DNA of 53,914 nt from positions 1-53,914 of the IMG/VR virus record IMGVR_UViG_3300036791_001299; one strand, given 5' to 3'. The translations under genes and the position numbers were made by a program. The notes under the pieces were generated by a model. That model saw only the letters and a program-made list of their open reading frames with translations. It was not told the DNA's origin and made no database searches. The stretch comes from a virus. Shown in pieces: positions 1 to 53,914 of this stretch (position 1 is its first letter; every line of letters starts with the position of its first letter).

Positions 1-365
1 TGCTGCGTCATTGTACCGGCTGACGTCACCGCTAGCGCGTGAAAGCCCCTTTCGAGCGGCGTCAGCTCCGCCTGTTCGTTGTCGAGCACCAGACGCATCA
101 GCGCGGTGTCGTCGTCCATCTCCTCGACCCAAGCCGGGATCTCCTTCAGGCCCGCGCGTCGCGCCGCCTCTGTGCGGTTATGTCCCCCGATGATCTGGTT
201 GTGTCCGTTTAATGGCCTGACGGTAATCGCATGTGAAGGGCTGAAGCCAGAAGTCCTGATCTGCAATTCGATAGCAGAGATAACCTCCTCCCGTGGGACA
301 AGGCGCGGATTTTGCGGGTGGAGCCTCAACGAGGCGATTGGGACCAGAACCGGTTTATTGTTCAT
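1..365 (-). CDS. ParB-like nuclease-domain protein (partial, runs off left edge)
   Basis: The visible 121 residues from an ATG at 365 read as a ParB/sulfiredoxin-like N-terminal domain. They contain the hallmark GGHNRTEAARRAG stretch (about residues 60-72) followed by an IPAWVEEMDDD segment. Phage proteins of this type bind DNA or nick it and are often encoded next to adenine methylases, as here (MT-A70 at 2143-3195). The start overlaps the HNH stop by four bases (ATGA), so it is the last visible gene of the early operon. The C-terminus is missing at the window edge. If the window ends join, the frame continues to a stop at 53752, but that stretch shows no recognisable ParB helix-turn-helix. 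This is not necessarily a partition protein, since no parA is visible. Confidence 0.75.
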   Translation of the reverse strand, partial: MNNKPVLVPIASLRLHPQNPRLVPREEVISAIELQIRTSGFSPSHAITVRPLNGHNQIIGGHNRTEAARRAGLKEIPAWVEEMDDDTALMRLVLDNEQAELTPLERGFHALAVTSAGTMTQ

Positions 366-619
366 TTGGCTTTTCCTTCTGTCAAACAGTGGCAATCATG
401 ACATACTGGCTCTAAATCAGACGGTACGTCGAAAGTGCAAAACGCCGGAAATGTCCGGTCTTCATAAAGAGGCTCCAGGGGAGGGTACTCCGGGTGATGA
501 ACTTCTGATACCGGCCCTCCGCAGCGCAGGCACTTGCCTTTGGCGTCGCGGATCGCAAGCGCCCTGGCCGCGCGAAACACTGGCGAATTAAGATATTCCC
601 GGTAACTGTTGAACAACAT
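362..619 (-). CDS. Small HNH-type endonuclease-like protein
   Basis: This 85-aa protein has paired zinc ligands typical of phage HNH proteins: CLRC at about residues 30-33, the His pair of VHHPEY at 41-42, and CHDCH at 73-77. A longer frame reaches 775, but the ATG at 619 forms a TGATG overlap with the stop of the upstream TcmP-like gene, and starting there removes a 157-bp overlap. The HNH core is minimal and may be a Cys/His zinc fold without nuclease activity. It is followed by the ParB-like gene with an ATGA overlap. Small HNH proteins in phages act in DNA packaging, homing or degradation; which applies here is unknown. Confidence 0.6.
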   Translation of the reverse strand: MLFNSYREYLNSPVFRAARALAIRDAKGKCLRCGGPVSEVHHPEYPPLEPLYEDRTFPAFCTFDVPSDLEPVCHDCHCLTEGKAK

Positions 620-1422
620 CAGAGTGGCCTTGTCGCTGCGACGATCCTTTGCCCATGCTCTGAATTGAGGTGATGAAAGCCAAGGTTCTCGTTGTCGTTG
701 TACGGCCAATTGCGGCCAATCAGCATCACGAATGAGTCGCCGCGACCCTTCCTTTTGATTTTTCTGATTAACCAATATCGTCGATTCAGGAGAGCAGGAA
801 ACTCCATAATGTCAGGACAGAACGTATCAACCCACCCACTCTCTCCACGGGCAACAAGAGCGCGCGTCATTTTCATGGTGCGAACGTTAAGGTTCATCAC
901 TATGTCAATGCGCTCAAACTCGCGACAGAAATCAATGATCTCGAAAACCGGCGTCCGCGACGGCCTCTTGGAGGTCCTTGATTCAGCGAAGCATCCGTTA
1001 GGATCGACCAGTATGCTGCCCATTGCGAGTTGCGGATTTTCAGTGGTGCGAATGCGCTCGGCGAACACTTTTATTACCTCGCGATTTGTGCGGGCGAACA
1101 GGCAACACTCGCGCCCCTCTTCCATGGCCGCCCTTACACGTGGCCGACGAATGAGGGACATGATTTTGCTTTCGTCGGTATCGCAAAAGAAAGCGCGATA
1201 GCGCTTATTGAACTGTTCGACTATTTCAAGAAATGCGATTGGGCTGCCAATACAATCGGCCTTCCAATTAAAGCCCTCCCCTGCGTGCAAGTCACAGTGG
1301 TTATAAGGAAAGCTGGAGTGATATCTCCCGGGCTTCGTTAGGACCTTCATGTTCACCGTAAAAGCGTCCTGGAAGCAATGTTCCTTGTGCTGAGTGTTTG
1401 CGCCCTGTCCTTGCTGGCTCAT
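619..1422 (-). CDS. TcmP-like (three-Cys-motif partner) protein
   Basis: This 267-aa protein resembles the three-Cys-motif partner family. It has an N-terminal acidic/Gly element (DLHAGEG, about residues 44-50), a GSP motif at 59-61, and a hydrophobic strand ending in acidic residues (FFCDTDE, 78-84), a Rossmann or methyltransferase-like layout. Its job is not established; family members sit in phage and defence contexts. The start overlaps the stop of a 37-aa ORF by ATGA, and the end overlaps the HNH start, so it is translationally coupled on both sides. The assignment rests on motif impression only. A generic SAM-dependent or nucleotide-binding fold is the alternative. Confidence 0.4.
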   Translation of the reverse strand: MSQQGQGANTQHKEHCFQDAFTVNMKVLTKPGRYHSSFPYNHCDLHAGEGFNWKADCIGSPIAFLEIVEQFNKRYRAFFCDTDESKIMSLIRRPRVRAAMEEGRECCLFARTNREVIKVFAERIRTTENPQLAMGSILVDPNGCFAESRTSKRPSRTPVFEIIDFCREFERIDIVMNLNVRTMKMTRALVARGESGWVDTFCPDIMEFPALLNRRYWLIRKIKRKGRGDSFVMLIGRNWPYNDNENLGFHHLNSEHGQRIVAATRPL

Positions 1423-1532
1423 GAAATCCTCACGTGATGTCCACGCTCCGCCAGCGTCGCTCCCGGCACGCCCGGCGCGTCGACAGCTTTAGACAGACAG
1501 AAGTGGGTAATCGATCCGGTGACCATGGTCAT
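1419..1532 (-). CDS. 37-aa small ORF with duplicated C-terminus
   Basis: A short frame opens at ATG 1532 with a GGAG-type ribosome site just upstream and ends in an ATGA overlap with the TcmP-like gene. Its last 17 residues (GVPGATLAERGHHVRIS) are identical to the end of the Gp157-like protein encoded at 3285-3974, and the DNA is near-identical there. It is either a real micro-gene or a relic of a duplication that moved the coupling end of a gene. No function can be assigned. Confidence 0.45.
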   Translation of the reverse strand: MTMVTGSITHFCLSKAVDAPGVPGATLAERGHHVRIS

Positions 1533-1547
1533 GTGCTTGGTCTCCGC

Positions 1548-2168
1548 TTACGCTAACGTCCGGGCGTGGCTATTGACATAGGCATCAATTAAGTCGACAC
1601 AGTTCCATATGCCATGCTCAAAGTTTTTCAGGGCGAAGTAGACCACCTCGGTTCCGTTACACGTCGTCGACGTGTTAAGGCTGGTCTCTAATGCGGCCAG
1701 CCACTGCGTATAAACGTTATCCGGGCAAGTAAGCCGAGCGACTCGCTGTTCAGCTTTCCAAAGTTTTTGGACCTCCGGGTTGGCTAAGATCCGCGCCGCG
1801 ACATCGTTTTTGTATTCGACAAAAACCAAAAGAACAGGCGTTCCTGTTTCCCGTTCATAGTCTTTGTAGTCACACCATTTCCGGTAATCAATTCCCGTTT
1901 CAACGTCGCCCGTATAGCGTCCTCTGGTGCGGTCGGTTTTTGTTTTGATCTCAGCGGCAATCGAAACCCCTCGCCTTGACAACGTAAAGTCAGGCCGGGG
2001 GATCTTGCCGTGTGCAGTTATCATGGATGGCCCGCGCCCATCCCGGGCCATCGCATCGGCGTTGTTTTCAAAACTGTAGCCGTGACGCCCCAGGAGTTTC
2101 TCAATGGCGTACTCACCCACCGTTCCCAGTAGCCGGTTTTCGTCAAACGTTCGCTGCATTGACTTCAT
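1548..2168 (-). CDS. PD-(D/E)XK nuclease-like protein
   Basis: This 206-aa protein carries the order expected of a PD-(D/E)XK nuclease: an early GTVGEYA helix with Glu19, a PDF segment at residues 59-61, and EIKTK at 73-77 (acidic residue plus catalytic Lys). This looks like restriction-endonuclease or Holliday-resolvase-type folds. Its start overlaps the end of the MT-A70 methylase gene by 26 bp, so a methylase-nuclease pair is encoded together. Whether that makes a restriction-modification-like unit or serves phage recombination cannot be told. An internal ATG at 2159 is an alternative start. Confidence 0.6.
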   Translation of the reverse strand: MKSMQRTFDENRLLGTVGEYAIEKLLGRHGYSFENNADAMARDGRGPSMITAHGKIPRPDFTLSRRGVSIAAEIKTKTDRTRGRYTGDVETGIDYRKWCDYKDYERETGTPVLLVFVEYKNDVAARILANPEVQKLWKAEQRVARLTCPDNVYTQWLAALETSLNTSTTCNGTEVVYFALKNFEHGIWNCVDLIDAYVNSHARTLA

Positions 2169-3195
2169 GCCCCCATACGCGCCATCCCTCCCTTGGCTGG
2201 CGCGCGAAGATGTCTATCTTTCCGCTGGGAGGGGTAGGACAAAGACTTTCAACCAACGCATAAAACTGATCCGGTTTACGTGAGTGGTCGAGGACGTCCG
2301 CGACTAATGCCGTGCTTTGAGCCTTCAATGTGATAACGGGTTTGCCGCGACTCGCAAATAAACAATGCTCGGTTTGCCCGCGCAGCCAGTCACCCAACCC
2401 GATGCGGTTTTTCACCCATGTCAACGTTGTGCGGTATTTAAACCCCCACGCCTCCAAAACATTAAAACCTTCTTTGAGGAAGGCGTTGGTCGTCCATAGC
2501 CATAGGACTGCATCATCGGCGGCGAGGTCTTGAATAGGCAAGGCTTCGATGTCAGCCAGAGCCATCCCGGCGTAGTCCGGATACCCTCGCGCATCATTGA
2601 CCGTTGGCCGCCGCAACGCATAAGGCCATGGGGGATCTGCCACAATGACACGAAATGGCCCCTCTGGTAGTGCTGCAGGCTCGGCTTTGATCTCTTCGGC
2701 CTGTTCATCCCGCCGCGCGAATTTGGCCGACGTCCGCAAGCCTGACGTCGTCAGCTCGTGGGACTCCTTTTCTTTGCCCTCGGCTATATAGGCCTCGAAG
2801 ACTTCTTCCGGCACAGCAGCGATCTGCTGCCAGCGGGAAGACTGCATCGGTTCGACGCCGTAGTCAGCCAAAGTTTTCCCCGAAGTAACATTGTGTGATT
2901 TCGGGGAATTGCCGACACGCAGGTTATCTTCGCGTCTTACCAACTCGCCGTTCATCTGCATTCCGACGATCATCTGGCCCGCGCGGCGCTCTGCTCGTAG
3001 CCGGATCTCAGCCGCATATTTGGCAGCGTCATGAGCATGGAGAGCGGCCTGGAAGTAATGCTGAGCGGACTTCGCCGCCGCGCGGATATTCAACACGTCG
3101 GACAGTGTCCTGGCTTCCTTTAGCAGGACCTCCGCGCGCCCGCCTAGGAATGAAAGTGCGGTGTCCTCTTTCGTTTGCTCGCTATTTTTTCTCAT
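2143..3195 (-). CDS. MT-A70 family adenine-N6 DNA methyltransferase
   Basis: The C-terminal half carries the MT-A70 catalytic motif DPPW (about residues 187-190 from the chosen start), followed by the conserved LWLWTTNAFL and LTWVKN elements. These transfer a methyl group from SAM to adenine N6. The N-terminal half is helical with a basic RLRAERRAGQ stretch, typical of phage MT-A70 proteins with a DNA-binding region. A longer frame reaches 3288, but its extra residues are low-complexity and basic, so the ATG at 3195 (350 aa) is preferred. Likely role: modification of phage DNA against host restriction, together with the ParB-like and nuclease neighbours. Confidence 0.85.
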   Translation of the reverse strand: MRKNSEQTKEDTALSFLGGRAEVLLKEARTLSDVLNIRAAAKSAQHYFQAALHAHDAAKYAAEIRLRAERRAGQMIVGMQMNGELVRREDNLRVGNSPKSHNVTSGKTLADYGVEPMQSSRWQQIAAVPEEVFEAYIAEGKEKESHELTTSGLRTSAKFARRDEQAEEIKAEPAALPEGPFRVIVADPPWPYALRRPTVNDARGYPDYAGMALADIEALPIQDLAADDAVLWLWTTNAFLKEGFNVLEAWGFKYRTTLTWVKNRIGLGDWLRGQTEHCLFASRGKPVITLKAQSTALVADVLDHSRKPDQFYALVESLCPTPPSGKIDIFARQPREGWRVWGHEVNAANV

Positions 3196-3284
3196 GAGAT
3201 TCCTACTTGTGCCATTGGCACCCACACCGAACCTTGCCTTGCCACACCTAGCCCGACCGTGCCGAGCCCTACCGCGCCCATCTC

Positions 3285-3974
3285 TCATGAAATCCGCACG
3301 TGATGTCCGCGCTCGGCCAGTGTCGCTCCCGGCACGCCCGTGAGCCCGCTGTCGCCGCAGCTGGCGCAGGGTGCATCTGGCTGTTTAAACCTGCCTCCCT
3401 GGCAGGCGAGACACGGCTGTGCTAAAGACTCGCGGACCAGACGGGTGTCGACTATTCGCTCCGCACCCCTGATGGCTGGCGATCCCAGCAATTCGACCAT
3501 CCGTAAATACTCGTCGTACCCGACCTCGATCCGGTACCGAAAAAATTCGCCGGGCAGGAGCTGCTCGTTGACGTCGATCCGTTGCTCTCCGCCATTCGCC
3601 CAGAGCGAGATGGTGGCGCTGCGGCCTTCGAGCCGACGCAATCCGCGCTTTGGTATGGGCAGCAGTTCGAGCACTCGGGCGAGATAGCCGCGCAGTCGTT
3701 CACGCGCGTTCTGGAGGCGCGCTTTGCGCCTGCGGAGACGCTGTTCTTCTTCCTCGGCGAGCTTGACCTGCGACTCCAGATACCGGACCATGTGCGCGGC
3801 GGCGTCCACGCGCTCGGGGATGCGCTCGCCGAGATACTCCGCGATCTCGCGGTCGACATCCGAGGTGTCTTCCTGGCTGTCAATCATTTCCATCTGTAGC
3901 GTGACCAGCTGCGCGAGATCACCAGCCAGCGAGTAGAGTGCCAGCGGTTGTGGTTTATCCTCGGCAGGTGTCAT
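3285..3974 (-). CDS. Siphovirus Gp157-like protein
   Basis: This 229-aa protein matches the Gp157 layout: an N-terminal LYSLAGDLAQLVTL helix, a long charged coiled coil (about residues 60-105, VKLAEEEEQRLRRRKARLQ), then a compact domain with ISLWANGG. The C-terminus adds two CxxC pairs (CLAC and CASC, about residues 187-206), unusual for the family. It lies directly after the Bet/RecT gene with an ATGA overlap, the usual recombination-cluster context. The ATG at 3974 is chosen for that overlap. Its last 17 residues recur in the 37-aa ORF at 1419-1532. Function in the family is not well defined. Confidence 0.7.
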   Translation of the reverse strand: MTPAEDKPQPLALYSLAGDLAQLVTLQMEMIDSQEDTSDVDREIAEYLGERIPERVDAAAHMVRYLESQVKLAEEEEQRLRRRKARLQNARERLRGYLARVLELLPIPKRGLRRLEGRSATISLWANGGEQRIDVNEQLLPGEFFRYRIEVGYDEYLRMVELLGSPAIRGAERIVDTRLVRESLAQPCLACQGGRFKQPDAPCASCGDSGLTGVPGATLAERGHHVRIS

Positions 3975-4918
3975 TGCTGCTCTCCTGAGCGATCCCATAC
4001 TTCCCATTCGTCTGCGGCGGGTGTGGCGGGTGTCTCTGGCACCGGCGCGGCGGGTTCCGGTGCCGGAGCGGCGGCGGCAACGCCAGCCGCCTTCATCTCG
4101 TTGTAAATCTGGCGGGCCAATTCCCGGCTGCGAATCTGATTTGAATGCTTGAGCCCACGGGCCGCGAGAACCTTGTAATAAAGCTCTTCGCCTATCTCTG
4201 ACTTAAGTGCCGCGAAGGCATCCAGCATCACCTTGTAGGCATTCTTCTCCGGCTGCGCGGGGGGTGTGACTAAAGGACCCGGTTGCATCAAGGGCGCGCC
4301 TCCGTCGACGTCCTGGCGGTGCATTTCCTCGGGAACATACATGCCGCCGCACTCGTCGGGGAAGGCCTTGCGCAGAGCACCCGCCTCAGCACATTTGATT
4401 AATTGGTTAGCGGGCATCCTTTTCCACATGGGGACCAAGTCAAAGCCGCCTTCTTTGCGTTTGTACCTGGGCGCGTATTCCTTGAACACGGCAATGGAAT
4501 AAAGCGGAGCCTGAAAGTCCTTGCGGTAGACTCCGACGCGGGCGGCTGCGGGCGGAGTGTCAGCCAGCCAGACTGGCAGCCATCGACCGCTGGCGTCGCA
4601 CCATTCCGGCGGAGTCTGGCCCGCGTATTTGCCACTGCGCTCGGCTTGCAGCCGGAAACCGTCAATGCCGGTTTGAATGGTCATGACATACTTGCCAGCC
4701 TCCTGGTCGTAGCGTTTGATGCAATAGATTTGTTTGGCGAACGGGTCAAGCCCTTTGTGCTTGCAAACCTCAATAAACAGCGAGAATTCGTCGTCGGTGG
4801 TATCCTTGGCGATGGTTTGCTTGAGCAGGTCGAGCTGGTCGCGATTGGGATTGAAACCACGGGGAAGGGTCTCAGCCTTCGGCGTTTCGATAATTTCAGT
4901 TCCAGGTGTCGGTGTCAT
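3971..4918 (-). CDS. bet: Phage recombination protein Bet (RecT/Red-beta family)
   Basis: This 315-aa single-strand annealing protein shows the Bet signature: TDDEFSLFIEVCKHKGLDPF (about residues 41-60), an IYCIKRYD strand, and MTIQTGIDGFRLQAERSG. Such proteins anneal complementary single strands during phage recombination and replication. The last 50 residues are Ala/Pro-rich and acidic, a typical disordered tail. No lambda-like exonuclease is seen beside it; the PD-(D/E)XK protein at 1548-2168 might fill that role (inference). It is coupled to the Gp157-like gene by ATGA. Confidence 0.85.
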   Translation of the reverse strand: MTPTPGTEIIETPKAETLPRGFNPNRDQLDLLKQTIAKDTTDDEFSLFIEVCKHKGLDPFAKQIYCIKRYDQEAGKYVMTIQTGIDGFRLQAERSGKYAGQTPPEWCDASGRWLPVWLADTPPAAARVGVYRKDFQAPLYSIAVFKEYAPRYKRKEGGFDLVPMWKRMPANQLIKCAEAGALRKAFPDECGGMYVPEEMHRQDVDGGAPLMQPGPLVTPPAQPEKNAYKVMLDAFAALKSEIGEELYYKVLAARGLKHSNQIRSRELARQIYNEMKAAGVAAAAPAPEPAAPVPETPATPAADEWEVWDRSGEQQ

Positions 4919-4933
4919 TGTCGTATTCCTCGG

Positions 4934-5389
4934 TTAAAATTGCTCAGTAGGTTTCAATGCCTGCTCAGCGGCTTGGTAGCTGAGACTGGTAGCTGAGACC
5001 AGAGCCATGCGCATAGCGATGGTCATGGCCAGACATTGCTCCACGTTTAAATTCCACTGCCGCACCATAATCTCGACGCGGCCATCGCGCACGTAGAGAG
5101 TGGCGGGAATCCAGGTCATGCCTTCCATCGGCGGTTGCGAGCAGAAGAATTCGATGCGCGTCAATTTGCCGTTCTGCGTCTCCGTAGGCTCGATACGGCA
5201 GAGCACCCGCTTCGCGTCTTTCAACTCGGTCTCGTGCTGCCGGTCGAGGTCGAAGGCGTCGATTACCGAATGGCATTGCTCGCACACCGCGTAGTCCTGA
5301 GAGCTGGGACCCGTTTCAGAGTCGTAGTCGAGGCGTGTCAGCATGCGGAATTCGGACGGCTGGCCGCAGGACGGGCAATTGAGTGTCAT
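4934..5389 (-). CDS. Zinc-ribbon protein whose C-terminus is encoded by a CRISPR-type repeat
   Basis: A 151-aa unknown protein. Its N-terminus is a zinc ribbon (CPSCG at residues 5-9 and CEQC at about 36-39); the middle is beta-rich. The ATG at 5389 overlaps the Xis-like stop (ATGA). The final residues, SLSYQAAEQALKP, are translated from a solitary copy of the CRISPR repeat at 4951-4986, so the natural C-terminus has been replaced or extended by repeat DNA. Position in the recombination operon suggests an early DNA-related role, but no family is recognised. Confidence 0.6.
   Translation of the reverse strand: MTLNCPSCGQPSEFRMLTRLDYDSETGPSSQDYAVCEQCHSVIDAFDLDRQHETELKDAKRVLCRIEPTETQNGKLTRIEFFCSQPPMEGMTWIPATLYVRDGRVEIMVRQWNLNVEQCLAMTIAMRMALVSATSLSYQAAEQALKPTEQF
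4951..4986 (+). repeat. Solitary CRISPR-type repeat far from the array
   Basis: These 36 bases match the array repeat at 32 of 36 positions by eye, including the CTCAG and CTGAG stem arms and the GAGAC end. Read in crRNA sense it lies on the plus strand, antisense to the gene it overlaps. Its last 13 bases (TGGTAGCTGAGAC) are tandemly repeated at 4987-4999. It lies some 33 kb from the array and overlaps the 3-prime end of the zinc-ribbon gene. No promoter for it is evident. Confidence 0.85.
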
Positions 5390-5592
5390 TTGGACGCCTT
5401 CACCTTTCCGGAGCGTTGGGCCTGCAGCCACGCCATGGCATCCGCGCGAACAAGCCAGACGCGCCCGTGAATTCTTTTAACTGGCAGTTCGCCGTCCGCG
5501 ATCAAATGCCGGACCAGCCTTGGTCCAAGCCCGGCCATGCGCGCAAATACAGCAGTCGCTATAAAAAGAGGGTCGTTCTGTTTTTGAGGCAT
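5386..5592 (-). CDS. Excisionase/MerR-like small HTH protein
   Basis: A 68-aa protein with a winged-HTH excisionase pattern: FIATAVFARMAGLGPRLVRH, then LPVKRIHGRVWLVRADAMAW. It reads like the HTH_17 family used as Xis or small transcription regulators. It is the first gene of the leftward early operon and diverges from the ribbon-helix-helix gene, so the pair forms an early regulatory switch. The start is placed at ATG 5592; an upstream in-frame ATG at 5607 is possible. No integrase accompanies it, so regulator is likelier than excisionase. Confidence 0.65.
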   Translation of the reverse strand: MPQKQNDPLFIATAVFARMAGLGPRLVRHLIADGELPVKRIHGRVWLVRADAMAWLQAQRSGKVKASK

Positions 5593-5668
5593 AGTTGTCA
5601 CCAGCACACCTTGGTGGCCTTCGCATTCTTTGTGTTATACTTGGCCGACGAGTGCGTCGTGTAACTTC

Positions 5669-5686
5669 GTAGCATTATGATGCTAC
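5669..5686. promoter_or_regulatory. Palindromic operator candidate between divergent regulators
   Basis: The 18-bp near-palindrome GTAGCATTATGATGCTAC sits in the intergenic region between the leftward Xis-like gene and the rightward RHH gene, where a repressor operator is expected. A related 18-mer occurs at 26694-26711 and, inverted, at 29360-29377. Binding by the RHH protein is an inference. Confidence 0.5.
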
Positions 5687-5736
5687 CACCAACTTACTCG
5701 GTCAAGAGTTTTTTTAAGAGAGGCGGAACGTATTGT

Positions 5737-6213
5737 ATGAACGGGAACACACCAGAAGAAAACGAATTATTAGTGGATGCGGAAACCGTGCGCACCAGCA
5801 TCTACCTGCCGCGGGAACTCCACCGGCAACTAAAGATGCGGCTTCTCGATATGGCCATGGGCACCCGTATGAACTCGTTGATCGTCGAGGCTATCGATCA
5901 ATACCTAAACCGGCAGCCAGCTCGCCGAAAAAATATTAACTCCACTTTCACAGAATCACATCAAGAGTCGGTCCAAACTCTGGTGGAGATGCTGAACAGC
6001 AATTCTCCTGAAGTGGTGTCGGCTTTTCAGACACTACTGAGCGCCGCCTGCGATTTGATTGAATTGAAAAGGACCGCTGAGAATGACAAAGCCATCAACG
6101 AGGCCGAAACAACCATTCGCTCAGCAGACGCAATACTTGCAGATGCTGAAGACGTTATTCGAGAAAATGAGCCAGTGCGCCAACACCGGCCAAAAACTCG
6201 TTCTGTTGCTTGA
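5737..6213 (+). CDS. Ribbon-helix-helix (CopG/Arc-like) regulator
   Basis: A 158-aa protein from ATG 5737. Residues about 18-58 give the RHH pattern: a strand VRTSIYLPREL, helix HRQLKMRLLDMA, a turn, and a second helix SLIVEAIDQYL. The C-terminal 90 residues are helical and acidic, probably for oligomerisation. A longer frame opens at 5677 inside the palindromic operator, so the later start is preferred. It is the only plus-strand gene in the left 33 kb and diverges from the early operon, fitting a repressor of the leftward promoter. Confidence 0.75.
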   Translation: MNGNTPEENELLVDAETVRTSIYLPRELHRQLKMRLLDMAMGTRMNSLIVEAIDQYLNRQPARRKNINSTFTESHQESVQTLVEMLNSNSPEVVSAFQTLLSAACDLIELKRTAENDKAINEAETTIRSADAILADAEDVIRENEPVRQHRPKTRSVA

Positions 6214-6310
6214 GAGTCAAATCGAGCCAGACGATACCGAATTGCCCCTGCCGATTCCCATCAAACCGGAGAAAGCCCCGCCGCATCTGAAGTACGGTAC
6301 GGCGGGTTGA
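6167..6310 (+). CDS. Possible 47-aa overlapping ORF
   Basis: A second plus-strand frame overlaps the last 47 bp of the RHH gene and continues to 6310. It ends in a Pro-rich segment (PIPIKPEKAPP) that is more protein-like than a typical shadow frame. ATG 6167 follows a purine-rich GAGAAA. It may be a real coupled small gene or the remains of a frameshifted RHH tail. Low confidence. Confidence 0.25.
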   Translation: MSQCANTGQKLVLLLESQIEPDDTELPLPIPIKPEKAPPHLKYGTAG

Positions 6311-6312
6311 CC

Positions 6313-6663
6313 TCAGTTTCTGCTGCTCTCGAAAAACTTCCGCGCCCGCGCATTCTCGGCCTGTAGCCGTGCAATCTCACGCTCTGCCTCTTCCCATTGC
6401 TCCGGAGTGTATTTAGTCGCGCCGTCCTCATAGCGGAACTGGCGTGAATGGCAGATGCCGCACCAGGGATCGATCTGTTTATTACCGATCATCCGCTCGG
6501 TGATTTTACGAAGATACCCGGGTGCGTTTTGCGGAGTCATAACGCGGGAGTCCCGGCCATTGCCCTGAGCTGCGGTGATGTGAGGAATATAGGCAAGGCC
6601 TAAAATGCAGTGCCGCTGCGGACAGAGACACTGCACAATGTGAATCTTTGGTAGTACGTGCAT
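6313..6663 (-). CDS. Hypothetical Cys/His-rich phage protein
   Basis: This 116-aa protein from ATG 6663 has Cys/His clusters (CLCPQRHC and CGICHSRQ) that could bind zinc, then an acidic helix EEAEREIARLQAENARARKF near the end. It faces the RHH gene convergently. In-frame starts further upstream (to 6738) fall in the terminator region and are not preferred. I do not recognise a family; similar small Cys-rich proteins are frequent in phages. Confidence 0.5.
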   Translation of the reverse strand: MHVLPKIHIVQCLCPQRHCILGLAYIPHITAAQGNGRDSRVMTPQNAPGYLRKITERMIGNKQIDPWCGICHSRQFRYEDGATKYTPEQWEEAEREIARLQAENARARKFFESSRN

Positions 6664-6713
6664 TATGTGAAATTTACTCCAATGGGGTGCATTATATACG
6701 CTCATTGGAGGAA

Positions 6714-6772
6714 GAAACAAAAACAAAAAGGGCCGCAACTGTCCGGCGAATTGGCTTCCGGCTGCGGCCCTT
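6714..6772 (-). terminator. Rho-independent terminator of the virion operon
   Basis: On the minus strand, AAGGGCCGCA (6772-6763) pairs with TGCGGCCCTT (6737-6728) and is followed by a T-rich run broken by two G and one C. It lies 75 bp after the last leftward virion gene (6848-7213), so it probably ends the late transcript. Confidence 0.8.
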
Positions 6773-6847
6773 GGATCGGGATCAGCGTAATGGAGTAATC
6801 ACCTGGAAAGTGGTGATCCCGTACATTTAGCCCGATAGTATCACGCT

Positions 6848-7213
6848 TCAGCTGGCCCGGTGCTTCTTGATGTCGACTGCGGCGGAACCGTTCTCCAGGT
6901 CGCGCTTGAGCGGCAGCAGCCACTCCACGTCCGACGTCCGGATCTTGGCGGTAGAGAGAAGCTTTTTGAGTTCCTCGATCTGACTGTCCGGCATCTCGCG
7001 TACGATGGCGGGCTCTTTCTCTACCAGCTCTTCATTGACCATCACCGCGCCGTCCGGACGCCGCAGGAACAGTTTCTCCTTCTCCTGGCGGTCCATGCGG
7101 ACGCTCTTTAGCAGCTCGTAGGCAACGATCTGCTCGTCCAGCGTCTTTAGTTCCCGCGCGCTGATCAGGGCCTCGATATTGAGGCGTTGCAGACAAGTGA
7201 GTGTGATTTTCAT
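6848..7213 (-). CDS. Hypothetical late protein
   Basis: A 121-aa, mostly helical protein (MKITLTCLQRLNIEALISAR at the start, a basic C-terminus DIKKHRAS). It is the last gene of the leftward virion operon before a clear terminator, following the fibre-region genes. ATG 7213 is chosen over 7225 because it leaves a small gap after the preceding gene. No family recognised; a late accessory or chaperone role is only a guess from position. Confidence 0.55.
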   Translation of the reverse strand: MKITLTCLQRLNIEALISARELKTLDEQIVAYELLKSVRMDRQEKEKLFLRRPDGAVMVNEELVEKEPAIVREMPDSQIEELKKLLSTAKIRTSDVEWLLPLKRDLENGSAAVDIKKHRAS

Positions 7214-7226
7214 AAGAAAACCCATG

Positions 7227-8051
7227 CTACCCTACATCGCACCAGAAACGGTAATCGTCAAAAGCCGAATCCATCCCCGGCCAGTTGGTGTACACCTTGA
7301 GCACCTGCACATTGGGCAGACTGGTCACGGTGGTAACCGGCCCGGGCTCGAGCTGGATCATGTTGGTCGGACTGCCGGTGGCCGTAACCAGCGCCGGGTC
7401 GTACAACGGCACCGGGACCGCCGCTGCGGCATTCGCGATGCTTCCGCCCGACCACCATGGCAGATATCCGTCCGGATCGTACGCGATGCTGCCGGTCGCG
7501 CCGAGCACCCGGCAGAAGTCGTATACGTCGTTATTCGACTGGGTGAGGGCGCGAATGAAGCCGATATTCGTCAGCGAAAAACCGGAGCCCTGGTAGTAAA
7601 ACGAGAGGTAAGCCGACAGCGAAGCGTAAATGAGCTTGATGTATTCGACCGACGTGGCCGGGTCCGAATGGCTATTAAGGAAGATGCCGTTGACGTGGGT
7701 GGCATCCACCACCTTGACCTTGGCGATCTCCACATTGGCCGTACCGTAACCAATGAGAATATAGTTGTCGCCGGTCTGGTCGAAAAACAGAGTGCTCGAA
7801 ATCTGGACATCCTGCGGCGAAGGACTGGCTGTGATGGCCGCCAGGAGGGGCAGGGGATTGCCTCCGCCCCGCAAGTCGGCGATGAAGGGCGCGCTCATCG
7901 CTTGCTTGATGGAGAACGACACATAGCTGCTGCCGGACGCCGTTAAGGTCGCAACATTGGCCATGACAAAGGGGGTGGGATGCGCGGTCTCGCCGAGAAC
8001 GCTCCCGGCGACTCCTCCTACTACGTGGGCCAGATACGGGTTAAGAGCCAT
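7227..8051 (-). CDS. Probable virion-associated protein downstream of the fibre
   Basis: A 274-aa protein with short Gly/Ser/Ala-rich beta-prone segments, few charged residues, and many aromatic and small residues (e.g. YVSFSIKQAM, FYYQGSGFSL). Its composition and position directly after the long fibre suggest a structural or fibre-associated protein. No catalytic motif or signal peptide is visible. The start at 8051 follows the fibre stop by 21 bp. Confidence 0.5.
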   Translation of the reverse strand: MALNPYLAHVVGGVAGSVLGETAHPTPFVMANVATLTASGSSYVSFSIKQAMSAPFIADLRGGGNPLPLLAAITASPSPQDVQISSTLFFDQTGDNYILIGYGTANVEIAKVKVVDATHVNGIFLNSHSDPATSVEYIKLIYASLSAYLSFYYQGSGFSLTNIGFIRALTQSNNDVYDFCRVLGATGSIAYDPDGYLPWWSGGSIANAAAAVPVPLYDPALVTATGSPTNMIQLEPGPVTTVTSLPNVQVLKVYTNWPGMDSAFDDYRFWCDVG

Positions 8052-8072
8052 TTTTTCTCCTTGTCGTTTGGT

Positions 8073-11000
8073 TTATGCCCAGCCGGTGATAATCCCGCCG
8101 GTGATGGTCACGGTCTGAGTGCCGCTGGGCGTTGTCACCGCCATGGAGGCATTCATCCCGGGAATACTGCGGCAGACAAACCTGCCGCTGGGCGAAGCGG
8201 ATGTGATCGTGATGTTCCCGGCATTAACCGTTATGCTGCCGCAGCCCAGGTTGCCGATGTTGGTCAGATTCTGGTTGATGTCGATCACCTGAATGCCATT
8301 CGAATAGTAGCCGTTGGCGTTGACATAGTTGGCGGCCACTGAAAAGCCGGGCCCGTTGAAACTGGCTGCTCCGAAAAAGGTGGCCCCGCCCGAGCCGACC
8401 GTCAGCGCGGCGAAATTTGCCTGCGAGGAATTATTGATAACCAGCGTGCCGGAAGTGGAGGTGCCGATGGTTACTGAATGGCAGAATACGTTGGCGGCGG
8501 AATCGATGACTGTGCGCAAGGTTCCGCCATGGGTGCCGATCTGAAAGCCGGTGCTCGCGGCGTAGACATTGGCACCCACGTTACCGTCGGGGAAAAACGC
8601 GATAGGGTTGGACATCACGTCGGCGTTCCCGGTATTGGGGAAGATAATAAACGTTCCGTCCGACGCCGAATAGAGCTTGCAGAGGTACTGCGCGGAAGTA
8701 CCCGACCGGAAGTCGATGAACTGCGAGTTTACACCGATGGCGGAAGGACAGCGTCCGATCTGAATGCCGATATCGCAGGACCCGTCCGCGAAATAGATCC
8801 CGCGGCTGAACCAGTTGTGCGAGCTGGCGTAGGCGTCGGGGCCTCCGGTCAGCTGGATGCGGATGGCGTCGACGGGGATGGTAAAGAGGTCGCGGGACGG
8901 CTTGTCGACGGCACTTGGCATGTAGACGCCCAAATTGATTCCGCTGCAATCCGAGCCCGTGTTGTTGAGCTTCATATCGATCTCGCAGCCGATCACCGTG
9001 GAGCGATAATTCTGGCTCGGATCGAAGTTGTCGTAATCGGTAACATACCAGTTCTGCGCCCACGCATAGCCTCCGTCGGTCGCGGACACGGCAAAGAAGG
9101 AGCCCGCCACCGAGGCCTTCTGGCTCTTGTTGACGATGGTCGAGACGATGCCGTCCGTCTCCCAGTTGGTGGTATTAGCCGGTACGATGGTGCCCGCCAT
9201 GAGCGCGGCTTCGCGGCTCACCACGCCAGTCGTCGGGTAGGGATAAACGTGATTCTCGACCACGCGCATGCTGGTGGCTTCCGGGCCCAGCAAAAAGACG
9301 GCGGGCGAAAGGTTGTCCTGGTCGTTCATCGCGCCATCGCTCTGCGCGGTGATGTGGTGGGACTCGATAGGCGCGGTGGTGGAGAGCGATACATTGCCCA
9401 TGGTGATGTCTCCCACCCAGCTGCCGCCGTTGTTGATGATGAGCGTGTCGCCCACGTAATAAGACTGCGCCGAGAAAGACCCATCGCCGCGCGCATACAC
9501 CACGTCGATCCCGGCGACATTCAGCGTGAGGACGCGGCTCGAGACATCCTGGTTGGCGATCCTGACCAGCAGTCCATTCGACTTGGCTAAATCCGCATTG
9601 GAGTTTTCGAGGCCCATCATGTAGCCGGTGGACGCCGCGCTCCAGGTGATGCCGGTGAAGCCGGTGGTGCCGGTGCCTCCCTGGTCCTCGATGTTCTGAT
9701 TTGTATTGCTGAATTTGTCGAATGGCGGGTTGTTGATACTCAGTGACAGCTGGCCAGCAACGAAGGTGTTCCCCTCGAAGTCGATGGAAAATTTCTGCGA
9801 TCCGCTATTCAGAAACGTGGCGTAATTGCCGTCGAATGTCCCGCTGCCATTCTGCATGGCGAGGACCAGACAGTTGCCATGAAAGTCGCTCGTGTCCTGC
9901 GTGAATTGCAGCATGTTGCCCGAGACCCGGACGCTGGTGGCGTAACCGTAGCCGGTGCCAGCCGTCGACGCCGCGCTGTCGTTGATCCGTATTCCGTAGG
10001 CATTGGCTGCCCGGTCGACAGTGAGGCCGGTCCCGTCAATAGTGGCCACCATGGGCGACTGGGAAGTCAGGTTGCCCAGCCAGAAGCGATGAGTCTGCGC
10101 CGTGAAATCGATAGCGTTGCCTGAAGCAAGCGCAAGAGTATTGAAATGATCCGATGAAATGGACCCGGTGAACGTTCCGGCATTGTAAAGGTCGAGATAC
10201 ACGGTACTGCCGGAGCTGGTGTTTTCGAGGACCAGCGCGGGACCGCTCGCACTGGTTTGCGCCACCGTCAGGATGCCGAGACCTTGCGTGGTCCCAATAC
10301 TGGCTTGGCCGCCGACCTCGAAGATGGCCGAGTCGCCGATACTCTTGCCGTCGGGCGTATTGAATTTGGCGACGTAATTTTCAGATCCGGAAACCACGCC
10401 CCCGGAAACAATCTGTCCATTCCACAGTAAGTTGGTTCCGTCGCTGTAGAGGGCATTGACGGTGGTTGCCGGAACGCCAGGATTGATAATCAAGCCGCCA
10501 TCGTTGTTTACCTCCAGGCGCAGCGAGAGCGCCGCCACGGCGTCCGCAGCCCCCTGCGCGGCGGTGTAGAAATTGATCCTGCCTGACGTGTCCTGGTTGA
10601 TCGCCGACGCATAGCCGTTTTCGATGTAGTGATACTGGCTCGCTGCAGGGTCGTAGTAGAGGTTGTTTGCAACGGTCGGGAAGCCTTCATTGCCGGGATC
10701 GAATAGACCCATGACGGAGCCTACCTGCAGCGCAACCTTGGGCACCGCAGTGCCGATCCCGACGTTGCCATTCGAATCCTGGAAGATGGTTGAATCGCCC
10801 AGAACGGTGGTGTCGGTGAAGAATGGAATGTAGCCGGGGGTGCCAGCCATGCCGCCAACCGGCTTGCCATTCCATGTCAGCACGCCGTTGTCGTTATAGA
10901 TCGCGTCGATGACGTTGCCCGGCACGCCGGGCGCGACGTGAATGCCGCCCTGGTTGTCGCTGCCGTCCGGCTGCGTACCCGTGGTGAAGCCGACGTCGAG

Positions 11001-11447
11001 CTGGTTGACCGGCGGATTGTCGGAGCTGTATCCGGCTCCCACGCCCACGTTGCCATTCGGCCCCTGATAGATCACCGATCCGATCAGGGTCGAGCCGTCG
11101 TCCGAATAGATGGGCACCTGCCCGGGAGTGCCGGGAGGAACATTGCCCCCGACCGCGCCGCCCGACTGGCAGAGCGCCGGGGATTCGCCATTCTGCGGGA
11201 TCTTGATCAGCGTCCAGAAGGTGGCATCGTTGAGCATGATTGACTTGGTGCCGTCCGGCAATAGAAAGTCGGTGGTCGAGGGATCGACGCGGATGATGAC
11301 CTTGTGGCCGTCGCCGGTGGTGACACGTTGCAGCTCGAAGGGCGCGTTGGGCGTTTGAGCAAACGGCAGCAGCGTGACGGTGATGTCATCCTGCGAGGTG
11401 TCGAAGCGCAGAAACCGGTCGATCTTGCGAACCGTGTAGCTCGTCAT
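8073..11447 (-). CDS. Long tail fibre protein
   Basis: An 1124-aa protein. The N-terminal ~100 residues are a conserved attachment-type domain (YTVRKIDRFLRFDTS). Beta-solenoid-like repeats follow with recurrent GNVGIGT / VGSVMG / NALYSDGTNLLWNG elements, separated by Gly/Ser/Thr-rich stretches. IGT-type repeats are shared with the second fibre at 30420-32585. No chaperone-type C-terminal peptidase domain is recognised. ATG 11447 overlaps the hub gene stop (ATGA). Such a protein would bind the host surface and is the likely main host-range determinant. Confidence 0.8.
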   Translation of the reverse strand: MTSYTVRKIDRFLRFDTSQDDITVTLLPFAQTPNAPFELQRVTTGDGHKVIIRVDPSTTDFLLPDGTKSIMLNDATFWTLIKIPQNGESPALCQSGGAVGGNVPPGTPGQVPIYSDDGSTLIGSVIYQGPNGNVGVGAGYSSDNPPVNQLDVGFTTGTQPDGSDNQGGIHVAPGVPGNVIDAIYNDNGVLTWNGKPVGGMAGTPGYIPFFTDTTVLGDSTIFQDSNGNVGIGTAVPKVALQVGSVMGLFDPGNEGFPTVANNLYYDPAASQYHYIENGYASAINQDTSGRINFYTAAQGAADAVAALSLRLEVNNDGGLIINPGVPATTVNALYSDGTNLLWNGQIVSGGVVSGSENYVAKFNTPDGKSIGDSAIFEVGGQASIGTTQGLGILTVAQTSASGPALVLENTSSGSTVYLDLYNAGTFTGSISSDHFNTLALASGNAIDFTAQTHRFWLGNLTSQSPMVATIDGTGLTVDRAANAYGIRINDSAASTAGTGYGYATSVRVSGNMLQFTQDTSDFHGNCLVLAMQNGSGTFDGNYATFLNSGSQKFSIDFEGNTFVAGQLSLSINNPPFDKFSNTNQNIEDQGGTGTTGFTGITWSAASTGYMMGLENSNADLAKSNGLLVRIANQDVSSRVLTLNVAGIDVVYARGDGSFSAQSYYVGDTLIINNGGSWVGDITMGNVSLSTTAPIESHHITAQSDGAMNDQDNLSPAVFLLGPEATSMRVVENHVYPYPTTGVVSREAALMAGTIVPANTTNWETDGIVSTIVNKSQKASVAGSFFAVSATDGGYAWAQNWYVTDYDNFDPSQNYRSTVIGCEIDMKLNNTGSDCSGINLGVYMPSAVDKPSRDLFTIPVDAIRIQLTGGPDAYASSHNWFSRGIYFADGSCDIGIQIGRCPSAIGVNSQFIDFRSGTSAQYLCKLYSASDGTFIIFPNTGNADVMSNPIAFFPDGNVGANVYAASTGFQIGTHGGTLRTVIDSAANVFCHSVTIGTSTSGTLVINNSSQANFAALTVGSGGATFFGAASFNGPGFSVAANYVNANGYYSNGIQVIDINQNLTNIGNLGCGSITVNAGNITITSASPSGRFVCRSIPGMNASMAVTTPSGTQTVTITGGIITGWA

Positions 11448-14400
11448 GATGCCAGTATCGTATTCCGCCTGAGCGGCGGCGGCACCGTCGTCACATTGGT
11501 CGTCCCCTGCACGCCGGGGATATAGAGCATGCGGACCAGTGCGTTGGTGTCGTCCACGATATCGCCCTGGCTGGCAATGGTCACGCCTTCGCAGAGCAGC
11601 TGCGTCTGCAGATAATTGTTGATCGGGATCTCGGATAGCGTGGTCCGTAATGCATCCACATTGTCCACGATTACGTCCTTCGAGTAGGCCCAGCCGGGAT
11701 CGGTCACCACCCAGACTGAGGTCGCGTCGATCACCAGAGCACGGTCGAGCGTATAACTGGTCTCGTCGTTGTCGACGATCTTGGCGGAAAGCCCGCGCCC
11801 GGTGCCCGCGATAATGCGCACCATCTGGCCGATGCGGCTGGGATCATGCGGCGTCTCGGCGCTATGCGGCGGAGTGTTGTTGGCGTTGGCGAGGCCGGGG
11901 TCGCCGATGACGGTAGGCGTCGCGCTGTTGTCGTAGCCCTTGAAGCAGATCACAAACGTGTCGCCGACATTCACCTGCCCCTCGGCGATGGGATCGCGGT
12001 CGAGCGTGTACTCGCCGGTGGATGCGTCCCAGCCAGCTACATTGAAGTGCTGGAACCGCGTGACACCATCCGTCATCTGTCTGCCGATGATGGCGAGCAC
12101 GCGCCCGGTCCAGTTGTCGGTGCCCGCGACATCGATAGTGTCCCAGCTGGTAATGCTGTTGTGTGAAATGTCCTGTACCGCAGCGCCCAGCACGCCGCCG
12201 TGGATCATGCGCGTGGCGCGCAGACGGAGGATATGGACATCGTGGTCGGGCACCGCATAGGTCTGCCGCAGAAGCGGTCCGTTGAACGTGATGGAAGCGG
12301 GTGATCCGGTGCCGGTGGCTTGCTGGCAGATCAGATCCTCGGTGGTGCCCGCGAATAGCGCCCAGCCGGTCAGGCCGGTGACCGGCGGCCAGTGGATGTT
12401 GTTGATGGTGATCGAGTGCGAGTTGCCGTCCGGCGGCACCTGCAGCACCAGGATCTCGGACGGCGGACTGTAGCTGACGCTGCCGGTGGTGCTGTTGGTG
12501 ATGGCCGCGCAGATCTGGACGTACATCGTGGTGCCGCCCGGGATCGAGCCGCCAGGAGCCCAGCTGACGCCGCCCTTTTTGATATCGGGCGATCCGCAGT
12601 TGGGAATGAATTGATTGACCGGCAATGCTCCGCCGAGCCACGCCGAGGTCAGCAGACTGCCATCCCCGGCGTGGTCGAAACTCTGCGACAGACTGAAGCT
12701 CCACTCCGCCGGATAGAGCGCATCGTATTGATCCGCCTGCACCTGATGCGGAGCCCACTGGCCCAGCGGCTCCGGGAAAAAGAGCACCGGCATGGGACGC
12801 GGGTTTGCGCCGGACACGGGAACGTTGCCGGACTCGAGATCGTACATCGAGTCAACGCAGGAGTCGGCGACAATCGTCACAGACCAGTCGGAGTGCAGCA
12901 TCCATTTCTTGATCCGGAAGGGCCATGTGTTTGCCGGGAAGGGCCCGTTGCTGCCCGCCTTCGCGCTCTTCGCGGCACCGGGATAGGTCGGCATATCCGG
13001 ATGGGTGATGGCGATCACCTGACCGATCTCGGTGTTGAGTGCGAGCAGGGTTGTTTTGAAAGTCGCGCGCTTATTGTTGTCCCACTCGATGTAGGGGTTG
13101 GCCGTAACATCGGGGCGCAGCACGCCGCCGGTCTCCTCGCGCACGCGCGAGACCGCCACGCGCAGTCCCTGGGACAGCGTCGAGATGCCCACCGACTTCA
13201 TGGAGCTGGTCAGCGGCGCGCCGCCGCGTCCGTAATAGATGGCGTGATCCTTGTCCTGGTACTCGGCCATGTCGGCCTGGAATTGCAGCTCGACGTTGGC
13301 AAAGTTGACCTTCAAATACTCGAATTGCGCCGTGATGGGTGTCAGCGACAGCGACTGGTAGAGCATCGATCCGAGCGAGAAATTGTCGGTCGGAATGGCG
13401 TTGTAGCGAATGCCCAGGTTGAGCTTCCCGAATTCGAAACAGAAGTAGCCCAGCGAGCAGTTGAGGATCTCGGTCAGCCAGTCGCGAAACGGCTTGAACT
13501 CGCCGATGGCACCCTGGAACATAAACTGCGGTTCCTGGCCGGACGTGCTGATGGTGGCGATATAGCCCTGCTGAACCGCGGCCTCGATGGTGATGGTGTG
13601 GATGGGGCCGGTCGGCGGACCGGTCTGCCAAGTGAACGTGTCGTTGTAGTAGTCGAGGTTGGCACCGTACAAGGCCTTGCCGGTGGCCGTCATGACATAA
13701 CCAGGGATCACGCTGCCGATGACCGGGTTCACCCACAACGCGGCGATATCGGCGCATCCCGTGCCCGCCGTATTGGTTAAACTGTCGAGCACGATGGCGG
13801 ACAGCTGCGTAGCGGCATCGGCGAATTGAATACCGAGCGCCCTGAAATAGGAATTCACCGCCACCCAGAACGGGTTGATGCATCCCGGAGCGGAACTGCG
13901 CACGCCGTTGACATCGAATATGCTGGCCGTCAGTCCTTCGCGGATGGGCACCTGCATATTGTGCGATTCGGCGGTAGTCGGGGAGACGCCGGTGCCCCCC
14001 GATTTCGAGTAGCGGATCTCGCAAAGCGCCGTGCCTGCGGCATAGGGGATGATCTGGTTGGCGATCCCGATATTGGTAAACTTCGGATCATGTTCAGCCC
14101 ATACCTGAGGATCTCCCTGACCCAATGAAAAAGCGTCCTGGCCCTGCTGTGGCGACGTACTGCGCGCCACCGGATCGTTACCGACTGACCATCGCAAACC
14201 AGCGGTGTTGATGCTCGTGATATTGAGGTTGCTGTCGAGTTGCAACCCCTGCGGGAAAAAACCGTCAGCGATAGGCGAAACGACAAATTTATAGCCGTCG
14301 GAATTGGTCTGGATGCTCATGCCCTCGAATTGAGCAATGGGACCCGCTCCCACGATGCCCAGGACGTCCATGAACGTCGACTCGTCGCGCACGGCAACGA

Positions 14401-15724
14401 TCATGCCCGTCGCCCAAAAAGCCCGCTGCGGGTTGCCCAGCGAATTGCACCAGATCTCCTGCAGCGGACTGCCCCAGATGCTGTCGCTCAGAATGGAGGT
14501 CGCGAATACGGTCGTCTGGTTCCAGAAGGAACTGGCACCCAGGTCTTTGATCAGCACGGTCTGCGGTTGCGCCGGATGACCGCCGAAGTAGTTGCTCATG
14601 CCATGCGCGAGACAGCCATTGGTTGAGTCGAAATTGTAATCGCAGCTGAGGGGATCGCCGCCTTGCGGATTGAAGTGCTGCGTGGTGTAGGGGCAAGGCC
14701 GGTATCCCGGCAGAACGTCTTTATCAAACGGCTTCCAGCATTGCCTCGAGACCGTGCGCGGCGGATAGGACTGCGTTACCGGATACATGCCGTCCGAGCA
14801 CTGCACGCTCATCTGGGGGGTGCCGTCGATCTGCCAGGAGATAATCACACCTTTCCACATCTGGATCAGATAGCCGGACTGGACGTGGAATAAACTCAGG
14901 TCGATCTCCGCGAATTCGAGCGAGCAGTCGTTGATCAGCGCGGTCATGGCGCGGTCCGCGTTGCCGAAGGTGAAGCGCACGTTGTCGGAGCGGCCATCGA
15001 TGGACTGCGACAGGATGACATCGGAACTGCCCGGCTGGCCGATACCGACGACCCGCGGCAGAAACGTGGTAGCGCCAGACGTGCCCGGGAAGCCGGTCAC
15101 ACTGCAACGCCGGTCGGAGAAGTAAATGTCCGGCACTGCGGCATTGCGCACCTTGATGTGCAACAGCGGCACGATGGTCTGCACCTGATTGGCGAGCTGT
15201 TGCAGTACGGCATCTGGCGGGAAGCGGGTGACGGTAGCGCCGATGGCATAGGTGGGCGCGGCAGCGGGATCGATGACCTCGACGAACGTGATGCCGGTCT
15301 GCACACGGTTAGCCAGCTCTGTCGCGGAAAGTGGCGCAAGATCGAAGATCACCTGATAGTTGGTGAAGCCCACGGGCCATTGTCCGGCTGGCATCTGTGT
15401 GATGTCGTCATTCGGCACCGGATAGGTGAACGACTGAAACGACCCCTGTACCGAGTCGTAAAAGCTATTGAGGTAGCGCCGGTCGGCGTAGGTCAGACTG
15501 GACTTGATGAACTGGAAACGCCGCGCGCCGGAGCCTACCACATAGCGCTGGATGCCCATGGTCGCCAGATCGCCGAACCGGTGCTCGACAATTTTCCAGT
15601 CCTGCGTCATCCCGTAGCCGTACTCGGAGACGAGAGTAAACGTGAGACCGCTGCGCACCGGCACCGGCACGTTAATGCGGCCAATGGTGTCCGCCGTTTT
15701 TGTGTCGCCTTGCTTAACCATCAA
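11444..15724 (-). CDS. Fused tail hub / baseplate protein (BR0599-like region inside)
   Basis: A 1426-aa protein with several tail modules in one chain. The N-terminal ~130 residues resemble a distal-tail-like domain. Residues about 200-340 contain the BR0599/DUF2163-type pattern, with paired Cys and aromatic motifs (RQCWKPFDKDV, RPCPYTT). The middle is a hub-like region with phage tail beta modules, and the C-terminal third is Pro/Gly-rich beta structure. In GTA-like tails these are usually separate genes between the tape measure and fibre, exactly where this gene lies. ATG 15724 overlaps the preceding stop (ATGA); the second Met is equally possible. Confidence 0.7.
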   Translation of the reverse strand: MMVKQGDTKTADTIGRINVPVPVRSGLTFTLVSEYGYGMTQDWKIVEHRFGDLATMGIQRYVVGSGARRFQFIKSSLTYADRRYLNSFYDSVQGSFQSFTYPVPNDDITQMPAGQWPVGFTNYQVIFDLAPLSATELANRVQTGITFVEVIDPAAAPTYAIGATVTRFPPDAVLQQLANQVQTIVPLLHIKVRNAAVPDIYFSDRRCSVTGFPGTSGATTFLPRVVGIGQPGSSDVILSQSIDGRSDNVRFTFGNADRAMTALINDCSLEFAEIDLSLFHVQSGYLIQMWKGVIISWQIDGTPQMSVQCSDGMYPVTQSYPPRTVSRQCWKPFDKDVLPGYRPCPYTTQHFNPQGGDPLSCDYNFDSTNGCLAHGMSNYFGGHPAQPQTVLIKDLGASSFWNQTTVFATSILSDSIWGSPLQEIWCNSLGNPQRAFWATGMIVAVRDESTFMDVLGIVGAGPIAQFEGMSIQTNSDGYKFVVSPIADGFFPQGLQLDSNLNITSINTAGLRWSVGNDPVARSTSPQQGQDAFSLGQGDPQVWAEHDPKFTNIGIANQIIPYAAGTALCEIRYSKSGGTGVSPTTAESHNMQVPIREGLTASIFDVNGVRSSAPGCINPFWVAVNSYFRALGIQFADAATQLSAIVLDSLTNTAGTGCADIAALWVNPVIGSVIPGYVMTATGKALYGANLDYYNDTFTWQTGPPTGPIHTITIEAAVQQGYIATISTSGQEPQFMFQGAIGEFKPFRDWLTEILNCSLGYFCFEFGKLNLGIRYNAIPTDNFSLGSMLYQSLSLTPITAQFEYLKVNFANVELQFQADMAEYQDKDHAIYYGRGGAPLTSSMKSVGISTLSQGLRVAVSRVREETGGVLRPDVTANPYIEWDNNKRATFKTTLLALNTEIGQVIAITHPDMPTYPGAAKSAKAGSNGPFPANTWPFRIKKWMLHSDWSVTIVADSCVDSMYDLESGNVPVSGANPRPMPVLFFPEPLGQWAPHQVQADQYDALYPAEWSFSLSQSFDHAGDGSLLTSAWLGGALPVNQFIPNCGSPDIKKGGVSWAPGGSIPGGTTMYVQICAAITNSTTGSVSYSPPSEILVLQVPPDGNSHSITINNIHWPPVTGLTGWALFAGTTEDLICQQATGTGSPASITFNGPLLRQTYAVPDHDVHILRLRATRMIHGGVLGAAVQDISHNSITSWDTIDVAGTDNWTGRVLAIIGRQMTDGVTRFQHFNVAGWDASTGEYTLDRDPIAEGQVNVGDTFVICFKGYDNSATPTVIGDPGLANANNTPPHSAETPHDPSRIGQMVRIIAGTGRGLSAKIVDNDETSYTLDRALVIDATSVWVVTDPGWAYSKDVIVDNVDALRTTLSEIPINNYLQTQLLCEGVTIASQGDIVDDTNALVRMLYIPGVQGTTNVTTVPPPLRRNTILAS

Positions 15725-16155
15725 GCCACCTCGATCAGCGTTATATTGGGCACCACGTTGCGCCCGGGCCCCACTGTATGGGACCAGTTGCCGCGGAAGA
15801 ATACCGTGGCGCGGCCTTGCGCATTGCCGCCGGTCGGGTCGTAGTTACTGCCGTGCTTCTGCCCGGGCAGCACATCGGTCGGATCGTAGAAAAAAAACGG
15901 CTCCTGGCCGCCGTGCGCAATCACCCGCCACATTTTCAGCAGCTGCGAGAATTGCCACGTGTTGAGCCGGTGCGAGAGTACCCAGGTGCGCATGGCTCGC
16001 GGCGGATTCACGCCATCCTGTACCAGCGAGCGCTCGATAGTGCCGTCGTTATATTCGATGGTGAGGAGCGGATAGATGCGCGTCAGCACAAATGACGTGC
16101 TCAGTACCGGGTCGATCACTGCCGTCGGGTTCGCGGGATTGAGGTTATAGGGCAT
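15721..16155 (-). CDS. Minor tail protein (DUF2460-like)
   Basis: A 144-aa protein from ATG 16155, just after the tape-measure stop. It has the compact beta fold signature of distal tail-type proteins: LTIEYNDGTIERS, then FFFYDPTD and a terminal GRATVFFRGNWSHTV. Its place between tape measure and hub is the classic distal tail position. A longer frame exists upstream but would overlap the tape measure by 64 bp. The family call is from motif impression and gene order. Confidence 0.6.
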   Translation of the reverse strand: MPYNLNPANPTAVIDPVLSTSFVLTRIYPLLTIEYNDGTIERSLVQDGVNPPRAMRTWVLSHRLNTWQFSQLLKMWRVIAHGGQEPFFFYDPTDVLPGQKHGSNYDPTGGNAQGRATVFFRGNWSHTVGPGRNVVPNITLIEVA

Positions 16156-16156
16156 A

Positions 16157-19100
16157 TTATCCGCTGATGGTACCGGGCTCGTTGAGCATGAGCGCTTGAT
16201 TGACTCTGCCGTTCGACGCATACATGGCGTTTGCGTACTGCGTCGAGACGACGTCCGGAGTGACCACCTGCCCGGTCATGAATCTGGCCGCATCCTGGCC
16301 GCCGACATTGAGCGAGAGCGAGAGCGGCATATTGCCGCCGGGATTGGCGAGCTGCGTGGTGGAAGCGCCGCCGTAGACCGGCAGATTGGAGCTGTAGCTA
16401 TAGCCCTGGCCGTACTGATACGTGGCCTGCTGATACATTCTGCCGCCGGACTCGACCAGAGACGCGCCATGAGCTTCGTTGGCGCTCTGCTTGAAGAGGC
16501 TGCCCTGCCCGGTGCCCGCCGCATAGAGACCCAGCATGTGGCGCACCTCGGGCGAGCGCACCGCGAGCGAGACATGCCCGGCATAGCTCTGCTTCGCCAT
16601 GGCGACGATCTGATCGGCGACCCCGTTGTCAATGTGAATGCCGTAAACCTGCTGCACGAGACGGATGGCTTCATGGCGCGGCGACTCCGCGCCGGTGAGC
16701 ACCTCAAGGCCGCCCGCCAGTGCTCCAGCCGCAGCGCCAATGCCTGCGCCGATAGCCGTACCGACGCCCGGCATGATCATGGTGCCGATCCCGGCCCCGG
16801 TTAGCGCTCCGCCGCCCATCGACTCAAAGAAACCGCCTGCGGTGCCTCGGCGCTGTCCCGCGAGACCCGCCATACCGAGCATCAACCCCGTGGATAATTC
16901 GGCTTGCCCGGCAGCTTTGCTGGTCAATGCCCCAGCTAGTTTGCCACCGGTCGCCAATTCCACTAAACCCGGCGGCAGTTTAACCGGCGAAACCGGTAAG
17001 CCATCCGCACCGATCATTCCACCACCGCCGCCGCCGCCGCCACCACCCGCAGGTCGCCCGAATCCCCGCAGGATGCCTCCTATAAGGCCGCCGCCACCAC
17101 CCGCAGGCTGCCCGAATCCCCGCAGGATGCCTCCTATAAGGCCGCCACCGCCACCGCCTCCGCTATACCCCATGGAGCCTCCGCCGCCGGGCGATGCGAT
17201 GGATGCTGTCCCGAAGCCCGGGAAGATGCTGCCCGCGCCATAGTATCCGGTGCCGGATTCCGCCGGTGCCGTAGCGCCTCCGCCACCGCCGCCGTAAAGC
17301 AGACCTGTCGGTAACGAAATACCGCTACGAAGGACTCCGCCGCCGATAGTGCCGCCACCACTGCCAAACAAAGTAGCCAAGGCTCCGCCACCACCGCCAC
17401 CGAACAGATGAGGCGCAAAAGCCGAAAGGGGGCCGCCCCCGCCACCACCAACTCCGCCAGCTCCACCTGCGGAAACGCCGGTCACGTGTACCGGAACAGA
17501 ACCCTCTGATGTCAATTTCACGTCCGCCAGCTTCCCGTGGAATCCGCCGAACATGCCGTGGAGCATGCCCGCGATACCGCCGGTGCCCTCCGCGCCGAAA
17601 ATAGTGGGCCGCATCAACTGTGCCGCGGTTTCACTCAACCCGCCGATAATCGGCCTCATGGTGGCTTGCCTGACGGTCTGCCCCAGCTGCGAACCAAACT
17701 TGCCGGGGTGTGTGAAGAGCGTCTCGAATAGCGGTTCCAGGGTCTTGGCAATTTCCTCAGTCTGCTGCTTCTGCATTTCCATCAGTTTGACCGTGCTATC
17801 CCAATGCGCGTCGTCGATCTGCCGCTGATATTCGCCCTGCGCTTTGACACCTTCGATCTCGAGTTTATTCAGATCGATGGCTCTTTTTTCCTTGTCAGCG
17901 GTCTGCTGTTTGCTTACCCTGTAGGTTTCTTCGACCAGAATTTTCTGTTCCGCCAGTTGCTGTTGAGTTTCCGCGCGGCCCATTCCGGCTTCCTGGATAC
18001 GCAAGCCTTCGATGCCAGCAAGGGTACCGGGCCGTCCGCTCTTGAGGCCCTCGGCCTGGAGCATTTCAATCTGCCGGTGCAGCATGTCACGCTTGCGCCT
18101 GCGGCCTTCGGAAAACACTGCCTGATCCAGTTGACGCTCCCGGTCCTTCGCCGCCTGCGCGGCGTTTTTGGCCTGATCGTCGCGCTTGGCTTCGAGCGCA
18201 CTCTGCTCTGTGGTTGCTTTGGTCCTGTCTTCGGCAATGCGGCGTTCCAGTTCACGCTGGGCCTTGGCTTGCGCTTCCTCGATGGTGGCTGCATCCATTT
18301 TGGCCTTCTTCATCTCCTCGATACGGCCCATCTCATCGCGGTAGGCCATGGTCGCGAGGACTACTTGGTTGCGGTACTCGGCCTGGATGTCGACCTCGCT
18401 GTACTCCTCGCCAGCAGCCTTTCGTTTGGCCTGGAAGATGGCGTAGCTGGAACGGATAGCGCTCTCATCCCGTGAGCGCTGCGTTTCATCCCGGGTCGCC
18501 GCCCGCATCTGCGCCTGCTTCTGGTTGAAGGCTTCGATATTGGCAGCCTGGATCTGATCGATGATCGCGATGTTTTGCCGGTGGTTTCGCAGGATGGCGG
18601 GATGCTCTTTCTCTTCTTCGCGGAGCAGCCGGATGCGTTCGGTATGTGCGGCATTGATTTTGTCCATGCCGTACAACTCTTTTTCCTGCGCTTTCGCCAG
18701 TTCCTCCCGCAGGCGATTGGTGTAGGCCAGCGCTTCGTTCAGGTCCTTGAGACCGGCTTTTTGGGCATTGAGTATGTCGTTTTTCGCCTGATCTTTGGAC
18801 CCCTTCGTTATCTTTGTCTGCAGATCGGTTGACTTTTCGATATATTCGATCTCGGCGTAGCGCGCATCGATATCCTGCTGCCGGATGATTTCGCCATGGA
18901 TTGGCGTAATCCCTGGCGGAAGCGTCATGCCCCGGGTGTCGGTAACGTCTCCCGGCATACCTGTGCGCGGGCCCTTTGCCCGACGCCAAAAGCCTGTCAT
19001 CTCCTCGCCGGTTTTTCCCTCAAAGGGGTCTCCTAGCTGAGCCGCCCGCCAGAATGCAAGATTGTGTGCTTCGGCTTCCCGCTGGTCAATGACTCGCTGT

Positions 19101-20074
19101 TTCGCCTCCTCAAAGAAAACACCAGTGCCCTTCATTTGTTTGAGGTGCGCGATCTCCTCATCAAACTCCGGAGGAGCTACCAATAGGCCCATGGGTTTTT
19201 GGATCCACTCTTCTACCCAGCTCATTTTCGTCTGGTCTTTAAGAACCGTGAGCAATTTATCCAAAATATCGCCCATGGTCTTGTCGAGCTTCATGGCCGC
19301 CAGATTGGCATCGTCAATGGCCTGTGCGAAGCCATCTTCGGGCTTGTGTTCCAGTTTGGCGATGGAGTTCTCCAGTTTGTCGTTCACCACCTGTTGCTCA
19401 AGAATGGTGATCTCGATCTCCTCGTTCATCTGGCGGAAGGCGAGCCTTGCCCTCAAGGCTGCCTGCTCCATATCCCTCAATTCCTTTTGCAGCTTCATCA
19501 CGCCTTCAACCACGCGCCCGATGACTTCCAGGATGCCGACAACGGCAACCGCACTAAACGCGGCGCTCATGGCCGCGCCGACACCCGGCAATTCTGCAAG
19601 GAAACCACGGAGCTGCCGTGGTATATGGACACCGAATTCCATGCCCAGCAAGGCCATGGCGTTTTTGGCGTCCTTGGCCTGGGCCGCGACTTCCGCAAGG
19701 TTTCCGCCCGCGCGCTCCTTCTCCTTCCGGATCATCTCCTCCATGGCAACGTTGACCCGTTTGATGGCCTCTTCGTTGCCTTTGTACTTCTGGGTGAGAA
19801 ACTCCTGCCGCGCGATCAGCCGGTCGACCGGACTTCTGGCGTAGGCCGCCGCTTCGCGCTCCAGATTTTTCAGGTTGCGCTCGGTATTCTGTTCCTGCCG
19901 GTTGTTCAGCGCCGTGATGGACTTCGAGAAATCGTCGACCGCTTTCTCCGCGACCTTGAAGTCAGTAACGACCCCTTTCGACATGTCCTCGAAGACTTTC
20001 TCGACCTTCCGCACTTGCTCCAGGACGGAGCGCTCGTTGATCCTGATGTCGATGTCGATGCCGGACGGCGTCAT
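16157..20074 (-). CDS. Tail tape measure protein
   Basis: A 1305-aa protein from ATG 20074 (GAGAAAAG ribosome site). It is long, helical and coiled-coil-rich in its first 800 residues, with hydrophobic helices near residue 150 and near 1125-1150, plus an extremely Gly-rich region (about 890-1050) built of GGGGLIGGILRGFG-type repeats. The largest helical gene between tail chaperones and distal tail genes is by rule the ruler that sets tail length; at about 1.5 angstroms per residue this implies a tail of the order of 150-200 nm (inference). A 55-bp DNA duplication sits within the Gly-rich part. Confidence 0.9.
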   Translation of the reverse strand: MTPSGIDIDIRINERSVLEQVRKVEKVFEDMSKGVVTDFKVAEKAVDDFSKSITALNNRQEQNTERNLKNLEREAAAYARSPVDRLIARQEFLTQKYKGNEEAIKRVNVAMEEMIRKEKERAGGNLAEVAAQAKDAKNAMALLGMEFGVHIPRQLRGFLAELPGVGAAMSAAFSAVAVVGILEVIGRVVEGVMKLQKELRDMEQAALRARLAFRQMNEEIEITILEQQVVNDKLENSIAKLEHKPEDGFAQAIDDANLAAMKLDKTMGDILDKLLTVLKDQTKMSWVEEWIQKPMGLLVAPPEFDEEIAHLKQMKGTGVFFEEAKQRVIDQREAEAHNLAFWRAAQLGDPFEGKTGEEMTGFWRRAKGPRTGMPGDVTDTRGMTLPPGITPIHGEIIRQQDIDARYAEIEYIEKSTDLQTKITKGSKDQAKNDILNAQKAGLKDLNEALAYTNRLREELAKAQEKELYGMDKINAAHTERIRLLREEEKEHPAILRNHRQNIAIIDQIQAANIEAFNQKQAQMRAATRDETQRSRDESAIRSSYAIFQAKRKAAGEEYSEVDIQAEYRNQVVLATMAYRDEMGRIEEMKKAKMDAATIEEAQAKAQRELERRIAEDRTKATTEQSALEAKRDDQAKNAAQAAKDRERQLDQAVFSEGRRRKRDMLHRQIEMLQAEGLKSGRPGTLAGIEGLRIQEAGMGRAETQQQLAEQKILVEETYRVSKQQTADKEKRAIDLNKLEIEGVKAQGEYQRQIDDAHWDSTVKLMEMQKQQTEEIAKTLEPLFETLFTHPGKFGSQLGQTVRQATMRPIIGGLSETAAQLMRPTIFGAEGTGGIAGMLHGMFGGFHGKLADVKLTSEGSVPVHVTGVSAGGAGGVGGGGGGPLSAFAPHLFGGGGGGALATLFGSGGGTIGGGVLRSGISLPTGLLYGGGGGGATAPAESGTGYYGAGSIFPGFGTASIASPGGGGSMGYSGGGGGGGLIGGILRGFGQPAGGGGGLIGGILRGFGRPAGGGGGGGGGGMIGADGLPVSPVKLPPGLVELATGGKLAGALTSKAAGQAELSTGLMLGMAGLAGQRRGTAGGFFESMGGGALTGAGIGTMIMPGVGTAIGAGIGAAAGALAGGLEVLTGAESPRHEAIRLVQQVYGIHIDNGVADQIVAMAKQSYAGHVSLAVRSPEVRHMLGLYAAGTGQGSLFKQSANEAHGASLVESGGRMYQQATYQYGQGYSYSSNLPVYGGASTTQLANPGGNMPLSLSLNVGGQDAARFMTGQVVTPDVVSTQYANAMYASNGRVNQALMLNEPGTISG

Positions 20075-20085
20075 AGCTTTTCTCT

Positions 20086-20562
20086 TTAGGCGACCATACC
20101 AGTCTGAGTAACCTGAAGCGGCGACCGCCGCATCAGCTCCTCCCGCATTCTCCCGTAGATCGCCTCCTGGTCGGTCGGCGAGAGTCCCCACATGTGATCC
20201 AGCCGGTTACGGCTGTACATGATGATGTAGGCCTCGCGGGAAATGGGGCCGATGGTGGCCACGTTCTCGCTCGCGGCTTTCACCTTCATCGACTGAATGG
20301 TGCGTCCGCGCAATGTCCAGTCGCGCACCGGGAAGCCGCTATAGCGGCGGTTGCCGCCGAGCGCGACGAAACGCCCGTGGCGCTTCTGCTCCGCGTATTT
20401 GGTGTCGAGCGGCTTGGCCGCGCTGTCTGTCGCGTCTGTCGCCGACTGGATGCGACGGATGATGTGGCTGAGACCGGCCTGCGCGATCCCCTGCATCTGC
20501 TCAGCCGTGAACGGCGACCACGTCACCCGCGCGCGCCGTATTTTTGTCTGAAAAAAAGGCAT
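20086..20562 (-). CDS. Hypothetical tail-region protein
   Basis: A 158-aa basic protein encoded between the tail-chaperone T frame and the tape measure, with a TGATG overlap on the upstream side. It has an N-terminal basic patch (KIRRARVTW), a helical stretch, and a central LRGRTIQSMKVKAAS segment. Gp10-like or tail-completion proteins are of similar size, but one between T and tape measure is unusual. No family is certain. Confidence 0.5.
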   Translation of the reverse strand: MPFFQTKIRRARVTWSPFTAEQMQGIAQAGLSHIIRRIQSATDATDSAAKPLDTKYAEQKRHGRFVALGGNRRYSGFPVRDWTLRGRTIQSMKVKAASENVATIGPISREAYIIMYSRNRLDHMWGLSPTDQEAIYGRMREELMRRSPLQVTQTGMVA

Positions 20563-21757
20563 CAGAAACTCCCTTGCTTACGCTGCATTTCCTTGATCCG
20601 CGCACGCTCCTCGTGCTCCTGCCGCTGCCGCTCCCGGGTCTCCTGCTCCCACTTCCCGCGTTCCTGCTCGAGCACCTTCAAGCCTTCGCGGATCTCGACG
20701 CTGACATCGCCCGGGTCCATCCGGTAATGTTTGCAATCGAAGTCGTGCTCGAGGATGCGGTCGAGGAGCTGGCCGGTGGTGGTCGAGCGCCGCCGGTATT
20801 CGATCTCGGTCACCGCGCAGGCTTCGCAGCGCTCCGCTACCGATGCCCACTGGCCGCAGGAGGGGCACGCACCCGGCATGTTGACATCGCCCGAATCCGG
20901 CTGCCAGCGGGTCTCGCACGCTATGCAGCGTACTTGAGTGGTCAGGGGACAACTGCTCGCGCCCGCTTCCTCGCCATGACAGAGTTCGTCGGCGCGAAGC
21001 AGACGGAAGATGAGAAGCCGGAGCGGTAGGGGAAACGGCCAGACGTCCGGCTCTATCCGTTTGGGTCGAGCTGCGGGTCGAGATCATAGAGCGCGCCAGA
21101 AACCTCGGCAGCCACGCTGCGCTTGTGGTGCGGCGGGATCTTGCCCAGGAAGGCCTTCAGCTCCACGCCTTCGATCACATGCCGGTTGCCGTTCACGGTC
21201 CCGGCGGGCACGTTAAAGCTCGGCGCATATCCGTCCACCGACACGACGATGGCATCGTACAACGCGGTGGGAACTTCCGGCGGATAGCGTTGTTCCTCGG
21301 CACCATGACGCAAGCCCCGGGACTTGATCACGTTATCGCGGTACGCCTGGATCTCGCGCGTGATGGGCATACGGCAGCGGTGAATCGTCCTGCCCCAAAG
21401 CGTCTTCAGCGCGACCACAAACTCGTCGGCATCGCGGTCGCAGGAAACCGTATTGTGCTTGAGCACGATGTTAAGCGCATAGGTGACCTCGGCTTCGTCG
21501 AATTCCGTACCCGACTTGTCGAGCCGGATGGCGTCAAACAGCTTGCGCTCCGCCTCGTGGTTGGGCACATTCTGGTCTTCGGTCTGGCCGCGTCCGGTGC
21601 GGTATAACAGCGTGCGGATACTGCCGGTGTAGGCGGCGATCTCTTCGGACGTCGGCAGCCGCAGTGCCGCCACTTTGTGCGGATTCGGGATGGCGATGGG
21701 AATCGCCGGGATGCTGTTGCCGTCAGCCGTTTCGATGGATGGTAGTTCTCCGTACAC
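20562..21757 (-). CDS. Tail assembly chaperone, -1 frameshift fusion (gpGT-like)
   Basis: A -1 slip on CCCAAAC (21065-21059) moves ribosomes from the gpG-like frame into a frame that stays open to 20562, giving about 398 aa. The T extension contains two zinc-ribbon-like Cys pairs (CIAC and CPSC, then CEAC) and a highly charged C-terminal coiled coil (EQERGKWEQETRERQ). The T frame has an internal ATG at 20879, but its Cys-rich coding upstream of that ATG argues that it is read through frameshifting. The fusion is the long chaperone that caps the tape measure. Confidence 0.75.
21053..21757 (-). CDS. Tail assembly chaperone, short form (lambda gpG-like)
   Basis: A 234-aa protein starting at GTG 21757, with a strong AAGGAG site seven bases upstream. 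A longer in-frame GTG at 21847 lacks such a site and gives a basic low-complexity N-terminus. Position between tail tube and tape measure, and the -1 slippery sequence CCCAAAC four codons before its stop, identify it as the zero-frame chaperone. It would bind the tape measure during tail assembly. Confidence 0.75.
   Translation of the reverse strand: MYGELPSIETADGNSIPAIPIAIPNPHKVAALRLPTSEEIAAYTGSIRTLLYRTGRGQTEDQNVPNHEAERKLFDAIRLDKSGTEFDEAEVTYALNIVLKHNTVSCDRDADEFVVALKTLWGRTIHRCRMPITREIQAYRDNVIKSRGLRHGAEEQRYPPEVPTALYDAIVVSVDGYAPSFNVPAGTVNGNRHVIEGVELKAFLGKIPPHHKRSVAAEVSGALYDLDPQLDPNG
21059..21065 (-). promoter_or_regulatory. Programmed -1 frameshift slippery site
   Basis: The minus strand reads C CCA AAC in the zero frame, an exact X XXY YYZ heptamer, followed by GGA TAG, the stop of the short chaperone. 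The -1 frame is open from upstream of the site to 20562. Confidence 0.8.
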
Positions 21758-21767
21758 GTGGTTCTCC

Positions 21768-22910
21768 TTATTGATGCGGCTGCGGCGGCTGTTGCGGCGG
21801 ATGCGGTGGTGCCGGTGGCGTGTGCGGGGGAGTCGTAGGCTTGCCACTTTTGGCTTCCTTCGCCGCCTTGGCCTCTTTCGCGCCAGCGCTCAGCTGGCCA
21901 ATGCCCGCGATACCGCATTGCGCAGTCACGATCAGCGGACCGCCTTGCACCGGGTCAAGTTTGGTGGCGACCGTCACCGTAACGCTCACGATGCCGTCCT
22001 GCTCGCCGTTGACCACCGTCTCATACTGGATCGACGGATAGTTAAACGTCACCGTATGGGTGGCGTCAAAGGTGGCGGTCAGCGAGGCCTTCGCCGTGCC
22101 CGCAGGAGGCGGAGTAATCAGCATCTGATACTCTTGCGAGCTTTTCAGCAGACGTGCCGTGAAAGTGAACGTCGAGGCGCGCGCGCCCATCTCGAGACGA
22201 CCGCGAATGGCCGCGCCGTTCTGCATGCCACTGCCCGGGAAAAAGCCGGGGCCCACCAGCAGATTATTTTTCCAGCCGATGGTGCCGGACAGAATAGTGG
22301 CCGCGGCAACGTAGTCGACACCGTTGATCGTCAGCGCCATACTGGCCGATAACAGATAGTGCTCGGACACCGGCGCAGGGACTGTGACACCGGAGGGTGT
22401 GACCATCTTGCCGCTGCCCACCCAGTTGACGGTCATGCTCCCGGACTGACGGCCAGGGCCGTAGTTGAAGGTGTACTCGACATCTTCAATGGCGCATCCC
22501 ACAAACTCGTTATCCAGAGCGGTCGCACCGGCTTCGCACACCTGCTCGACCACCGAGAAATACGGCAACTCGAGACCATCGGTGCAGGGGTCGATAGGCT
22601 TGATCGTGTACGTCCCGGCGGCTTCCGTCACTTTGCCCAAAGCGAAGGCGAACGCCCAGGTGGCGAATTCCGCCGAGGCATATTTGTCGATGCGCGCCAG
22701 CGGGTTGTAGCTCACCGGGTAGACGCCATCCACCGAGATAAATTCAGTCCCCTTGCCGATCTCCGCCGCGTCGTTCTCGGTCATGAATCCGGACGGTGCC
22801 AGCTCGGGGTTATTCTGCCGGAAGCGCAAAAACGTCTGAGAGGGCGTGTGGATATCCGCCTGCGCGTCCTGCCCCAGGCCGAGGATCTTATTCTGTATAC
22901 GAGCGGCCAC
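21768..22910 (-). CDS. Major tail tube protein
   Basis: A 380-aa protein starting at GTG 22910, after a GAAGGGGG ribosome site. It is beta-rich with alternating hydrophobic strands (TFTFTARLLK, VTVTVATKL) and is followed by the gpG/GT pair, the expected place for the tail tube. The C-terminal 40 residues are Ala/Lys then Pro/His-rich (TPPHTPPAPP), an unusual low-complexity tail that may be surface-exposed. The start overlaps the preceding gene end by 23 bp. A pseudopilin or decoration identity is much less likely. Confidence 0.75.
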   Translation of the reverse strand: MAARIQNKILGLGQDAQADIHTPSQTFLRFRQNNPELAPSGFMTENDAAEIGKGTEFISVDGVYPVSYNPLARIDKYASAEFATWAFAFALGKVTEAAGTYTIKPIDPCTDGLELPYFSVVEQVCEAGATALDNEFVGCAIEDVEYTFNYGPGRQSGSMTVNWVGSGKMVTPSGVTVPAPVSEHYLLSASMALTINGVDYVAAATILSGTIGWKNNLLVGPGFFPGSGMQNGAAIRGRLEMGARASTFTFTARLLKSSQEYQMLITPPPAGTAKASLTATFDATHTVTFNYPSIQYETVVNGEQDGIVSVTVTVATKLDPVQGGPLIVTAQCGIAGIGQLSAGAKEAKAAKEAKSGKPTTPPHTPPAPPHPPQQPPQPHQ

Positions 22911-23442
22911 TTTTTAGTCCCCCTTCTTTTCCCGGTCCGATACACATGAAGTTAACGCCGTCGGGACCGGCGTCACCCATCTCGTCAAACAAAAGCAATA
23001 GCGACCAGAAATCCTGGCCCAGTTCATCGTTGGCGCGCGGCTCGGTCAGCGAAAACAGCCACAGATTGTGGTTGCAGAGATCCACATAGCGGATGTTGGG
23101 CGCTGTCTCCGGCACCGTGATCGGATAATTGACCGCCATTGCCAGCAGATCCGGCGCACTCAACGCGCCGCCGTTAACCTTCGCATTCCTGGCGCGCACA
23201 TATAACGCCACGCGATGCTTCCACATCGTCTGCCCGTCGAAGTTGCCCATCATGATGTCGTTGTAGGCGATCAGCATGCTCGGCTCGCGCATCTGGCCAA
23301 GCGCGCGCATGAGGGAATTTTCTTCGCCGGAATAGGAGTAATGCGCGGTGATGAACTGGCTGCCGCCCAGTTCAGCCGTCAACTGAGGGATGGACTGCAG
23401 CGATGCGAGCACCGCGTTGAGGACTGTGGTCGAAGTGAGCAT
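22888..23442 (-). CDS. Tail terminator / minor tail protein candidate
   Basis: A 184-aa protein encoded between the head-closure-type gene and the tail tube, the usual position of the tail terminator. It has a helix at the start (TTVLNAVLASLQSIPQLTAE) then beta strands (HRVALYVRAR), with a C-terminal basic tail. Identification is positional. Confidence 0.5.
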   Translation of the reverse strand: MLTSTTVLNAVLASLQSIPQLTAELGGSQFITAHYSYSGEENSLMRALGQMREPSMLIAYNDIMMGNFDGQTMWKHRVALYVRARNAKVNGGALSAPDLLAMAVNYPITVPETAPNIRYVDLCNHNLWLFSLTEPRANDELGQDFWSLLLLFDEMGDAGPDGVNFMCIGPGKEGGLKSGRSYTE

Positions 23443-23451
23443 TTTGGGCCA

Positions 23452-23793
23452 CTACGAAAGCGCTCTTAACCGGATGTGCAGACCGCCGCACCGGTCGCCG
23501 TCCGACTGCACGACGTTGTACACGACACCGTTGTAACTCGCGGTGTCGCCGCGCACCGCCATAACGCCAGCTGACGCCGGAATGAAGAGCATCAGCATGG
23601 CCGTACCCGTCAGGCTGCCGGGTACATAATCCTCTTCCATCGCCGGATTCTTCACGACACAGGAAACCGGGATGTCCGGATCCCCGTTGGTGGGATGGAG
23701 AATCAGCTGAAGAGTTCCCGCGTCTGGGTCAACTTTTTGAAACGTGGAAACGACGATATTGTCCATCTGGCCGACCAGGGAATCGAAGTCCAT
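23452..23793 (-). CDS. Head-closure / connector protein candidate
   Basis: A 113-aa beta-rich protein (AMLMLFIPASAGVMAV, YNGVVYNVVQ) whose ATG at 23793 overlaps the previous stop (TGATG). Small beta-barrel proteins at this position stop the head channel in siphophages. No sequence family is securely recognised. Confidence 0.5.
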   Translation of the reverse strand: MDFDSLVGQMDNIVVSTFQKVDPDAGTLQLILHPTNGDPDIPVSCVVKNPAMEEDYVPGSLTGTAMLMLFIPASAGVMAVRGDTASYNGVVYNVVQSDGDRCGGLHIRLRALS

Positions 23794-24185
23794 CACTTCC
23801 TCCCCGGCGGCTTTTGCCGGAACCCGCGTACCGTCTCTTCGACCGGCACATCCACCTGCGGCAGATCCGCGACAATCCGCGATGCCACCGGAACAACCGG
23901 CTCGACCAGCGGCTCGACGGCAAGAGCCGCAGTGGCTTCGCGTGCTTTCTGCTCGCGAAGATACTGGCGTGTATTGGGCAACGGCTCGACCGGCTCCAGA
24001 CGCCGCATTTCGTAAAACTGGCGCAAGCGTTCACGGCGAATCTGCAGGGGAAACACCTCCGGGTTAATCGTCTGGCCGACCGGAATCGTGACCTCGCCGA
24101 GCACCAATGGACGCAGCGCTACCTTGAGCGCCGGAATGCCGGTGCGGGTGAGATCACGCCATGGAGTCAGCTCGCGAAACAACAT
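23793..24185 (-). CDS. Hypothetical head-tail region protein
   Basis: A 130-aa protein from ATG 24185, just after the stop of the preceding gene. A longer frame to 24341 would overlap that gene by 150 bp and looks like a shadow. It starts with a Trp/Arg-rich segment (LFRELTPWRDLTRTG) and ends in Pro/Val-rich sequence. By order it may be an adaptor or minor capsid protein; family unknown. Confidence 0.5.
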   Translation of the reverse strand: MLFRELTPWRDLTRTGIPALKVALRPLVLGEVTIPVGQTINPEVFPLQIRRERLRQFYEMRRLEPVEPLPNTRQYLREQKAREATAALAVEPLVEPVVPVASRIVADLPQVDVPVEETVRGFRQKPPGRK

Positions 24186-24189
24186 GGGT

Positions 24190-24480
24190 TTACCGGGGCT
24201 TGGGCTTTTCCACCGCAGCAGGGTTATGATGCTCGCCGGTGTGGGTCTGGGACGCAGTATGCTGCTCACTGCGCGCCGCCTTATCAACTCCGGCGATAAA
24301 CTCCTCGCACACCGCGCGGATTTCAGGCGCGCGAAAGTCATTCCGCAGATAGTAGGAGACCGCTTCGCGGATAATCTGGTCCTTCTCCGACTGCGACTTT
24401 TCCGGCTTTTTCTCTTCGGGTTGGGTGTGCTGTACCGGTTCGTCCTTGGGCATTTTCTTTTTCCTCTTCGTCGTCGCCAT
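24190..24480 (-). CDS. Small charged hypothetical protein
   Basis: A 96-aa, strongly charged protein with Lys/Glu-rich ends (TKRKKKMPKDE, EEKKPEKSQSEK) and a central helix IIREAVSYYLRNDFRA. Its start overlaps the capsid gene stop by one base (TAATG). A disordered connector or accessory head protein is likely; no family recognised. Confidence 0.5.
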   Translation of the reverse strand: MATTKRKKKMPKDEPVQHTQPEEKKPEKSQSEKDQIIREAVSYYLRNDFRAPEIRAVCEEFIAGVDKAARSEQHTASQTHTGEHHNPAAVEKPKPR

Positions 24481-25559
24481 TAAATGCAGTTGGTGAGAAA
24501 CCCGCCCATGTCGGCGCTGACCACTTTATGGACGTAAGCCGACTCAATTTCCACATGCGTCGAGCGATCCTGCTGCAGGTAGTAGCTCGAGATCCGTTCG
24601 CCCGCCGGAGTCGCGCCGAAGTACCCGTTCCAGGTGAAGGTATAGCCGCATGCGGCAGTCATGATGCCGGGCGCGGGAGGCGTGTAGCCGATCCAGACAT
24701 TGGGTCCGGCGACAAACTGGTTAGCTTCACCGGCGTTCACGCCGACGTTGTAGCCGGGCGGAACGTAAGTGGCACCACTGTCTGGACCGGCCAGCTCGGG
24801 GGCGCTATTGTAAATCGCGTCGGAGACAAACACTTTGTCCATCTCGAAAATCGCGGCCAGCGTATCGAGGATGACCTGCGCGGGACGCGGCGCGGTCTGG
24901 CCGTATTTCACGCGGTCGACGAATTCCGGATGGTCGAGCAACACGTCGAAAACAGGGCGTCCGATCACCATGCGGTTGGCGCGGTAGGTGCTCGTGAGCT
25001 GCACGATCTGTTTCAGCTTGCGCACGTCCTGGATGGGCGTCGAGGCGGCGTTTGACCAGAGCATGAAGTTGTAACTCGATGCGCTGGACGGAGGCGGTGC
25101 TGTCGGATACGCGGGGCTGGCCGCAGCCGCGCCGGTCCACAGATTGGTCCACACGCCCGGCTGGAAGAAGGTGGTCATCCAGGCCATCTCGCGGTTGATC
25201 AGCGATTGCATGGTCAACAGGCGCGTGGCTTCGAGGTCGAGATTGAAGATCGAGTCGGCGTTGCCGCGGGTCTGATCGTCAATGGGTTTGCCGAGGGCCC
25301 AGACATCGCACAGATACGAGGCATTCGTGTCGGTGCGGTAGCCGATGTTTTTTACCATCGTCCCGGGCGCGCGCTTCTGCATCTGGTTGCGGTTGAAATC
25401 GGCGCGCGAATAGGTGAGATACCGGTCGGAGATCTTGGGGACCGGCACGATGGGGAACACATCCCGCGCGATGAAGTTGGTCTGGTCCTGCGAAAACATG
25501 ACGCTCATGTCGGTGAGTAGCGCGTTTACGTGGACGTCGGATAGTGTCGGCTGAGCCAT
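24480..25559 (-). CDS. Major capsid protein
   Basis: A 359-aa protein in the canonical place after protease, scaffold and decoration genes. Its N-terminus (VHVNALLTDMSVMFSQ) and central features such as DVFPIVPVPKISDRYLTYSRADF and later NVGVNAGEANQFVAG match the large capsid families with HK97-type folds. The gene start at 25559 follows the decoration gene. Each virion would hold several hundred copies, so this and the tail tube should dominate a proteome. Confidence 0.85.
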   Translation of the reverse strand: MAQPTLSDVHVNALLTDMSVMFSQDQTNFIARDVFPIVPVPKISDRYLTYSRADFNRNQMQKRAPGTMVKNIGYRTDTNASYLCDVWALGKPIDDQTRGNADSIFNLDLEATRLLTMQSLINREMAWMTTFFQPGVWTNLWTGAAAASPAYPTAPPPSSASSYNFMLWSNAASTPIQDVRKLKQIVQLTSTYRANRMVIGRPVFDVLLDHPEFVDRVKYGQTAPRPAQVILDTLAAIFEMDKVFVSDAIYNSAPELAGPDSGATYVPPGYNVGVNAGEANQFVAGPNVWIGYTPPAPGIMTAACGYTFTWNGYFGATPAGERISSYYLQQDRSTHVEIESAYVHKVVSADMGGFLTNCI

Positions 25560-25579
25560 GGTCTTTTCCTCTCTTTTTC

Positions 25580-25978
25580 CTACATAGCCGCGTTATTCGG
25601 CAGGAGCCGCGCGCTGATGATGCCAATTGCCGCAGTGGATGCAAGCGGCTCGAGCGCCTGCGCCACCGCCGTGCCCGCCGCATGCGGAATAAACGTGCCG
25701 CCCACATCCAGGTCGAGCAATGCGCCCGCAGCCACTGCAGTACTGGCCGTAACCGCAATCTTGGTGGTGCCGTTGGTCTGAATGCAGGCCGCCTGCCCCG
25801 GCAGCGGGTTATTCTGCAGCACGCCGGTGATGGCCTTGCCCGCTCCGCCGAGCGCCACATGCACGCCGGGAGGAGTCGCCGCGTCGGCCACCAGCGACAC
25901 GCCGTAGAACAGCTTGCCCGACATATCCGAACCGGCGGGGTAGGAAATCGTGTTAAAAAGGCCTTCGTTGTACGCCAT
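25580..25978 (-). CDS. Capsid decoration protein (DUF2190-like)
   Basis: A 132-aa protein of small and hydrophobic residues (ITVTAST, AVAAGALLDLDVGG) with the ordered GVLQNNPLPGQ and AGTAVAQALEPLAS elements known from phage head-stabilising proteins. It is encoded between scaffold and capsid, matching that role. Confidence 0.65.
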   Translation of the reverse strand: MAYNEGLFNTISYPAGSDMSGKLFYGVSLVADAATPPGVHVALGGAGKAITGVLQNNPLPGQAACIQTNGTTKIAVTASTAVAAGALLDLDVGGTFIPHAAGTAVAQALEPLASTAAIGIISARLLPNNAAM

Positions 25979-25990
25979 GGTTTCTCTCCT

Positions 25991-26629
25991 TTACATCGCC
26001 CTGGTGCGGACTACATCTTCAATCGCGGTGCTCAGGCCGAGCTGCATCATGTAGCGCCGCTGATGAGTGAGCACGTATTCGGTCAACATCGCGCCGCGGC
26101 CACTGGGACAGGCGGCGATCACCCGGTCGCGCTCATCCATGTAGGACTCGTAAATCTGCGGGTTATCGAGCAGCACCCGCTCGAGCGCCTGATAGCGGGT
26201 AAGCGAGTTGTTTGATCCGGCGCGCAGTGCATGTGCCTGCCGGATGGCCTGCTCGACGGAAACCTGTCCCTGCGCGGTGCTCTCACCGCTCAGGAAGGAT
26301 CCGACCGGACCGGGCTGCTCCGAGGCTTTCGCCCGGCGCTCGTTCAACTTCGTCATGACTTCGTCTTCGGTGAGACCGGCGGCTATGTATTCGCCGACCA
26401 ATTCCCGGCAACCAGCGAGCTGGCAAAGCTCATCGATACGCTTTGCAACGTCATTCGGTCTCGACACCTGCGTCACTCCTTTGGCTTTTGACTTCGACTT
26501 GGACTTGGCTTCTTCTTCATCCTCGTCATCGTCGTCATCGTCCTCACCCGGCTTTTTCGCGTCATCGTCGTCCAGGTCCTCATCGTCCTGTTTCTTCTTC
26601 GACTCTTCGGTTTCAGACTTCTTTGCCAT
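25991..26629 (-). CDS. Nested scaffold protein from an internal start
   Basis: ATG 26629 is preceded by AAAAAGGAG about eight bases upstream, a strong ribosome site inside the protease-scaffold gene. It starts exactly where the acidic scaffold part begins (MAKKSETEES) and would give a 212-aa free scaffold. Confidence 0.6.
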   Translation of the reverse strand: MAKKSETEESKKKQDDEDLDDDDAKKPGEDDDDDDEDEEEAKSKSKSKAKGVTQVSRPNDVAKRIDELCQLAGCRELVGEYIAAGLTEDEVMTKLNERRAKASEQPGPVGSFLSGESTAQGQVSVEQAIRQAHALRAGSNNSLTRYQALERVLLDNPQIYESYMDERDRVIAACPSGRGAMLTEYVLTHQRRYMMQLGLSTAIEDVVRTRAM

Positions 26630-27652
26630 GTCTTCAGCTCCTTTTTCGTCCGCAGTGTCCGCTAACGTCCCAGCATCTGGATGCTGTAATGCCGTAACGT
26701 CATGATGCTGTGCATTGAGTGCATTATTATCCATAACTCCCGGCAGTGCAAGAGTCTTGGATGTCAAGGTATTAATGCGCACAGTGAGTGCGGCCAGTGC
26801 ATCGTCGAAAGTGCCCACCTCATCCGCCAGCTTGTTGAGCGCGTTGGTGCCGAAGAATACCTCCGCTTCGGTGTTGCGGACGGCCTGTTTCGAGATGCCG
26901 CGGTTGCGCGCCACGCAGCCCACAAAGATCTCGTACTCGCGGTCGACTTCGGCCTGAATGTCGGCTTTGGCCGCCTTGCTCAACGGCTGATGCGGGTTGC
27001 CGTCAGTCTTTTTCTCACCCGCGAACACGTAGGTGTAGTTGACCCCGGTCTTTTCGTCGAGCACCGACTGATCCATGTGCAACGCGAAGACGCCGATGGA
27101 CCCGACGCCGCCGGTGCCGGTGACAAACACCCGGTCGGCGGCGCTGGCGAGCGCATAAGCCGCGCTGGCCGCCAGATCGTTGGCAATCGCCCAGACCGGC
27201 TTGCCGCTTTCAGTGCGCATGGTATAGAGCGCATCAGTCAATTCGAAACAGCCGTGGGTTGTACCGCCCGGCGAGTCGACGTCGAAGAGCACGGCTTTCA
27301 CGGCTGGATCTTCGATGGCTTGCCGCGCGGTCTTCGCCAGTCCCTGGTAAGTGGTCAGTCCGCTGGCGGAAGAGAGAAACGAAAACCGCTTCATCAGCGT
27401 GCCCCGGATGGGAATCACCGCGATACCCTCCGGCGTCAGCCGGTACGGTTTCTGATCGGGTTTCTGCGCATCGCCCGCCTGCGCGACAACCAGCCCTCCC
27501 GCGCGGGGAAACAATTCCTCGATGACGGCCTCATTGAGCATGAGGCGGGGTCCCAGAACGCGCAGAATAACGCCCAGCTTCTCGGGCAGAATGGCATGCG
27601 GCTGGTCGAAGATCATCTGCGCCAGATGCGGCCAGTGTAAGTGTTGCTCCAT
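25991..27652 (-). CDS. Head maturation protease (S49/SppA-like) fused to scaffold
   Basis: A 553-aa protein. Residues about 80-280 form an S49 peptidase domain: LFDVDSPGG, the catalytic-Ser region NDLAASAAYALAS, the GSIG turn, and downstream KKTDGNPHQPLSKAAKA. The C-terminal ~210 residues are very acidic (runs of Asp/Glu/Lys), then helical, typical of a scaffold removed during maturation. An internal start at 26629 would give the scaffold alone, as in the lambda C/Nu3 arrangement. It lies between portal and decoration genes. Confidence 0.85.
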   Translation of the reverse strand: MEQHLHWPHLAQMIFDQPHAILPEKLGVILRVLGPRLMLNEAVIEELFPRAGGLVVAQAGDAQKPDQKPYRLTPEGIAVIPIRGTLMKRFSFLSSASGLTTYQGLAKTARQAIEDPAVKAVLFDVDSPGGTTHGCFELTDALYTMRTESGKPVWAIANDLAASAAYALASAADRVFVTGTGGVGSIGVFALHMDQSVLDEKTGVNYTYVFAGEKKTDGNPHQPLSKAAKADIQAEVDREYEIFVGCVARNRGISKQAVRNTEAEVFFGTNALNKLADEVGTFDDALAALTVRINTLTSKTLALPGVMDNNALNAQHHDVTALQHPDAGTLADTADEKGAEDMAKKSETEESKKKQDDEDLDDDDAKKPGEDDDDDDEDEEEAKSKSKSKAKGVTQVSRPNDVAKRIDELCQLAGCRELVGEYIAAGLTEDEVMTKLNERRAKASEQPGPVGSFLSGESTAQGQVSVEQAIRQAHALRAGSNNSLTRYQALERVLLDNPQIYESYMDERDRVIAACPSGRGAMLTEYVLTHQRRYMMQLGLSTAIEDVVRTRAM

Positions 27653-27670
27653 TGCTTTTGCTTCCTTTCG

Positions 27671-29344
27671 TTACGGCTTGGGCGGCTCGCTGCTATCGTC
27701 CGTTTTCGCGGCGTCCTGCGACTCCGGTTCACCCTCTTCCTCGGCTTGCGGCGACGCCTCTTTTCCGACCAGAATCTTGCGCGGATCGATGTCGTAAACC
27801 AGCTCGAGCGCGTCGGTCCGGGCATTGTCCGCGACCTGCTGCTGGTCGATAGTCTCCGCATCCTCGCCGAGTTCCGCGCATACGGTCTGGCGCGACGTGA
27901 ACCCGCAACGGACCATGGTCTGCTTGGCCTCGATGTCCTTCGCCGGGTCGATCCACTGCCACGCCGACGGCATCCACGCAACCTCCAGGTATGGCTCCGG
28001 CTCATCCGCGTAACCCGGGAGGCTGAGGCGGCCACTCAGCACCGCTTCATCCATCCACCAGCGCAACAGCGGCTGGCAGAGTTGAGTGATCAGCACGTTG
28101 TAGATAAACTGCTCGGCCTTGCGGTGGGCGTCCTGCACGCCCGCGCGAATGGAGGAGAGGTTAACGCCACGCAGATCGCCGGTCACCTGCTCGTAGGTCG
28201 CGCCGATGGCCGCCGCAAACTGATGCAGCATGATCGACATGAAACTGCTGAGATCGTTGTTTTGCGGCAGCGACGGGAACTTGATTTCCTCGCCCGGGTA
28301 CAAGTAATTAAACGAGCCGGGCTCCACCTCGGTGAACCCGACAGGCTGGGGCGGAACATAGCCACCAACGGGAGCCGCCGTGCCGCCCGTCCAGGCCGTG
28401 GGTAAAACGTCGGTCTCCGGCACGGTCTTTGAGATGAAGCCCGCAAACATCGACTGCACCTCTTTGGCGACTACCGTGGCATCGGTATACTTGCCCAGCT
28501 CATGCAACAGCACCAGCACGCTCGCCAGATGCGGCTGTCCACGCAGCAAACCGGCGCGAAACGGCTTGTAGGCGTGGATCATCCGGTCGGACGGCACCCG
28601 CACGAATTGCAAGGCGGACGATGTGAAGAACATAGTCTCGCCGGGGTGCTCGGCATACATGTGAAAGGCCGCCAGCCGTCCCTGCGCGTCGAATTCCTTG
28701 CCGGTGCGCACCATGGAGCCCTGCGCGGTGGGCGCAAGACCCGCCGTCGCCGTCAGATTCAGCCAGATGGGACATTGCTCGGCCTCGATCAGCTGAAATT
28801 GCACCGGCACCCGCAGCGGCTGCTTCGCATTGGGATTGGCGGACCAGCCGCGGGGCCGGATGTGCCGCCGCACGAAGACCTCGCCGCCTTCGAAGATCTC
28901 GCGCGCCGCGAGCGCCTGCAGGCCGAAGAAATCGCTGAGACCGTGATAGTCGATGGTCTTGGTCAGCATCGACAGGCGAAACTCGCGCTCGATCTCGAGT
29001 TTGAGCTTTTCGTCCTTGAGCGACCACTTCGGCTTGATGCCGTTGCCGACCACCTGACTCTCGAAGTTATCTACCGCCGACGCGGCCAGCGGGTTGTTGC
29101 GGACCTCATCGTGACACCGCGCGAGCATCAGGTCCCGCGTACCCCATAGCGATGTTGTAGGACCCAGTCGCGACGGCTGCCAGCCGCCTAAACGGCGACC
29201 GGTGCCGGTAGCTTCGTAGGGCGCGCCGGAACCGCTATAGCCGGAGTATTCGGAGGGATATTGCGCGCGCCGGTCGAGCACCGCCGTGCCGGGTGTCGAC
29301 CCTGAGAGGCCGTGGAGCCGGGCCAGACTGCGTTCCGATGCCAT
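27671..29344 (-). CDS. Portal protein (lambda family)
   Basis: A 557-aa protein with lambda-type portal features: an early LARLHGLSG and SRLGPTTSLWGTRDLMLARCHDEVRNN region, a central IEAEQCPIW and FHMYAEHPGE, and SSIRAGVQDAHRKAEQF with the terminal helices QPLLRWWMDEAVLSG. The C-terminal 40 residues are acidic and Pro-rich. It forms the dodecameric DNA channel at the capsid vertex. The start at 29344 follows a regulatory-looking region with the operator-like 18-mer and a plus-strand terminator. Confidence 0.85.
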   Translation of the reverse strand: MASERSLARLHGLSGSTPGTAVLDRRAQYPSEYSGYSGSGAPYEATGTGRRLGGWQPSRLGPTTSLWGTRDLMLARCHDEVRNNPLAASAVDNFESQVVGNGIKPKWSLKDEKLKLEIEREFRLSMLTKTIDYHGLSDFFGLQALAAREIFEGGEVFVRRHIRPRGWSANPNAKQPLRVPVQFQLIEAEQCPIWLNLTATAGLAPTAQGSMVRTGKEFDAQGRLAAFHMYAEHPGETMFFTSSALQFVRVPSDRMIHAYKPFRAGLLRGQPHLASVLVLLHELGKYTDATVVAKEVQSMFAGFISKTVPETDVLPTAWTGGTAAPVGGYVPPQPVGFTEVEPGSFNYLYPGEEIKFPSLPQNNDLSSFMSIMLHQFAAAIGATYEQVTGDLRGVNLSSIRAGVQDAHRKAEQFIYNVLITQLCQPLLRWWMDEAVLSGRLSLPGYADEPEPYLEVAWMPSAWQWIDPAKDIEAKQTMVRCGFTSRQTVCAELGEDAETIDQQQVADNARTDALELVYDIDPRKILVGKEASPQAEEEGEPESQDAAKTDDSSEPPKP

Positions 29345-29359
29345 CTTACGGCTTACTTT

Positions 29360-29377
29360 ACAGCATCATGACGTTAC
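29360..29377 (-). promoter_or_regulatory. Operator-like 18-mer upstream of the portal gene
   Basis: GTAACGTCATGATGCTGT on the minus strand lies 16 bp before the portal start. It is identical to 26694-26711 (opposite strand) and matches the 5669-5686 palindrome at 13 of 18 positions. A regulator site controlling head genes is an inference. Confidence 0.4.
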
Positions 29378-29458
29378 AATGCTAGCCGGTTTGACTCCAG
29401 CGAAGCTGAAGTGAGAAAATTATTGCGTTCGAGACACGACATTTTCCTTTTTGTTTGG

Positions 29459-29494
29459 GATGGCGGCCTTCATGCGATGGGGCCGCCTTTTTTT
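29459..29494 (+). terminator. Plus-strand intrinsic terminator in an otherwise minus-strand region
   Basis: GGCGGCC (29462-29468) pairs with GGCCGCC (29481-29487) over a 12-nt loop, followed by seven T. The minus-strand reading lacks a U-tract after the stem. It implies a short plus-strand transcript from the 29.39 kb region (see the sRNA finding). Confidence 0.7.
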
Positions 29495-29502
29495 GTCTTG
29501 CG

Positions 29503-29787
29503 CTACCAGAAACGCGCGTAATGCGCGTCCAGCCTGGGTGGCCAGTTTGCGCGCAGGTCGTGCGGTATTCCCTCCGCATCCAACGTTGCCGCAATTTCCG
29601 CAACAGTGAGAAGACCACAATTCTTGATATGCAGGAGATCCTGTGCGGTTGCCTTTAACAGATCTTCAAGGGTTTCAATGTCCCTCGTCCAGGCATAAGT
29701 AAGAGCTGAGATCGCTCTTCTACTCAAACATGGCCGAAGCTTCATTCCGAATTCAACCAGTTGCTTGTTCCTGTCGTCTTCCGGCAT
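29503..29787 (-). CDS. RNA polymerase alpha C-terminal-domain-like protein
   Basis: A 94-aa protein whose residues about 20-76 follow the RpoA CTD helix-hairpin-helix pattern: LSRRAISALTYAW, LEDLLKATAQDLLHIKNCG, and LTVAEIAATLDAEGI. In RNA polymerase this domain binds UP-element DNA and activators. A free copy inside a phage head operon could act as a decoy or transcription modulator, or simply as a DNA-binding protein (inference). The gene starts one base after the preceding stop. Confidence 0.65.
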   Translation of the reverse strand: MPEDDRNKQLVEFGMKLRPCLSRRAISALTYAWTRDIETLEDLLKATAQDLLHIKNCGLLTVAEIAATLDAEGIPHDLRANWPPRLDAHYARFW

Positions 29788-29788
29788 T

Positions 29789-30142
29789 TCAGAACGTCCC
29801 CGTCACATGCGGCACCGCAAGCAGGAACCGCGGCTGCTCCGTCGACAGTAGTTCATTGATGGCTTCGCGCATGATGGTGGCCGGTTTCTGCTCCTTCTCG
29901 GCGGCGATCTGCGCGGCCAGCTTCCATGCGCGCTCGCCGATCTGGTTCACATCCGCGACATGCGCCAGGACGTCGCTATTGACCTGGATCTCATCGAGCG
30001 GCTTGTCCGTCTCCGCGCCGCTGACGAATGCCCAGAGGGCTTCATCGCGGTACAGGAGCCAGAGCCGCAGCGTTGAGAGCAGCGCGGCACGCGGCCCGAT
30101 GACGGCTTTTTGCCCGGCGGACACGATTGCAGGACTCGTCAT
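29789..30142 (-). CDS. Hypothetical protein between gpW and alpha-CTD-like genes
   Basis: A 117-aa, mainly helical protein (ALLSTLRLWLLYRDEALWAF, RAWKLAAQIAAEKEQK) with an ATGA overlap with gpW. Position in the head module suggests a head-assembly accessory. No family recognised. Confidence 0.5.
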   Translation of the reverse strand: MTSPAIVSAGQKAVIGPRAALLSTLRLWLLYRDEALWAFVSGAETDKPLDEIQVNSDVLAHVADVNQIGERAWKLAAQIAAEKEQKPATIMREAINELLSTEQPRFLLAVPHVTGTF

Positions 30143-30387
30143 AGGCCCTTGTTGGTATAGGCGCGCACCTGACGCCGCGCGTTCGCGGCGTTATTACCGC
30201 CGCCTTGCAATTGAGCCAAATAATTGGCGCGGAGGATCAGGTCTGCTGCGGACGGATATCGGACCGTGCGGTCCTGAAAGCGGACTTCGGCGACGCCGGA
30301 TCCGATAGTCTGATCGAGTGCCAGCTGCTGCTGCTCAAGCGGATCGGGGTCGGGGAGGCCGGGAATGGGAGTAGGAGTCGTTGCCAT
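30139..30387 (-). CDS. gpW-like head-tail joining protein
   Basis: An 82-aa protein with gpW pattern features EVRFQDRTVRYPSAADLILRA and ending YTNKGL. Lambda gpW stops the portal so tails can join. The size fits. It is coupled downstream by ATGA and located immediately before the portal-side genes, as in lambda (W then B). Confidence 0.7.
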   Translation of the reverse strand: MATTPTPIPGLPDPDPLEQQQLALDQTIGSGVAEVRFQDRTVRYPSAADLILRANYLAQLQGGGNNAANARRQVRAYTNKGL

Positions 30388-30419
30388 GTTAGGTTGTCCT
30401 TTCTATTTTGATGTTAGCC

Positions 30420-32585
30420 TCAGTTCCAGCTGGTCAGGATGCCGCCGGTGAATACCAAGTGCGTGTAGGCCGTTCCGCCGACATTAAACGTTCCGGTGAC
30501 GGTCGTTGTCTGCCCCTGCAGGTTATTCGCCCAGAAGCCATTCTGAGCATGAAAACAGCTTGTTTTCTGTGCTACGCCCCCGGCCACGACGCCTACTGTC
30601 GTCACCAGTGCGAAGTTGCAATTGTGCGAGGTGTCGATCACCACCGCGCCGCCGATAGTCAGGGTCCCGCCAAGAGTAGTATTCCCGGCTGAATCGATCA
30701 GAATCTTCGCAACCCCGGCGTTATAGCCCAGCAGAAAGTACCCGGTAAACGTACCGCTGCCCGACGCCATGTTCATGGTAAGCGCGCTACCCGCGAATGC
30801 CGACGTATCCTGATACAGACCGATGAGATCGCCGTCGGTCCGGTACGCGGTATGCAGATAGTATCCCGCACCGCCGGTTACGCCGCTGAGATCGTTGACG
30901 ACCACTCCCTGGGATGATGCCGACGCCCGGTTGATGATGAGTTCCGGCGCTGTCATGGTGCCGGATGCGTTAATGCCAACGAAACTAGCGTTGCCCGCAG
31001 TATCGACAACAACCCCGAAGGCATTCACCGCGAAACTATTGCCACTCACCCTGCCATTGCAGTCGACAATAAAACTAGCTGCCCCCCCGTTGAGGCAGTA
31101 GATAAAGCTTCCGGTAAACGACCCGCTACCCTGCGCCATCGTCAATGAAAGAGCGCTGCCTGCGTAAGCCGACCCGTTCTGGTAAATACGGAGAAACTCG
31201 TCGTTTATTCGCGAGGTCGACTGGATAAGGACAGAGTCTCCTGCGGTTGCTGAATCGTTGACGGTTATTGCCGGTGTGCTTGTCGCCTTGGAGACATTGA
31301 CGCTGCCTGCCACATCCAGCTTGGCTTGCGGCGACCCGGTGCCGATACCCCAATTGCCGTTGCAATCGATGCCACCAGCAAAGACTGCGGCCCCCGCAGC
31401 GTTACGTGTGGCCCATGCGTAGCCACTGCTATTCGCATCGGCGATGCAGTACAGGTCGTCACTATCGCTGGCCATTGTCGAAGCCAAGCTCCAGTAGTAA
31501 TCAGCGGCTCCTTGCTGCACAACAAGAATAGGGCCGCTTGCCACGTTGACGGTGAGCCTCCCAGCGACGTGAACCGCGCCCGCCACATCGAGCATGGCCT
31601 GCGGCGAGGTCGTCCCGATGCCGACGTTGTGGTTGAGGAAAATCCAGTCACCGCTGAGACTGTCAAACACAAAGTTACCGGAAGAGATATCTTCACGAAC
31701 CCCAGTCAGGAAGCCACCCGACCCTGAGCTGGGCACGTGGAAAATAGCCGACTGATCGCCCTGCAATTCAATTCGTCCCCCGGAAACATGCAGCAAAGAT
31801 TGCGGCGAACTCGTCCCGATGCCGACGTTGCCGGACCCGTCGATGGTGAGGCGGGCAGTGGCTCCGGTAGCCAAGGTGAGCGGGTAAGCGCCAATCGAGC
31901 GTAGCGTCAGTTGTGTATCAGCGGAGAAGTATGCTCCGCCTGAACCCTGCATGTCGATCTGGCTGTAAGTTTGTCCATCCATCGGGGGGATGGAAATGTA
32001 TCCCGATGCATCAATCACCACCCGCTGCGTAGCGTTAGTGGACAGGAAGAGCGGTGAGGCTCCCATTGTCCGCAGCGTCAGCGCGCTGTCAGCCGAGATG
32101 TACCCCCCGCCTGAACCCTGCATGTCGATCTGGCTGGAAGTTTGTCCATCGACCGGGGCAATATAAACGAGTCCCGATGTATCGATCACGAGACGTTGAG
32201 TCCCGTTAGTCCTCAGGCTAAGAGCGGCACCCGCCAGTCCGGAGACATATCCCGCAAGGACTCCACCGGATGCCTGGATGTTGCCCGCGACATCGAGCGC
32301 CACTTGCGGCGATGCCACACCGACGCCGATTCTTGACGCATTGTAGAGCTGGAATCCGGCGGCATCCACGTCCGCCACCCAGGGACTGACCATCCCTGGA
32401 GGCCCCTGAGGACCCGGAGGGCCAACAGGACCCGGAGGTCCGATATCCATGTAGAGCGGATTCTCAGTTAATACGTCGACGCTGATCACGGCAGCCGGAC
32501 TGTTGGTTGCGTCGACCACCACGCCGTCCTGGTCCTCGATGACGATGACCGGCGGCTCCGTCGTCCTCATTTCAACTTCGGGCAT
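30420..32585 (-). CDS. Tail fibre with collagen-like N-terminal segment
   Basis: A 721-aa fibre. Residues about 48-64 form a collagen-like Gly-Pro-Pro stretch (GPPGPVGPPGPQGPPG). It then has repeated NVGIGTSSPQ, LDVAG and similar beta units in at least four places, typical of trimeric fibres. It is placed upstream of the head genes rather than with the tail genes, as is the BppU-like pair beside it, so fibre genes occur in two clusters. No peptidase or receptor domain is named. Confidence 0.75.
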   Translation of the reverse strand: MPEVEMRTTEPPVIVIEDQDGVVVDATNSPAAVISVDVLTENPLYMDIGPPGPVGPPGPQGPPGMVSPWVADVDAAGFQLYNASRIGVGVASPQVALDVAGNIQASGGVLAGYVSGLAGAALSLRTNGTQRLVIDTSGLVYIAPVDGQTSSQIDMQGSGGGYISADSALTLRTMGASPLFLSTNATQRVVIDASGYISIPPMDGQTYSQIDMQGSGGAYFSADTQLTLRSIGAYPLTLATGATARLTIDGSGNVGIGTSSPQSLLHVSGGRIELQGDQSAIFHVPSSGSGGFLTGVREDISSGNFVFDSLSGDWIFLNHNVGIGTTSPQAMLDVAGAVHVAGRLTVNVASGPILVVQQGAADYYWSLASTMASDSDDLYCIADANSSGYAWATRNAAGAAVFAGGIDCNGNWGIGTGSPQAKLDVAGSVNVSKATSTPAITVNDSATAGDSVLIQSTSRINDEFLRIYQNGSAYAGSALSLTMAQGSGSFTGSFIYCLNGGAASFIVDCNGRVSGNSFAVNAFGVVVDTAGNASFVGINASGTMTAPELIINRASASSQGVVVNDLSGVTGGAGYYLHTAYRTDGDLIGLYQDTSAFAGSALTMNMASGSGTFTGYFLLGYNAGVAKILIDSAGNTTLGGTLTIGGAVVIDTSHNCNFALVTTVGVVAGGVAQKTSCFHAQNGFWANNLQGQTTTVTGTFNVGGTAYTHLVFTGGILTSWN

Positions 32586-32588
32586 GCT

Positions 32589-32969
32589 TCAACCTACCTT
32601 TGATAGCCGCGCCGGGCGGGTTAACGGAATAGCGGAGTCGGTGACGTCGACCGTGATTCTGACAGGACCCATCAGGATCGTTCCCACGTCGCCGTTGGGA
32701 TACGTGAGCTGCAGATCCCAGTTACCGCCGGACGGCGGCAGGCTGGCACAGTCTGATGCCAACAGATCCATGGCGATGATGTTGGGCAGCGTGACTGTCA
32801 ACGTCATGGTGAGCAGCAGGGACCCCGCTGGTTTGTCGCGGATCTGCGACTTGACCGTTACGCCGGTCAGGTCGACCGGCTGCGTCCGGGCAGTGTCCTG
32901 CCAAAGGGTAAACTGCCAGTGGTAACTGTCGCCGCGGTAGAGCGCGAGCGGATAAACGCCGGGAGTCAT
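32589..32969 (-). CDS. BppU N-terminal-like baseplate/fibre protein (paralogue A)
   Basis: A 126-aa beta-sandwich-type protein with a YRGDSYHWQFTLW start, LTGVTVKSQIRDK, then WDLQLTYPNGD near the end. It shares order and motifs with the next gene (WDLQVTATDGT), so the two are paralogues. The family attaches receptor-binding fibres. Coupled to the neighbouring gene by ATGA. Confidence 0.6.
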   Translation of the reverse strand: MTPGVYPLALYRGDSYHWQFTLWQDTARTQPVDLTGVTVKSQIRDKPAGSLLLTMTLTVTLPNIIAMDLLASDCASLPPSGGNWDLQLTYPNGDVGTILMGPVRITVDVTDSAIPLTRPARLSKVG

Positions 32970-33361
32970 GTTTTTTTCGCTCCTCCTTGCCGGGTGATAT
33001 CCGGCGTCACGACCACGGCACCGGCCACGACCGTCCGGATCGTGCCGTCAGTGGCCGTCACCTGCAGGTCCCACTGATAACGTCCGGACATAAGTGCGGT
33101 GGTGGCATTCGGAATGGCGAGCAGGATCTGGTTGGGTGGCATGATGGTGATGCCGATCTCGACCACCACGATGGGGTTTTGATCCGCAGGACCCAGCCGG
33201 ATCTGCGCTTGCGCTTCGCATCCGGTCAGATCCGGAGTCGTGCCATCCGGGTTGACCACGGTAATCGTATCGCTGAAGTCGTCGCCTTCGTAGATGGCCA
33301 AATTGGCTTTGCCTACCGCCATAATGGCTACCATGGTAACGCCGTGACGCCGAAACGTCAT
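32966..33361 (-). CDS. BppU N-terminal-like protein (paralogue B)
   Basis: A 131-aa protein with YEGDDFSDTITV, DLTGCEAQAQIRL, and YQWDLQVTATDGT motifs parallel to its neighbour. The start at ATG 33361 is preceded by AAGGT seven bases upstream on the minus strand. It is the first gene of this leftward block and diverges from the proline-rich gene across a palindromic region. Confidence 0.6.
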   Translation of the reverse strand: MTFRRHGVTMVAIMAVGKANLAIYEGDDFSDTITVVNPDGTTPDLTGCEAQAQIRLGPADQNPIVVVEIGITIMPPNQILLAIPNATTALMSGRYQWDLQVTATDGTIRTVVAGAVVVTPDITRQGGAKKT

Positions 33362-33374
33362 AGTGCTACCTTGC

Positions 33375-33399
33375 TTTTAGAGCATGCCACGTGCTAAAA
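33375..33399. promoter_or_regulatory. Dyad in the divergent region between fibre block and proline-rich gene
   Basis: TTTTAG and CTAAAA arms flank an AGCATGCCACGTG core. The dyad lies between two divergently read genes and could be a shared operator. No clear -35 and -10 boxes were found around it. Confidence 0.3.
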
Positions 33400-33462
33400 A
33401 CGAGTGCGAATGGTTCCTTCAAAGGTTGCAACTGAAGCGAAACATATCTCAGAGCAAAGGAA

Positions 33463-34173
33463 GTGAAAAACAGCATGAACGGTCCAGTTTTAGCGTGGAT
33501 CATTCCCATCTCTTCCGGTGGACATCCGGAGCACCCAATTGCACCCGGTGGACCGCCTCCATATCCGTCTCATCCCATTCCGCCAACCGTGTGGCCAAAC
33601 CCGCCGGGCGGTGGTGGTACTCCTCCTGGAATCTGGGGGGGCGCACCCATCCCGTGGCCGACGCCGCCGATCTACAACCCGCCCACGTATCCCATGCCTC
33701 CGATCTACACCCCAGTCGACCCGGGTTATGGGCAGCCCACGCCGCCGGACCAAATCTGGGGGGGTAGGCCGCCTGCGGGTTATCCGACGCATCCTATCGC
33801 TCCTGGTGGCCCGCCGCCATATCCCGCACACCCGATCCCTCCCACCGTCTGGCCAAACCCTCCTGGTGGTAATCCTCCGGGAATCTGGGGAGGCGCGCCC
33901 ATCCCAGGCTACCCAGCGCACCCTATCGCGCCCGGTGGACCGCCGCCGTACCCGAGTCATCCCATTCCGCCGAACATCTGGCCCAACCCGCCCACCAAAC
34001 CGCCAGGAGGAGGCGAGGCAGGAAGCCCCGACCATCCCATCAACTTGCCGCCCACTGATGACCTGGGCGAGCACGGCTTCTGGACGATGGTCCATTTCCC
34101 GCCCTACGGTTGGGCCTGGGTATGGGTGCCGGTGCCGAAGCCGGATGTTGCCGCTGACGAGGAAAAGAAGTAA
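33463..34173 (+). CDS. Proline/glycine-rich repeat protein, moron-like
   Basis: A 236-aa protein starting at GTG 33463 or, about as likely, ATG 33475 (AAAGGAAG site). It has three imperfect repeats of about 40-55 residues containing HPIAPGGPPPYPSHPIPP and PTVWPNPPGG, ending in an acidic/Lys tail. It is the only plus-strand gene inside the leftward virion block and is followed by its own bidirectional terminator, the layout of a moron. No signal peptide or enzyme motif. A surface or protein-interaction role is possible but unsupported. Confidence 0.65.
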   Translation: MKNSMNGPVLAWIIPISSGGHPEHPIAPGGPPPYPSHPIPPTVWPNPPGGGGTPPGIWGGAPIPWPTPPIYNPPTYPMPPIYTPVDPGYGQPTPPDQIWGGRPPAGYPTHPIAPGGPPPYPAHPIPPTVWPNPPGGNPPGIWGGAPIPGYPAHPIAPGGPPPYPSHPIPPNIWPNPPTKPPGGGEAGSPDHPINLPPTDDLGEHGFWTMVHFPPYGWAWVWVPVPKPDVAADEEKK

Positions 34174-34194
34174 GCCAACACCGTGCAAAACGAA

Positions 34195-34238
34195 AAAGCC
34201 GCCGGGTTCCCGTTTGGGTCCGGCGGCTTTTTTTATTT
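34195..34238. terminator. Strong bidirectional terminator
   Basis: GCCGCCGG (34198-34205) pairs with CCGGCGGC (34220-34227), with seven T after the stem on the plus strand and a T-rich run (TTTTTCGTTTT) on the minus. It ends the proline-rich gene and the leftward genes starting near 36.0 kb. Confidence 0.85.
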
Positions 34239-34256
34239 TGAGAGGCTGAGGAAGTT

Positions 34257-34604
34257 TTACTGCTTTTTGGTCCGCTTGTAGCACTCCCGCCAGTACTCGG
34301 AAGTTAACATGGCATAATTCAGATACTCGCCAAGCAGCATCGCTGAAGCCCTGAAATCTCTCGTGCGAGCGATGCGTTTAGCCTCTTCCATTGAGTGTTT
34401 TTCGGTGTGCAACGAACATTCATCCATCTCTTCCGCCCGCAGCTCCAGTTCAGCAACCGGTAGTTTACTCACGTCAACACTAAGAGTCTTGAGCCACGTA
34501 TCGCGAAAACCGCGGCATACCGCAAGGGGCGTTAGCGGCTTCTCCTCCGCCTTCAGCGGACTCAATACGGCTGCGGCGAGCGCAACCAAAATAATGCTTT
34601 TCAT
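34257..34604 (-). CDS. Secreted/periplasmic small protein
   Basis: A 115-aa protein with a clear signal peptide (KSIILVALAAAVLSPLKA, then EEK). The mature part is charged and helical with three Cys. The ATG at 34604 follows the shared leader AGGAACACACCA. It is the last gene of the 36.0-34.3 kb leftward block. Location outside the cytoplasm suggests exclusion, lysis or host-envelope interaction, but no family is recognised. Confidence 0.6.
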   Translation of the reverse strand: MKSIILVALAAAVLSPLKAEEKPLTPLAVCRGFRDTWLKTLSVDVSKLPVAELELRAEEMDECSLHTEKHSMEEAKRIARTRDFRASAMLLGEYLNYAMLTSEYWRECYKRTKKQ

Positions 34605-34614
34605 TGGTGTGTTC

Positions 34615-34890
34615 CTAGTTTGAAATATCAATTGTGCCGACGGCATGCAGCCCGTCGTCGTTTACTGCATCGGCTTTGGCTGCCCAAAGCATGGCCACGC
34701 GGTCATTGCGGACATCGTAGTCCGCGTCGGCATCGGCACTGGTGCGCTCAAAGCCACCGGCGTCGTAGATGACGCCCTCGGGATATTCGGCGAGAAACGC
34801 CTTTACCGCGTCCTGGATCGAGGCGTACTCCGCCTCCTGGTGGTCGAGCGTCATGGAAACCATGGCTCCATTATCAGTGAGTGGCGGCAT
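34615..34890 (-). CDS. Small acidic hypothetical protein
   Basis: A 91-aa acidic protein (TSADADADYDVRND). ATG 34890 is preceded by AGGA eight bases upstream and overlaps the end of the preceding gene. No family recognised. Confidence 0.5.
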   Translation of the reverse strand: MPPLTDNGAMVSMTLDHQEAEYASIQDAVKAFLAEYPEGVIYDAGGFERTSADADADYDVRNDRVAMLWAAKADAVNDDGLHAVGTIDISN

Positions 34891-35299
34891 AGATCTCGTC
34901 CTGGCTGACGACCTTGCCCAGATTATTCTCGACTTGGGCGTGATACCACGTGGCGGAGCACGAGCCGTCGACCCGCTCGGTCTTGATCGCGAGGCATTCT
35001 GCCGCGCCCTTCAGCGTCCGGTGTTTGTGGCCGCAGTGCGCCAGCTCCTGGTGAATGCCGGTTGAGGCATTCCAAGAATTGGGGTCGCGGACGACCACGC
35101 TGTAGCTGGTGGCCTTACGCTCAAAGCGCTGGCCTTTGCGCAGGTTGATCACCCGCGTATCGATATCCACGATGTAGCCGGTGGCTCGCTGCTCGGCGGC
35201 GGCAGCCAGTGCCGCGTCGAGCGTCTTAAACATCTGTGGGCCCGGGATGTCCAGGTTGTGCAGACGGACCGGCGTGTAGACTTCTGCGATTTCGTTCAT
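34874..35299 (-). CDS. Hypothetical protein with shared phage leader
   Basis: A 141-aa mixed alpha/beta protein. Its start has the leader GAGGAACACACCAATG, also seen before several plus-strand genes near 46 kb. A single CGHKH cluster could bind metal. Unknown function. Confidence 0.5.
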   Translation of the reverse strand: MNEIAEVYTPVRLHNLDIPGPQMFKTLDAALAAAAEQRATGYIVDIDTRVINLRKGQRFERKATSYSVVVRDPNSWNASTGIHQELAHCGHKHRTLKGAAECLAIKTERVDGSCSATWYHAQVENNLGKVVSQDEIYAATH

Positions 35300-35323
35300 T
35301 GGTGTGTTCCTCTTTTTGGTGGA

Positions 35324-35581
35324 TTATTTCAGCCGCGCCGCAACGTGCTCGGCTAATTTCTCGTAATACTTCAGCATCTCAGTGAGCTGCGAGATGCGCT
35401 GCTCGTGCTCCGCAACCGCCCGCCGGAAGGCGTCCTCCGGCCTCTGGACGTAATAGTCCCTGGCATTGGGACCATTCTGGCGGAGCGTTTTGAGTGCCGA
35501 TTCGAGCGCACCGGAACAGTCAAGCGCCTGTTCCAGCAGGTCGCTCGCAGCTGTGCCGTTGAGATGGACGGTGGGCATCAT
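35324..35581 (-). CDS. Small coiled-coil protein
   Basis: An 85-aa helical protein ending QRISQLTEMLKYYEKLAEHV. A strong AGGAGGTG ribosome site lies upstream of the ATG pair at 35581/35578. Unknown role. Confidence 0.5.
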   Translation of the reverse strand: MMPTVHLNGTAASDLLEQALDCSGALESALKTLRQNGPNARDYYVQRPEDAFRRAVAEHEQRISQLTEMLKYYEKLAEHVAARLK

Positions 35582-35772
35582 CGCACCACCTCCTGTTTCT
35601 CCGCCCAGACCACCGGCAGGAAGCCGCCCTTCCGGATCCAGCCGTTAAGAGCGGTGACCAGCTCGGCCAATTCAAGCGCATCGAGCGGGTCAATCGCCTT
35701 CTCGCGGTCTGCCTGCATCTGCAGGCGGCGCGCCAGCTCAATCTGGCGTCTGAGATTCTCGTTGGGGTCCAT
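35578..35772 (-). CDS. Small helical protein
   Basis: A 64-aa protein with one amphipathic helix (NLRRQIELARRLQMQADREK). Its ATG directly follows the previous stop (TAAATG). Unknown role. Confidence 0.45.
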   Translation of the reverse strand: MDPNENLRRQIELARRLQMQADREKAIDPLDALELAELVTALNGWIRKGGFLPVVWAEKQEVVR

Positions 35773-36000
35773 TTACTGCTTCACCTCCGCTGCCGGTCCG
35801 ACTTCGATGTCCTTCACCGGCACCCAGCGGCCAGTGCCAGCCTGTCGGCCCCAGGGGCCCTTGCAGCCGCGCATGGTGACCTTGTAGGCCGTGATCCTCA
35901 CGCGAGTGCCGCTACTCTGCTCCAGAGTTGCAAAGACTTCGCGGCCAGCCCGCAGCGAGGCGTTTACGGAATGGGCGGAAGTGTAAATTTTCAACGTCAT
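35773..36000 (-). CDS. Small basic protein, first gene of the 36.0-34.3 kb block
   Basis: A 75-aa basic protein from ATG 36000, with a GGGAGCACACACACCA leader. In-frame ATGs at 36093 and 36099 lie at or before the predicted transcription start, so the later start is preferred. A TTGACA promoter lies about 100 bp upstream. Unknown function. Confidence 0.5.
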   Translation of the reverse strand: MTLKIYTSAHSVNASLRAGREVFATLEQSSGTRVRITAYKVTMRGCKGPWGRQAGTGRWVPVKDIEVGPAAEVKQ

Positions 36001-36100
36001 TGGTGTGTGTGCTCCCGACGCCTTGCGGCGTTTCGCCCGGATTCCACGGGCTCCGTTTTCGGTGAGCTGATTTGTTGCGTTGGTGTGTTCCATGACCATA

Positions 36101-36130
36101 AGAATAGCGCAATGGAAACTATTGTGTCAA
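36101..36130 (-). promoter_or_regulatory. Sigma70-type promoter of the 36.0-34.3 kb block
   Basis: Minus strand TTGACA (36130-36125), 18 bp, then TATTCT (36106-36101). It is the best sigma70-like promoter in the left part of the window and drives the small-gene block that ends at the 34.2 kb terminator. Confidence 0.6.
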
Positions 36131-36148
36131 CAGACACGCGAAATTATT

Positions 36149-38206
36149 TTACCGGCGGCGGAATCCGCCCCGCTGCGCGCCCAGACCCGGGTAGGCTGGC
36201 TGCGCAGTCACCGGTGCCGTCCAGGCGGCTTGAGTGGGCTGTGGCACCGGTGCCGGACGTGGCGGCGCTGCGCCTTCGATGGCAATAGCCGCCTCGAAAT
36301 GACGCCAGTGGTCTTCCCCAAACCGGTCCGCGCCCACAATCGAATAGGCCGCCCGGTTGTACACCGCGAGATCGATGGGCTCATTGCGCGGCGCGCGCTT
36401 CTCGTAGACGACGTCGCCGTTGGGCTTGACGATCTTCACCTCGGAGCATAAGCCTTCGAAGTACGTCATGTCATACATCGGCCAGTGATAACAACCGGTC
36501 ACCGGCGTATCGTCCACCGTAGGCACCGCGTGCCGCATCAAATCAAACAATTCAGCCTTGCAGCAGTTCACCCCGACACCCACAATGCGCGTCCCCTGCC
36601 GCTTGCGCGCCGCATCTTCCTTCGAAATGCTGGCAATGACCCGCAGCTGGTCCGGCGTACCCTTGATAGGCACCACCGTGCGCGCCGCGATCAACTTAAT
36701 ACCTTGCGGTCCGTAATGCAGCTGATGCCCCCGCCGCGTAAACTCGTATACCGGCTTCGGGTTTTTGCCGGTGTCGATGGTCATGCAAAGGATCGGCAGA
36801 CTCTTACCCGAGTTGTGCGCCCACTCGCGTCCCAATAACTCATACAGCTGGTCCCACAATTCCCGCGCGCTCACCGGCAACTCCTGGCCATTCTCGCTGA
36901 ACGCTTGCAGCACCCAGTAGCCCATCGACCAGTTTTCGCGGTTTCTACCCCAGGCCTTCACTTCAACCTCGAGACGCGCCGGATGCTCCTGGACGTCAAC
37001 CGCCGCCGTCAGGAACAGACCCCGCTGCGGCACCACCGCAGTATCCCCGAACGGATAAGCCTCCCGCCGCGCAAACAACAGATCCTTCTCCGGCGCTTCG
37101 CCTTCTTCCACCCATTCCTCGGCGAGCACCGTATTGATAAACGTTTTGAGACTCTGCCGGTCGTCTTTGGCATTCAGAAACTGCTGCGAAATGGACGCCG
37201 CCGACTTCCAGCTCGGTGGCACATACAAGTGGTTCAGCCAGAATCCAGCCGTGCGATTGCCCGCCTGCGGACGATCCGCGCGCCACTCGACATAGTGATC
37301 CACCGCATCCCAGCGCTCCCGCTCCGTCCACGGCTTATCGCAACTGATGCAGTAATAGCGCGCCGTCGCCGCCTGCAGCTCCCGCGCCACGGCGGTAGAC
37401 CACTTGACGTGATACCCGTCCCGGTCGCGGAATCGCAACACCTGCATGGTGCCGCAATGCGGACACGGCACGTAGGGGCGCCGCTGGTCGGACAACGCAA
37501 ATGCCCTGCCGATCCGGCTGCGCCCGGCCACCGTCGGACTGCACGCCAGGATACGCTTGCGGCGCGTCCCGAAGGTCATGGCGCGTTCCCACGCAAGGTC
37601 GATAGGATCACCTTCTCCCTGACGCTCCTGGCTGCCGCCGACATCCTGGTCGTACTTGTCGATCTCATCGCACACCAGATACCGGATGGTGTGCTGCGCC
37701 AGATCCACCGGCGTGCGCGCACTGATGATCAGCAGGTTGCCGCCCGGGAAGGTCTTGCTCTGGATGGTATTCGAGCCATCGTGGATGCCGTCCAGCACCT
37801 TATTGCGCAGGATCTGGCAATCCCGCACCATGGGCATCAACCGGCGCTTCGAGAAATCGCGCGCGGCGTCTTTTTTGGGCTCGACCAATAAGATGGGCCC
37901 CGGCTCCTCGGCGATCCAATACGCAATCGCCAGCATGATCGCGAGACTCTTGATCACCTGGGTGGACGACATGATCACCACGGTCTCGATGGTGTCGTCC
38001 GTTATGGCGTCGAGAATGCCCCGCTGCCAGCCGTACAACCGCAAGGGACCGGTCGACGAGCTGTACTCCGGCGACAGCACCACGTTGGCTTCCGACCATT
38101 GCGAAAGCGGCACCCGGGGACGCACCCGGAAGATCTCAGAGTGCAAGCTCTGAAATACCGGCGGCGGCCAGTCCCAGCCTGGAACTAAGAAAGATGGCGT
38201 TTCCAT
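36149..38206 (-). CDS. Terminase large subunit (GpA family)
   Basis: A 685-aa packaging ATPase-nuclease. The GpA-type ATPase shows the Walker A-like STQVIKSLA segment (residues about 81-89, Lys86) and Walker B LVCDEID (178-183). A CPHCG/CISC zinc pair (about residues 240 and 290) and the nuclease part (IDTGKN, later DLAVYNRAAYS) follow. The last 45 residues are Pro/Ala-rich. It is separated from the small terminase by the CRISPR locus, which is unusual since TerS and TerL are normally adjacent. Confidence 0.85.
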   Translation of the reverse strand: METPSFLVPGWDWPPPVFQSLHSEIFRVRPRVPLSQWSEANVVLSPEYSSSTGPLRLYGWQRGILDAITDDTIETVVIMSSTQVIKSLAIMLAIAYWIAEEPGPILLVEPKKDAARDFSKRRLMPMVRDCQILRNKVLDGIHDGSNTIQSKTFPGGNLLIISARTPVDLAQHTIRYLVCDEIDKYDQDVGGSQERQGEGDPIDLAWERAMTFGTRRKRILACSPTVAGRSRIGRAFALSDQRRPYVPCPHCGTMQVLRFRDRDGYHVKWSTAVARELQAATARYYCISCDKPWTERERWDAVDHYVEWRADRPQAGNRTAGFWLNHLYVPPSWKSAASISQQFLNAKDDRQSLKTFINTVLAEEWVEEGEAPEKDLLFARREAYPFGDTAVVPQRGLFLTAAVDVQEHPARLEVEVKAWGRNRENWSMGYWVLQAFSENGQELPVSARELWDQLYELLGREWAHNSGKSLPILCMTIDTGKNPKPVYEFTRRGHQLHYGPQGIKLIAARTVVPIKGTPDQLRVIASISKEDAARKRQGTRIVGVGVNCCKAELFDLMRHAVPTVDDTPVTGCYHWPMYDMTYFEGLCSEVKIVKPNGDVVYEKRAPRNEPIDLAVYNRAAYSIVGADRFGEDHWRHFEAAIAIEGAAPPRPAPVPQPTQAAWTAPVTAQPAYPGLGAQRGGFRRR

Positions 38207-38343
38207 TTACCACGCGCCTTATTGGCTCTGCCAAACTTCGGATCCAATGCCCGCCGCATGTCAATCGCCTCGCGCAGCCGACGCCAATACTCACACCACG
38301 CCCGAAACGCTGAGGCCGACATCTCTGGCATCTGTAAACCCAT
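38185..38343 (-). CDS. Small basic protein upstream of terminase
   Basis: A 52-aa basic protein (GLQMPEMSASAFRAWCEYWR, REAIDMRRALDPKFG) overlapping the terminase start by 22 bp. It is the last gene before the degenerate CRISPR trailer, which begins nine bases upstream of its ATG. A small terminase-associated or HNH-related role is only a guess. Confidence 0.5.
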   Translation of the reverse strand: MGLQMPEMSASAFRAWCEYWRRLREAIDMRRALDPKFGRANKARGKWKRHLS

Positions 38344-38585
38344 ATTTTAAAGTCTCACCTATCAAGCCGGTGAACAGGCATTGCGTAGCTTTTCTCCATA
38401 ATAATTTCTCCGTAGGTCTCACCAACCAAGCCGGTGAACAGGCATTGCGACTTTAGTGCATGATAGTCTCAGTTACCAGGCCACCAAGCAGGCATTGCGT
38501 CTCCCTCATCCTCGTCCCGGCTACCAAAGCCGCCGAGCAGGCATTGCTTGGTTCCGGCCCCATCTCGACTAGAGCCTTCTGCGTT

Positions 38586-39263
38586 TCAGCTACCAAGCCG
38601 CTGAACAGGCATTGTGGACTCCTCGGCAATCGCGCGCTGCGCCAATACTAACAGGTCCACGCTGTCAGGCAGCGCCGCGGCCCGTACTGCCACATATGCT
38701 GCCTCCGCCACCCTCCTCATTACCGTAATCTCTATTTGCTGGCACGCCGCGCAGGCCGCACACGTGGCGCACCACGCTGCTTTGGCCGCTCCCCTTGCCT
38801 CCTTCGAGCGATGCTGAACTGCCCGGACTGATGCCGCCATCCCGGCTGCGACTGCCTTTTCGTGAGAACGATCCGTACCGTTTAGCCACCCATACGCCCA
38901 GCCCACAAAGGACGGATCGCGGTCCACCGCCATCGCGCACATAACCGCAAACCGCACCCTCGCGCTTGCCGCAACCTCCGGCATCTCGATGCGCCGGATG
39001 GTGGTCAGCGACCTACACCCACACTTGAGTTGTCCGTCACGCAGTCCTATTTCGCCCTCAGCCTCCCAGAGCAGTATGTTTCGGGGATCAACGTATATTG
39101 CCGGGATCAATAAAGCCGCCAGGAGCGGATGCTCGTGAGCATGTATCCACCCGTCCGTAAAAAGCTCCTTGCCGGTGCCGGTCGCGGCGTGGGTGACATT
39201 CTCCCCCCACTCGATCCCGTCTCCCGACTGGTCATTGGCGTCAGCCACTTTATAGAGGGTCAT
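38586..39263 (-). CDS. DUF7666-like phage protein inserted in the CRISPR trailer
   Basis: A 225-aa protein with the family-like order WGENVTHAATGTGK, GWIHAHEHPLLAALL, LWEAEGEIGLRDG, then an Ala/Cys-rich helical C-terminus (ARGAAKAAWCATCAACAACQ). Its last residues, MPVQRLGS, are encoded by a CRISPR repeat, and an inverted repeat copy lies 63 bp upstream of its start, so it is flanked by inverted CRISPR repeats. It resembles hypothetical phage proteins, not Cas proteins. Why it sits in the array is unknown. Confidence 0.6.
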   Translation of the reverse strand: MTLYKVADANDQSGDGIEWGENVTHAATGTGKELFTDGWIHAHEHPLLAALLIPAIYVDPRNILLWEAEGEIGLRDGQLKCGCRSLTTIRRIEMPEVAASARVRFAVMCAMAVDRDPSFVGWAYGWLNGTDRSHEKAVAAGMAASVRAVQHRSKEARGAAKAAWCATCAACAACQQIEITVMRRVAEAAYVAVRAAALPDSVDLLVLAQRAIAEESTMPVQRLGS

Positions 39264-39325
39264 TTGGTTTTTACCTTACCTTTCCGGGTAGACTAATGCG
39301 CACGGGCTTACTGTGCTCGGCGCTG

Positions 39326-39362
39326 GTCGGCAATGCCTGTTCAGTGGCTTGGTTACTGAGGC
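39326..39362 (+). repeat. Inverted CRISPR-type repeat upstream of the cargo gene
   Basis: A 37-bp copy of the repeat (one inserted base) in crRNA sense on the plus strand, opposite to the array. With the copy at 38583-38618 it flanks the cargo gene in inverted orientation. Confidence 0.8.
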
Positions 39363-41382
39363 CGTCAACACACATCGCGCGTCCCGGCTACCAAGCCGCC
39401 GGGCAGGCACCTCGGATTACTTCACGGATGTCTCAGCTACTAGGCCGCCGAGCAGGCGTTGCGACAGACCATAAGATCTTCGCGTCACACCAACTAAGCC
39501 GGTGAACAGGCATTGCAACGCGGAATGCGACGTGCGTTGGCGTCCACCCGAAGAGTCGCGTCTCAGCTACCAAGCCGCTGAGCAGGCACCGCGACTATCG
39601 CTAAAGGCTAATGTCCCAGCTACCAAGCCGCTGAACAGGCGTTGCAACGCAGCTTGCTGACCCAGATCAAGACCTCCAGATCCATCCCGTCTCAGTAACT
39701 AAGCCACCGAGCAGGCGTTGCGACCCCATGTCTCTATCAACGGACGTCACGACAAACAAGTCTCAGCTACCAAGCCGCTGAACAGGCGTTGCGACGCACG
39801 GCGGCGGCGATCCGCACCAGGAAGTCCACGTCTCAGCTACCAAGCCACCGAGCAGGCGTTGCGACACCACGAAAGGATCGGGAGCAATGACGTCTCAGTA
39901 ACCAAGCCACTGAGCAGGCGTTGCGACGGAGGGTGGCGTGATCGCTCATGAAACCAGTATGCGCTGTCTCAGCTACCAAGCCACTGAGCAGGCGTTGCGA
40001 CGCTGCATCCTTCGGTTGTTCCCATCGCACCTGCCACGTCTCAGCTACCAAGCCACTGAGCAGGCGTTGCGACGATTTAAACCCTGGTATATGCTCATGC
40101 ATAATAGTCGGGTCTCAGCTACCAAGCCACTGAGCAGGCGTTGCGACTGCCAGCCATTTTTCGAGCGCCGCCGTTGGGACGCGTCTCAGCTACCAAGCCA
40201 CTGAGCAGGCGTTGCGACGATTTAAACCCTGGTATATGCTCATGCATAATAGTCGGGTCTCAGCTACCAAGCCACTGAGCAGGCGTTGCGACGCTGTTAA
40301 AGTAGCGCGGTGCCGTTTGTGCGGTTAGTTGTCTCAGTAACCAAGCCACTGAGCAGGCGTTGCGACCACGTCGACAGATCTCTTTCACGGCGATGACGTC
40401 CTGTCTCAGCTACCAAGCCACTGAGCAGGCGTTGCGACGGGGTCGAGTATGACGCCGATATTCAGCCTCGAGCCGTTGTCTCAGCTACCAAGCCACTGAG
40501 CAGGCGTTGCGACGTTCGAAAACTGGCCGGAGATCGCCACCACTGACCCTGTCTCAGCTACCAAGCCACTGAGCAGGCGTTGCGACAGGAGCCGCCCTTG
40601 CAGGCGGATGATCTGGCGCTTGTCTCAGCTACCAAGCCACTGAGCAGGCGTTGCGACACTGCGATCCGGTGCGACCGGCGGGTATCAGCAGTAGTCTCAG
40701 CTACCAAGCCACTGAGCAGGCGTTGCGACGTTGTATTTCGGACAATACTATCCGTTGGAATTTGTTGTCTCAGCTACCAAGCCACTGAGCAGGCGTTGCG
40801 ACATCCGTGGTCCGCGTACTGCGGGTGCCGACATCGTCGTCTCAGCTACCAAGCCACTGAGCAGGCGTTGCGACGTCCAGGTCAAAATCATCAAGCACGG
40901 ACGGTTTAGCGTCTCAGCTACCAAGCCACTGAGCAGGCGTTGCGACCTAAACCCCGGAAAAAGTTCGAAGCACCCTACCCTGTCTCAGCTACCAAGCCAC
41001 TGAGCAGGCGTTGCGACGCGGTGACATCGCCGAGCGCCGCGCCCCAGATGTAGAGTCTCAGCTACCAAGCCACTGAGCAGGCGTTGCGACACGGAAACTG
41101 GTCGGGCTGGAGGAAATCGAGCAGTAGGGGTCTCAGCTACCAAGCCACTGAGCAGGCGTTGCGACCGCGGTCCGGCCTCCGGTCTCCTCTTTCTCGGAGC
41201 GTCTCAGCTACCAAGCCACTGAGCAGGCGTTGCGACAACCCGGACCTGCTCGCTCGATACCGGAACCGTCTTGTCTCAGCTACCAAGCCACTGAGCAGGC
41301 GTTGCGACCATTCGGCAGGGGTAGATACCCCCCAACTACCTACGTCTCAGCTACCAAGCCACTGAGCAGGCGTTGCGACAGC

Positions 41383-43191
41383 CTAGTCGCCAGCTGCCAT
41401 GTTTTCATCAGGTTCCAGACCGGTTTGCGAGCGGTCTGGTTTTGCGCCCTCTTCCACCTCCGTAACTCGTTGTTTCTTATCAGATGCCACCTCTGGCATC
41501 GCCCCACCGCTCGCACGCATCTGCCCCCACGCCTTCAACAGATTCTTCGCCGCATTCAAATCCTGGTCCCACAACATCCCGCACCCACCGCACCGGTGCA
41601 TGATACTCGCCGCTTGATCCCACTCATGCGCATACCCGCACGCATGGCACTCCCGCGTCGTATACGGCGCAGGCAGCTCAACCACCGCCACCCCTTCCCG
41701 GCTGCACGCACTCTTAATCGCCAGCCGCAACGTCCCCGTACTGGCCATAAACCGGTACGTCCCCGACCCCGTGACAACCGCCGCCGACTCCGGCTGAGGA
41801 TGCTCCACCACCGAGCGCAAATCAAATTCCTCCACCACCACCACGTCATAATCCCGCGCCAGCCCTGCCGCGAAATCCCGATACCGCGCCAGCCTCCGGC
41901 CCGTCATCTGATGCTGCAGATTCCGCCACCAGTCCGTCAAATGCAGAAACTGCTTGCGCCACCGGACCGCCTCCGCAAACATTCCCTCATCACCCGGCAG
42001 CCGGTTATCCGCCCACCAGCGGATCAACGCCGCCACACGTTCCCCGGACCGCCACTGATACAGATACGCCGACCGCGTCCGCCACTCCTCCGCCAACTCC
42101 CGCTGGCCCAGCCACTCCACTAGCTCCGGGTGAAACTGCTCCCGGCTCTTATCGCAGATCGACCGCAGATCCGCGACCTTCTGGAACTGCGCGATATCGG
42201 AGCCCTCAATCCGCAATTCACCATGGCCGCCCAGCGAGTCAGCCCAGTATCCCACCCGCACCGCGCCCTCCGGCTTCAATCGCCAGCCCAGATCGAGCGC
42301 CAATACCCGGCTGCCGGTCTTCTCACTAGGCCGCGGCAAGCTGATGCTCACATTCAGCTGCCAGTGCGTCTTCCCCGCCAGGATGCGGCGGCTGGCGCTT
42401 ACACTCTTGATACGCGCCTCCGGAGGCAGATCCCGATGGTAAACAATCGGAATCTCAACCCACACCGGCGACCGATCCGCATTGCTGCCGATCCGCACGC
42501 GCGCATACCGCCACTTCCGGCCCGGCGTCGGTGGATCCACCTGGAACAGCGTGTTGGTGCCGCCTACGCAGTCGCTGACGCACGCGCCACCCTGCACCTG
42601 CGCGGTAACCGTCCCTTCGCCGCGGAAGCCGTGATAACGCAGCTCGCTATCCCCCTTGCCCTTGCGCGCCAGCTGACGCGCCGTCTCCGCCCGCTGAATG
42701 ATGTCGTTATAGGAGCCCCAATAGAGCCCCAGACCCGCCGCCGCTTGCCGCGCCTTAATCGTGCGCCGGTACGCCCGCTCCGTATTGGCATCCAGCTGCT
42801 GCCGCTTGGCCTCATGCCGCGATTCCTTGGTCGCCTTCCGCTCCGCGATCAACGGCTTTCGCTCCGCCTCCGCCGCCGCAATGCGCTCCGGCAGATCACC
42901 AAGATCCGCGCCCTTGCGTTTACGCGCGGACTGGCGAGCCTTCTTGATCAACTCCCGGCACAAACTGATCTCCGCCGACAGCTCATCGATCCGCGTTTGC
43001 TGGTCATCCCGCATGATCCGCCGGTACGCCGTATCGCGCGTACGCTCGATGGTGACCAGGACATTCCATAGCCGGTTGCCCAGCCGCATCTGTCCTCGAG
43101 CCGAATCTTCATTGATCACCGGTGCGATCCGCGCCGGTACCGTGCCATAGGAGTACACCCGGCTGGCTGTATCGTCTGTTTTACGCTGCAT
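41383..43191 (-). CDS. cas12m: Compact type V effector, Cas12m-like (V-M, formerly V-U1)
   Basis: A 602-aa protein from ATG 43191. Residues about 40-165 are helical and basic. About 154-205 carry GLGLYWGSYNDII and LRYHGFRGEGTV, motifs that I recall as shared with Cas12m. The C-terminal RuvC has a D-E-D set: Asp300 in LALDLGW, Glu454 in VVVVEEFDL and Asp544 in WDQDLN. A zinc finger lies between the last two (CHAC at 515-518, CGGC at 534-537). As I remember the best-studied Cas12m, the RuvC site is altered and it binds DNA without cutting; here the acidic residues are complete, so cleavage is plausible (inference). TnpB is the main alternative, but no IS ends are seen and the stop is three bases from an array. 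Size is normal for Cas12m. Confidence 0.8.
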   Translation of the reverse strand: MQRKTDDTASRVYSYGTVPARIAPVINEDSARGQMRLGNRLWNVLVTIERTRDTAYRRIMRDDQQTRIDELSAEISLCRELIKKARQSARKRKGADLGDLPERIAAAEAERKPLIAERKATKESRHEAKRQQLDANTERAYRRTIKARQAAAGLGLYWGSYNDIIQRAETARQLARKGKGDSELRYHGFRGEGTVTAQVQGGACVSDCVGGTNTLFQVDPPTPGRKWRYARVRIGSNADRSPVWVEIPIVYHRDLPPEARIKSVSASRRILAGKTHWQLNVSISLPRPSEKTGSRVLALDLGWRLKPEGAVRVGYWADSLGGHGELRIEGSDIAQFQKVADLRSICDKSREQFHPELVEWLGQRELAEEWRTRSAYLYQWRSGERVAALIRWWADNRLPGDEGMFAEAVRWRKQFLHLTDWWRNLQHQMTGRRLARYRDFAAGLARDYDVVVVEEFDLRSVVEHPQPESAAVVTGSGTYRFMASTGTLRLAIKSACSREGVAVVELPAPYTTRECHACGYAHEWDQAASIMHRCGGCGMLWDQDLNAAKNLLKAWGQMRASGGAMPEVASDKKQRVTEVEEGAKPDRSQTGLEPDENMAAGD

Positions 43192-43250
43192 GCTTAAAAT
43201 TGTATTTAAAGGTGGGCCAAATTGCGAAAACAACGGCGGGTGGTTTTGTT

Positions 43251-43709
43251 TTATCGTCGCGGCTCGAAAACGATAACCTGGACGGACTCCATCGAGCCAA
43301 GCGCCTGCTCTATTTCCGGACGCACATCACCCCAGCTCAGCCCGCCATTGCCGCATCCCAGCGCAGGTATTGCTAGGGACCGAATATTTTCCTCTTCAAT
43401 CACACGGCGAAGATCCCGCAGTCCGTCGACAATCCATTTCAGCTGGGAGGGATGCCGCCAGTGCTCCTTCGTGGGAAAGTTGATCACCCACTGCGGACCG
43501 TGAAGGTCGTTGGTCTTCGTAACAAACATGCGCCCGATTCTGACTTCATTGCGGTTGCACGCTAATACGTAGGCGCGATAATTCTTCGGATAAGCATATC
43601 TGAATTTGAACGCAATCCCCGCGCCCATCGTGCCGACCGTGTTCACGGTATTGACCAGCGCTTCCACTGGCTCTCTCAAGAGATCCCCGTCTACCCGAAA
43701 TGTGATCAT
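43251..43709 (-). CDS. DarG-like macro-domain ADP-ribosyl-hydrolase
   Basis: A 152-aa single-domain protein. It has the ADP-ribose-binding loop pattern NTVNTVGTMGAGIAFKF (residues 20-36), then NFPTKEHWRHPSQ and AIPALGCGNGGLSW, characteristic of the DarG/TARG1-type macro domain that removes ADP-ribose from DNA thymidines. The C-terminal DarG region is absent. Start overlaps TerS stop (ATGA). Context next to a CRISPR effector and terminase suggests protection of phage DNA against DarT-like toxins (inference). Confidence 0.75.
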   Translation of the reverse strand: MITFRVDGDLLREPVEALVNTVNTVGTMGAGIAFKFRYAYPKNYRAYVLACNRNEVRIGRMFVTKTNDLHGPQWVINFPTKEHWRHPSQLKWIVDGLRDLRRVIEEENIRSLAIPALGCGNGGLSWGDVRPEIEQALGSMESVQVIVFEPRR

Positions 43710-44248
43710 GCCACCTTCTGTGCGTCGAGATCGGCGTTGAGTATCCGGTTAATGTTTTCCCACTTCGCCAGTACCCGCAGCATGGCGGCCTCCAGGACAG
43801 CGCGGATCTTCAGCGGCTCGGTCTCGGACGCCAGCGAGTCAGCCAGCTCGGAAGGCAGCCTCAGCAATTCATCGCGCCCATCGACCAGGAACTTTGCCGC
43901 CCACCGCGACACATAGCCGACCGGCAACAATTCCCCGCGCCGCACCATATTCTCAATCTCTTGCTTCTCGGCGAGCGCCCTCGCCCGGCGCAGCTTCGCG
44001 GACTCCAGCGCATCGGTACGCTCCGCCGCCGCGATCACCATCTCGTATTCCGAGCGCGGAGTCTCTTTCTCCGCCACCGCCTTCTCCGGAATAGGTGGCA
44101 CCGGCGTTGTACCATGCCGCTGCGCCGCAAACGCACGTATCTGCTCGACCGTCTTGCCCGCCCGCATCATATTCGATACCGTCTTGGGCGGCAGATTCAC
44201 ATCGCGCGCGAGCGAATTAACGCCTACATAGGTGACCCGTTGCATCAT
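43706..44248 (-). CDS. Terminase small subunit (Nu1-like)
   Basis: A 180-aa protein with an N-terminal HTH (GVNSLARDVNLPPKTVSNMM), a Pro-rich linker, and helical dimerisation region ending in LEAAMLRVLAKWENINRILN. The layout matches Nu1-type DNA-packaging proteins that recognise the pac/cos site and recruit TerL. It is the second gene of the leftward packaging block and separated from terL by the CRISPR locus. Start ATG 44248 or 44245. Confidence 0.7.
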   Translation of the reverse strand: MMQRVTYVGVNSLARDVNLPPKTVSNMMRAGKTVEQIRAFAAQRHGTTPVPPIPEKAVAEKETPRSEYEMVIAAAERTDALESAKLRRARALAEKQEIENMVRRGELLPVGYVSRWAAKFLVDGRDELLRLPSELADSLASETEPLKIRAVLEAAMLRVLAKWENINRILNADLDAQKVA

Positions 44249-44251
44249 AGG

Positions 44252-44593
44252 TCAATCGTATTCGATCCAATTGATCAACGTCGGCGTCCCCGCTTGCACC
44301 CGGCACTGATAGTAATGACCGGCCAGCACCACGCAGACCAACTGTTGGATCGACGATTGCGGTTGATTACCCGCGATTCGCGCCACTTCTGTTCCCGGCG
44401 GGTTAGCCCCATCACTGAAGAAACTCAGCGTCGAGGCCTTACCCCCTAGATCCCAGCAAGAAAAAACCAGTATCGTTTTGCCGGTGGTGTTTTGGTAAAC
44501 GACATCTGCAGTGCGCTCCGCGGTCACAATGGTCTGCCGCTGTAACACGGTTGGAATACCGTGACGATAGAAAGTACCAGTGCTGTTGGGCAT
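44252..44593 (-). CDS. Hypothetical beta-rich protein, first gene of packaging block
   Basis: A 113-aa beta-rich protein (ILVFSCWDLGGKAS, CVVLAGHYYQCRV) starting next to the three 13-mer repeats. It reads like small virion or fibre-head proteins; the family is not known. Confidence 0.5.
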   Translation of the reverse strand: MPNSTGTFYRHGIPTVLQRQTIVTAERTADVVYQNTTGKTILVFSCWDLGGKASTLSFFSDGANPPGTEVARIAGNQPQSSIQQLVCVVLAGHYYQCRVQAGTPTLINWIEYD

Positions 44594-44625
44594 ATCTCAT
44601 TAAACTACCCCCAAATGTAGCTAAC

Positions 44626-44664
44626 AAAGTTATCTATCAAAGTTATCTATTTAAGTTATGTATT
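44626..44664 (+). repeat. Three tandem AT-rich 13-mers
   Basis: AAAGTTATCTATC, AAAGTTATCTATT and TAAGTTATGTATT follow one another without gaps. In-phase tandem 13-mers are typical of origin unwinding elements, but may also be operators for the leftward packaging block. Confidence 0.8.
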
Positions 44665-44817
44665 TAAGCCAACTTGTGTGTTTTCATATACATAGAGCAT
44701 TATGAAGGCGTTTTACATCCGCCATTCATTCGCGCAGGCCGCACTGCGCCCACCCGCGCGCGGCGACCACCCCATGACCTAGGACCCATTTGCTGCCGTA
44801 GCGAGCCCGTAGCGGCC

Positions 44818-44950
44818 TTTGTTTTCAATGACTTACAGTGGATCTTTGCTGTCAACGGCTTACAGCTCGGCTCTTTGTTTTCAATAGTTTGCAGACTATG
44901 TTTGTTTTCAATTGTTTGCGAGCAAGTCCTTTGTTTTCAGCAGAGCGCCG
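44818..44950 (+). repeat. Five iterons at 27-29 bp spacing
   Basis: Copies begin at 44818, 44845, 44874, 44901 and 44930, each about 21 bp with TTTGTTTTCAAT cores (the second more divergent, the fifth shorter). The alternating 27/29-bp spacing points to a protein binding one face of the helix. Related copies recur at 47025-47116. Confidence 0.75.
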
Positions 44951-45269
44951 GCATTGGCGCGGTATCAATCCGCTAAGTGCAAGCGTATCAACGCGATACG
45001 CTGGTCGACCCACGCGAAACCCGCATAAACATTGGCCAAAACGCATATTACGAGCGAATACGACCACGAGCGCAAAACGCCGTGCGATGCTGGACTCATC
45101 AGAATACTTGACAGCGCCCTATACGCATTACGCCATGAGACGTGGACGTCAAGGGTACATACCTCAGCGACGCGCGTCGTTTTCAACGCAATCACTCAAT
45201 TACATAAACAGAAGCTTCAACTCGCTGATGAATTTTACTCTCACTAAGCCCGAAACCAAGGAACACACC

Positions 45270-46049
45270 ATGAAACACACCAAAGCAACCCGTAAACGTA
45301 AGATCAAATTCCCCGCACGTCGTAAGCCTGTGGGATACCGCAAACTGATCAATATCGATTCCGACGCTAAGACCATCAAGGGTCGCAAACAGAATTACCT
45401 AACGGGGATCATGTACCTTGCGCCTCACACGTCTAGCGGGGTTATCGACACATGCGGAATGGCAAGTGCGGGTTGTATTGCAGCATGCCTTAATCTGTCG
45501 GGACGTGCGGAAGTTTTCCCCGATATCATCGAAGCGAGGATAGACAAAACGCGGTTCATGGTGTCGAATCCCGACGCATTCCGAGCATCTCTTGTGTATG
45601 ACGTCGAAACCGTCCGCCGTCGTGCTCTGAAACAAGGAATGAAACCCGCGGTAAGGATCAATGGGACATCCGATCTACCAAAGCTTGTTACTGCGGTTGC
45701 GGGCCTATTTCCTGATGTCCAGTTTTACGACTACACGAAGCTTCCTAACCCGTGGCTCCGGCAATTGCCGAATTACAGTCTGACGTTCAGCCACTCCGAA
45801 ACAAACCTACAGGCGTGCCTTGACGCACTAGCGCATGGCGTCAACGTCGCAGTGGTTTTCGGGCTTAAGAAGGGCACGCCGATGCCTGCAACGTGGCATG
45901 GATACCGCGTTGTCAATGGCGACGATACCGACTTGCGCTTCACGGATCCGAAGGGCGCTGTGGTCGGCTTGTACGCCAAGGGACGCGCGAAAAAAGACTG
46001 CAGCGGATTCGTCGTACGCGATTTGATCCAAATCGCGCTAGTAGCCTAG
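45270..46049 (+). CDS. Gp88-family (DUF7227-like) protein
   Basis: A 259-aa protein with the family pattern YLTGIMYLAPHTSSG, TCGMASAGCIAACLNLSGRA and a later DYTKLPNPWL and TFSHSETN. Conserved Cys residues in the N-terminal third could bind a metal. An upstream frame reaches 44838 but is non-coding in character, and ATG 45270 has the shared AAGGAACACACC leader. The family is common in actino- and other phages; its biochemical role is unclear to me. Confidence 0.7.
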   Translation: MKHTKATRKRKIKFPARRKPVGYRKLINIDSDAKTIKGRKQNYLTGIMYLAPHTSSGVIDTCGMASAGCIAACLNLSGRAEVFPDIIEARIDKTRFMVSNPDAFRASLVYDVETVRRRALKQGMKPAVRINGTSDLPKLVTAVAGLFPDVQFYDYTKLPNPWLRQLPNYSLTFSHSETNLQACLDALAHGVNVAVVFGLKKGTPMPATWHGYRVVNGDDTDLRFTDPKGAVVGLYAKGRAKKDCSGFVVRDLIQIALVA

Positions 46050-46066
46050 GTTTGAGTCCTGACAAG

Positions 46067-46093
46067 GACGGTATACGCGACGCCTATACCGTC
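46067..46093 (+). other. Hairpin after Gp88 gene
   Basis: GACGGTATA and TATACCGTC form a perfect 9-bp stem with a 9-nt loop, without a T-tract. It lies between the Gp88 stop and the next small gene and may be an RNA processing or stability element. Confidence 0.5.
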
Positions 46094-46130
46094 AAGTCTG
46101 AATTTAAACCACACCCAAGGAACACACCAA

Positions 46131-46235
46131 ATGATCATCGGAACATCTTACTTTGTCTCAAAATCAAAGGCCATACGCTACTATCGCGCATACGAAGGTA
46201 ACTTACTCGCACTAGGACGAATCCTATTTTTCTAA
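46131..46235 (+). CDS. 34-aa small protein
   Basis: A short ORF (IIGTSYFVSKSKAIRYYRA at the start) with the AAGGAACACACCAA leader right before ATG. Basic and hydrophobic, not recognised; the leader is the best evidence that it is translated. Confidence 0.5.
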   Translation: MIIGTSYFVSKSKAIRYYRAYEGNLLALGRILFF

Positions 46236-46255
46236 CTAACGCAAGGAACACACCA

Positions 46256-46510
46256 ATGAACACACTATCGAAAAAACAGCGCAAAGCAATCCTGAAGTCT
46301 GCAGACGCAAAGTATATCCGCATTCGGATTATACCTGGAATCGCACTTGCACCCAAGGAAACCGGTGAATCGTGGTATTACACTACACGTGGCGGTGCTC
46401 GCATCCTACATCCGAGCGCCTACAGCAAACGCGGGTTTTCCAACATGGTCTATCATGCGTCGACGCGTAGGATTGAAGTAGGTCAACAATGGGTCGACCA
46501 CGTAAGCTAG
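46256..46510 (+). CDS. Small basic protein with shared leader
   Basis: An 84-aa basic protein (KKQRKAILKSADAKYIRIR) preceded by GCAAGGAACACACCA. The C-terminus overlaps the start of the next gene by 22 bp. Unknown function. Confidence 0.55.
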   Translation: MNTLSKKQRKAILKSADAKYIRIRIIPGIALAPKETGESWYYTTRGGARILHPSAYSKRGFSNMVYHASTRRIEVGQQWVDHVS

Positions 46511-46629
46511 CGTGCGCATGCGGGCACCCCGCGACAAAGTATGGTCTCTGCATTGGATGCCAGTACCGCGAGACCATACGCGCGATACCGCGCGCAGTAT
46601 TGGCACACTGGAGAAAACGTCAAAAGTGA
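46489..46629 (+). CDS. 46-aa Cys/His-rich mini-protein
   Basis: It starts at ATG 46489 inside the previous gene and ends five bases before the terminator stem. The sequence CACGHP ... CIGCQ makes a compact zinc-binding knot with a basic tail (AHWRKRQK). The role is unknown; transcription or DNA binding is possible. Confidence 0.5.
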   Translation: MGRPRKLACACGHPATKYGLCIGCQYRETIRAIPRAVLAHWRKRQK

Positions 46630-46634
46630 AAAAT

Positions 46635-46664
46635 AAACCCACGCTAAACTAGCGTGGGTTTTTT
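46635..46664 (+). terminator. Intrinsic terminator of the Gp88 block
   Basis: A perfect 12-bp stem (AAACCCACGCTA / TAGCGTGGGTTT) with a 3-nt loop and a T-run (46659-46664). It closes the plus-strand block that begins at 45270. Confidence 0.9.
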
Positions 46665-46669
46665 AGTTT

Positions 46670-46825
46670 GCGGTCGGCAGCCGTGCTGGCGGTCGGCAGC
46701 CGTGCTGGCGGTCGGCAGCCGTGCTGTGCGGTCGGCAGCCGTGCTGTGCGGTCGGCAGCCGTGCTGTGCGGTCGGCAGCCGTGCTGTGCGGTCGGCAGCC
46801 GTGCTGTGCGGTCGGCAGCCGTGCT
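46670..46825 (+). repeat. Eight GC-rich ~19/20-bp tandem repeats
   Basis: Units of the form GCGGTCGGCAGCCGTGCTG (19-20 bp) occur eight times directly after the terminator. No coding or regulatory function is seen; frames through them are shadows. Confidence 0.85.
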
Positions 46826-47024
46826 TACCAAGGAAAAGACTATTTTCGCCTTTTCTTCATTTTTATTGTTGATAACAAATGAGTTAACATTTGATCTTCG
46901 ATAGTCACACGAAAAAAGACATTTGTGGGCTAATTTCTGTCAACTGTACTGACAAATATATTTTGCGACGCGGTCAAACGGTCTCTAGCGCGCGCCATAA
47001 CCCGCGCCAAAGGCCGGTTTTTCT

Positions 47025-47116
47025 ATTGTTTTCAATAGCTTGCAACGGTGTGACATATGACGTACGCGCTAAACTGTTGAAAACAATACTTATCCTTTGT
47101 TTTCAACAATTTAACG
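47025..47116. repeat. Second cluster of iteron-like repeats with dyad
   Basis: ATTGTTTTCAATAGC at 47025 matches the origin iterons. GTTGAAAACAA (47076-47086) and TTGTTTTCAAC (47097-47107) form an inverted pair. The region lies upstream of the 228-bp repeat and could be an operator or origin satellite. The rest of 46826-47147 shows no gene I trust. Confidence 0.65.
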
Positions 47117-47147
47117 ACTGTCACACGCCTACTGATGTGCGACACGG

Positions 47148-47375
47148 GAAGGAAAGGCGAAAACGCATGTGAAAAGGGGTCTTGGCGAAATAGTAAGGGG
47201 TCCCGGAAAATTTGAAAATTTCAGGAAAATTCTGGCCCGGCATTTTTTCCCGGCCAAAAAAGGGGTCCCCGGCTGGGCCGCCGTTCCCGGCAACACGCAT
47301 CCCTTGTTGACAAAAACTGCTCTCCTACACGATACTCATGTGTACAAGGCGGCGGTCACTGACTGCCAGCCTTAA
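47148..47375 (+). repeat. 228-bp direct repeat, copy A
   Basis: Near-identical to 49087-49314 except for a ~40-bp variable window in the middle. It carries a TTGACA promoter. A 68-codon frame (from GTG 47169) is open in both copies but overlaps the promoter, so it is not called a gene. Downstream of this copy is the 47606-48565 gene. Confidence 0.9.
47307..47336 (+). promoter_or_regulatory. Sigma70-type promoter, copy A
   Basis: TTGACA (47307-47312), 18 bp, then GATACT (47331-47336). It reads toward the 47606 gene, giving a leader of about 260 nt. Confidence 0.55.
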
Positions 47376-47605
47376 TAGTTGAGACTCCACCGGAGTCCAG
47401 GAAGCAGGTCATCGACCTTTGAGTATCAAACCCACCTTGACGCCGCGCAATCCCGCAGTCGACCATCCCCGAATAAGCTCATCTCCCGTCGTCCACCACC
47501 GTTAAAGCCTAAAGCTCTTGACCGGCGGTGGTGATGACAGCACGGCATTGGTTTCGACCAGTGTCATGCTGCCCGCATCGCGGGAGAAGAGAGTTAACAC
47601 ACCAA
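47376..47605 (+). other. Structured 5-prime leader of the 47.6 kb gene
   Basis: A non-coding leader with a GACTCC/GGAGTC hairpin (near 47385-47399), a CACCACCG/CGGTGGTG pairing across a 23-nt loop, and a TAACACACCAA start-leader just before the ATG. It starts with TTAATAGTTGAGAC, which may be an internally deleted form of the CRISPR repeat found after copy B. Confidence 0.45.
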
Positions 47606-48565
47606 ATGGAAGCAACAATCACCTACTTGCTCACCGAGCAAGCTCAACGCAAAGCCATGGCGGCCACTGGCCAGCCAGTTCACCGAAAGCAGACGATGGT
47701 TATCGACGTCCCAGGCGACGATCTCATGCTATTCCCGATCTCAGACGACGGGACTATCTCCGTTGACGTGAGTGGCTTCAGCTGCAGCCGCTGGGCCGAT
47801 CCCCTTAACGCTGCGGGATGGTCACCATGGAACGGTGGAACCGGCACCACGGCGGTTGCAATCAACCCGCCGTTTCTGGCCGACCTACAGCGCGGTCTAG
47901 CTGTTTTGACCGCTCGCAAAGAAGAGCAAAGGCAGCTCACCGCCAGCAATGATAAGTACAACCGGCAGATGACCGAGGCCGCCTATTTGCTGTTTTTTGC
48001 CGACCGCGACGCGCGAATCAACACTACCGCGCTTCGCGGACTCCGCGAATATGTGGGCAATCTGCACTCACCAGCCGACTGGTGGCCAGAGCAACATGCT
48101 GAATTTGTCGCGGAAATCAACCGCCGGAATGCCGCTGACGTGGCGGCGAAGAAAGCCGCCGAGCAAGCCAAGGAAGATGCCAAGTCGCGCTACATCGCGG
48201 ACTGGGCGGCCCATGCGGCTGCTAATATCCGCGAGCAATTCAACGATGGGCTGCTATCGCGCAGCCAGATACTCGAGTTGATCGCGGACGAATTTTTCTC
48301 CAAGCTCAAGCTGCCGGAGCACACCCCCCACACGTGCTCCAACCGGCAGTGTCCATGCAGCGATGACCGGGTGGAAATTGTGTCCATCGAAGCTTATGCC
48401 GCATGGCGCGAGATTAAGGCCAACGTCCCCGAAGGAGCAACGGTCAAATTTTCTAAAGTTACCAGCGATGATAATCTACTAGAGCCCTATTACACGGCTG
48501 ACTTGAGCCTACCGTGTGGTCCGTTCACATTCGACCGCCGCATCCAGCTGAATCTCCAAGACTAG
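47606..48565 (+). CDS. Hypothetical protein
   Basis: A 319-aa mixed protein from ATG 47606, whose TTAACACACCAA leader relates to the phage-wide leader. A helical Ala/Lys/Glu-rich centre (AAKKAAEQAKEDAKS) and a Cys cluster (CSNRQCPC) near residue 250 are visible. It is read from the copy A promoter. No family recognised. Confidence 0.6.
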   Translation: MEATITYLLTEQAQRKAMAATGQPVHRKQTMVIDVPGDDLMLFPISDDGTISVDVSGFSCSRWADPLNAAGWSPWNGGTGTTAVAINPPFLADLQRGLAVLTARKEEQRQLTASNDKYNRQMTEAAYLLFFADRDARINTTALRGLREYVGNLHSPADWWPEQHAEFVAEINRRNAADVAAKKAAEQAKEDAKSRYIADWAAHAAANIREQFNDGLLSRSQILELIADEFFSKLKLPEHTPHTCSNRQCPCSDDRVEIVSIEAYAAWREIKANVPEGATVKFSKVTSDDNLLEPYYTADLSLPCGPFTFDRRIQLNLQD

Positions 48566-48589
48566 TCTTCAAAGCGGCCAGGATATATA

Positions 48590-48730
48590 ATGCGCACGAT
48601 GAACCTTCATCTGGCGTTTATGGTCCTGGCCGCATTTTGCTTTGCACTAGCGGCGCTCGATGTCACCGTGCCGCGGGTCAATCTGATGGCGCTGGGACTC
48701 TGCTTCGCGGCGATTTCGGCGTTGCTCTAA
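48590..48730 (+). CDS. Small two-helix membrane protein
   Basis: A 46-aa protein with two hydrophobic helices (LAFMVLAAFCFALAAL and LMALGLCFAAISALL) joined by a short polar turn. Similar mini-proteins are frequent in phages. A holin-like or envelope role is possible. The gene precedes a strong terminator. Confidence 0.55.
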   Translation: MRTMNLHLAFMVLAAFCFALAALDVTVPRVNLMALGLCFAAISALL

Positions 48731-48796
48731 ATGTTGGAATGGCAAAACGACGCCAGTTACCTACCATCGCCACTGAGGATTTTATGACCGCTATCG

Positions 48797-48834
48797 AGCC
48801 CACATTGCGCCACTGAGCGAATGTGGGCTTTTTT
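48797..48834 (+). terminator. Intrinsic terminator after the 47.6-48.7 kb genes
   Basis: AGCCCACATT (48797-48806) pairs with AATGTGGGCT (48820-48829) over a 13-nt loop, followed by a T-run. Confidence 0.85.
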
Positions 48835-48849
48835 GTTCGTGGAGCCGTG

Positions 48850-49064
48850 GTGCCCGTGGTGGTGTCGGCGTGCCCGCGGTGGCATCGGCGTGTCCGCGGT
48901 GAGCATCGGCGTGCCCGCGGTGGCATCGGCGTGCCCGTGGTGGTGTCGGCGTGCCCGCGGTGGTGTCGGCGTGCCCGCGGTGGCATCGGCGTGTCCGCGG
49001 TGAGCATCGGCGTGCCCGCGGTGGCATCGGCGTGCCCGTGGTGGTGTCGGCGTGCCCGCGGTGG
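48850..49064 (+). repeat. Eleven GC-rich 20/21-bp tandem repeats, higher-order pattern
   Basis: Units like TGCCCGCGGTGGCATCGGCG repeat about eleven times (the last partial). Three unit variants follow the same order twice (A-B-C-B-A), so an about 100-bp block was itself duplicated. It directly follows a terminator, as at 46670. Confidence 0.85.
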
Positions 49065-49086
49065 AGCACGTTAAGAGTCCGAGGTT

Positions 49087-49314
49087 GAAGGAAAGGCGAA
49101 AACGCATGTGAAAAGGGGTCTTGGCGAAATAGTAAGGGGTCCCGGAAAATTTGAAAAATCCCAGGAAAAACCGGCCCTGGAAAATTTCCCGGCCAAAAAA
49201 GGGGTCCCCGGCTGGGCCGCCGTTCCCGGCAACACGCATCCCTTGTTGACAAAAACTGCTCTCCTACACGATACTCATGTGTACAAGGCGGCGGTCACTG
49301 ACTGCCAGCCTTAA
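49087..49314 (+). repeat. 228-bp direct repeat, copy B
   Basis: Second copy of 47148-47375, 1939 bp away. The flanking order terminator, GC-rich tandem repeats, 228-bp unit is the same for both copies. Copy B ends five bases before a solitary CRISPR repeat. Confidence 0.9.
49246..49275 (+). promoter_or_regulatory. Sigma70-type promoter, copy B, reading into a solitary CRISPR repeat
   Basis: TTGACA (49246-49251), 18 bp, GATACT (49270-49275). Transcripts would cross the CRISPR repeat at 49319-49354 in crRNA sense and continue antisense to the 49322-50287 gene. Confidence 0.55.
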
Positions 49315-49318
49315 GCCG

Positions 49319-49354
49319 GTCTTAATGCCCGTTCAGTGGCTTGGTAGCTGAGAC
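49319..49354 (+). repeat. Solitary CRISPR-type repeat at the end of a gene
   Basis: Matches the array repeat at about 31 of 36 positions, retaining the TCAG...CTGAG stem and GAGAC end. It is in crRNA sense on the plus strand, about 44 bp downstream of the copy B -10 box. It encodes, on the other strand, the last residues (GVSATKPLNGH) of the 49322-50287 gene. Confidence 0.85.
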
Positions 49355-50287
49355 CCCTATCTTAATTCGGATCTCGCGTGGAGCCGGTGTATTGCCGCGT
49401 GGACCGCGCACAGTTTGCGGCGACCAGAATACGCCATGCAGTTTGCCAAACAAGCCACGGCCTTCGCGATAGTCGCGGAAGTGGCCGCGGCAGATATGGA
49501 GCGACTTCTGGATGCTGCCGCCGGGATCATGCGACCGGCCTTCGCGGCGAAGAATCTGTTTCAGCGGCTCGATCACCAGCGTCTTCGGCACGACCGGCTT
49601 AACACCGTGGTTGCGCTCGTACTTTTTGGCGAGTTTGGGCGGCACCGGACCGTCGACCACCGCCACGTTTTTGCAATGCAGAAATGAGATGGCGAGCAAT
49701 GCCGGATGCAAGTAAGTGATGAAATTGTGCATCTCGTTTTTATAGTCGTCCGCGCAGTAAATCACCATTGCGGGTTGCTGCAGCAGGTGTCCATCAGCAT
49801 CGATAAACAGCACAATTGAGCCGATGGGTCCGGTTGCCGTGACACTGCGGAAACCGTAATCGTGAAATTGCTCGCAGTGCAGAATCCACCGCGTGCCGTC
49901 CGGAATCGGCATGGCTTTACGCACATGGTCCGGGTTGGCGACGATGCAAAGCGCGCCTTGACGACCGTTAGGCATGAACGCCGTCACGTCGGTGTCGCCT
50001 TTCTCTTTCGAGTGGATACGCCGGGGCATTTTACACTCCAGCCAAAACATCGGATAGGGTGGTGCTAAATTCGGGAAATCATCCCGCAGATCCCAATACT
50101 CCTGGTCGCTCGAATAGTAATAATCAGCAACGTTGTCGATTAGTAGCACCGGCAGCTGCGGGTCGTGTAGGCATGTCCACACACGAGCGCCCAGCTCATT
50201 CCAGCGCTCTTGAAGCTGCGGCGCGATAAACCACGGCATGGCGATTTTGGCTCCAGGTGCGCGGATGTCGTCGATTAAACGCGGCAT
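49322..50287 (-). CDS. Hypothetical protein ending in CRISPR repeat
   Basis: A 321-aa protein. The C-terminal part contains the ordered motif KSLHICRGHFRDY, GLFGKLHGVFW, SPQTVRG, a pattern I associate with unassigned phage proteins. The final residues come from the solitary CRISPR repeat. It is the last gene of the leftward early cluster that begins at 53388. No catalytic class is claimed. Confidence 0.6.
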   Translation of the reverse strand: MPRLIDDIRAPGAKIAMPWFIAPQLQERWNELGARVWTCLHDPQLPVLLIDNVADYYYSSDQEYWDLRDDFPNLAPPYPMFWLECKMPRRIHSKEKGDTDVTAFMPNGRQGALCIVANPDHVRKAMPIPDGTRWILHCEQFHDYGFRSVTATGPIGSIVLFIDADGHLLQQPAMVIYCADDYKNEMHNFITYLHPALLAISFLHCKNVAVVDGPVPPKLAKKYERNHGVKPVVPKTLVIEPLKQILRREGRSHDPGGSIQKSLHICRGHFRDYREGRGLFGKLHGVFWSPQTVRGPRGNTPAPREIRIKIGVSATKPLNGH

Positions 50288-50553
50288 GGTTTCTCCGACT
50301 CAATCTCGTAGTGGCCGCCACCCGCGATTTCGCGCCAGGGACCAAAGCTCTCGCGCATGAGCAGCATGACAATGCCGCCGGGACCCAGGAGCACACCATC
50401 TTCGAGCACGCGCACCCACTCTGGTTTGTCGGCGAGTGTGAGTCCGATGGACTTCTGATTGGCGGAGATAACCTCCACCGTGGCTTGTGCGGCTTGTGCG
50501 GGTGATCCATGCGGATGCACCCAAACGACGTCGCCTTTGTTGATCTGTGCCAT
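50275..50553 (-). CDS. Small hypothetical protein
   Basis: A 92-aa beta-rich protein from ATG 50553 (INKGDVVWVHPHGSP, an SH3-like start). A longer frame to 50736 overlaps the upstream gene and looks spurious. Unknown function. Confidence 0.5.
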   Translation of the reverse strand: MAQINKGDVVWVHPHGSPAQAAQATVEVISANQKSIGLTLADKPEWVRVLEDGVLLGPGGIVMLLMRESFGPWREIAGGGHYEIESEKPCRV

Positions 50554-50557
50554 TGGC

Positions 50558-51064
50558 TCAGTCCTCCGGCTCCAGCTTCGGCTTGAGTATTTTGCGCAGA
50601 AACTCTTGCAGGTTGCCTTCGAATTTCCCCAGTGGTATCGCGCCAAGCTGGAATTCCGGCTCTGACTCTTTCTCGTCGCTGATGTCGACCAGCACCCAGT
50701 CGCGGCGCACTCCCACGCACGCCACGTGCAGCGCATGCAATTCAGAGCGCGCCGAATACCAGAAGAGCTCCTTAGTCAGATCAGTGATATGGTCCAGCTT
50801 GTTGAACTGGTCTTTGAGCACCGCCTTTTCTTCGTGCCCCAACATGAAGTCACCTTCGATTCGCGACTCGAGCAGTTTCAGCTCGAGCATATACTTGCGG
50901 TGCAGGCAACCCACGGCGCGAGTGGCGCGGTCGATAATGACGCCGAGCATCTTCTGGGTGTCCTTGGGTGGCTCGAGCGAATCACCCGCCTTGCGGATCT
51001 CCTCGTCAGTGACCTTCGCGACCGCCGTGATCAGGTCTTTAAGTACTATTGGCATTCCTTCCAT
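50558..51064 (-). CDS. Hypothetical helical protein
   Basis: A 168-aa protein: N-terminal helical (PIVLKDLITAVAKVTDEEIR), then a mixed C-terminus ending KPKLEPED. Its start overlaps the SLOG gene end by 26 bp. No family recognised. Confidence 0.5.
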   Translation of the reverse strand: MEGMPIVLKDLITAVAKVTDEEIRKAGDSLEPPKDTQKMLGVIIDRATRAVGCLHRKYMLELKLLESRIEGDFMLGHEEKAVLKDQFNKLDHITDLTKELFWYSARSELHALHVACVGVRRDWVLVDISDEKESEPEFQLGAIPLGKFEGNLQEFLRKILKPKLEPED

Positions 51065-51479
51065 TTAGTGAATCTCCTTTTTGATTGGTGGTAAGCTCAT
51101 GCGAATCTAATGCCCGTCCGGCGGCCTTTGTAGTCGGGGCGACCAGGACATAGTGTGGTTTGCCCAGCCGTTTCATCTGGTAAATCATATTGCGTGTGCC
51201 GGGTGATTTGCCGTCCCAGATAGCGACCAGACCTTCTGCGGCTGCGGCCATCTCCGCGTTGCGAATAGGGCCCGCAGCTTTACCGTGCTTGGTCCAATTG
51301 GCGGGATATCGTTCAATTGGAATATGCTTCGCCTTCGCCCATTGCGCGCCTAAGTGGTCGATGCCGTCCGGCGCGCAGCCACTGATGACTGCGGTGACGT
51401 TGAAACCAGAGCGCTCGACAGCTATTCCGATGAGCGAGTAATCGGTAATGGAGCGGCTGCCCGCAATGATGACTTTCAT
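51039..51479 (-). CDS. SLOG-fold (YspA/DUF2493-like) protein
   Basis: A 146-aa protein with the N-terminal strand-loop MKVIIAGSRSITDY, an ISGCAPDGIDHLG motif, PANWTKHGKAAGPIRN and GTRNMIYQMKRLGK. These mark the cpYpsA-related SLOG family of nucleotide-derivative sensors. Such domains appear in NAD-derived signalling defence systems and in phages. ATGA coupling to the preceding gene fixes the start at 51479. Confidence 0.75.
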   Translation of the reverse strand: MKVIIAGSRSITDYSLIGIAVERSGFNVTAVISGCAPDGIDHLGAQWAKAKHIPIERYPANWTKHGKAAGPIRNAEMAAAAEGLVAIWDGKSPGTRNMIYQMKRLGKPHYVLVAPTTKAAGRALDSHELTTNQKGDSLNGRNANST

Positions 51480-52075
51480 GCCGTCACCGGCGGCTTCCAT
51501 GGCGCGCCCATAACGCCACGCACCAGGGCTTCGCCTTCGGCACGGTCGAGCTGCGCGCCATGCCGCCAGTACTCGATGGCAATGATCGGCTTTATGGGTC
51601 CGACGCGCGGCAACTGCGCGGGGAACTTTGCCATGTCGACCATCACGCCGGTTGATGCAATGGCCACGAATAAGACTGGCCTATCCGGGATCTGGGTCTC
51701 GTCAACCAAGACCCGCGACGGCGGCAACACGCGCGACTCCGCCGGACGTCCGGTCTCGTGATAGTGAGGTGCGGCCAGCCAGGGGCAGACGCGCAGCGCG
51801 AATTGCGCGCACTCATAATGCATGGGTAGATCGATGTAGCAACCGCGCGGGTCGAATGCGGAGCGCGGTCCGCCGACAAACCACTTGGTGCGAGCCAGCA
51901 GCTGGCCGCATATCGGACATAGTCCGCCGAATAGAGCGGTCATGTGACGCCGGTCGTCATTGACAACAAAATACGGCTTGCCGTCTTCGCGAAGCACATT
52001 CCAGGGGATTGGATAGCCGCGCGGATCGCGGTCGAGACGTGCAATACGTGGAGGTATGTCGGGTGGCAGGGTCAT
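51476..52075 (-). CDS. Hypothetical phage protein with zinc cluster
   Basis: A 199-aa protein with CPICGQLL and a later HYECAQ that could form one zinc site, and a C-terminal VRGVMGAPW. Coupled to the SLOG gene by ATGA. It looks like a widespread unassigned phage family. Confidence 0.5.
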   Translation of the reverse strand: MTLPPDIPPRIARLDRDPRGYPIPWNVLREDGKPYFVVNDDRRHMTALFGGLCPICGQLLARTKWFVGGPRSAFDPRGCYIDLPMHYECAQFALRVCPWLAAPHYHETGRPAESRVLPPSRVLVDETQIPDRPVLFVAIASTGVMVDMAKFPAQLPRVGPIKPIIAIEYWRHGAQLDRAEGEALVRGVMGAPWKPPVTA

Positions 52076-52317
52076 ACGATGCGCCGCTCGGTCTCCATGC
52101 GGCTGAGCCGGGTATCGAGTTCCGAGTGGTTTTTCTCGAGTAGCACGCGCAGCTCTGCGATGTCCTTGGACGTCTCGGCGCGGCTGGCTGTAATCTTCGC
52201 GGCCAGCAATTCCTTGATGTCATTGAGGCGCGTGTTATTCAAAAACACGCCGATCAGTACAGCCAGGAACGATGTCGAGAGCGCGATAGCAAGGGTGAGT
52301 ATCTGGGTGTCGGTCAT
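52072..52317 (-). CDS. Small membrane protein with coiled coil
   Basis: An 81-aa protein with one N-terminal TM helix (ILTLAIALSTSFLAVLIGVF) and a charged C-terminal coiled coil. ATGA overlaps on both sides. It pairs with the similar 58-aa protein at 52577-52753. A holin, spanin or exclusion role is possible, not shown. Confidence 0.6.
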   Translation of the reverse strand: MTDTQILTLAIALSTSFLAVLIGVFLNNTRLNDIKELLAAKITASRAETSKDIAELRVLLEKNHSELDTRLSRMETERRIV

Positions 52318-52580
52318 TGGATCTTTTCTGGGTGAATGCGGATGGGTTGCACCATGCGGTCCGGCGTGCTGCCAAAGCGGAAGAAGCGCTGGTTGACGTC
52401 TGGCTCATCGAGAAACTCAATCTCGATGGTGAAGTTGTCCTGGTGAGCAGCGATCATCTCCATGTGCTCTTCGGCAATATCCGTCAGGAGAGTGTCCATT
52501 TGCTCGGTCTCGATAACAAGGTTGTCGCGGAATACCAGAGTGTCACCGGCATAACCGCGGATCGCAAGACGAATGGTCAT
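52314..52580 (-). CDS. Small hypothetical protein
   Basis: An 88-aa acidic alpha/beta protein (TLVFRDNLVIETEQM, FTIEIEFLDEPDV), ATGA-coupled to both neighbours. No family recognised. Confidence 0.5.
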   Translation of the reverse strand: MTIRLAIRGYAGDTLVFRDNLVIETEQMDTLLTDIAEEHMEMIAAHQDNFTIEIEFLDEPDVNQRFFRFGSTPDRMVQPIRIHPEKIQ

Positions 52581-52753
52581 TTGAGCCTTTCTTCAAGGCG
52601 TGCAATCTTGCCTTCATGGATGACGAGGTAGTCGATCAGCCGTTTGACATCGGCGGCTATCGGGTCGATCTTGGCGTCGATGTAGTACTTCAAAAAACCG
52701 AAGCCAGCGATCAATAATCCCGCTACTGCGAAAAATAGCTGGCTGGTGGTCAT
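52577..52753 (-). CDS. 58-aa membrane protein with coiled coil
   Basis: One TM helix (LFFAVAGLLIAGFGFLKYY) then a charged helix (LIDYLVIHEGKIARLEERL). ATG 52753 overlaps the HTH gene stop (ATGA); a longer upstream frame would run antisense-like through that gene and is rejected. It pairs with the 81-aa membrane protein downstream. Confidence 0.6.
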   Translation of the reverse strand: MTTSQLFFAVAGLLIAGFGFLKYYIDAKIDPIAADVKRLIDYLVIHEGKIARLEERLK

Positions 52754-53142
52754 TTGGTCAACTCCAGCGCGCGGTCGAGCAGATCGCGGTATTGCGGTCG
52801 CTTTTTGCGCTTGCGTTGTTTGCGCTGCGGCTTTTCTGTTTGCTGCAGAGCTGAAACGTCGACACCCAGCGCGCGGCAACATTCGAAGCCCCGGGTGCGC
52901 GCACGGGTGAGTGTATTCGCGCAGCAGGGGCAGCGCTCCTTGTCGCTGAACGGTGGGCCGATATGGCGTGGCTCCCAATTGTCGACGGCGGCGGCGGACA
53001 CCATCCAGCTTCTGCCGAATGGCGTGGCGGGGATATCGCCGCGGCGGATAGCGACACGGACGCCGCATGCGGTCATGCCGAGGCGGCGCGCGGCTTCGGC
53101 GGTGGTGATGAATTCTTCGGTAGTGGGCATAGCTTCGCCCAT
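52750..53142 (-). CDS. HTH (excisionase-like) regulator with zinc cluster
   Basis: A 130-aa protein. Residues about 11-55 form a winged HTH of the HTH_17 type (ITTAEAARRLGMTACGVRV, then PATPFGRSWMVSAAAVDNW). A CPCC...CCRA cluster and a strongly basic patch (RKQRKRKKRPQ) follow. It probably binds DNA; early regulator. ATG 53130 is an alternative start. Confidence 0.65.
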   Translation of the reverse strand: MGEAMPTTEEFITTAEAARRLGMTACGVRVAIRRGDIPATPFGRSWMVSAAAVDNWEPRHIGPPFSDKERCPCCANTLTRARTRGFECCRALGVDVSALQQTEKPQRKQRKRKKRPQYRDLLDRALELTK

Positions 53143-53166
53143 AGTACCGCAAGCGCAAGAGTTATG

Positions 53167-53388
53167 TCAATTGAAGAGCTGGGTTTGATCCGGGTCTGGA
53201 CCCGGCGCGCCCTTTTTCTCGCGGACTGGCAGGGAGACGGCGGGTGTCGGAGTTTCCGGCTCGGACGGTCTTGTGAACCTTTTCCAATGATGCACCAGCA
53301 TCCAGACGTACCACTCGCGGTAGCGCATGCGGCGCGGCGGTGGTGCGTTTTCGCTTGCGGACGGATGAGCCTTCGCGTTGTGTGACAC
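53167..53388 (-). CDS. Small hypothetical protein, first gene of the right cluster
   Basis: A 73-aa protein from 53388 (possible second start 53328) with an aromatic helix (RYREWYVWMLVHHWKRF) and a disordered Pro-rich tail. The overlapping 53162-53413 frame is lower quality. No family recognised. Confidence 0.45.
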   Translation of the reverse strand: MSHNAKAHPSASENAPPPRRMRYREWYVWMLVHHWKRFTRPSEPETPTPAVSLPVREKKGAPGPDPDQTQLFN

Positions 53389-53404
53389 TTGCGAAATTCC
53401 GTAT

Positions 53405-53450
53405 TACACTCACGCTGTTTTACACTTTTTTTTGTGTTTTACGCTTTTTC
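53405..53450 (-). repeat. Short direct repeats upstream of the right gene cluster
   Basis: TGTTTTACACTTTTT and TGTTTTACGCTTTTT lie in tandem, with TATTACACT just before. They sit at the start of the leftward block and may be operator or promoter-region repeats. No clean -35/-10 pair was seen. Confidence 0.45.
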
Positions 53451-53490
53451 GTACAATTCTCTTTAAAAATTGGCGTGTACACTAACTTCC

Positions 53491-53530
53491 ACGGTCGTAG
53501 AAACGACGGTTGCAAGGTGTCTACGACCGT
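53491..53530. repeat. Perfect 11-bp inverted repeat
   Basis: ACGGTCGTAGA (53491-53501) and TCTACGACCGT (53520-53530) enclose 18 bp. It lies in the non-coding right end (53389-53914), in which I find no supported gene unless ParB continues to 53752. Confidence 0.7.
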
Positions 53531-53571
53531 TTCAGTGTCGCCCCACCAACTTCAGCGGGAACCCCTTTTGG

Positions 53572-53659
53572 CCCCGCGCAGCGGCGCTCTGGAGAGCCGA
53601 CCGGGGTCCGCAGTCTCGCACGACCCACGCGCGGTTTTCCGGAGCGCCGCTTCGCGGGG
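53572..53659. repeat. Long 21-bp imperfect inverted repeat
   Basis: Arms at 53572-53592 and 53639-53659 (CCCCGCG with GCGGCGCTC in common) match at 19 of 21 positions. They enclose about 46 bp. A cruciform, a terminator-like element or a packaging/terminus signal are all possible. Confidence 0.7.
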
Positions 53660-53914
53660 AAGTACCACAATTGTCGAGGATGGCACCGTGACAGCAGGGT
53701 ACACGACAATTCGGGAACAGACCCCCCCCTACCCCCCCCGTCACAAATGCTTTACGGATAGGAGTTTACATTTTCCCCCCACCGCATAACCGCGCCACCG
53801 GTGTCCCGTTTCTTACGAAAACGAGTGTCGCTACCCCGCTCCCTCTGTGCTTCCCAGCACTTCGGTCTTGCGGACGACGTACGGATTTCCGGGTATCCCG
53901 GTAAGCTGTATCCC

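What the first reader, a model, noticed from the sequence alone, without database searches (positions are those of the whole stretch)
49246..49400. Promoter-driven solitary CRISPR repeat: single-guide RNA candidate
A TTGACA/GATACT promoter reads plus-strand through a 36-nt repeat in crRNA sense at 49319-49354. The sequence from 49355 on (CCCTATCTTAATTCGG...) would act as a single natural spacer, giving a solo crRNA distinct from the array, perhaps for host or self gene control.
Basis: partly seen in the sequence, partly recalled or inferred. Interest (0 to 1): 0.75.

Follow-up and report, generated by a model that had tools for sequence, protein, structure and literature searches.

The report
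Stray CRISPR repeat at gene's end
A phage that carries its own non-cutting CRISPR protein (Cas12m) also has a single stray CRISPR repeat behind a promoter-like sequence; the repeat is real and its RNA fold looks intact, but the 'spacer' after it is just the tail of an ordinary gene read backwards, so a dedicated guide RNA is possible but unproven.

Summary
The solitary repeat at 49319-49354(+) is real (31/36 matches to the array repeat; profile E 1e-10). The effector is a phage Cas12m (subtype V-M, 41383-43233, minus). Its array follows it on the same strand, so the solitary copy is in crRNA sense, not a tracrRNA anti-repeat. All nine scaffold pairs are kept. The TTGACA-18-GATACT site is one of five sites of that quality in the genome. 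Promoter and leader hairpin are duplicated at 47.3 kb, where they run into a 10-nt repeat remnant, and the two copies stop matching at the repeat's 3' end.

The 'natural spacer' is not an acquired spacer. It is the antisense of the last codons of gene 49322-50287(-). All 13 viral homologues end at or within five codons of this point without a repeat; here the gene reads into the repeat. No target was found: none with a TTN PAM in this genome, none in the relatives searched, no exact IMG/VR match.

Ectopic repeats recur in this phage, its relative and other V-M loci. Most likely this is one that arose by recombination. If transcribed, its RNA would occupy Cas12m as a decoy rather than act as a programmed host-gene guide. 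Function is unproven; a neutral relic is nearly as likely.

The parts
49319..49354 (+). Solitary (ectopic) type V-M CRISPR repeat in crRNA sense
   Evidence: 31/36 to array consensus, last 22 nt identical; nhmmer E 1.3e-10; all 9 scaffold pairs formed
49355..49374 (+). Would-be 20-nt guide CCCTATCTTAATTCGGATCT; antisense of the C-terminal codons of gene 49322-50287
   Evidence: translation and 13 homologues; no target found
49246..49275 (+). Promoter-like site TTGACA-18-GATACT
49285..49312 (+). Predicted strong hairpin between promoter and repeat (also in the 47.3 kb copy)
49322..50287 (-). Conserved phage gene (phrog_20769, unknown function) whose reading frame runs into the repeat and stops inside it (..REIRIKI-GVSATKPLNGH*)
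49087..49314 (+). Second copy of a 228-nt duplicated cassette carrying promoter and leader hairpin
   Evidence: 94% identical to 47148-47375, last ~120 nt identical
47148..47375 (+). First copy of the cassette
47376..47385 (+). Remnant of the repeat 3' end (TAGTTGAGAC) after the first cassette copy
   Evidence: pairwise alignment with a 30-nt gap
41383..43233 (-). cas12m (subtype V-M effector, RuvC D314-E468-D558)
   Evidence: PADLOC Cas12u1 E 4.7e-107; PDB 23vw Cas12m E 9.7e-89
39560..41379 (-). Main CRISPR array downstream of cas12m
38352..39519 (-). Old, degenerate part of the array, broken up by gene 38586-39263
38583..38618 (-). Repeat copy containing the stop codon of gene 38586-39263
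39327..39362 (+). Ectopic repeat in the orientation opposite to the array
4951..4986 (+). Second ectopic repeat at the 3' end of a minus-strand gene (4934-5389), followed by a 13-nt partial repeat at 4987-4999
4912..4940 (+). Promoter-like site (GTGTCA-17-TAAAAT, 9/12) upstream of the 4951 repeat

Best explanation
This is an ectopic copy of the phage's own V-M CRISPR repeat. A cassette of promoter, leader hairpin and repeat exists twice (47.3 and 49.3 kb). The 49.3 kb copy is joined to the 3' end of a conserved minus-strand gene, whose stop codon it has replaced (junction shown; recombination as the route inferred). If the plus-strand promoter is active (inferred), the RNA carries an intact Cas12m handle followed by about 17-20 nt of antisense gene tail. 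Cas12m would bind and trim it as it does a crRNA (inferred from characterised Cas12m proteins). At its own locus this guide is preceded by GAC rather than a TTN PAM, and no other target was found, so the most likely effect is a non-targeting crRNA or decoy that competes with array crRNAs for Cas12m, expressed independently of the late (terminase) operon that holds cas12m and the array.
For: Repeat identity and sense; all nine scaffold pairs kept, with covariation across 32 copies including ectopic ones: 98.6% of pair cells formed, 20 cells changed on both sides against 6.1 in shuffles; cassette duplication ending at the repeat/spacer boundary; promoter among the five best genome-wide; two of 14 ectopic repeats have promoter-like sites upstream against 0.25 expected; 13 of 13 homologues show the gene ends at or within five codons of the junction without a repeat; ectopic repeats also in relative G001 and in V-M loci L051, L052, L055, L048 and L046; non-targeting crRNAs can reduce interference (shown for type I-F, PMC10651486); Cas12m needs only a crRNA (PMC11013384, PMC10442227).
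Against: No transcript data. The host and its sigma factor are unknown. Of 14 ectopic copies only two have a promoter-like site, so most are not promoter-driven. The 47.3 kb copy has lost most of its repeat, so the cassette can decay. Scaffold integrity of this one copy is not itself significant (P 0.19 under random substitution) and may be inherited from the array.
Confidence: 0.42

Rival explanations
1. Neutral relic: the repeat was copied to this site by recombination (perhaps helped by the phage RecT-like annealing protein) and persists because a short tail added to the gene end does no harm. The promoter-like sequence belongs to the duplicated cassette and serves another purpose.
For: Ectopic repeats are scattered in this phage and in G001 in both orientations, often at gene 3' ends, where insertion is tolerated; the 47.3 kb copy is truncated; the spacer is ordinary coding DNA and has no target; a RecT-like gene is present at 3971-4918.
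Against: Nine of nine scaffold pairs kept; cassette homology ends at the repeat boundary; a good promoter lies 73 nt upstream.
Confidence: 0.38
2. Programmed solo guide (first reader, extended): the RNA directs Cas12m to repress a specific host or competitor gene, in the way TldR, scaRNA or CreR do. In the competitor version the guide comes from the gene tail and would hit close homologues in related phages.
For: Cas12m proteins block transcription by binding (PMC10442227, PMC11013384); orientation and scaffold fit; the array lies in the late operon while this unit has its own promoter-like site.
Against: No target: best TTN-PAM site in the genome has a 4-nt seed and 9/17 matches, below random guides; the 13 known homologues match the guide at only 6-11 of 17 positions; no exact IMG/VR match.
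Confidence: 0.13
3. The functional strand is the minus strand: the mRNA of gene 49322-50287 ends in the reverse complement of the repeat, which could pair with crRNAs (a sponge) or act as a 3'-end structure or terminator with the neighbouring hairpin.
For: The gene stop codon lies inside the repeat; 4951-4986 has the same arrangement; a strong hairpin follows.
Against: In relative G001 three of four ectopic copies are in the same sense as the gene they adjoin; V-M systems use no tracrRNA (PMC11013384).
Confidence: 0.07

Closest known systems
Viral solitary repeat units / RNA anti-CRISPRs (Racrs; PMC10651486)
   Same: Single CRISPR repeat in a viral genome, downstream of a predicted promoter within 250 bp, structure kept
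   Different: Racrs and SRUs mimic a host repeat and are usually found without cas genes; here the phage carries the matching Cas12m and array itself; inhibition untested
CreR / CreA ectopic crRNA-like RNAs (types I and V-A; PMC12737573, PMC9458426)
   Same: Ectopic, diverged repeat with its own promoter that can load a CRISPR effector
   Different: No partial match to the cas12m promoter or to any TTN-PAM site above chance; no toxin gene recognised beside it; subtype V-M and in a phage
TldR phage-encoded RNA-guided repressors (PMC13418256)
   Same: Phage-encoded RNA-guided transcription factor (TnpB relative, from my own knowledge nuclease-dead and single-guide)
   Different: TldR guides have a known host target (flagellin genes); none was found here, and Cas12m has a full CRISPR array
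Subtype V-M CRISPR-Cas12m (MsCas12m, MmCas12m2, GoCas12m)
   Same: Effector, array placement and repeat fold
   Different: Ectopic solitary repeats are not mentioned in the passages of the two V-M papers read here

Membership tests
CRISPR-Cas subtype V-M (Cas12m) | Single Cas12m effector | tested here: met
   Cas12u1/Cas12m profile and PDB matches; D-E-D RuvC residues align with MsCas12m D274
CRISPR-Cas subtype V-M (Cas12m) | Array next to cas12m with repeats folding as pseudoknot plus stem and ending in C(-1) | tested here: met
CRISPR-Cas subtype V-M (Cas12m) | No tracrRNA; the solitary repeat is not an anti-repeat | tested here: met
   The plus-strand copy has the same sense as the array crRNA; an anti-repeat exists only on the opposite strand
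Racr / viral solitary repeat unit | Solitary repeat in a viral genome with a predicted promoter within 250 bp upstream | tested here: met
   Virus record; promoter-like site 73 nt upstream
Racr / viral solitary repeat unit | Usually not associated with cas genes; mimics a host repeat | tested here: not met
   cas12m and array lie in the same genome; host unknown
Racr / viral solitary repeat unit | Inhibits the effector | not testable with these tools
   Needs an interference assay
CreR | Guide partly complementary to the cas promoter next to a PAM | tested here: not met
   No TTN site in the genome scores above random guides
CreTA | Adjacent toxin gene repressed by the RNA | not tested
   No toxin family turned up in the searches, but small ORFs and toxic RNAs were not assessed
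CRISPR mini-array / single acquired spacer | Spacer acquired from foreign DNA | tested here: not met
   The sequence is the antisense of the resident conserved gene tail

The most novel reading that the evidence does not exclude
Phage V-M systems maintain a set of ectopic repeats seeded at gene ends, some with their own promoters, which turn pieces of the phage's own genes into Cas12m guides. Lacking a PAM at their own locus, such guides would spare the phage but silence near-identical genes in competing related phages.
Probability: 0.08. Interest if true: 0.8.

Novelty: new variant of a known kind. Interest (0 to 1): 0.42.

Why it matters
Solitary repeats in phages are known as RNA anti-CRISPRs aimed at the host. 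Here they recur in phages that carry the matching, probably non-cutting effector themselves. That makes it directly testable whether phages use ectopic repeats to tune or retarget their own Cas12m, and how CRISPR repeats come to be joined to gene ends.

Tried and rejected
The 685-aa ORF 36149-38206, first considered as the effector by its size and position, is terminase large subunit gpA. tracrRNA reading: rejected by orientation. Self-targeting and CreR-type autorepression: no site above random. Target in relatives of the adjacent gene: 6-11 of 17 matches only; array and solitary spacers against ~1.15 Mb of fetched loci gave only chance matches. Array spacers against phage GenBank: none. Exact guide in IMG/VR: none. 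Promoter cassette in other viral contigs: none. Homologues of gene 4934-5389, sought to date the second ectopic insertion: none found. The solitary spacer shares CCCTA with an array spacer (sp41130); with about 22 spacers a 5-nt match has roughly a 2% chance (my estimate), noted but not relied on. A first pair count contained one row with six mistyped unpaired bases and was replaced. In one search two G001 rows (L020 2038 and 1957) were out of register and are not used.

Full report
What the window is. The window is a whole 53,914-base virus record with phage head, portal, terminase and RecT-like genes. The CRISPR effector is the minus-strand gene 41383-43233. It matches Cas12m (V-U1, now V-M) profiles and solved Cas12m structures (23vw E 9.7e-89; MmCas12m2 8hhl E 1.2e-23). 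Its RuvC residues D314, E468 and D558 align with the D-E-D of MsCas12m. D-E-D Cas12m proteins were shown to bind DNA without cutting it (PMC11013384), and Cas12m2 silences transcription by binding (PMC10442227), so this one probably silences too (inference). cas12m and its array lie between a small-terminase match (43706-44248) and the large terminase (36149-38206), all on the minus strand, so they probably share a late operon (inference).

Orientation. The array (39560-41379) starts 4 nt after the cas12m stop on the same strand, and its far end degenerates. Nearly all viral and plasmid relatives show cas12m followed by a same-strand array whose repeats mostly end in ..GAC. The repeat at 49319-49354 on the plus strand is therefore in crRNA sense.

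The repeat itself. It differs from the array consensus at positions 4, 5, 8, 12 and 14 only. In MmCas12m2 the first seven repeat nucleotides are disordered and the scaffold is made of a pseudoknot, a stem, a G-A pair and a read-out C(-1) (PMC10442227). The corresponding elements here (GCC 9-11 with GGC 20-22, stem 14-19 with 29-34, G13, A35, C36) are all kept. Across 32 copies from this phage and relatives, 98.6% of pair cells form, with 20 two-sided changes against 6.1 in shuffles. So the fold has been under selection in this repeat family. For the 49319 copy alone, keeping all pairs is not significant (P 0.19), and selection may have acted before it left the array.

The promoter. TTGACA-18-GATACT is real. 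At 9/12 such sites are no more common here than chance, but at 10/12 there are five in the genome, two of them this one and its duplicate. A cassette of 228 nt is present at 47148-47375 and 49087-49314, with the last ~120 nt identical, including promoter and a strong leader hairpin. After a 30-nt gap the 47.3 kb copy continues with TAGTTGAGAC, the repeat's 3' end with one change, and then the two copies diverge at the repeat/spacer boundary. Outside known repeats this 10-mer with at most one mismatch occurs only four times on both strands of the genome, so its position here is unlikely to be chance.

The 'spacer'. Read on the minus strand, 49355 onward is ..CGA ATT AAG ATA GGG, the codons for R-I-K-I-G of gene 49322-50287. 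The G001 homologue (50% identical) ends ..PPRDYEVKV*. Thirteen viral homologues end at or within five codons of that point, followed by ordinary downstream sequence and no repeat. In the window the frame continues into the repeat (VSATKPLNGH*). So the repeat is joined to the gene end and has replaced its stop codon; the 'spacer' is resident coding sequence.

Targets. The guide has no second site in the genome; with a TTN PAM its best site scores below the average random guide; the homologous gene tails match at 6-11 of 17 positions; there is no exact IMG/VR match and no hit in the fetched relatives. The host is unknown and was not searched.

Not alone. The window has further ectopic copies at 4951-4986(+), 39327-39362(+) and 38583-38618(-); two of these lie in or at a gene's 3' end. 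The 4951 copy also has a promoter-like site 39 nt upstream. Relative G001 (61 kb, Cas12m 51% identical) has ectopic copies at L020:1955-1990, 2036-2071 and 3228-3263 and L021:10536-10571, next to gene ends or between genes. More distant V-M loci have them too: L051 (three), L052 (one, directly after a stop codon), and L055 and L048 in the cas12m 5' leader. A cas12m search of the 12 other contigs that carry the gene-49322 homologue found none, and none of them has a significant repeat match.

Conclusion. Shown: a genuine ectopic V-M repeat in crRNA sense with an intact scaffold, behind a duplicated promoter-like cassette, fused to the end of a conserved gene. Inferred: transcription, loading of Cas12m and a decoy effect. 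Not supported: an acquired spacer or a defined regulatory target. Closest known kinds are viral solitary repeat units/Racrs and CreR-type ectopic crRNAs; the membership tests give no full match to either. Overall confidence in the decoy reading is 0.42, with a neutral relic at 0.38.

Noticed in passing
L055:7818-7854 and L048:9399-9470: Nitrospirae MAG and a viral contig carry one and two V-M repeats in the 5' leader just upstream of cas12m itself, suggesting that Cas12m may process or repress its own mRNA.
   Followed up: partly
L051:4449-4483, 7387-7421, 17212-17246: Three ectopic repeats in one viral V-M locus; at 17212 the 26-nt scaffold core is intact while the 5' nine bases have diverged, and at 4449 the repeat lies inside a small ORF.
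   Followed up: partly
L020:1955-2071 (genome G001): Tandem duplication of a gene tail plus repeat, giving a repeat-spacer-repeat unit whose spacer is a diverged copy of the phage's own gene end.
   Followed up: partly
38352-39533: The old end of the array is broken up by gene 38586-39263, flanked by repeats in opposite orientations (38583-38618 minus, 39327-39362 plus), like a cassette between inverted repeats.
   Followed up: no
40074-40111 and 40219-40256: Two identical spacers in the array, from a segmental duplication.
   Followed up: no
46660-46825 and 48839-49074: Two blocks of ~20-nt tandem repeats (GCGGTCGGCAGCCGTGCTGT and GTGCCCGCGGTGGCATCGGC) in the non-coding region near the duplicated cassette; purpose unknown, perhaps origin- or partition-related.
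   Followed up: no
43251-43709: Macro-domain protein encoded directly upstream of cas12m in the same operon.
   Followed up: no
L045:11915-12735 and 18085-18720: Viral V-M locus with two blocks of related repeats in opposite orientations, one directly downstream of cas12m and one about 6 kb further on.
   Followed up: no
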